DNA of 32,586 nucleotides, taken from Bdellovibrionales bacterium (GTDB lineage: Bacteria; Bdellovibrionota; FAC87; UBA2466). Shown piece after piece: positions 1 to 32,586 of this stretch (positions are counted from its first letter, which is position 1; every line of letters starts with the position of its first letter). The notes beneath the pieces were generated by a model that saw nothing but the letters and a program-made list of their open reading frames with translations, searched no databases and had not been told where the DNA came from. Position numbers and translations under genes: made by a program. The stretch lies in NCBI GenBank assembly GCA_005776395.1, contig SXPJ01000012.1, positions 1 to 32,586 of the forward strand, in the 5' to 3' direction.

Positions 1-96
1 CGGCTGGCAGCCCGACGGTGCTGCCGACGTGCAGATCGCTGACGACTGCCAGCTTGAAGGCGTGCCGCAAGCTGTGCGATCTCAACGCGCGCGAAA
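1..96 (-). other. GC-rich edge segment encoding a metallophosphoesterase-like start; probable chimeric junction
   Basis: The first ~96 bases are clearly richer in G and C than the adjoining sequence, with GC-ending codons. In the same minus-strand frame they read HAFKLAVVSDLHVGSTVGLP. The D-x-H pattern (SDLH) after a hydrophobic strand is the first metal-binding motif of calcineurin-like phosphoesterases, normally found within the first 15-25 residues of such proteins. The glycine-rich domain of the pilin-like protein stops abruptly where this begins (about 97-105, in a G-rich tract). Most likely an assembly join of unrelated DNA at a hard-to-assemble Gly-rich repeat; a real gene fusion is less likely. 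Confidence 0.5.
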
Positions 97-808
97 CACC
101 CCCACCCCACACCTCAATTCGGATTTGGCTCACACCGGAAGGAACCGTGAAGGTTCCGTTTGCAGAGAACGCCTTAAAATTTCCTTTGTCTCCACCATTT
201 CCACCATTTCCTGCTGAGGCCCCTGGAATGACTTGGAAATTATAGTTTTGCGAATTGAAAGCAATGGTTCTTGAAGGTTCGGCTGATTGATAAAAAAACT
301 GACCTTGTATGGTGATTGACGGCGAGATACAGGAACCAGAAGGGGGGCAATTTGGGCGCCACGTCAACTGCAATTGAAACGGGCAGGCATTGTTCCCTGT
401 AGGGCTGAAGGTATTACATCCCTCCCCCTGCATTGTATAGCCCTGAGTAGTTGCTGTCCCCAAAGAGCCGTCAAAGACGAGATTGTTCCCGCTATCATAG
501 AGCTTAAAACCGCCACCCGCAGTCGAGCAATTGGTAGAATTTAAAATACAACTAAATGTGCTGTTATTATCTGAGTGATTAAGTGTATTCAACCAGGCTT
601 TTGAACCCGCTAGATGATTTTGAAGGAGCCGGCTCACCATCAGGACAGATGTGGTTGTGGTAGCCTGCCGTTGTTGCTTAAAAAGAATGGCACCTATTTT
701 TATTGTGCCTAGCATAACAACTCCAGCGAGGATCGACACAATTAGGATTTCAATCAATGAAAATCCACTTTGGTTTCGTATAGACTTAAGTGAAATGAAA
801 CGGCTCAT
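1..808 (-). CDS. Type IV prepilin-like secreted protein, partial (runs off left edge; end chimeric)
   Basis: Frame read directly on the minus strand from an ATG at 808 and open to the window edge. The N-terminus carries a class III prepilin signal: a short basic leader, then NQSG/FSLIEILIV with the prepilin peptidase Gly-Phe junction and Glu at mature position 5, followed by a hydrophobic helix. The middle holds several Cys residues (FSCILNSTNC, NACPF, PPSGSC), suggesting disulfides in an exported minor-pilin or pseudopilin-like protein. Near the edge comes a short Gly-Asn stretch and FTVPSGVSQIRIEVWGGG, the usual opening of a glycine-rich domain. The last ~32 codons before the edge do not fit this protein (see 1-96). 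No strong ribosome site precedes the ATG; a TATAAT box lies 8 bases upstream. Prepilin class is confident; the exact role (pilus tip, adhesion or secretion) is unknown. Confidence 0.75.
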   Translation of the reverse strand, partial: MSRFISLKSIRNQSGFSLIEILIVSILAGVVMLGTIKIGAILFKQQRQATTTTSVLMVSRLLQNHLAGSKAWLNTLNHSDNNSTFSCILNSTNCSTAGGGFKLYDSGNNLVFDGSLGTATTQGYTMQGEGCNTFSPTGNNACPFQLQLTWRPNCPPSGSCISPSITIQGQFFYQSAEPSRTIAFNSQNYNFQVIPGASAGNGGNGGDKGNFKAFSANGTFTVPSGVSQIRIEVWGGGVSRALRSHSLRHAFKLAVVSDLHVGSTVGLPA

Positions 809-816
809 AGCTTTAA

Positions 817-822
817 ATTATA
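817..822 (-). promoter_or_regulatory. Possible -10 box of the prepilin-like gene
   Basis: On the minus strand TATAAT ends 8 bases before the ATG at 808, so a transcript from it would begin at or next to the start codon. That suggests a leaderless or near-leaderless mRNA and fits the lack of a Shine-Dalgarno sequence. The -35 region about 17 bases further up is AT-rich without a good match. The mobile element begins at 863, just upstream of this region. Confidence 0.3.
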
Positions 823-853
823 TCAATATTAATAGAAATTTTAAAACTTAAGA

Positions 854-862
854 GATCTCAAA
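854..862. repeat. Target site duplication, left copy (element copy 1)
   Basis: GATCTCAAA directly abuts the left terminal repeat and is repeated exactly at 1094-1102 beyond the right terminal repeat. A 9-bp perfect duplication at both borders shows that this unit moved as a transposable element. Confidence 0.8.
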
Positions 863-1093
863 CAGTAGTTCTCGGTGAGCCACAGTGCATAGTAAAAAGC
901 GGAGTCATTCAAGAATTTGGATATGAAAGTGGGGCGTACAGCGACTTTCCTTGGAGGCTGATAGCCCCACTTTCATATCCAAATTCTTGAATGAGCCACC
1001 CTAAAATTACCCCAATGGTACACCGAGACTTTGCGAAAAGATTTTTCTAGTGCTGCTCAATTAGCCTCAAAATTTATTCACCGAGAACTGCTG
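863..1093. mobile_element. MITE-like non-autonomous element, copy 1 (231 bp)
   Basis: Bounded by 16-bp terminal inverted repeats with one mismatch: CAGTAGTTCTCGGTGA at 863-878 and TCACCGAGAACTGCTG at 1078-1093. It is flanked by a perfect 9-bp direct repeat GATCTCAAA (854-862 and 1094-1102), the mark of transposition. No transposase fits inside. The centre is a hairpin with 30-bp perfect arms (905-934 and 965-994) around a 30-base loop. A second copy lies at 25874-26103 with similar ends, arms and flanks but with the loop inverted. A sub-terminal ACACCGAGACT (about 1021-1031) resembles the terminal repeat and could be a second transposase-binding site. The parent transposon family is not identified. 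Confidence 0.85.
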
Positions 1094-1102
1094 GATCTCA
1101 AA
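1094..1102. repeat. Target site duplication, right copy (element copy 1)
   Basis: Exact repeat of GATCTCAAA from 854-862, directly after the right terminal inverted repeat. Confidence 0.8.
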
Positions 1103-1140
1103 TCCTCCCTAAATAACAGAGACCTTTGCAATCACAAATC

Positions 1141-1200
1141 AAAAGGGCCATTCCTATTCTCACGCTTATCCCTGGCGTGACATAAAGGAATGGCCCTTTT
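1141..1200 (-). terminator. Long hairpin terminator of the small gene at 1216-1398
   Basis: Perfect 15-bp arms AAAAGGGCCATTCCT (1141-1155) and AGGAATGGCCCTTTT (1186-1200), with a smaller nested stem CACGC/GCGTG (1161-1165/1175-1179) in the loop. It begins 15 bases after the stop of the minus-strand gene, and the right arm supplies the terminal U run. Because the arms are symmetrical it could also stop transcription from the element side. The branched shape is larger than a plain terminator. Confidence 0.7.
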
Positions 1201-1215
1201 AATTATTTTCTTAAT

Positions 1216-1398
1216 CTAATTACTTTTTGCGAGTTTAAGTTTTAAGGCCTCTAGAGCAGCTAATCTAAGGTCATTTTCGTAAACAAATTTGAAAAAATCT
1301 TTTACATCTTGATCTTTTAAAAGTTTATCTAAAGATGGAATCTCTTTTTTAGATTTGAACGGCACAACATTATTCACTGACGTTTCTTTTTCGAGCAT
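1216..1398 (-). CDS. Small protein of unknown function (60 aa)
   Basis: ATG at 1398 is preceded by AGGGGG six bases upstream, which makes it preferable to the TTG one codon earlier. The product is 60 residues, rich in Lys, Leu and Asp/Glu. The second half (about residues 20-58, with DVKDFFKFVYENDLRLAAL) looks like two amphipathic helices. There is no signal peptide, membrane segment or cysteine. It is a single-gene unit with a good terminator at 1141-1200, which together with the ribosome site argues that it is real. It could be a small regulatory or DNA-binding protein; I recognise no family. The upstream 180 bases also lead away to the divergent glycosyltransferase. Confidence 0.6.
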   Translation of the reverse strand: MLEKETSVNNVVPFKSKKEIPSLDKLLKDQDVKDFFKFVYENDLRLAALEALKLKLAKSN

Positions 1399-1580
1399 CA
1401 AGAACCCCCTAAGAATGTTTTAATTGTGAGCGATTAAATTTGACTAGATGCGGCATTATGCCCAAGCAGCTAACAGAATACAAGTGAAATATTATATGTT
1501 ACTGATTTTATTGGTCTAATAGTTTATACTCTGTCTGTTTAAACAAAAGTTTTGATTGTCTATCTACCAAAGGACCTTTC

Positions 1581-2312
1581 GTGGCCCCACAAACCCTACC
1601 GTTAGTCAGCGTCTTATATATTACTTACAACCGAATTAATCTTTTAGAAAAAAGTGTAACCTCTTTTCTAGCCCATTGCTCTTATCCAAATCTAGAATTA
1701 GTGGTCACTGATGATGGGAGCCATCTTGAGATTCAAGAAAAGATTAAAGCATTACCTTTTCATAAATTCGTATTTTCAGAAAAACAAACTAGTTTAGGGG
1801 CTAATACTAATCGAGGGCTTAATGCATGTAGCGGCAACTATATTCTTCAAATACAAGATGATTTTCTCTGCTTAGGGCCTACTGGATTTCTGGAACAATC
1901 CGTAATGGCTTTAGAAAAATTTTCTGAATTAGGTTTTCTGATCTTAAGCAGTCGAATTGATGAACTTCCAATTTTAAGAACAGAACTATTTAATAACTCA
2001 ACTTTAATTTTCTACAAAAACATTCCCAAAAGTAAGCACTTTGTTTATTCAGATTTGCCGCATTTAAAAAGAAAAGCCTTCTGCTCTACCATTGGAGAAT
2101 ATAAAGAAAGTAAGTACATGCAACACACCGAACTTGATATGAGAGATCGTTTCAACTCTCAAAATAGGTTCTACGGTGCGATGATTAAAGATTTATGCCC
2201 ATTCGACCATATAGGCGCAGACTATAGTTTTAGAACTCCCACATTAAGAACAAGGTTAGGCTCTTTGCGAAGAAGGCTTCAAAAATTGTTATTGGATTTC
2301 CTAATGCCTTAA
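1581..2312 (+). CDS. Family 2 glycosyltransferase
   Basis: GT-A fold glycosyltransferase that would move a sugar from a nucleotide-sugar to a surface glycan or lipid. The start is GTG at 1581 with AGGA six bases upstream. The N-terminal strand VSVLYITYNR is typical of GT2, followed by LVVTDDGS, the nucleotide-binding Asp pair near residue 44, and IQDDFL near residue 91, in the place of the DXD metal site. The C-terminus is short and basic (LRTRLGSLRRRLQKLL) and could associate with the membrane face. At 243 residues it is a minimal GT2. It stands alone, not in a glycan cluster, and its codons are more AT-rich than those of the serine/purine genes that follow, which may point to acquisition. 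Acceptor and sugar cannot be told. Confidence 0.75.
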   Translation: MAPQTLPLVSVLYITYNRINLLEKSVTSFLAHCSYPNLELVVTDDGSHLEIQEKIKALPFHKFVFSEKQTSLGANTNRGLNACSGNYILQIQDDFLCLGPTGFLEQSVMALEKFSELGFLILSSRIDELPILRTELFNNSTLIFYKNIPKSKHFVYSDLPHLKRKAFCSTIGEYKESKYMQHTELDMRDRFNSQNRFYGAMIKDLCPFDHIGADYSFRTPTLRTRLGSLRRRLQKLLLDFLMP

Positions 2313-2447
2313 TTGCCAGTTGCGTTAACTATTTTTTTATTTTAACAATATTTGCATTAGCCAAAGGTCGGAGGTAATTCTACTCTATGACGCCTTAATG
2401 TACGAAAAATTAACAAATGAGGCACTCTTACTAAGAAAGACAATCCT

Positions 2448-3626
2448 ATGAAATCACATCCACTTTTTGAGAAGCTTCGTATCTTTGCTCCTGGCCCCAC
2501 TCCGGTACCCGATCTCGTTCTAGCTGAAATGGCCAGATCCCCTCTTCATCATCGAACCAAGGAGTTCGTAGAGATCCTCACTCGAGTTAAATCGGGGCTT
2601 CAATATCTTTTTCAAACTAAACAGCCTACCTATGTTCTCTCCAGCTCTGGAACAGGGGCCATGGAAACCCTCATTGTTAATCTCTTTGCGACTGGCGATG
2701 AGGTTATCGTTGTAGACGGGGGTAAATTTGGAGAACGCTGGGGTAAGCTAGCTATCAAGTTTGGTCTCACAGTTCATACCCTTAAAGTGGAATGGGGCGA
2801 TGCTGTTTCTCCAGATGAAATTGTTAGAACATTAAAAGCCCATCCCAAAACTCGTGGAGTTCTGTTTCAAGCCTCTGAAACTTCAACCGGGGTCTATCAT
2901 CCCGTCAAAGAGATCGCAGAGGCCGTTCATAAGCACAGTGATGCTTTAGTCCTAGTAGATGCGATTACAGCCCTTGGAGTTGTGGATCTTCCTATGGAAA
3001 AATGGGGATTAGATGCAGTAGTTAGCGGTTCACAAAAAGCTTTAATGTTACCGCCAGGGCTTGCCTTTCTAGCACTTTCTGAAAGAGCTCATGAACAGAG
3101 AAAACGTTCCAACATTGCTAACTTCTATTTCAATTTAGCAGCAGAGGATAAAGCGGCTATGGGTGGAGAGACGGCCTGGACTCCAGCTGTTAGCCTTATA
3201 TGCGGGCTAGATGTCGTTCTAACCCAACTTCAAAAAACAGGGCTTGAGCCCGTATTTAAACATCATGCTCGACTGGCTGAGGCCACCCGTCGTGGGGTCA
3301 AAGGTTTAGGACTTGAACTTTTTGCTAAAAACTCTCCTTCAGATGCCCTGACTGCAGTTCATGTTCCTAAAGAGATCACTGAAGGTAAAAAAGTCGTCTC
3401 TTACTTGCGAGATACCTTTGGAGTTACTATCGCCGGAGGCCAAGATCAATGGAAAGGAAAAATTTTCCGCATTGCTCACTTGGGATTCTATGATGAACTC
3501 GATATGCTCACAATATTAAGTGCGATTGAAAACACGCTGAAAGCCTTGGGCGGAAAAGTTGAATTGGGTAAAGGGGTAGCTGCGGCCTCTCAATACTTTT
3601 TAGAAAGCCGAAACCATGGAAAATAA
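2448..3626 (+). CDS. Class V PLP aminotransferase (serine-pyruvate / phosphoserine type)
   Basis: A 392-residue fold-type I PLP enzyme of the alanine-glyoxylate / serine-pyruvate aminotransferase family. Visible features are the N-terminal substrate loop FAPGPTPVP (13-21), SSSGTGAME (65-73) binding the PLP phosphate, Asp171 in VDAITALG, which would contact the pyridine nitrogen, and Lys197 in SGSQKALMLPPG as the Schiff-base lysine. The stop lies one base before the preferred ATG of serA, so the two are almost certainly co-transcribed and translationally coupled. Members of this family act as phosphoserine aminotransferase in some archaea (Methanocaldococcus MJ0959), so it may supply the SerC step here. 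Serine-glyoxylate or alanine-glyoxylate transamination is the alternative. The upstream ribosome site is weak. Confidence 0.85.
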   Translation: MKSHPLFEKLRIFAPGPTPVPDLVLAEMARSPLHHRTKEFVEILTRVKSGLQYLFQTKQPTYVLSSSGTGAMETLIVNLFATGDEVIVVDGGKFGERWGKLAIKFGLTVHTLKVEWGDAVSPDEIVRTLKAHPKTRGVLFQASETSTGVYHPVKEIAEAVHKHSDALVLVDAITALGVVDLPMEKWGLDAVVSGSQKALMLPPGLAFLALSERAHEQRKRSNIANFYFNLAAEDKAAMGGETAWTPAVSLICGLDVVLTQLQKTGLEPVFKHHARLAEATRRGVKGLGLELFAKNSPSDALTAVHVPKEITEGKKVVSYLRDTFGVTIAGGQDQWKGKIFRIAHLGFYDELDMLTILSAIENTLKALGGKVELGKGVAAASQYFLESRNHGK

Positions 3627-3627
3627 G

Positions 3628-7680
<4,053 letters not shown>

Positions 7681-7758
7681 AGACTCCCCCTAAGTTTAAA
7701 ATTTTTTGAAGTTTAATATTTGGCACCCTTGGCTGCACCTATTTAAAAAAAATGGGGC

Positions 7759-7810
7759 CAGTTTGTCGTGCCGAATTCAATAAAATTCAAGTATTTGAAT
7801 CGACAAACTG
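7759..7810. repeat. 10-bp inverted repeat with nested hairpin
   Basis: CAGTTTGTCG at 7759-7768 pairs exactly with CGACAAACTG at 7801-7810. Inside the 32-base loop ATTCAA and TTGAAT form a second small stem. It lies ~80 bases upstream of the YwqK-repeat gene, so it could be an operator or 5' leader structure. No U run follows on either strand, so it is unlikely to be a terminator. Confidence 0.45.
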
Positions 7811-7866
7811 AAAGAACTATATCTTAACGAAGGCAAAGATTTACCTTTAAGAAGTCTTTACCCATG

Positions 7867-7915
7867 TAGCTTGCGAATGAATAATTGAAATCTAAAAGAC
7901 TAGTAACGCAAGCTA
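7867..7915. repeat. 9-bp inverted repeat in the gdh / YwqK-gene spacer
   Basis: TAGCTTGCG (7867-7875) pairs exactly with CGCAAGCTA (7907-7915) across a 31-base loop. On the plus strand a T6 tract follows a few bases later. No plus-strand gene reads into it, so the role is unclear. Together with the inverted repeat at 7759 it fills the 320-base gap 7681-7999, in which I see no gene. Confidence 0.35.
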
Positions 7916-7968
7916 AACCCATTTTTTGCACATAGGTGCAATGTAGTGATCCAATTATTGAATTTAAA

Positions 7969-7993
7969 AAAGAGCTAGGATCTCTAGCTCTTT
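7969..7993 (-). terminator. Rho-independent terminator of the glutamate dehydrogenase gene
   Basis: Minus strand: AAAGAGCTAG, five-base loop, CTAGCTCTTT followed by more T. The stem has 10 perfect pairs with a U run. It begins 6 bases after the stop at 8000, the expected place. Confidence 0.85.
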
Positions 7994-7999
7994 AATGAG

Positions 8000-9283
8000 T
8001 TACGGAAAGAATCCTCGATAACGCATGGCTTTGGATAAATGCTCAATCGATATAGCAAAAGCAGAAAGTCGCATATCGACCTTTTTCTCCTGATGAAAAT
8101 CATAAACTCGATTGAATGCATTAGAGATGATCTCCCAGAGTTTATTATTCACATCTTTTTCACTCCAGAAGAAACTTTGCATCCCTTGAACCCATTCAAA
8201 GTAGGATACAATCACCCCCCCAGAGTTAGCCAAAATATCAGGGATCGTAAAGACCCCCTTCTCATTCAAAATCTCATTGGCTTCAATAGTTGTAGGCCCG
8301 TTAGCCCCTTCAGCTAAGATACGACATTTAATTTTATCTGCATTTTCCTTAGTAATCTGATTGCTAAGAGCTGCAGGAATTAAAATATCAACCTTAATCT
8401 CAAGAAGTTCCTTGTTGGATACTTTGTCTCCACCAGGAAAACCGTCAAAGGTTCTATTCTCGGTCAACCATTTCTTAGCCGCATTAAGATCGAGCCCTTG
8501 GCTATTATAAACCCCTCCCGAGACATCACTGACGGCGACTACTTTACAGCCAAGGCTATTAATAATCTTAGCTGAGTAATAGCCCACGTTACCAAATCCC
8601 TGAACTGAAACGGTCGTGTTTTCATTAAGATCCATATTGAGCCGTTTAGCAGCTTCAATAATTGTATAAACAACTCCTCTACCGGTCGCATCAACACGAC
8701 CTAAGGAGCCCCCAATTTCAATAGGTTTTCCAGTCACAACCCCAGGAACCGCATACCCTAATTGAGCACTGTAGGTATCCATAACCCAAGCCATAGTCTG
8801 AGCATCTGTTCCTACATCAGGAGCAGGAATATCTCTATCAGGACCTATCAACATAAAAATTTCAGAGGTATAACGACGGGTTAAACTTTGTTTTTCCCTT
8901 CTAGACATTGTATTCGGATCACAGCGAATCCCCCCTTTAGCTCCCCCCAGAGGCAGTTTTACGAGAGAGTTTTTTAAGGTCATCAACATTGACAGAGCCG
9001 TGGTTTCAGCCAAATTCACTTCTGGATGATATCGAATTCCCCCTTTTGCAGGGCCTAAAGTCGTATTGTGTTGAACCCTAAAACCATCAAATACTTTGAT
9101 GCTACCATCGTCCATACGAACTGGAATAGAGACATAAAGTACACGACGGGGTTTAGCTAGTCTTTGATAAACATTAGGATCAAGATCGATCTGACGACCT
9201 GCTGCACTCATGACATCAAGGCAGTTTTTATAAAATGGATGGTCCTCCCATCCTACGATAACTGTTTCTGAATGTTCCGACAT
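8000..9283 (-). CDS. gdhA: Glu/Leu/Phe/Val dehydrogenase family (glutamate dehydrogenase)
   Basis: Reversible oxidative deamination of an amino acid, most likely glutamate to 2-oxoglutarate, with NAD(P). At 427 residues it matches the hexameric family of ~420 residues. The substrate segment is HNTTLGPAKGGIRYHP (72-87, Lys80) and the catalytic segment is PLGGAKGGIRCDP (111-123, Lys116). PAPDVGTD (153-160) carries the catalytic Asp, and the nucleotide-binding VQGFGNVG is near 227-234. AGGAG six bases before the ATG makes the start secure. It has its own terminator at 7969-7993. It lies 125 bases after spoVR on the same strand and may be read alone or from the upstream operon. Which amino acid is used cannot be settled by eye; glutamate is the commonest for this length and motif set. 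Confidence 0.9.
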   Translation of the reverse strand: MSEHSETVIVGWEDHPFYKNCLDVMSAAGRQIDLDPNVYQRLAKPRRVLYVSIPVRMDDGSIKVFDGFRVQHNTTLGPAKGGIRYHPEVNLAETTALSMLMTLKNSLVKLPLGGAKGGIRCDPNTMSRREKQSLTRRYTSEIFMLIGPDRDIPAPDVGTDAQTMAWVMDTYSAQLGYAVPGVVTGKPIEIGGSLGRVDATGRGVVYTIIEAAKRLNMDLNENTTVSVQGFGNVGYYSAKIINSLGCKVVAVSDVSGGVYNSQGLDLNAAKKWLTENRTFDGFPGGDKVSNKELLEIKVDILIPAALSNQITKENADKIKCRILAEGANGPTTIEANEILNEKGVFTIPDILANSGGVIVSYFEWVQGMQSFFWSEKDVNNKLWEIISNAFNRVYDFHQEKKVDMRLSAFAISIEHLSKAMRYRGFFP

Positions 9284-9408
9284 GGTATCTCCTAAAGAGA
9301 TATAGTTTAACTTCTTCTTTTCGAGTCGTCACCTTGGTTTTATCTACATTTTTAGGGATTATAATCTCATTTGGGACTACTTGCTTATTTGGGAATCCTT
9401 GGGGATCC

Positions 9409-10908
9409 TTAGGCGTCCTTCTCTTTAAGATCCTTACCATCGTGAGTAAGGAGTTTGGGCTGGTTATTATACTTAGTAAGGATATGGACTGGCCGCTTCC
9501 AAATCAGCTGAATATTTCTAAGAGTCTCGGAGGCCTTATCGAACTCCAGATCAACCCCCTCGTGCCGATGGGTCAAAAGAAGTTCCGCTCGATTTTCGAA
9601 GTTAGCATCTTCTACATAAATAATTGGATTCCCGAAGTTGGTCAGGGAAAACAGTAGTTGTCCTTTCACCTTTCGCCAATCTCGGTCTACTATCTCATAT
9701 TGTCCCGTTCTTCGATTAAATCCATAGGTAAACAGCTTCAGTCGGTTGCAGAACTCTTCATTCATAAAACTATCAATAAAGGTGACATCATTATGCAGTT
9801 TGCGAACTCCAAAAATCTTCTGTCGACCCAAGCCTGTCTTTTTATCCCAAGCCTTCTTCTCTTCTAAGCTGTCACATTCTTCGTACTCTTTACCGAACTT
9901 GCCTCGATTCCATCGATCCTCAATATCACGATAGAGTTCAATTCCAATCTTATAGGGATTAATCTGTCCGGGGCTGGACCCCATGGTACCGCTATGATGA
10001 TCGGCATAATCAATAACTTCTGAATCTTTTAATACATGTTGGGTCATGATGGTCGAATGCCAATAACTAGCCCAACCCTCATTCATAATTTTAGTTTGTC
10101 CTTGAGGTGCGAAATAGTAGGCCTCTTTTCGAACAATCGATAAGATTTCTCGTTGCCAATTTTCAAGGGGGGCATACTGAATTAAAAATTGCAGGATATC
10201 TCGCTCGGGCTCTACAGGAAAGTTTCGAGTCTTTTCAGCCTCTTCCCTGTTTCGTTTCTCCTGCTCCTCCACGAATGTTTTGGGATTAACGTATTTATCC
10301 ATGTAAGCCTTAGATTCAAATTTTACAACTCCGGTTTCATTACTAAAATCGTCTAAGGTTTTATCGAGTCCGCCCTGTTTTACTGCGGTAGGTTTTTGGA
10401 CAAACACTGAAAAAAAATCGATTAGATTATCGATAGAACAGCACACATCAATAAAGTTCTCGACGTTATCTACACCATATCGATCCTGATACTCTCGAAC
10501 TCGTGTCGCATGGTTTGCCATCTGATCGAGCATTTTGCGATTGGTTTTAGAAAACCACATATTATTTTTAAAAAAATCACAGTGCCCATATACGTGAGCC
10601 ATCACTAGCTTCTGATCAACAATCTCATTGCCAGATTGAAGGTAGGCGTAACAAGGATCATTGTTAATCACTAGCTCATAGATCTTTTGTAGGCCATAAG
10701 TGTAAGATTTACTGAGATAGTCATAATCCATTCCGAAACGCCAATGGGGATAGCGAGTGGGGAATCCACCTGTAGCAGCTATTTCATTAATCTCATCATA
10801 ATCAACCAATTCAAAAAGGGTCTCAAAACAATCAAGTCCATATCCCCGAGCTATTTCTTTAATCTCAGAGTGAGCTTTTTGTAGTTCAGGGGGAAGAATT
10901 TTTCTCAT
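9409..10908 (-). CDS. spoVR: SpoVR/YcgB family protein
   Basis: A 499-residue member of the SpoVR family, named after a Bacillus spore-cortex protein but widespread in non-spore-formers as YcgB. Typical parts are [16 protein letters not shown] (68-83), [20 protein letters not shown] and [11 protein letters not shown] in the first third, [14 protein letters not shown] and [16 protein letters not shown] in the middle, and the C-terminal PVHILTKYN. The biochemical function is unproven. The start ATG overlaps the yeaH stop (ATGA), so it is translated with yeaH. With prkA and yeaH it forms the conserved yeaG-yeaH-ycgB set linked in enterobacteria to nitrogen starvation and stationary-phase stress. 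No spore genes are seen here, so a stress role is the better reading. Confidence 0.95.
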
Positions 10909-12011
10909 TTTCCCTTTCCTAAGAATTCTTTGAGGGAACGATAAATAGCCTCTTTACTCTCAATTTTCGAAGTGATGAGTTTTTCTTCTTCTTTAAAATT
11001 CTCAAGTAGATCTTTAATAAATTGCCCACTTCCATATCGACTTTCTACCTGGCCGTAGCAAAAAGCATTAAGCTTCGGCAAGAAATCATGCCTCAAAAGA
11101 TCCACACAAAGTTTCGTATCCTCTCCAGACCAGTTATCGCCATCAGAGAAATGAAAAGCGTAAATATTCCATTCAGAAACAGGGTATTCCTTATCTACAA
11201 TTTCATTAGCTAAGCGGTAAGCAGAACTGATCAAAGTTCCACCACTCTCTCGAGTATGATAAAAGGTCTGTTGATCTACCTCACGTGCAGTTGCATCGTG
11301 AATAATGTATCTAATATCAATTTCGTTATATTGAGAGCGAATCCAAGTATCAATCCAAAAAGATTCCGTGCGAACTATCTCTTTTTGTTCGTCTCCCATA
11401 CTTCCAGAGACGTCCATCATATAAATAATCAGAGCATTATTTTCAGGCTTCGTGATGCTCTTCCAACTGCGGTAGCGATGATCCTTTTTGATAGGAATAA
11501 TTACGGGATCTTCGGGATTGTATTGCCCTGTTACGATCTGGCGCTTTAATGCCTCTTTGAAAGTTCTTTTAATATGTCTTAGAGAATTGGGACCTACAGT
11601 ATGAATACCAGAATACTTATTTCTGTGAGATTGAACTGAACCTGATCCTTTAGGTTGAATGTGGGGTAGTTCCAACTCCTCCCCCAACATTTGAGCTAGT
11701 TCAGCTAATGTAACATCTACCTCTAGGGGATGTTCCCCACCTGCGTTGCCTGCCTGCTGAGATCCTTCATCGGGCTCTCCAGGTCCAAGTGGAGTTCCCG
11801 GAGCTCCATCTCCCTGTCCCACTCCCCCTGACTGCCGTTTTCCAAATTTAAATCGGGGAAGATCAATTTGCGGAATAGGAATACTGACGTAGTCCTTCCC
11901 TTGCCGGCCGATGAGTTCACCGTGACTAATGTACTTTTTAAGGTTCTGCTTGATCTTACCCTTAACGATCTGCTTGAACCTCTGATGATCTCGCTTAATA
12001 CCTGACATCAT
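10905..12011 (-). CDS. yeaH: YeaH/YhbH family VWA-like protein (DUF444)
   Basis: A 368-residue DUF444 protein, close to the family's usual 380-430. A basic N-terminus ([20 protein letters not shown]) is followed by the conserved [20 protein letters not shown] and a Gly/Pro-rich linker near 80-110. A von Willebrand A-like domain opens with [15 protein letters not shown]; DxSxS is the metal-ion adhesion motif. [15 protein letters not shown] and HFSDGDNW are later VWA loops. It is the middle gene of prkA-yeaH-spoVR, 15 bases after prkA and overlapping spoVR by 4 bases. The family is proposed to act with the PrkA kinase; the molecular role is not established. The first of two adjacent ATGs is chosen because AGAGGG lies 11 bases before it. 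Confidence 0.93.
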
Positions 12012-12026
12012 TAGAGTGAATTCCCT

Positions 12027-14105
12027 CTATTTTCTCTTCACATCGCCACGAGCAAATATCGAAGCTACAAATGTGAGAATATCGGTCGAACAGATTTCAC
12101 AATAACCATAATTTTTAATAAGCCTTCCCTTAACAATATCGATCTTCTCTTGAGTGTTTTGATCAATAATGTTGGAAACAAGACTTGTAAGTTTAATCGA
12201 ATCTTTCTGATCTTCGAAAAGCTTTAACTCGAGAGCTTTATGAAGTCTTTCGTTAATCTTATAATCAAATTGTCGACCTTCAAGAGCCAAAGCCCCAATA
12301 TAGTTCATAACTTCACGTCGAAAATCATCCTTGCGGCTATCTGGAATATCGATCTTCTCTTCAATCGATCTCATAAGTCTTTCATCTGGCTCTTCATCCT
12401 GACCCGTGTACCGATTTTTAACTCGTTCCCTTTGAGTGTAGGCTTTTACGTTATCAATATAGTTAGAGCACAGTCTAGCCATAGCCTCTTCATCTGCGGA
12501 AATGGCTCTCTGAACTTCGCTCTTAACAATATCTTCATACTCCTGCTTAACCACAGCCAATAACTCTCGGTAGTGCTTCTTTTTATCTTCTGAGGAAATA
12601 AGGGAGTGGTGTTTTAGCCCACCTTCAAGTTCATTTAAAACCATGAAAGGATTCAAACAGGCCACATTTCCCTCTCGGGTATTTACTAGAGCGTTTGAAA
12701 TTTTATCTTGGATATATCTCGGGGAGATACCTTCCATCCCTTCCCGATTAGCCTCTTTTCTAAGCTCTCTCACATTGTCTTCGGTGAAACCAGGTAGTGT
12801 CTTACCGTTATAGAGTTTCAGTTTTTGAAGCAGTGTTAGATTTGCTTTTTTGGGAATTTCAAGACGGGTCAATACCGCCCACATCGACGCCATCTCTAGC
12901 GTATGAGGAGCAATATGTTTACCTTTTATACTCTTGGAATTGAAGTCCTTTCTATAAATCTTAACCTCTTCACCAAGCTTCGTAATATAAGGGACATCTA
13001 TTTTTACAGTACGATCCCTCAAAGCCTCCATGAACTCATTATTTTGAAGTTTTCGATATTCAGGTTCATTGGTGTGTCCAATAATAACTTCATCAATATC
13101 GGTCTGTGGAAATTTTTTAGGTTTAACTTTGTGTTCTTGAGAAGCCCCCAAGAGGTCATATAAGAAGGCCACATCGAGTTTTAATACCTCGATAAACTCC
13201 ACAATACCGCGGTTAGCGATATTAAATTCACCATCAAAATTAAAGGCCCTTGGATCTGAATCAGATCCATACTCCGCAATTTTACGGTAATTGATATCGC
13301 CGGTTAATTCTGTGGAATCTTGGTTCTTCTCATCTTTAGGTTGGAAAGTTCCTATTCCAACTCGCCCCTTTTCGGAGAGCATGATTCGCTGAACTCGAAT
13401 ATGATCTACAACTTTTGTCCAGTCCCCTTTATAAAAATGAAGGAGCTCATTAAAAATAAAATTACATGAGGGATCGAGATCCCCCTCGACATTGATTCTA
13501 TGGCCCTCTTTTCTGCCACGATTTAATTCTTCTGTGAATTTTTTTCGAAACTCATGAGGTATGAGTCTTAAAGGCTCCTCATGCATTGGGCATTTAATCT
13601 CACCCAGAGCTCCTAAAATTCTCTCAGGTAACTTATTGGGACCTGCCACCCATTTAAATGTATAGAGAGCACCTTCGTCAGTTGTGGAATAAAACTCCAA
13701 CCCCTTTTTCATTAATCGAGCAATGGTACTTTTTGAACTGCCTACAGGACCATGAAGAAGAACTACTCGTTTTTCAGGTCCGTAGGATTGCGCTGCCGCC
13801 TTCAAAACATTCACCAGTTTCATTAAATGAACATCGAGACCGAAAACAGCATCTTTTCCATTATCAAAGGGATCTTTAAAAAAATTATATGAAACTATTT
13901 TCTTCTTAAACTCGACATACTCTTCTGTTCCATAACCCATAATGAGATCATAGAGCCTTTGAAATGCATTGCGAGTCACCTCAGGACGTTCTTTAACGAT
14001 ATCGACATATTGTTGGAAAGAGCCTTCCCAGCTGTATTTGGCATATTTATCAAGGTCTTGAAGACCGGCGATAAAGTTTTTGATATCGATTGCTGATGAG
14101 GACAT
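12027..14105 (-). CDS. prkA: PrkA-type AAA+ serine protein kinase
   Basis: Serine kinase / AAA+ protein (YeaG in E. coli), here 692 residues against about 640 in E. coli. [20 protein letters not shown] (114-133) is the Walker A P-loop, preceded by the family's N-terminal [19 protein letters not shown]. The middle carries [11 protein letters not shown] and [10 protein letters not shown], conserved in the family, and the C-terminal third is the PrkA kinase domain with [20 protein letters not shown] six bases before the ATG supports the start. First gene of the prkA-yeaH-spoVR operon. The promoter must lie in 14106-14477, which contains a 13-bp tandem array and a hairpin. PrkA family members respond to starvation and stress and phosphorylate protein targets; the target here is unknown. 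Confidence 0.95.
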
Positions 14106-14274
14106 GGGACTCTCCTTAAAAACTAATTTGGAAGTTGTCTAGGGGTATGAAGTGCTCAGCTTGCCCCTTTTATCTAAAACTATTTCTAGGTTGCGGTTTG
14201 GGCGCGATCAAAAGCACAAGAACACTGATGATTAAATTATCTTCTGCATAGCAAAAATAGTCAATGCGCGGAGG

Positions 14275-14326
14275 ACCACCAAAAGGTACCACCAAAAGGT
14301 ACCACCAAAAGGTACCACCAAAAGGT
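14275..14326. repeat. Tandem array, four exact 13-bp units
   Basis: ACCACCAAAAGGT is repeated four times head to tail (14275-14287, 14288-14300, 14301-14313, 14314-14326) without mismatch, making a GGTACC at each junction. It lies 170 bases upstream of prkA. Identical short units suggest slipped-strand change in copy number. The CCAAAAGGTA part resembles the CCAAAAGTAA in the adjacent hairpin. Confidence 0.85.
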
Positions 14327-14328
14327 AC

Positions 14329-14378
14329 GGCTTTACTTTTGGTTGCTTGATATTTTGAGCTTCGCCAAAAGTAAAGCC
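14329..14378. repeat. 14-bp-stem hairpin next to the tandem array
   Basis: GGCTTTACTTTTGG (14329-14342) pairs exactly with CCAAAAGTAAAGCC (14365-14378) across a 22-base loop. No U run follows on either strand, so it is not a classical terminator. It looks like an extragenic palindrome of the REP type. It lies 99 bases beyond the stop of the minus-strand gene at 14478 and could still stabilise that transcript's 3' end. Apart from this and the tandem array I see no gene in 14106-14477. Confidence 0.6.
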
Positions 14379-14477
14379 CTACATTGCTGTCCAGTTCGAC
14401 ACGACAGGTAAAAATTGAAACGGCCTGAAACCAACTACCTATGCGAATTTAAACGGCCAGCAATGAAAGCCGTATCT

Positions 14478-15275
14478 TTAGGGTGTTAACAGATATTCCA
14501 AAGCCACGACCTCTTTGGTTAGAAGTTTAAATTGGTAATGGGTAAACCTAAATTTTCCGTTCGCTTTTTCTTCCCAAGAAAAATGGAGTAACTTGCTTCC
14601 TGACTTCACCATCAAGGTATAGACCGAACCGGTTTGATAAACTGAGAGCTCCGATTGCTTGATGTTGATAAATCCAGGATCACATCCTGTAGGCTGACAA
14701 TAGGGAAATCGTAAAAACTCCACCCCTGGCTCTTCACTCTCAACCCACTCGGCCGTATTTGTTTCTTCCCCATGGGGTGGTTCCCCCCCAACAAGTTCAA
14801 CTTTGTAATTGCCACGAACCTTTTTCAAAAACTCACCCACCTCAACTTTAGTTCCTGGGGCCCCTCCTCGAGACAAACTTAAAGTTGTATCCTTCACGCA
14901 GTGATTCAAACCACATTGAGAGGCATCAATTATCAAATAACCATTAGCAAAAATATAATCGATACGGGCCTGTTCAGCCCCTTTTTCAAAGGTCTGGTAA
15001 ACCCCTTTAGCATCACGTCTAAGCACTGTCTCTTTCTTAGAAGAGCTAATGACTAAAGCACTCATGGGCTGACTAGAAAGTTTTAATGGGATGAGCCGAA
15101 TACCGAGTTCAGTATCACTCACAAAGATCTCAGCCTTTCCAGCCACTAGCGGATTGCCTAAATATTCCACCACAGGATAGGTACCGATTAGATCCTGAAT
15201 TAGTTGAGTGTCGGCATCGGCTTTTAAAAGCGAGCTTGTTAATAAGAGTGTTAGAACAAGAAAGAAACGAAACAT
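14478..15275 (-). CDS. Secreted protein of unknown function with two similar halves (265 aa)
   Basis: N-terminal signal peptide MFRFFLVLTLLLTSSLLKADA (1-21, likely cut after ADA), with no lipobox Cys. The mature part seems to contain two related beta-rich modules. One starts IGTYPVVEYLGNP and includes a Cys-x4-Cys (QCGLNHC). The other starts RGNYKVELVGGEP and includes CQPTGC before INIKQSELSVYQ. The pattern is reminiscent of small lipocalin-like or bacterial beta-barrel domains, but I recognise no family. The likely location is the periplasm, where the cysteines may form disulfides. AAGGAG five bases before the ATG makes the start firm. It is a single gene, divergent from corA, with a 295-base spacer that holds a 15-bp inverted repeat. 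Confidence 0.75.
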   Translation of the reverse strand: MFRFFLVLTLLLTSSLLKADADTQLIQDLIGTYPVVEYLGNPLVAGKAEIFVSDTELGIRLIPLKLSSQPMSALVISSSKKETVLRRDAKGVYQTFEKGAEQARIDYIFANGYLIIDASQCGLNHCVKDTTLSLSRGGAPGTKVEVGEFLKKVRGNYKVELVGGEPPHGEETNTAEWVESEEPGVEFLRFPYCQPTGCDPGFINIKQSELSVYQTGSVYTLMVKSGSKLLHFSWEEKANGKFRFTHYQFKLLTKEVVALEYLLTP

Positions 15276-15315
15276 ACAATCTCCTTATAAAAGAGTAAGA
15301 AAATTTTAAGCCCCT

Positions 15316-15365
15316 CATAGAGCACTCACCGATCTAGTACGAAGTTAACAGGTGAGTGCTCTATG
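15316..15365. repeat. 15-bp perfect inverted repeat between divergent genes
   Basis: CATAGAGCACTCACC (15316-15330) pairs exactly with GGTGAGTGCTCTATG (15351-15365) around a 20-base loop. It sits between the divergent secreted-protein gene and corA, 41 bases from the former's ATG. Neither side has a U run, so a regulator-binding site or extragenic palindrome is more likely than a terminator. The rest of the gap 15366-15570 shows no gene. Confidence 0.5.
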
Positions 15366-15570
15366 TTTACTTTATCAGGCTTTAAAAATAACCCGCGGTG
15401 CTTCCTAAATTTAAAGTGAGCAATTGTTAAGAGGGGAGAGTAAAAAAGGTTCTTCACTCTTCAGAAGGAGAAACATCGCGTTAAACAACTTATAACACGA
15501 TAGTACAGAAGCCATTTTCTAATTAGTGTGTTAAAAACACTTACTTCCTCTGGGCTCTAGGAGAGCAAAA

Positions 15571-16515
15571 ATGATTCGCATCCTTACTTCAAAAGAAAAA
15601 GAATCTGAAAAATCTATTTTCTGGATAGACGTTATCGATCCCTCTACTCAAGAGCTAGAGGAGCTTGCCTTAAAATATCAACTTCATAAAACTTCTCTCA
15701 TCGATTGTTTAGATCCTTTGCATCTTCCTAAATATGAAGAGGTTATCGATACTCATTTTATGATTCTACGTCATGCGGATCCTCTTATGGAAAAATCATC
15801 CACAGCTGATACTGTATGTGAACTCACTCGAAAAATTGCCTTTTTTGTTCTGCCCCAAGGATTAATTACAGTACACAGATCTCAACAAAAATTTATTGAT
15901 CTTATTTTTGATAAATGGCAATCCTATCCTTCCACAGAACTTCAACAAACTTCTAAGCTCATTAATCAACTTATGAAGGCAGTAATTTTAAGTTATCAGC
16001 CTGCTCTTGAGTGGGTAGATCAAGAATTTCTAAAATTAGAAACTCAAGTATTAACCCATATACGCCAATCAGAATTATTAAAACAACTCTACTTTTTAAA
16101 AGGTCGAGTTTCTGTCTATAAAAAAATGCTTCTAAGCTCACTAAATGCTATTTCACAAATTGATATCACTCATCTTAAAACCTCTCCTTACTTTCAGGAT
16201 TTAAAAGAAGAGGGAGAGAGGCAATATTTTCGGGCTGATGAGATGTTAGAAGATATGAATTCACTTTTGCAAACTCAACTGGCCATAGCTTCTCATAAAA
16301 CCAATGAGGTGATACGAGTTCTCACCCTGTTTTCAGTTTTCTTTTTACCACTTACTTTTATTGTGGGCGTTTATGGAATGAACTTTGAGTATATGCCCGA
16401 ACTTCATTGGAAATTAGGATACCCGGCTATTCTTGCCCTAATGCTCATGGTAACTACGATTATCTTACTTTGGTTTAACCATAAAGGCTGGTGGAGCCAT
16501 TCAGAGAATCACTAA
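15571..16515 (+). CDS. corA: CorA family magnesium/divalent cation transporter
   Basis: Inner-membrane pentameric channel for Mg2+ (also Co2+ or Ni2+ in some members). At 314 residues it is of normal length. It has a large cytoplasmic N-terminal alpha/beta domain and long helices (about 130-245), then two C-terminal membrane segments, the first being VLTLFSVFFLPLTFIVGV. This is followed directly by the signature YGMNFEYMPEL (GMN selectivity motif, near residue 270) and a second membrane helix AILALMLMVTTIILLW. The tail is short and basic. AGGAG lies seven bases before the ATG. It is monocistronic, ahead of the tRNA-Lys gene on the other strand. I see no Mg-responsive leader structure that I could name in the upstream spacer. 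Confidence 0.93.
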   Translation: MIRILTSKEKESEKSIFWIDVIDPSTQELEELALKYQLHKTSLIDCLDPLHLPKYEEVIDTHFMILRHADPLMEKSSTADTVCELTRKIAFFVLPQGLITVHRSQQKFIDLIFDKWQSYPSTELQQTSKLINQLMKAVILSYQPALEWVDQEFLKLETQVLTHIRQSELLKQLYFLKGRVSVYKKMLLSSLNAISQIDITHLKTSPYFQDLKEEGERQYFRADEMLEDMNSLLQTQLAIASHKTNEVIRVLTLFSVFFLPLTFIVGVYGMNFEYMPELHWKLGYPAILALMLMVTTIILLWFNHKGWWSHSENH

Positions 16516-16561
16516 AAAACACAATTTTCATCAACTGTTAAGGTCGGGGGAGGTAAAAAAG

Positions 16562-16634
16562 TGAGCCGCGATGGATTCGAACCATCGACCCTATCATTAA
16601 AAGTGATATGCTCTACCAACTGAGCTAGCGGCCC
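16562..16634 (-). tRNA. trnK: tRNA-Lys (anticodon UUU)
   Basis: Minus strand: acceptor GGGCCGC/GCGGCTC with one G-U pair, D arm GCTCAGTTGGTAGAGC, anticodon stem TATCA/TGATA with loop CTTTTAA (anticodon TTT), variable loop, T arm GATGGTTCGAATCCATC and discriminator A. The length is 73 without CCA; the bases after the discriminator (CACTTTTTT) do not encode CCA, so a tRNA nucleotidyltransferase must add it. The T6 run just after the gene probably ends transcription. Confidence 0.97.
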
Positions 16635-16936
16635 ACATCAACTTTACGGTGAAAGTTTTAGGAGGTCTAATTAGCCACAGCCTTTTCGTAAAAGCAAGTG
16701 CTCTTATCACAGCGATTCTCGGTGAAGGGACTTGTTTTACTTAAAAATAGAAAAAGGGGATAAAAATCAAGGATAAATATAGTGATTTAGCCCCCTTCTT
16801 TCAAATAACTCATTGAAAAAATAAAATATTAACGCACCTGTGCCGACAGTATCGCTGGGTATTTACAGAATCGCCGTATTGATTCAGCGAAAACTGCTGA
16901 TAAAAATTGCAAACATGGTAAAATTATCAACTAATT
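16635..16936. other. Spacer without a recognised gene
   Basis: About 300 AT-rich bases between tRNA-Lys and the secreted unknown. It must hold the tRNA promoter on the minus strand; I see no clear -35/-10 pair. A short overlapping reading frame at 16840-17043 has no ribosome site and is out of frame with the gene at 16937. Confidence 0.4.
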
Positions 16937-17530
16937 ATGAACTTATTAAAATTCCATTCAAAAAGTCTCGTAATAATCGTTTTCCTGTGGCTCCTAACGG
17001 GAAGGGGTCAAATTTTACAAGCCAAATCGGAGAAACGTTATGAGGTAAGCCTTTATACGGGAATCCCTGAGGTGGCTCGTTTAGGAGAATCCTATCGTTC
17101 TCTTACGAAAAACATAAAAATTCCCTTTACTCCTATCGATGTCACCAAAGACCCGATGCTACTCCAATCAGGTATTGTCTCTGGAATCGACTTCGAATCT
17201 ATTGGAGCCAAAGTTTACTTCAAGCAGGGGATAAGTTGTTTAATTATGCTCCAGCCCCCTTTTAAGGGAGTAATAAAAACTAAACAAGTTCAATTATTTG
17301 ACACCCCCAAACCCAGTACTATGAATTGGAAAGAGCTGATTATTAAGGAGTTGGGGCAGCCCACCACGCAGGGAACCGGAAGCATCCTAGGTGGAGATGT
17401 CTACTATTATCCTTGGGGAGATATTGAGATTAGCAGAATTGGTCTTCGACAACTCATGCTCTATCGAGACCGATCCATCCTAGAGTACCGACAAGCTTTA
17501 AAAACAAACGTAATTAAACTTTTTAAATAA
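16937..17530 (+). CDS. Secreted or membrane-anchored protein of unknown function (197 aa)
   Basis: Starts MNLLKFHSKSLVIIVFLWLL: a basic stretch then a hydrophobic core ending near residue 29 (ILQAKS), so a signal peptide or an N-terminal anchor. The mature part is about 165 residues, beta-rich, with one Cys (ISCLIMLQPP), a Pro-rich FDTPKPSTMNW near the middle and GGDVYYYPWGDIEISRIG in the C-terminal third. The linear order suggests a small alpha/beta periplasmic domain. I recognise no family. The ribosome site is weak (AACTAATT before the ATG). Gene neighbours give no clue. The 140 bases after the stop hold a short CCTTAA/TTAAGG hairpin with a GAAA loop at 17609-17624. Confidence 0.65.
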   Translation: MNLLKFHSKSLVIIVFLWLLTGRGQILQAKSEKRYEVSLYTGIPEVARLGESYRSLTKNIKIPFTPIDVTKDPMLLQSGIVSGIDFESIGAKVYFKQGISCLIMLQPPFKGVIKTKQVQLFDTPKPSTMNWKELIIKELGQPTTQGTGSILGGDVYYYPWGDIEISRIGLRQLMLYRDRSILEYRQALKTNVIKLFK

Positions 17531-17674
17531 CTCAGGCTAAATTCAGAAAAAGGATCTTTAAAGCTCTGATGGATAATCAGATTCCTCTACCTCAAACAAG
17601 TGCCGTTACCTTAAGAAATTAAGGGGGAAACGACTTTGCTTCGTTGTCATTGAGATGCCGAATGGCAAAGTAAT

Positions 17675-18883
17675 CTAGAACTTAATCTTAGCGAATTTTC
17701 TTTTTCCGCATTGAAGAATGAGGGTTTTACCTGCCATCTTGAAAAGCTTTTCCTCTTTCACAGGAGTATCATCGATTTTAACCCCCCCCTGAGAAACAAG
17801 CCGTTTACCTTCGCTAGTGGTGGCTGCAAATTTTAAAACCACCAAAAGCTTAGGAATCCAAACCTCTTCCGATTCCGGATAAAAAACCTCTGGAATGTCA
17901 TCGGGGATCTCTTTTTTAGCAAATACATTTTCAAAGTGCTTGAGCGCACTTTGTCCAGCTTCAGCATTGTGGTAACGAGCCACAAGCTCCACAGCTAAAT
18001 CTGATTTTACAATTTTAGGATTAAGTTCGCCCGATTTCATTTTAGTGAAAACAGCTTCAACCTCAGTCATAGGCCGACTACTTAAGAGATCATAATAACG
18101 CCTCAAAAGAGCATCGGGTAAGCTCATCATTTTTCCATAGATCTCATTGGGGCTTTCGTCCACACCAATGTAGTTACCCAGAGACTTACTCATTTTTTGA
18201 ACTCCGTCCAACCCCTCCAATAAAGGCATAAGAAAGCAAACTTGAGCTTCTAATTGGTGATCTCTCATGAGCTCTCGTCCCATGAGTAGATTGAATTTTT
18301 GATCAGTTCCTCCAAGTTCAACATCTGCTTTTAACGCCACAGAATCATAAGCCTGTAAAAGAGGATAGATAAACTCGTGCAAGCTGATACTCTGCCCCTC
18401 TTTATATCGACGATTAAAATCTTCTCTCTCAAGCATTCTTGCGACATTGGCGTGAGCCGCAAGTTTAATAAAATCGGTCGCTTTAAAAGTGTTTAACCAC
18501 TCACTATTAAAACGAATAATGGTCTTCTGGGGATCTAAAATTTTATAAACCTGTTTTTTGTAAGTCTCTACATTGGCTAAAATTTCGCTCTGGCTAAGTT
18601 GAGGGCGAGTTTTAGATTTTCCAGAGGGATCTCCTACCATTGCCGTAAAGTCCCCGATCAAGAAAATAACCTGATGGCCAAGCCTTTGAAATTGAGCCAT
18701 CTTTTGCATAAGTACGGTGTGACCTAAATGAATATCAGGAGCTGTCGGATCAAATCCAGCTTTAATAACAAGCGGTTTTTGGGTCTTTACCGATTTTTCA
18801 AGTTTCGCTAAGAGATCTTTTTCAGAAAGAATTTCAGATGTGCCGCGCTTAAGTTCAGAGAATTGTTCCTGAGCTGTCATCAT
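17675..18883 (-). CDS. tyrS: Tyrosyl-tRNA synthetase
   Basis: Class I aminoacyl-tRNA synthetase that charges tRNA-Tyr. The HIGH-type signature is HLGH (52-55) in [15 protein letters not shown], followed by [19 protein letters not shown], and the KMSKS loop is at 230-234 in full form. The C-terminal S4-type RNA-binding domain covers about 340-402 ([13 protein letters not shown]). The length of 402 and the intact KMSKS place it in the TyrZ-like group rather than the E. coli-type enzyme, where that loop is KFGKT. Its ATG overlaps the ymdB stop by ATGA, so translation is coupled. A second ATG follows at once at 18880. It is the last gene of zapA-cycloligase-ymdB-tyrS. Confidence 0.96.
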
Positions 18884-19698
18884 TCCAAATCTCCCCCTTG
18901 GGCTAGATCATCTATTTTAACCGTGAAACGTAATCGTTCAATCGATTCCGCTTGTCCCTTTGAACCTAACTTAATGATAACGCACGAAACACCTGGATTC
19001 TCTTTAGCTGCCTGAGTTGGGTGGTGACGCTTAGTGATGAATTTCTTTAAAACCCCATCAGGTTTAAGTCCAATAACTGAATCAAAGGCCCCTGTCATAC
19101 CCACATCAGTAATATAAGCTGTTCCCCCAGGTAAAATCCGCTCGTCTGAAGTCTGAACATGGGAATGACTTCCTACAACCGCAGCAACTCTTCCGGCTAA
19201 ATGCCAGCCCATAGCATATTTTTCACTGGTCGCATCGGCATGTAAATCTACTAAAACAGGAGTTGAAGCTGGCACCTCTTTTAAAAGTCTGTCCACAGCA
19301 TGAAAAGGACAATCTTGAGCATCCATAAATACGCGACCCATCACATTGATCACTGCCAATCTTAGATTTCCCTTATGGATAATAATCATCCCTTTTCCAG
19401 GACAGGGTTCAGCCTCAGGACTTGACCAATTGGCTGGACGAATGAGTTTAGTCTCAGGACCTAGTAATTGATAAACCTCCTTGTTGTCCCAAATATGATT
19501 GCCTGAGGTATAGGCACTAAAACCCATTTCATTTAACTCTTCTAAAGTTCTACGATTGACCCCCCTACCCCCTGCTAAATTTTCCACATTTCCAATAATA
19601 AAATCGGGCGTGTAGGTGGCTTTTAAATCTCCAATACAAGCTTGAACTGCTTTTCTTCCGGGTCTACCAAAAATATCTGCAAAATAGAGAATGATCAT
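18880..19698 (-). CDS. ymdB: YmdB-type metallophosphoesterase
   Basis: A 272-residue member of the YmdB/TIGR00282 family; the Bacillus member hydrolyses 2',3'-cyclic nucleotides and affects the choice between biofilm and motility. Metal-ligand positions are all present: Asp8 in [10 protein letters not shown], Glu39-Asn40 in NVENLAGG, Asn67-His68 in SGNHIWDN, His153 in [11 protein letters not shown], and His178/His180 in [11 protein letters not shown]. The C-terminal [15 protein letters not shown] is typical. AGAGAG six to eight bases before the ATG is an acceptable ribosome site. It lies 26 bases after the cycloligase and overlaps tyrS by four bases. The substrate in this organism is inferred from the family only. 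Confidence 0.93.
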
Positions 19699-19724
19699 GT
19701 GCTCTCTTCATAGGGCGAAGGGGA

Positions 19725-20306
19725 TTAAAAGTAAATAAACCCTTTTTCGGTAATTAAACCGTCCAGACGAATATCATGAGGCTCTTGAGTTATAGGTTTA
19801 GAGATGAGTTGAGGGCTAAAGGCGACCCCCCATTTTTGGGCTAATCGCCCTTCTCGTGATAAAAATCTATCGTAAACCCCTTTGCCACTTCCAATCCTAG
19901 ATCCTAGCGCATCAAAAACAAATCCAGGCACCAAAATGAGATCGTTCGAATGAAAATCGGTGATTTCCTGATTCTTATCTTCTAAAGGCTCTAAAATTCC
20001 CCCCAGCCCTTTAACACTATGAAGAGATTGTAAAGAGTTCACCGTGTAAAACTTCATCTCCCAAGTTTTAACAAGAGTTCTGGGAAAACTGCAGGCCTTA
20101 GGTCGGGTTTCCCATAAAGGGATCAAATTAACTTCCCATTCTCTAGGATAAAAGAGAGCTACTTTTTCAGCTTTTTGAAACGTGGGATGGGAGAGAATAT
20201 GCTGACAAATGGCTTGATTCCAAGACTTGAAAGAGGAGCGATACTTCACATACTGGAATTTCCAGTAATCTCTTAATTGGCCTTTGTCTTTGGAGTTTAA
20301 ATCCAA
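19725..20306 (-). CDS. 5-formyltetrahydrofolate cyclo-ligase
   Basis: ATP-dependent conversion of 5-formyl-THF to 5,10-methenyl-THF (YgfA/Fau/MTHFS). It has 193 residues, as usual. The N-terminus has the basic helix YWKFQYVKYRSSF, the middle VALFYPREWEVNLIPLW, and the C-terminal signature is LVPGFVFDALGSRIGSGKGVYDRFL, corresponding to the family pattern VPG.aFD..G.RlG.G.GyYDR. The usual GGG is GKG here. The only plausible start is TTG at 20306, two bases after the zapA stop and without its own ribosome site, so it depends on coupling to zapA. In many proteobacteria a 6S RNA gene separates zapA from this gene; there is no room for it here. Confidence 0.9.
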   Translation of the reverse strand: MDLNSKDKGQLRDYWKFQYVKYRSSFKSWNQAICQHILSHPTFQKAEKVALFYPREWEVNLIPLWETRPKACSFPRTLVKTWEMKFYTVNSLQSLHSVKGLGGILEPLEDKNQEITDFHSNDLILVPGFVFDALGSRIGSGKGVYDRFLSREGRLAQKWGVAFSPQLISKPITQEPHDIRLDGLITEKGFIYF

Positions 20307-20308
20307 GT

Positions 20309-20596
20309 TTAAATCTGGGTTTCTAATTCGCGTTCAACCCGATCCAAGAGATCCTGGGCTTTATTCAAAAGTGTAGCCTTAGCGTCGACACTCTTTTTTC
20401 TTTGTTGGATTCCATCACTTGCAAAGTCAAATGCGGCCAACATTGCGGCTTTTTGTAACGTAAGGTTAGGGTTCTTTTTTCTAAGAGATTCAACCCTTCG
20501 ACGAACCATTTCTGCAACCTCTTTTAAATGGGCCTCGCCCTCTTCACCCCGAATTAGATACTTTTGATTAGCAATGCTGATTTCTATTTGATTCAT
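20309..20596 (-). CDS. zapA: ZapA-like cell division protein
   Basis: A 95-residue protein with the ZapA layout: a small N-terminal beta domain (IEISIANQKYLIRGEEGE), the helix LKEVAEMVRRRVESLR, then AAMLAAFDFASDGIQQ and a long C-terminal coiled coil (about 65-93). ZapA binds and bundles FtsZ filaments at the division site. Position directly before the folate cycloligase supports the call, since zapA-ygfA pairing is common in proteobacteria. There is no clear Shine-Dalgarno, and a 7-bp stem lies directly upstream of the ATG (20597-20624), which may modulate initiation. Confidence 0.85.
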   Translation of the reverse strand: MNQIEISIANQKYLIRGEEGEAHLKEVAEMVRRRVESLRKKNPNLTLQKAAMLAAFDFASDGIQQRKKSVDAKATLLNKAQDLLDRVERELETQI

Positions 20597-20624
20597 AAGA
20601 GTTAATCAGATTGTATCAACTCTT
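20597..20624 (-). promoter_or_regulatory. Hairpin abutting the zapA start codon
   Basis: On the minus strand AAGAGTT and AACTCTT (7 pairs, 14-base loop) end exactly one base-step before ATG of zapA. The ribosome landing zone would be within the stem. Could tune translation of zapA and the coupled cycloligase; could equally be chance in AT-rich DNA. Confidence 0.3.
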
Positions 20625-20659
20625 AATCAATATCAAAAATCTTTTTTGATAGGTAGAGA

Positions 20660-21640
20660 CTATTTTACGATTTCATCAATGGCGCCAAAAACTGAAATAA
20701 CATTATGAATACAGTCAATCGTCACTCTGTCGCCAGATTTTAACCATGGAGTGACCACTTTTCCAGATTCGATCATCTCTTGAAACCGTTTCTCAGTAAG
20801 ACAGGCAAATCCCTTTTCTTTGGACTCATTAGAGAGGGTTCCAGTTCCCACAATATTTCCAGCAGATAGAGGACGAGTTCGACACGCATGGGCAATAAGA
20901 TCACCAAATGTAAAGTTCATCTCTCGACCATTTGGAGAACCAAACCATTTTCCATTGAGTTGAACTTCAAGATCAATAGAAAGCCGTTTTCCATCCCATA
21001 TTCCTTCAAGCTCATCAGGTGTTACGACTAAGGGGGCAAAAGCAGAGTTAGGTTTGGATTGTAAAAAGCCAAACTTTGTTTCGAGTTCTGTTTTTACAAT
21101 TTCACGGTAGGTGATGTCGTTAAACATAGTGAAAAGAGCAATGGACTTGCTAGCTTCGAAAGCTGGAGTTCCTTTAGGCACATCGACAGTAATTGCTGCA
21201 AACTCCCCTTCGAAATCGCCTCCAAATTTTTCATCCATGAGATCAATCGGAGCATAAGCAGGCAAAAGATAATCACTGACTCCTTGGTACATAAGCGGAG
21301 TTACCTTAGCCGATTCAGGCATCACATCACCTCTGGCTTTTCGAGCTCTTATAACGTGTGATAAAAAGGCACTAGCATCATAAAATCCAGGTCCATGAGT
21401 GATGGGAGCTAGACAGCTCTTAAGATCGAGATCAAAACTATCAGCTATTTTATTTAAATTAAGATTGTGAGAAATCTCTAGAAGCTGAGGAGCTACTTGG
21501 GACCAGTTTTCTAAAGCCTCAACCAAGTTTCGAGCCAACTCCTCGTCAATTCTAACAGCTCTCTTATTATCTCTAGAAACAACAAGCAGATCACCATTTC
21601 GATTTTTTTTGTTCCTAGAAGGTAAACTCGCTAATTTCAC
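20660..21640 (-). CDS. Fumarylacetoacetate hydrolase family protein (fumarylacetoacetase type)
   Basis: A 326-residue FAH-fold hydrolase. The N-terminal segment MKLASLPSRNKKNRNGDLLVVSRD with ALENWSQVAPQL matches the FAA_hydro_N_2-type domain of the short bacterial fumarylacetoacetases found in tyrosine/homogentisate catabolism. The catalytic part has DFEGEFAAI with the acidic metal ligands (D-x-E), followed by FTMFNDITYREI and GRPLSAGNIVGTGT-like RTRPLSAGNIVGTGTLSN, and the C-terminal LKSGDRVTIDC. The expected reaction is fumarylacetoacetate to fumarate and acetoacetate. It overlaps the next upstream gene by four bases, so the two form a tight pair. No hmgA, hpd or maiA gene is visible in the window. 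Other acylpyruvase activities are possible in this superfamily. Confidence 0.85.
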   Translation of the reverse strand: MKLASLPSRNKKNRNGDLLVVSRDNKRAVRIDEELARNLVEALENWSQVAPQLLEISHNLNLNKIADSFDLDLKSCLAPITHGPGFYDASAFLSHVIRARKARGDVMPESAKVTPLMYQGVSDYLLPAYAPIDLMDEKFGGDFEGEFAAITVDVPKGTPAFEASKSIALFTMFNDITYREIVKTELETKFGFLQSKPNSAFAPLVVTPDELEGIWDGKRLSIDLEVQLNGKWFGSPNGREMNFTFGDLIAHACRTRPLSAGNIVGTGTLSNESKEKGFACLTEKRFQEMIESGKVVTPWLKSGDRVTIDCIHNVISVFGAIDEIVK

Positions 21641-22620
21641 GGAAACTCCTTAAATAAATCTTCATCGGGTTCATCCAAACTACAACTACCAAAAGTCGCG
21701 CCATGGGATCTTCTGGCCACTTCAATCTCTTCGAGAGTCATGGAGAATTTTTTCCAGCAAAACTTATCTTTATGAAACTCAAAGTTTTTAGATTCAGACT
21801 CTAAAAGACAGGCTTCAACCTCTTTGACTCCAAATTCTTCGGGTCCATAGCCCTGAGCAAAATTTAGAGCTGCAAATAGATTCACAAATCCGAAATCTTT
21901 TCCATGGGTCACTGCATGATGAAGACCTTGAGTTGCCTTAAATCTAAGACCGTGACTAGTAACTTTTGAAACCGCCTCAGCCAACTGAGTTGCAGTAGGA
22001 ATATACGTTCCCCCGGTTCTAAATTTAAGGCCGGGAATAAGATCTAGCTCATCATTTTCATCCAACCAATCCACTAAAGCCTGTGAACTATTTTCAATAG
22101 CCAATTTCCAATCCCCTTCAAAAGAGATTTCAAAAAAGAGGTCTCTCACTTCATTAGAAGTTAGGTTGGCGGCTCGCTCAAGAACAGGCGAAATAAAATC
22201 ATAAATTTTGCTAGTCCCTTTAGTAGTCAAAATTGATGCGGGCAGTTTAGTTTCATAGGAGATCACATCCTGACGGCAGGAACTGTAATACCACTTCTCA
22301 CGACAACGACGCAGTTCTCTTAAATCCCACTCCACAGTTTTATAAAACTCAGCAGATTGATCACTTTGACAAGCTGTTCCTAGAGCCGCAAATAACCAGG
22401 GGGTTCCGTCAGCTCCTAGTTCATAAAGCATTTGAGAGGTTAGTTTTTTGATCTCTGTAACTGGTAAGACCATCTTATTCATCAACCAGGGGTGTTTTCC
22501 CTCTGTGCGCCAACGAGAAGCTCTGTCCAAAGCCTTTTCCAGGGATAGAGCTGCAGGAGGAAAAGTTCCCGCGTAATCTATAGCGCCCCCCAGCAAAGCG
22601 ATTTTGGAATTATAGGTCAT
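21637..22620 (-). CDS. Conserved protein of unknown function coupled to the FAH-type hydrolase (327 aa)
   Basis: A soluble protein of 327 residues with no signal peptide. It opens with LLGGAIDYAGTFPPAALSLE, a motif I have seen in uncharacterised proteins of several phyla, then WLMNKMVLPVTEI. It has a C-terminal half with GLKFRTGGTYIPTATQLAEA and LRFKATQGLHHAVTHG, then GFVNLFAALNFAQGYG. Conserved Lys-Phe-Arg-x-Gly-Gly, Lys-Ala-Thr and His-His groups look like an active site on a barrel-type fold. It is translationally coupled to the FAH hydrolase by a 4-base ATGA overlap, so it may act on the same substrate or produce it. No function is assigned. The last residues (about 290-327) are rich in acidic side chains. 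The upstream 150 bases are divergent from the zinc-ribbon gene. Confidence 0.75.
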   Translation of the reverse strand: MTYNSKIALLGGAIDYAGTFPPAALSLEKALDRASRWRTEGKHPWLMNKMVLPVTEIKKLTSQMLYELGADGTPWLFAALGTACQSDQSAEFYKTVEWDLRELRRCREKWYYSSCRQDVISYETKLPASILTTKGTSKIYDFISPVLERAANLTSNEVRDLFFEISFEGDWKLAIENSSQALVDWLDENDELDLIPGLKFRTGGTYIPTATQLAEAVSKVTSHGLRFKATQGLHHAVTHGKDFGFVNLFAALNFAQGYGPEEFGVKEVEACLLESESKNFEFHKDKFCWKKFSMTLEEIEVARRSHGATFGSCSLDEPDEDLFKEFP

Positions 22621-22769
22621 AGCGTGAAGACATTATAAGATTCGAGTCCTTAACACAAGTCGATTAGAAACCGAAAAAATCTACTAAACCCTTCTATAGG
22701 CTTCGACGATAAATCTAATAGAACCCCCAAACGCTTATAAATCCCTCAAAGATCAAGGAGAGAACGGTT

Positions 22770-22988
22770 ATGAGAACTCCTTACAGTATCCAAGATATCC
22801 AAAACACTGCAAATGAAGTGGATCATTCAAAGTGCCTGTCGTTAGAACACTATGAAAGATGCTCTTTCTGCAATTCAAAACTCATCTTTACCCATGATCT
22901 CAATATTACTTACTTGCAGGTCACCGAAATGAGCCGATGCCCAGGTTGTGGGGTCGCTCCCAATCCCAAAAAATTCACACTGCAGTAA
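22770..22988 (+). CDS. Small zinc-ribbon protein (72 aa)
   Basis: Start ATG at 22770 with AAGGAG nine bases upstream. Two CxxC knuckles, C31-SF-C34 and C57-PG-C60 (CPGCG), frame a beta hairpin (KLIFTHDLNITYLQVTEMSR), the layout of a rubredoxin-like zinc ribbon that binds one metal ion. The N-terminal 25 residues are polar. No family is recognised. It converges on the membrane protein at 22998 with a gap of only 9 bases and is divergent from the FAH operon. Confidence 0.65.
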   Translation: MRTPYSIQDIQNTANEVDHSKCLSLEHYERCSFCNSKLIFTHDLNITYLQVTEMSRCPGCGVAPNPKKFTLQ

Positions 22989-22997
22989 AGGTTTTTT

Positions 22998-24056
22998 TTA
23001 AAAGAGGCTTACAACCTCATAACAACTCAAGATGATAAGAGCTAATTGAATGAGCCGCATGAATAGGCCAGATACTGTGGCCGCAATCCCTTCTAGACAA
23101 ATTCCAGCAATTAAAAGCTTTGAAGCTAAACCGCCATAACTAGAAAAGGCCAAAACAACTATCAAAATTAATAGTGGTAGAGATTTAAGAATCAATGAGC
23201 TATTAACCACGGCTGCTGCAATAGCGCCCGCAAGAAATACAACCCACGAAATAGTTTGTCCTAAATTATTTTGAGATAGGGGCCAGGTCATAAAAGAACC
23301 GGTCTTAAAGGCACTCATTAAATTCACTAACGCTGAGCCCTGAACAAACAACGCAATGTCCTTGTAAAAACTCCATCTCAAAACAACTGCAAATAGAATT
23401 GGAAGTAAAAAGATAAGCCCCTTTTTTAAAACCTCTTTTGCCGGTTCAAATCTCTGAAAATGCCAAAAAAGGTAGAGAAGAACGGGTAAAAGACCTAGAG
23501 CTATTCGATCATTGAGAGCTAAAAGCCCTAAAGCAGCTCCTGTAAAGATCCATTGATTATCGATAGCAGCGCGGAAAAGAAGGGTTGTAAGAAAACAGGA
23601 TAAACTTAAGTTAGAGCCCAAACTCAATTCATAACTGGTCATCCAGAGAACAGCTAAAATTCCAGCACCGGATGCCACTTCGGGCAATGCCATTCGACTC
23701 GCCAGCAAATTCAACTCCCAGAGAAAAAGTAAAAGAAAAAGATTGGAGACGATTAAAATACTATAAAAAGCATTGTTTTGGACGAGAAGAGAGACAATAC
23801 GAGCAACCCAGAGGAAGGGATCTTGGGTAAGTTCAAAGACCTTGCTTACGGGTTGCTGATTGAGAGCCTTTAGAGCTCGAACTTCAGCCCCTTCAGAAAA
23901 TCTTTCAATCCACTTCTGAAAAAGTATCGCTCTGGGTTGAAAGGGACGAATAGCTCGCCCGGCATATTGAGGAGAGATCTTGGCATTAATTGTAAATAAC
24001 GTAACTGCCACTAATAAAAAGCGGTGCAAAATGAACGCTAGAAATATTTTCCACAT
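22998..24056 (-). CDS. Polytopic inner membrane protein of unknown function (352 aa)
   Basis: Predicted by eye to have about nine membrane segments (for example FLAFILHRFLLVAVTLF, FYSILIVSNLFLLLFLW, AGILAVLWMTSYELSL, ALGLLPVLLYLFWHF, GLIFLLPILFAVVLRW). A large loop after the first segment (about 27-75) lies outside or in the periplasm. The arrangement resembles GT-C glycosyltransferases of the PIG-V or mannosyltransferase type, but I see no decisive Asp-Asp or Asp-Glu motif in the first loop, so that is only a possibility. It begins 25 bases after rsmE and is probably co-transcribed with the cyclase and rsmE genes. Confidence 0.6.
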   Translation of the reverse strand: MWKIFLAFILHRFLLVAVTLFTINAKISPQYAGRAIRPFQPRAILFQKWIERFSEGAEVRALKALNQQPVSKVFELTQDPFLWVARIVSLLVQNNAFYSILIVSNLFLLLFLWELNLLASRMALPEVASGAGILAVLWMTSYELSLGSNLSLSCFLTTLLFRAAIDNQWIFTGAALGLLALNDRIALGLLPVLLYLFWHFQRFEPAKEVLKKGLIFLLPILFAVVLRWSFYKDIALFVQGSALVNLMSAFKTGSFMTWPLSQNNLGQTISWVVFLAGAIAAAVVNSSLILKSLPLLILIVVLAFSSYGGLASKLLIAGICLEGIAATVSGLFMRLIQLALIILSCYEVVSLF

Positions 24057-24081
24057 GAGAAAACAATTTTATCATAAAGAG

Positions 24082-24786
24082 TTAGATCTCGTTACAGTGC
24101 TTTTTAAGGAGAGATAAAGCCACAACACAGGCCGTTTCGGCACGAAGTCTATTTTTCCCAAGCCCCATACCCTTTCCTTCTTTTTGAAACCAATCTCTTT
24201 CAGCAACGCTCCATCCACCTTCAGCACCAATCAGAAGATCAAATTCTTTATTCTTAGGGAGAACATCCACAGCATCGTGACGGGCCTCCTCATCGCAATA
24301 GATTAATTCACGATCCCTATCTCTTTTTTGAAATACCCATGTTTTTAAATCCAAGGGGGATAAAACTTGAGGGAAATAGCTCTCCTGACACTGTTTAGCA
24401 GTTTCTAAAACCACCCTTTCCCATCGACTCTCGTTCCAAGAGCTAATTTTTAATGAATGATCAGTAATTAAAGGCTGAAAACTTCTCACTCCAATTTCAG
24501 TACAGCGATGAATGATGAAGTCTAAAGCGTTAGATTTAGGAATTGCAAAAGCGATATGAATCCGACTCAATGATTGTTCTTTTTTAATTTCTAAAATTAG
24601 GCAGCGGGCTTTTTTCCCGTAATTATCGATAATTCTTGCTTTAGCCACAGAGCCGACTCCATTCACTAAAGAGCACTCTTCCCCAATCTCCATTCTTAAA
24701 ACTTTGGCCAAGTGATGAGATTCTTCCGGGGAAAGCTCAACCTCTACGCCCACGACTAAATCAATTTTTGATAAAAAACGTGCCAT
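24082..24786 (-). CDS. rsmE: 16S rRNA m3U1498 methyltransferase
   Basis: SPOUT-fold enzyme that methylates N3 of U1498 in 16S rRNA using SAM. I chose ATG at 24786, giving 234 residues and the normal start MARFLSKIDLV. An upstream ATG at 24843 would add 19 residues unlike the family. An N-terminal PUA-like domain contains LSPEESHHLAKVLRMEIGEE. The C-terminal SPOUT knot has FAIPKSNALDFIIHRCTEIGV, LLIGAEGGWSVAERDWF and LGKNRLRAETACVVALSLL. The start overlaps the end of the diguanylate cyclase gene by 26 bases, so translation is probably coupled. Confidence 0.93.
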   Translation of the reverse strand: MARFLSKIDLVVGVEVELSPEESHHLAKVLRMEIGEECSLVNGVGSVAKARIIDNYGKKARCLILEIKKEQSLSRIHIAFAIPKSNALDFIIHRCTEIGVRSFQPLITDHSLKISSWNESRWERVVLETAKQCQESYFPQVLSPLDLKTWVFQKRDRDRELIYCDEEARHDAVDVLPKNKEFDLLIGAEGGWSVAERDWFQKEGKGMGLGKNRLRAETACVVALSLLKKHCNEI

Positions 24787-25816
24787 GAGATTTTTCAGAA
24801 ACAACCTGGTTTCGCCCTCTCTGCTTTGCCACATAAAGAGCATGATCTGCAGCTGTAATTAAATCTTCAGCACTAGTTCCGCTGTCGGGGAATGCAGCTA
24901 AACCGATGCTTACAGTCAAATAGGCTTCCTCTTTTTGTCCTTGGAAAGACATCTTCTCAATATTAAATCTAAGCCTCTCCGCTATTTCCTTTGCCGACTC
25001 AATTTTAGTCTCTGGAAGTACTAGTAAAAACTCTTCCCCACCATACCTGCCTACCGCATCGCTCTTTCTTAAGTTAATAAGAAAGGCCTGAGCGATTTTT
25101 TTCAAAGCTTCATCTCCAAGAATATGGCCTTCAGTATCATTAAACACTTTGAAATGATCGACATCGACCATGGCAGCTATCAACGGTCTTTTATATCGAG
25201 CTGCTCGGTCTATCTCTTCATTAAACTTATTAAAAATAGCTCGGCGAGCAAAAACTTTAGTTAAAGAATCGGTCATTACCAACTCATTAAGTTTTTCATT
25301 GCTTTCTTTTAGTGCAACGGTTCTCTCTTCAACTTTTTGCTCTAGAGTTTGGTTTAAATTCAGGAGCTCTTTCTCCTGAATTAACAACCTTTCATTTTTT
25401 TCTTTTAAGGCCTCAATAAGCTCTTGGTTTTTGACCAGTAGGAGATGATGGGTGACCGCCTGTTGTAAAACGGTGAGAAATTCTTGATTGTCCCATGGCT
25501 TAGTGACATAGCGATAAATTTCTGCTCGGTTTATGGCATCTAGAATATCTTGGGTATCGGTGTGGCCGGTGAGGATGACTCTTGAAATAAAAGGCCTTTT
25601 TTTTGCAATTTCAGCAAGGAGTTCGGTCCCCAAGATTCCAGGCATTCGAAGGTCTGAAACGACCACCTGGTAATCGTGTTTCATGACCTCCTCTAAGGCT
25701 TTTTCAGGAGACTGAAGTCCGACCATTTCATACTTTCCACGTACGATCCGCTCTAAAGCGGTGAGATTCTCGATTTCATCGTCAATCACTAGAATTTTAG
25801 GCAAAGTTGAATTCAT
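24761..25816 (-). CDS. Response regulator with diguanylate cyclase (REC-GGDEF)
   Basis: Makes cyclic di-GMP from two GTP under control of a phosphorelay. I chose ATG at 25816 (MNSTLPKILVIDDE), giving 351 residues; the longer frame to 25894 runs into the mobile element. The REC domain (1-120) has the acidic pair in VIDDE, the phosphoacceptor Asp in VVSDLRMPG, Thr in ILTGHTD and Lys in YVTKPWD. A coiled coil follows (QELIEALKEKNERLLIQEKE... about 133-185). The GGDEF domain has VDVDHFKVFND and an intact active site GGEEF in VGRYGGEEFLLVLPE. An RxxD inhibitory site (RKSD) sits five residues ahead, so product inhibition is expected. MITE copy 2 starts 57 bases upstream of the start codon. Confidence 0.93.
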   Translation of the reverse strand: MNSTLPKILVIDDEIENLTALERIVRGKYEMVGLQSPEKALEEVMKHDYQVVVSDLRMPGILGTELLAEIAKKRPFISRVILTGHTDTQDILDAINRAEIYRYVTKPWDNQEFLTVLQQAVTHHLLLVKNQELIEALKEKNERLLIQEKELLNLNQTLEQKVEERTVALKESNEKLNELVMTDSLTKVFARRAIFNKFNEEIDRAARYKRPLIAAMVDVDHFKVFNDTEGHILGDEALKKIAQAFLINLRKSDAVGRYGGEEFLLVLPETKIESAKEIAERLRFNIEKMSFQGQKEEAYLTVSIGLAAFPDSGTSAEDLITAADHALYVAKQRGRNQVVSEKSHGTFFIKN

Positions 25817-25865
25817 ACTATTTCTGCAGTATACGGCGGGGCGACAAAAAGGCCAAGAAATTGCT

Positions 25866-25873
25866 TTAGCTCC
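25866..25873. repeat. Target site duplication, left copy (element copy 2)
   Basis: TTAGCTCC directly before the left terminal repeat, repeated exactly at 26105-26112. With the adjacent outer base (T here, G there) it would be a 9-bp duplication with one mismatch, matching the 9-bp size at copy 1. Confidence 0.65.
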
Positions 25874-26103
25874 CAGTAGTTCTCGGTGAGCCACAGCGCA
25901 TGGTAAAAAGCGGAGTCATTCAAGAGTTTGGATATGAAAGTGGGGCTACCAGCTCCAAGGAAAGTCGCTGTACGCCCCACTTTCATATCCAAACTCTTGA
26001 ATGAACCCTCATAAAATTACCCCAATGGCACACCGAGACTTTGCGAAAAGGTTTTTCTAGTACTTCTCAATTAGCCTCAAAATTTATTCACCGAGAACTG
26101 CTG
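25874..26103. mobile_element. MITE-like non-autonomous element, copy 2 (230 bp)
   Basis: Ends are CAGTAGTTCTCGGTGA (25874-25889) and TCACCGAGAACTGCTG (26088-26103), as in copy 1 at 863-1093. Flanks TTAGCTCC (25866-25873) and TTAGCTCC (26105-26112) form the target duplication; a 9-bp repeat would have one mismatch (T/G) at its outer base. The 30-bp arms of the central hairpin are at 25916-25945 and 25975-26004. The 29-base loop is the reverse complement of the loop in copy 1, apart from one base change and one single-base indel. There is no coding capacity. The outer segments have the same orientation relative to each other in both copies. No autonomous partner is present in the window. Confidence 0.85.
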
Positions 26104-26104
26104 G

Positions 26105-26112
26105 TTAGCTCC
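26105..26112. repeat. Target site duplication, right copy (element copy 2)
   Basis: TTAGCTCC one base after the right terminal repeat; matches 25866-25873. Confidence 0.65.
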
Positions 26113-26187
26113 CGATGTAGCAGTGCGAGAAGAACTCAAGCAATCTGACTAGTATTACTCAATAAAAAAGAGGAAAATAACTATCCT

Positions 26188-27648
26188 ATGATTCGAATCT
26201 ACTTATTAGCTTTGCTTTTACTGGTAACCTACTCTGGTTTTTCCGAAGAAATAAGTCCAGTCACATCAGGATCGCAAAATCAGTTAAAAGCTAGCATTGA
26301 AAATATTATTTCTACACAAAAATTAAAAGATCTTAAGGCCGGAATTTTTGTGAGTTCATTAAAATCTGGAGAAGTTTTATATGAACAAAATGCTGATGAA
26401 CTTCTTATCCCCGCTAGTGTGAATAAGATATTCACAGCTTATGCATCTTTAAAACGACTTAAACCTAATTTTACTTTTAAAACTCAGATTTTCACCAAGG
26501 GTGCCATTCACAATGAAACTCTAGCTGGAGATCTTTATCTCAAAGGCGGTGGAGATCCTAGTTTGGTTTCTGAAAGAATGTGGATGCTCGTTAATGATCT
26601 AAAGCGATCTGGAATCAAAAAAATTATGGGCAATGTCATAGTAGATTCTTCCTTTTATGACTCCATTCGAACTCCTGAAGCCCGACCTAAATACCTTAAG
26701 GATCAAGCTTACAACGCACCTATTGGCGGTCTCTCTTTCAACTTCAATACCTGCACAGTTTATGTGAAACCTGGTGAAAAAGCAGGAAGCCCACCTTTAG
26801 TTTATACCGATCCTGAAAACACTTATATCGACGTGGTTAATCAGGCCACAACCACTAAAGCAGGTGTCAATAATACTTTAGCTGTGAATCGAACCGAATA
26901 TGTTAAAGGGGATTTGGGAGATACGGTTTTACTTCGAGGGGGAATTCCAATCGACCATAGTGAAGTACGGTTTTATAAAAACATCGTGAATCCCGCTCTG
27001 TATGCGGGCCACATGCTAAAAACTTTCATGCTTCAAAGAGGATTTAAGATCTCCGGTAATGTCGCAGAAGGAACTGTACCCGAAGGTGCCAAACAGATTC
27101 TCGAGTTTGAATCTCAACCCTTGTGGATGATTATCTGGGGCATGAATAAATTTAGTAATAACTTTGTAGCCGATCAGACCCTAAAACGATTAGGAGCGGA
27201 AGTCTGGGGAGTTCCTGGCACAATGGATAAAGGCATCGCTGTCATGGAAAATATGCTTGAAGACATTGGAATCCCTAAAGGTTTTTATAAAATAGTGGAT
27301 GGTAGTGGTCTCACAAGAGAGACCCGTGTCACGGCCCGTCAAGTTGCTAGAGTCCTTCAAATGGGCTATCAGGATTTCTCAACCTCTCCTGAATTCATTG
27401 CCTCTTTGGGTATCGGCGGAGAAGATGGCACTATGAAGCGTCGCGCTTTAGCGATCAATGAATCGGTTATTCGAGCTAAAACAGGTTCTTTGGATGGAGT
27501 CAGTAGTTTGGCGGGATATGTAACTTCAGCCGATAATGAACTCTTAGTTTTTGTTATTTTGTTGAACGATCCTAAGTTTAAATACGGTAAAATGGCTTCT
27601 TGGGCAGACCAAGCGGCTGCCGTTATCTCAAAGTTTAAACGAAAATAA
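26188..27648 (+). CDS. dacB: PBP4-type D-alanyl-D-alanine carboxypeptidase/endopeptidase
   Basis: Peptidase S13 that trims or cleaves peptidoglycan peptides in the periplasm. The signal peptide MIRIYLLALLLLVTYSGFSEE spans 1-20. The three penicillin-binding motifs are present in order: S77-V-N-K80 in LIPASVNKIF, S323-N-N325 in KFSNNFVADQ, and K431-T-G433 in RAKTGSLDG. The long insertion between motifs 1 and 2 (LYLKGGGDPSLVSERMW, GGLSFNFNTCTVYV) is characteristic of S13. At 486 residues it matches the usual ~480. It is the first gene of a three-gene murein operon, 22 bases before the transglycosylase. GAGGA is about 13 bases before the ATG, a long spacing. Confidence 0.95.
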   Translation: MIRIYLLALLLLVTYSGFSEEISPVTSGSQNQLKASIENIISTQKLKDLKAGIFVSSLKSGEVLYEQNADELLIPASVNKIFTAYASLKRLKPNFTFKTQIFTKGAIHNETLAGDLYLKGGGDPSLVSERMWMLVNDLKRSGIKKIMGNVIVDSSFYDSIRTPEARPKYLKDQAYNAPIGGLSFNFNTCTVYVKPGEKAGSPPLVYTDPENTYIDVVNQATTTKAGVNNTLAVNRTEYVKGDLGDTVLLRGGIPIDHSEVRFYKNIVNPALYAGHMLKTFMLQRGFKISGNVAEGTVPEGAKQILEFESQPLWMIIWGMNKFSNNFVADQTLKRLGAEVWGVPGTMDKGIAVMENMLEDIGIPKGFYKIVDGSGLTRETRVTARQVARVLQMGYQDFSTSPEFIASLGIGGEDGTMKRRALAINESVIRAKTGSLDGVSSLAGYVTSADNELLVFVILLNDPKFKYGKMASWADQAAAVISKFKRK

Positions 27649-27670
27649 TTTTCAAAGTCAGAGGTTAAGG

Positions 27671-28978
27671 GTGTCAAAAACTCCACGTGTGTGGCTAGGT
27701 TTAACTCTTGTTTTTTCATTTTATTCTTTTGCCTTAATTCCCACTCCTTACAATTTACAATCTCTCAGAGAAAAAGAGTTACCTAACTTCGGCCGTCAAG
27801 AAGAGGCTTTAGGTTATTCTTCAAATGAAACCTTTAAAGTTCCACGGGAACTAAAAACACGAGTTGATTTCTGGAAACGAATCTATACCGAGATCACGAG
27901 TTCTCAAGCTATTCTTCATGATTCACAATATCCGGAAGTGACTTATGTAGTTTTAGATATCTCTACCTATACCGAGAATTCCCCAGTTCCCTATGGAAAA
28001 AGAATGATAGCCATGAACCGATTTTTTAAATCAGAGAAAGAAAAAATTGCTCAACAATTGAAACAACTCCATAACTTTAAAGGGGCTACGACAAATATGC
28101 CGGTAGAGCTTTTGTCTTTGCACCGAAAATTTGAATCCATTAAAGAAAAGAATAAATACTTAAATGCCGTTAATCGAATGAGAGCCCAAGTGGGTCAAAG
28201 AGATCACATTGTAAGAGGTTTTATCTATGGGGGGCGATACCTTAACGAAATGATGGCAATTTTCGAACAAAGAAAAGTTCCCAAAGAATTAACTCGATTA
28301 CCCTTAGTGGAATCGGCCTTCAATCTGAATGCTAAATCTAAAGTGGGAGCTTCTGGAATCTGGCAATTTATGCGGACCACAGGAAAAGAGTATCTAAAAA
28401 TAGATAAAAACGTAGATGAACGTAATGATCCCATTGCAGCGACTAAGGCAGCGGCCCAACTCTTAAGAGAAAATTATGAAGCTCTAGGTTCCTGGCCCCT
28501 AGCTATTACCGCTTACAATCACGGGAGACAAGGGGTTGTGAGAGCGGTTAAATCTGTGGAAAGTTCAGCCCTACACCACATCATTAAGCATTACAACGCT
28601 CCCAGCTTTGGTTTTGCCTCTCAAAATTTTTATTCAGAATTTATTGCCATTTTAGAAGTGGAAAGAGAATACAAAAAACACTTTGGTAAGATGCTAGTAG
28701 ATCCCCCTATGGAATATGAAAAAGTTTTAGTTCTTAAGCACTCTCCCATTTTAGAAATTTCTAGTCGGTGTCAAGTCCCAATAAAAGAGGTCACCTATTA
28801 CAATCCAGCCCTAACTGACTGGGTGATTTCAGGAAAAGGAAAAGTTCCTCAAGGATTTCAATTGAAAATTCCAGTCGGAACCCGAGATGTTTGTGCTCGT
28901 TCCAAAAAAGCACTCACTACCGATCTCAAAACTAACCCTGCCCAAATCGTGAGTTTTAATTTACACTCGGATAAGTAA
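27671..28978 (+). CDS. MltD-like membrane or periplasmic lytic transglycosylase
   Basis: Cleaves the MurNAc-GlcNAc bond of murein, forming 1,6-anhydro ends. The start is GTG at 27671 with AGG six bases before. A signal peptide (WLGLTLVFSFYSFAL, ~5-21) has no lipobox. The Lys-rich helical middle (110-175) precedes the SLT domain: catalytic Glu214 in RLPLVESAFNLNAKSKVGASGIWQFM, AITAYNHGRQG, and NFYSEFIAILEV (AvxYIprvlA-equivalent). The C-terminus (VLKHSPILEISSRCQVPIKEVTYYNPAL) looks like one weak LysM module for glycan binding. At 435 residues it resembles MltD with fewer LysM repeats. It lies between dacB and the muramidase, with 22- and 23-base gaps. Confidence 0.9.
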   Translation: MSKTPRVWLGLTLVFSFYSFALIPTPYNLQSLREKELPNFGRQEEALGYSSNETFKVPRELKTRVDFWKRIYTEITSSQAILHDSQYPEVTYVVLDISTYTENSPVPYGKRMIAMNRFFKSEKEKIAQQLKQLHNFKGATTNMPVELLSLHRKFESIKEKNKYLNAVNRMRAQVGQRDHIVRGFIYGGRYLNEMMAIFEQRKVPKELTRLPLVESAFNLNAKSKVGASGIWQFMRTTGKEYLKIDKNVDERNDPIAATKAAAQLLRENYEALGSWPLAITAYNHGRQGVVRAVKSVESSALHHIIKHYNAPSFGFASQNFYSEFIAILEVEREYKKHFGKMLVDPPMEYEKVLVLKHSPILEISSRCQVPIKEVTYYNPALTDWVISGKGKVPQGFQLKIPVGTRDVCARSKKALTTDLKTNPAQIVSFNLHSDK

Positions 28979-29001
28979 GTTAAAAACCTCTGGACGATTT
29001 C

Positions 29002-30174
29002 ATGAAAATAGAAACAGGACTCGATCTCTTTATAAAAAAAGACCACGCTAGATTTAGAGATTCGCGAATAGGCCTATTGTGTAATCAAGCTTCAGTCGAT
29101 AAAAACCTTCGTCATGCTTCAGAGCTTATTCTTCAGAAAAGTTTAAAGCTTAATGTGGGTTGTTTTATCGGTCCTCAACATGGCATTCGAGGCGAGAAGC
29201 AGGATAACATGATTGAGTCGAATGACTTTACTGATCCCAAAACTCAACTCCCAGTTTATAGTCTTTATGGCGCCTCTAGAAAACCCACTCCACAGATTTT
29301 AAAAGAGCTAGACACTTTCGTAATTGATCTCCAGGATATTGGATGTCGTATTTACACTTTTATGTACACCCTGCTCTACTGCATGGAGGCAGCTAAGGCT
29401 CACGGGAAAAAAGTGGTTGTTTTAGATAGACCCAATCCTATTGGCGGAACCCATGTTGAGGGAAATATTTTAAATATGAAATTCGCCTCTTTTGTGGGGC
29501 TCTTCCCAATGGTAACTCGCCATGGAATGACTCTGGGTGAACTTGCTCTAATGTTTAATGAAGAATTAAAGATCCATTGCGATTTAGAAATTATTCCGGT
29601 TAAAAAATGGAAACGAAATCTCTATTCGGAAAGCTGGGGAAGACAATGGGTTCCACCCTCTCCTAATATTCCAGTAGCTGAATCTGCACTGACATTTCCA
29701 GGGACTGTTCACTTTGAAGGAACCCATATTTCTGAAGGAAGGGGAACTTCCATGCCCTTTCTTTACTTGGGGGCCCCTTTCATCAATGCAGATACTCTTG
29801 CTGATAAAATGAATAGACTTAAGTTGCCTGGTATTTATTTTCGGGCCATCTATTTTCAGCCCACTTTTCATAAAGGGAAAGATCAGGTCTGCGGGGGAGT
29901 CCACTTTCATGTATTAGATAGAAAAAAATTTAATGCATTTGAATCTGGCATTCACCTGTTATCAATGATTTCTAAGCTCTACCCAGAGTTTTTTAAATGG
30001 AAACAGCCCCCTTATGAATATGAAACAGAAAAAATGCCCATTGATCTAATTGCTGGAACCGATGAACTTCGCATGATTATTGACTCTCATCAGTCGATAA
30101 AAAAATTTCTGGAAAAATCCAGAGAAGATGCGAGGGCTTTTATGAAAATCAGAAAGCCCTACTTAATTTATTAG
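29002..30174 (+). CDS. namZ: NamZ-type exo-beta-N-acetylmuramidase (DUF1343)
   Basis: A 390-residue DUF1343 protein. The Bacillus member NamZ (YbbC) releases MurNAc from the non-reducing ends of murein glycans in recycling. Family marks are IGLLCNQASVDKNLRHA (23-39), IGPQHGIRGEKQDNM (55-69), DLQDIGCRIYTFMYTL (110-125), VVVLDRPNPIGG, WVPPSPNIPVAESALTFPGT and FEGTHISEGRGTS. No signal peptide is evident, so it would act in the cytoplasm or be exported in some other way; Bacillus NamZ is secreted. It follows a carboxypeptidase/endopeptidase and a lytic transglycosylase in one operon, which fits murein turnover. The stop overlaps a ribosome site for the truncated hydrolase that follows. Confidence 0.9.
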   Translation: MKIETGLDLFIKKDHARFRDSRIGLLCNQASVDKNLRHASELILQKSLKLNVGCFIGPQHGIRGEKQDNMIESNDFTDPKTQLPVYSLYGASRKPTPQILKELDTFVIDLQDIGCRIYTFMYTLLYCMEAAKAHGKKVVVLDRPNPIGGTHVEGNILNMKFASFVGLFPMVTRHGMTLGELALMFNEELKIHCDLEIIPVKKWKRNLYSESWGRQWVPPSPNIPVAESALTFPGTVHFEGTHISEGRGTSMPFLYLGAPFINADTLADKMNRLKLPGIYFRAIYFQPTFHKGKDQVCGGVHFHVLDRKKFNAFESGIHLLSMISKLYPEFFKWKQPPYEYETEKMPIDLIAGTDELRMIIDSHQSIKKFLEKSREDARAFMKIRKPYLIY

Positions 30175-30183
30175 GAATTAATT

Positions 30184-30282
30184 TTGAAATCGCGTTGTGA
30201 AGAATTTACTATCTCGATAAAAAACTATCAGATTGCAGTCAAACGTTGGGGTTCTCCCGAAGCAAAACCCATTATTTTTTAA
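30184..30282 (+). pseudogene. Truncated alpha/beta hydrolase (N-terminal remnant, 32 codons)
   Basis: TTG at 30184 with AGGA (overlapping the namZ stop) seven to eight bases upstream. The frame reads FTISIKNYQIAVKRWGSP then EAKPIIF and stops at TAA 30280-30282. This is the first beta-hairpin of alpha/beta hydrolases, which normally continues straight into LHG, the oxyanion loop. The sequence ends one residue short of that point, and the ~90 bases after it encode no hydrolase in any frame. So an operon gene has been cut by deletion, by insertion of the collagen/RCC1 gene, or by a misassembly near 30280. Confidence 0.6.
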
Positions 30283-30375
30283 TCCATTCTCTGTATTTAA
30301 ATCTCAAGTTCTAATTCCCGTGTAGGTGTAGAGCTCAAACAGATCGTTTTCGCTCATATTTTTGATCTTAGTTTC

Positions 30376-32586
<2,211 letters not shown>

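Follow-up and report, generated by a model that had tools for sequence, protein, structure and literature searches.

Repeated loop inversion and concerted arm evolution in the hairpin of a multi-copy bacterial MITE

How can the loop of a hairpin lie in opposite senses in two copies of a repeat that otherwise run in the same direction? The question is raised by two complete insertions in the window, the whole stretch of 32,586 nucleotides analysed here, each with 9-bp target duplications and each built around a long hairpin (Table 1). The sequence outside the hairpin is collinear between the two copies, which keep the same orientation, whereas the loop of the second copy matches that of the first only when reverse-complemented, the alignment then showing one substitution and one 1-base indel, and no more. 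The alignment score is 23 in this sense against -3 for the loop as it stands, and the best of 2000 shuffles reached 6. The initial annotation of this DNA had noticed the inversion, and in this it was right; the loop boundaries that it gave (935-964 and 25946-25974) deviate by about 1 nt, and each arm measures 31 bp rather than 30. As DNA, the hairpin of copy 1 folds at -37.8 kcal/mol (z -13.4), and copy 2 gives the same long hairpin with a z of about -13.

Table 1. Positions of the two MITE copies of the window and of their parts
Feature	Position	Strand	Remarks
MITE copy 1 (231 bp)	863..1093	+	Loop in orientation A; TIRs CAGTAGTTCTCGGTGA / TCACCGAGAACTGCTG; about 40 genomic relatives
Left target-site duplication, copy 1	854..862	.	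GATCTCAAA; same 9 bp at 1094-1102
Right target-site duplication, copy 1	1094..1102	.	9/9 match to left GATCTCAAA
Left hairpin arm, copy 1	905..935	+	31-bp perfect inverted repeat
Invertible loop, copy 1	936..963	+	Orientation A; 28 nt, GTACAGCGACTTTCCTTGGAGGCTGATA
Right hairpin arm, copy 1	964..994	+	31-bp perfect inverted repeat with 905-935
MITE copy 2 (230 bp)	25874..26103	+	Loop in orientation B, the majority orientation
Left target-site duplication, copy 2	25865..25873	.	TTTAGCTCC; 8/9 match to right one
Right target-site duplication, copy 2	26104..26112	.	GTTAGCTCC; 8/9 match to left TTTAGCTCC
Left hairpin arm, copy 2	25916..25946	+	31 bp; A>G here, with matching T>C in right arm
Invertible loop, copy 2	25947..25973	+	Orientation B; 27 nt, TACCAGCTCCAAGGAAAGTCGCTGTAC
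Right hairpin arm, copy 2	25974..26004	+	31-bp perfect inverted repeat with 25916-25946

The two insertions belong to a family represented in the source genome by about 40 copies, some of them partial (search of 2.76 Mb in 106 contigs). Complete copies are about 230 bp long, start with CAGCAGTTCTCGGTGA and end with the complement of CAGCAGTTCTCGGTGA, i.e., they have terminal inverted repeats (TIRs), and most of them are flanked by 9-bp target duplications matching at 9/9 or 8/9 positions. The element is a MITE: it is short, non-coding and dispersed, and it has the TIRs, the target duplication of fixed length and the multiple copies that define these elements in prokaryotes. It also shares with the prokaryotic MITEs covered by a review the capacity to form a stem-loop (PMC10969869). 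An Rfam search of the window returned one tRNA only and no RNA family for the element. The TIR and 73 subterminal bases also occur on several contigs where they continue into a partial transposase-like frame, and these contigs likely represent the autonomous partner of the MITE; a similar frame is present in one genome of the same genus. No complete autonomous IS with the ends of the element was found among the assembled contigs of the source genome. The partial frame, an N-terminal fragment, matches the Pfam family DDE_Tnp_1_assoc weakly (E=0.0036, below the cut-off), and a provisional placement from this weak match would make the MITE a non-autonomous, ISAs1/IS4-like element. The related genomes that were searched essentially lack it; their matches are scattered and are either TIR-like or limited to the right end, including three right-end resemblances of 71-74% in one relative (G006). 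Of the genomes compared, only that of this species thus shows the expansion of the MITE. The viral contigs searched gave no match to the loop, and 19-mer matches on scattered flavobacterial contigs, found in the search of genome contigs, were taken as chance or unrelated.

The inversion recurs among the other copies. Loop orientation was scored in 36 copies, leaving aside L066, which is too truncated: 31 have orientation B and 5 have orientation A, the latter being copy 1 of the window (L001), three other complete copies (L002, L003 and L004) and the truncated L036. In a tree built from the outer sequence only (27 complete copies and 142 columns, arms and loop excluded), the four complete A copies appear as four separate terminal changes. 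The initial annotation had named a single lineage split as the pattern that would speak against a segment flipping independently of the element. None of 200 bootstrap trees has a single orientation change, and a single clade of A copies is rejected by the AU test (p=0.011 with the outer sequence, p=0.021 with the arms added). The tree is weak in places and has few strong branches, so that its starred branches alone require only two flips; three of the six pairwise tests among A copies fail to reject sisterhood, and recombination between copies could have scrambled the outer-sequence tree. The loop has turned relative to the element, and it has done so repeatedly and independently; the initial annotation had supposed from two copies that the segment between the arms flips independently of the element. 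Among the complete copies, the tree points to at least two independent flips, with four the most parsimonious number; for copies that are otherwise conserved, we estimate that the loop turned at least twice and probably four or five times.

The closest pairs of copies in opposite orientations indicate where the change took place. The loop of L001 is identical, once turned, to that of its nearest relative L005 (orientation B), except for the 1-base indel of L001, and both have the same T variant. L002 and its sister L011 (orientation B) have identical loops after turning and identical arms, including a rare GATGTG/CACATC variant. Because these markers in loop and arms are common to L001 and L002 and to their B sisters, it follows that the loop turned in place, within otherwise conserved copies. 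L001, L002 and L003 retain target duplications matching at 9/9 positions, and their flanks have therefore not been exchanged, whereas L004 has no target duplication. When all loops are turned to the same sense, no other part of the element is as conserved as the loop, whose mean pairwise difference is 0.066 against 0.09-0.155 elsewhere.

The arms also change in a peculiar way: many of their positions vary between copies, while the two arms of a copy stay matched to each other. Counted over the 29 copies whose arms have no indels, 28 cells are altered on both sides (27 of them to a Watson-Crick pair) when 2.25 would be expected, and 34 are altered in one arm only. Placed on the tree, these amount to 17 complementary changes of both arms and 27 changes of a single arm. 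Coincident changes of both arms number 18 on the tree, against a mean of 1.5 and a maximum of 7 in 2000 random re-pairings; none of 500 shuffles reaches the observed covariation measures, and slid controls agree. One copy (L015) even lacks the same base in both arms. The arms thus undergo concerted evolution in the source genome. Selection on an RNA hairpin is not favoured as the cause: GT mismatches, GU in RNA, are not in excess of AC ones (15 vs 20), a pattern unlike that of RNA selection on one strand. Some copies have lost the hairpin (L030, L033, L034, L035 and L121, on contigs C24, C45, C41, C18 and C65). The deletion in L035 is bounded by GAGCCAC direct repeats that flank the hairpin, the kind of boundary that slippage at an extruded hairpin should leave.

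Inversion of the spacer and homogenisation of the arms are together the prediction of inter-strand template switching, and this hairpin fits both signatures, since its loops are inverted between unchanged arms and flanks and its arms are homogenised. When a hairpin or cruciform forms during replication, the nascent strand could switch from one arm to the complementary arm of the opposite strand, read through the loop backwards, and then return in the second arm. Such a double jump would invert the loop and leave arms and flanks unchanged. A jump that does not cross the loop, within or between strands, would instead write a mutation of one arm into its partner and so keep the arms identical. 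In our view, loop inversion and arm homogenisation are best explained by template switches between strands where the hairpin is extruded, with a probability of about 0.76. We infer that polymerase strand switching caused the flips, and that these occurred in situ rather than during transposition. Retention of the hairpin might also reflect a role of flipping or extrusion in the life cycle of the element, for example if the orientation of the loop were reset at some jumps. This we hold to be highly improbable; if true, the hairpin would be processed in transposition and the MITE would carry its own small invertible segment.

Copies could also have exchanged sequence with one another. Under ectopic recombination or gene conversion, a copy would pair its left arm with the right arm of a different copy and take over the loop of the latter reversed, or a single ancestral flipped loop could have spread by conversion. 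With about 40 similar copies in the genome there are many potential partners, and the absence of a target duplication at L004 is what a crossover between copies would leave. Yet the perfect duplications around L001, L002 and L003 speak against such exchange, and so do the variants that tie loops to their own lineages: the loop of L002 lies between arms with the rare variant of its lineage, and that of L001 has the T of its own. Given these markers, imported tracts would need to be about 27 bp long, and we consider exchange between copies unlikely. The possibility that a short-read assembly graph was resolved with the loops reversed deserves attention, because the draft genome has 106 contigs and several of them terminate inside the hairpin. 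However, the contig ends of the pairs C82/C71 and C57/C7 have exactly 141 nt in common, which implies a final assembly k of 141; this exceeds the 90-nt hairpin, and single k-mers cover the hairpin with both flanks. Random resolution of the graph also predicts a ratio close to 1:1 instead of the observed 31:5, and L003 and L004 have an arm mismatch 2-3 nt from the loop that shortens the ambiguous repeat. An artefact of assembly is thus unlikely.

The initial annotation had offered two mechanisms for the flip, of which a strand switch during replication agrees with the data presented above. The other was a programmed switch, in which a tyrosine or serine recombinase would cross over at the arms. 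These are inverted repeats of about the length of a recombinase site, and the genome encodes three tyrosine recombinases, one serine recombinase and a weak fragment. But the arms contain no conserved site, being variable at many positions where both change together, and the non-coding element carries no recombinase of its own. A spacer of 27 bp is very short for the synapsis of two duplex sites, and the spacer here measures just that. The initial annotation had suggested looking for a recombinase near other copies; the few integrase or resolvase genes of the genome are on contigs C102, C8, C20, C19 and C14, and none lies within several kb of the copies found. The 31:5 ratio, with A copies that are singletons, resembles rare mutation rather than switching. 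Site-specific inversion is hence barely plausible.

Similar changes at hairpins are known from elsewhere. In chloroplasts, small (or minute) inversions flip a loop between inverted-repeat stems repeatedly and independently, and are homoplasious on trees (PMC2903610; PMC6824564). Among the loops of 4-24 bp that invert in Lauraceae, several change five to seven times on the tree (PMC6824564). The nearest known case in size is trnH-psbA, which flips within species and whose loop of 25-27 bp and stems of at least 18 bp nearly reach the dimensions of the MITE hairpin (PMC2903610). The initial annotation had called an internal invertible segment in a mobile element unusual, which was an overstatement, because chloroplast DNA hairpins provide classical examples of this flip at the same loop size (PMC2903610). 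Unlike the MITE, these are single plastid loci compared across plants, and not a multi-copy mobile element within one bacterial genome. In yeast inverted repeats, template switching yields both arm homogenisation and spacer inversion (Abraham & Hazkani-Covo 2021, PMC8604942). One mechanism accounts there for the two signatures, as we propose for the MITE; arms are likewise mostly perfect before the spacer inverts, and events are recurrent. The yeast repeats lie in coding genes and have arms of about 10-16 bp with spacers of 2-5 bp, against arms of 31 bp and a loop of 27 nt in the MITE. In rRNA and miRNA hairpins, with bacterial examples included, the inter-strand switch inverts the loop and gives compensatory changes in the arms (Monttinen & Loytynoja 2022, PMC8794818). 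Their loops typically have 4 nt, and up to 7-8 nt, and are under RNA selection, whereas the MITE lacks a GU excess. The much shorter loops published for yeast and rRNA (2-8 nt) count against the fit of template switching to the MITE loop. The type of mutation was therefore already known from chloroplasts, yeast and rRNA genes. As far as we could find, its setting in a multi-copy bacterial MITE has no earlier report: a term search of the MITE review (PMC10969869) turned up nothing on copies that differ by an inverted or flipped loop, and our literature searches on loop inversion in MITEs found no report.

A hairpin element in many copies provides replicate natural experiments, because all copies began from the same hairpin. 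Set against the divergence of the copies, the ratio between loop flips, paired changes of the arms, single changes and deletions of the hairpin makes template switching at natural bacterial palindromes measurable without selection on a gene product. Our results also call for caution in two respects. Compensatory changes in the hairpins of repeats need not imply an RNA function, and alignments and phylogenies of repeats can be misled by flipped loops.

The source genome contains other repeats related to the MITE. A second MITE family has the same TIRs and is a near-complete palindrome, with AAGGGACTTGTTTTACTTAAAAATAGAAAAAAGGGG arms and an AT-rich centre (C84:18556-18688, and on C82, C71 and C51); a degenerate member lies in the window at 16710-16899. 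The AT-rich centre is found in both senses. Since the family is nearly palindromic, the orientation of its loop is inseparable from that of the element. Another repeat, containing ATACCTGGCCCTCTATACTGTGTTTTTTGAGAGTTTTTTTGG, joins several copies of the first MITE (L038, L039, L040, L063 and L079, on contigs C12, C64, C14, C57 and C13) at one point, between TAAAATTA and either ATACCTGG or TATACCTGG, which suggests either that the element is compound or that insertion favours this site. Elsewhere in the window, the 13-mer ACCACCAAAAGGT occurs four times in tandem at 14275-14326, and after it comes the inverted repeat GGCTTTACTTTTGG / CCAAAAGTAAAGCC. At its end (32043-32586, - strand), collagen-like Gly-X-Thr repeats with a periodicity of 9 nt are fused to an RCC1-repeat domain, in a frame that runs past the end of the contig.
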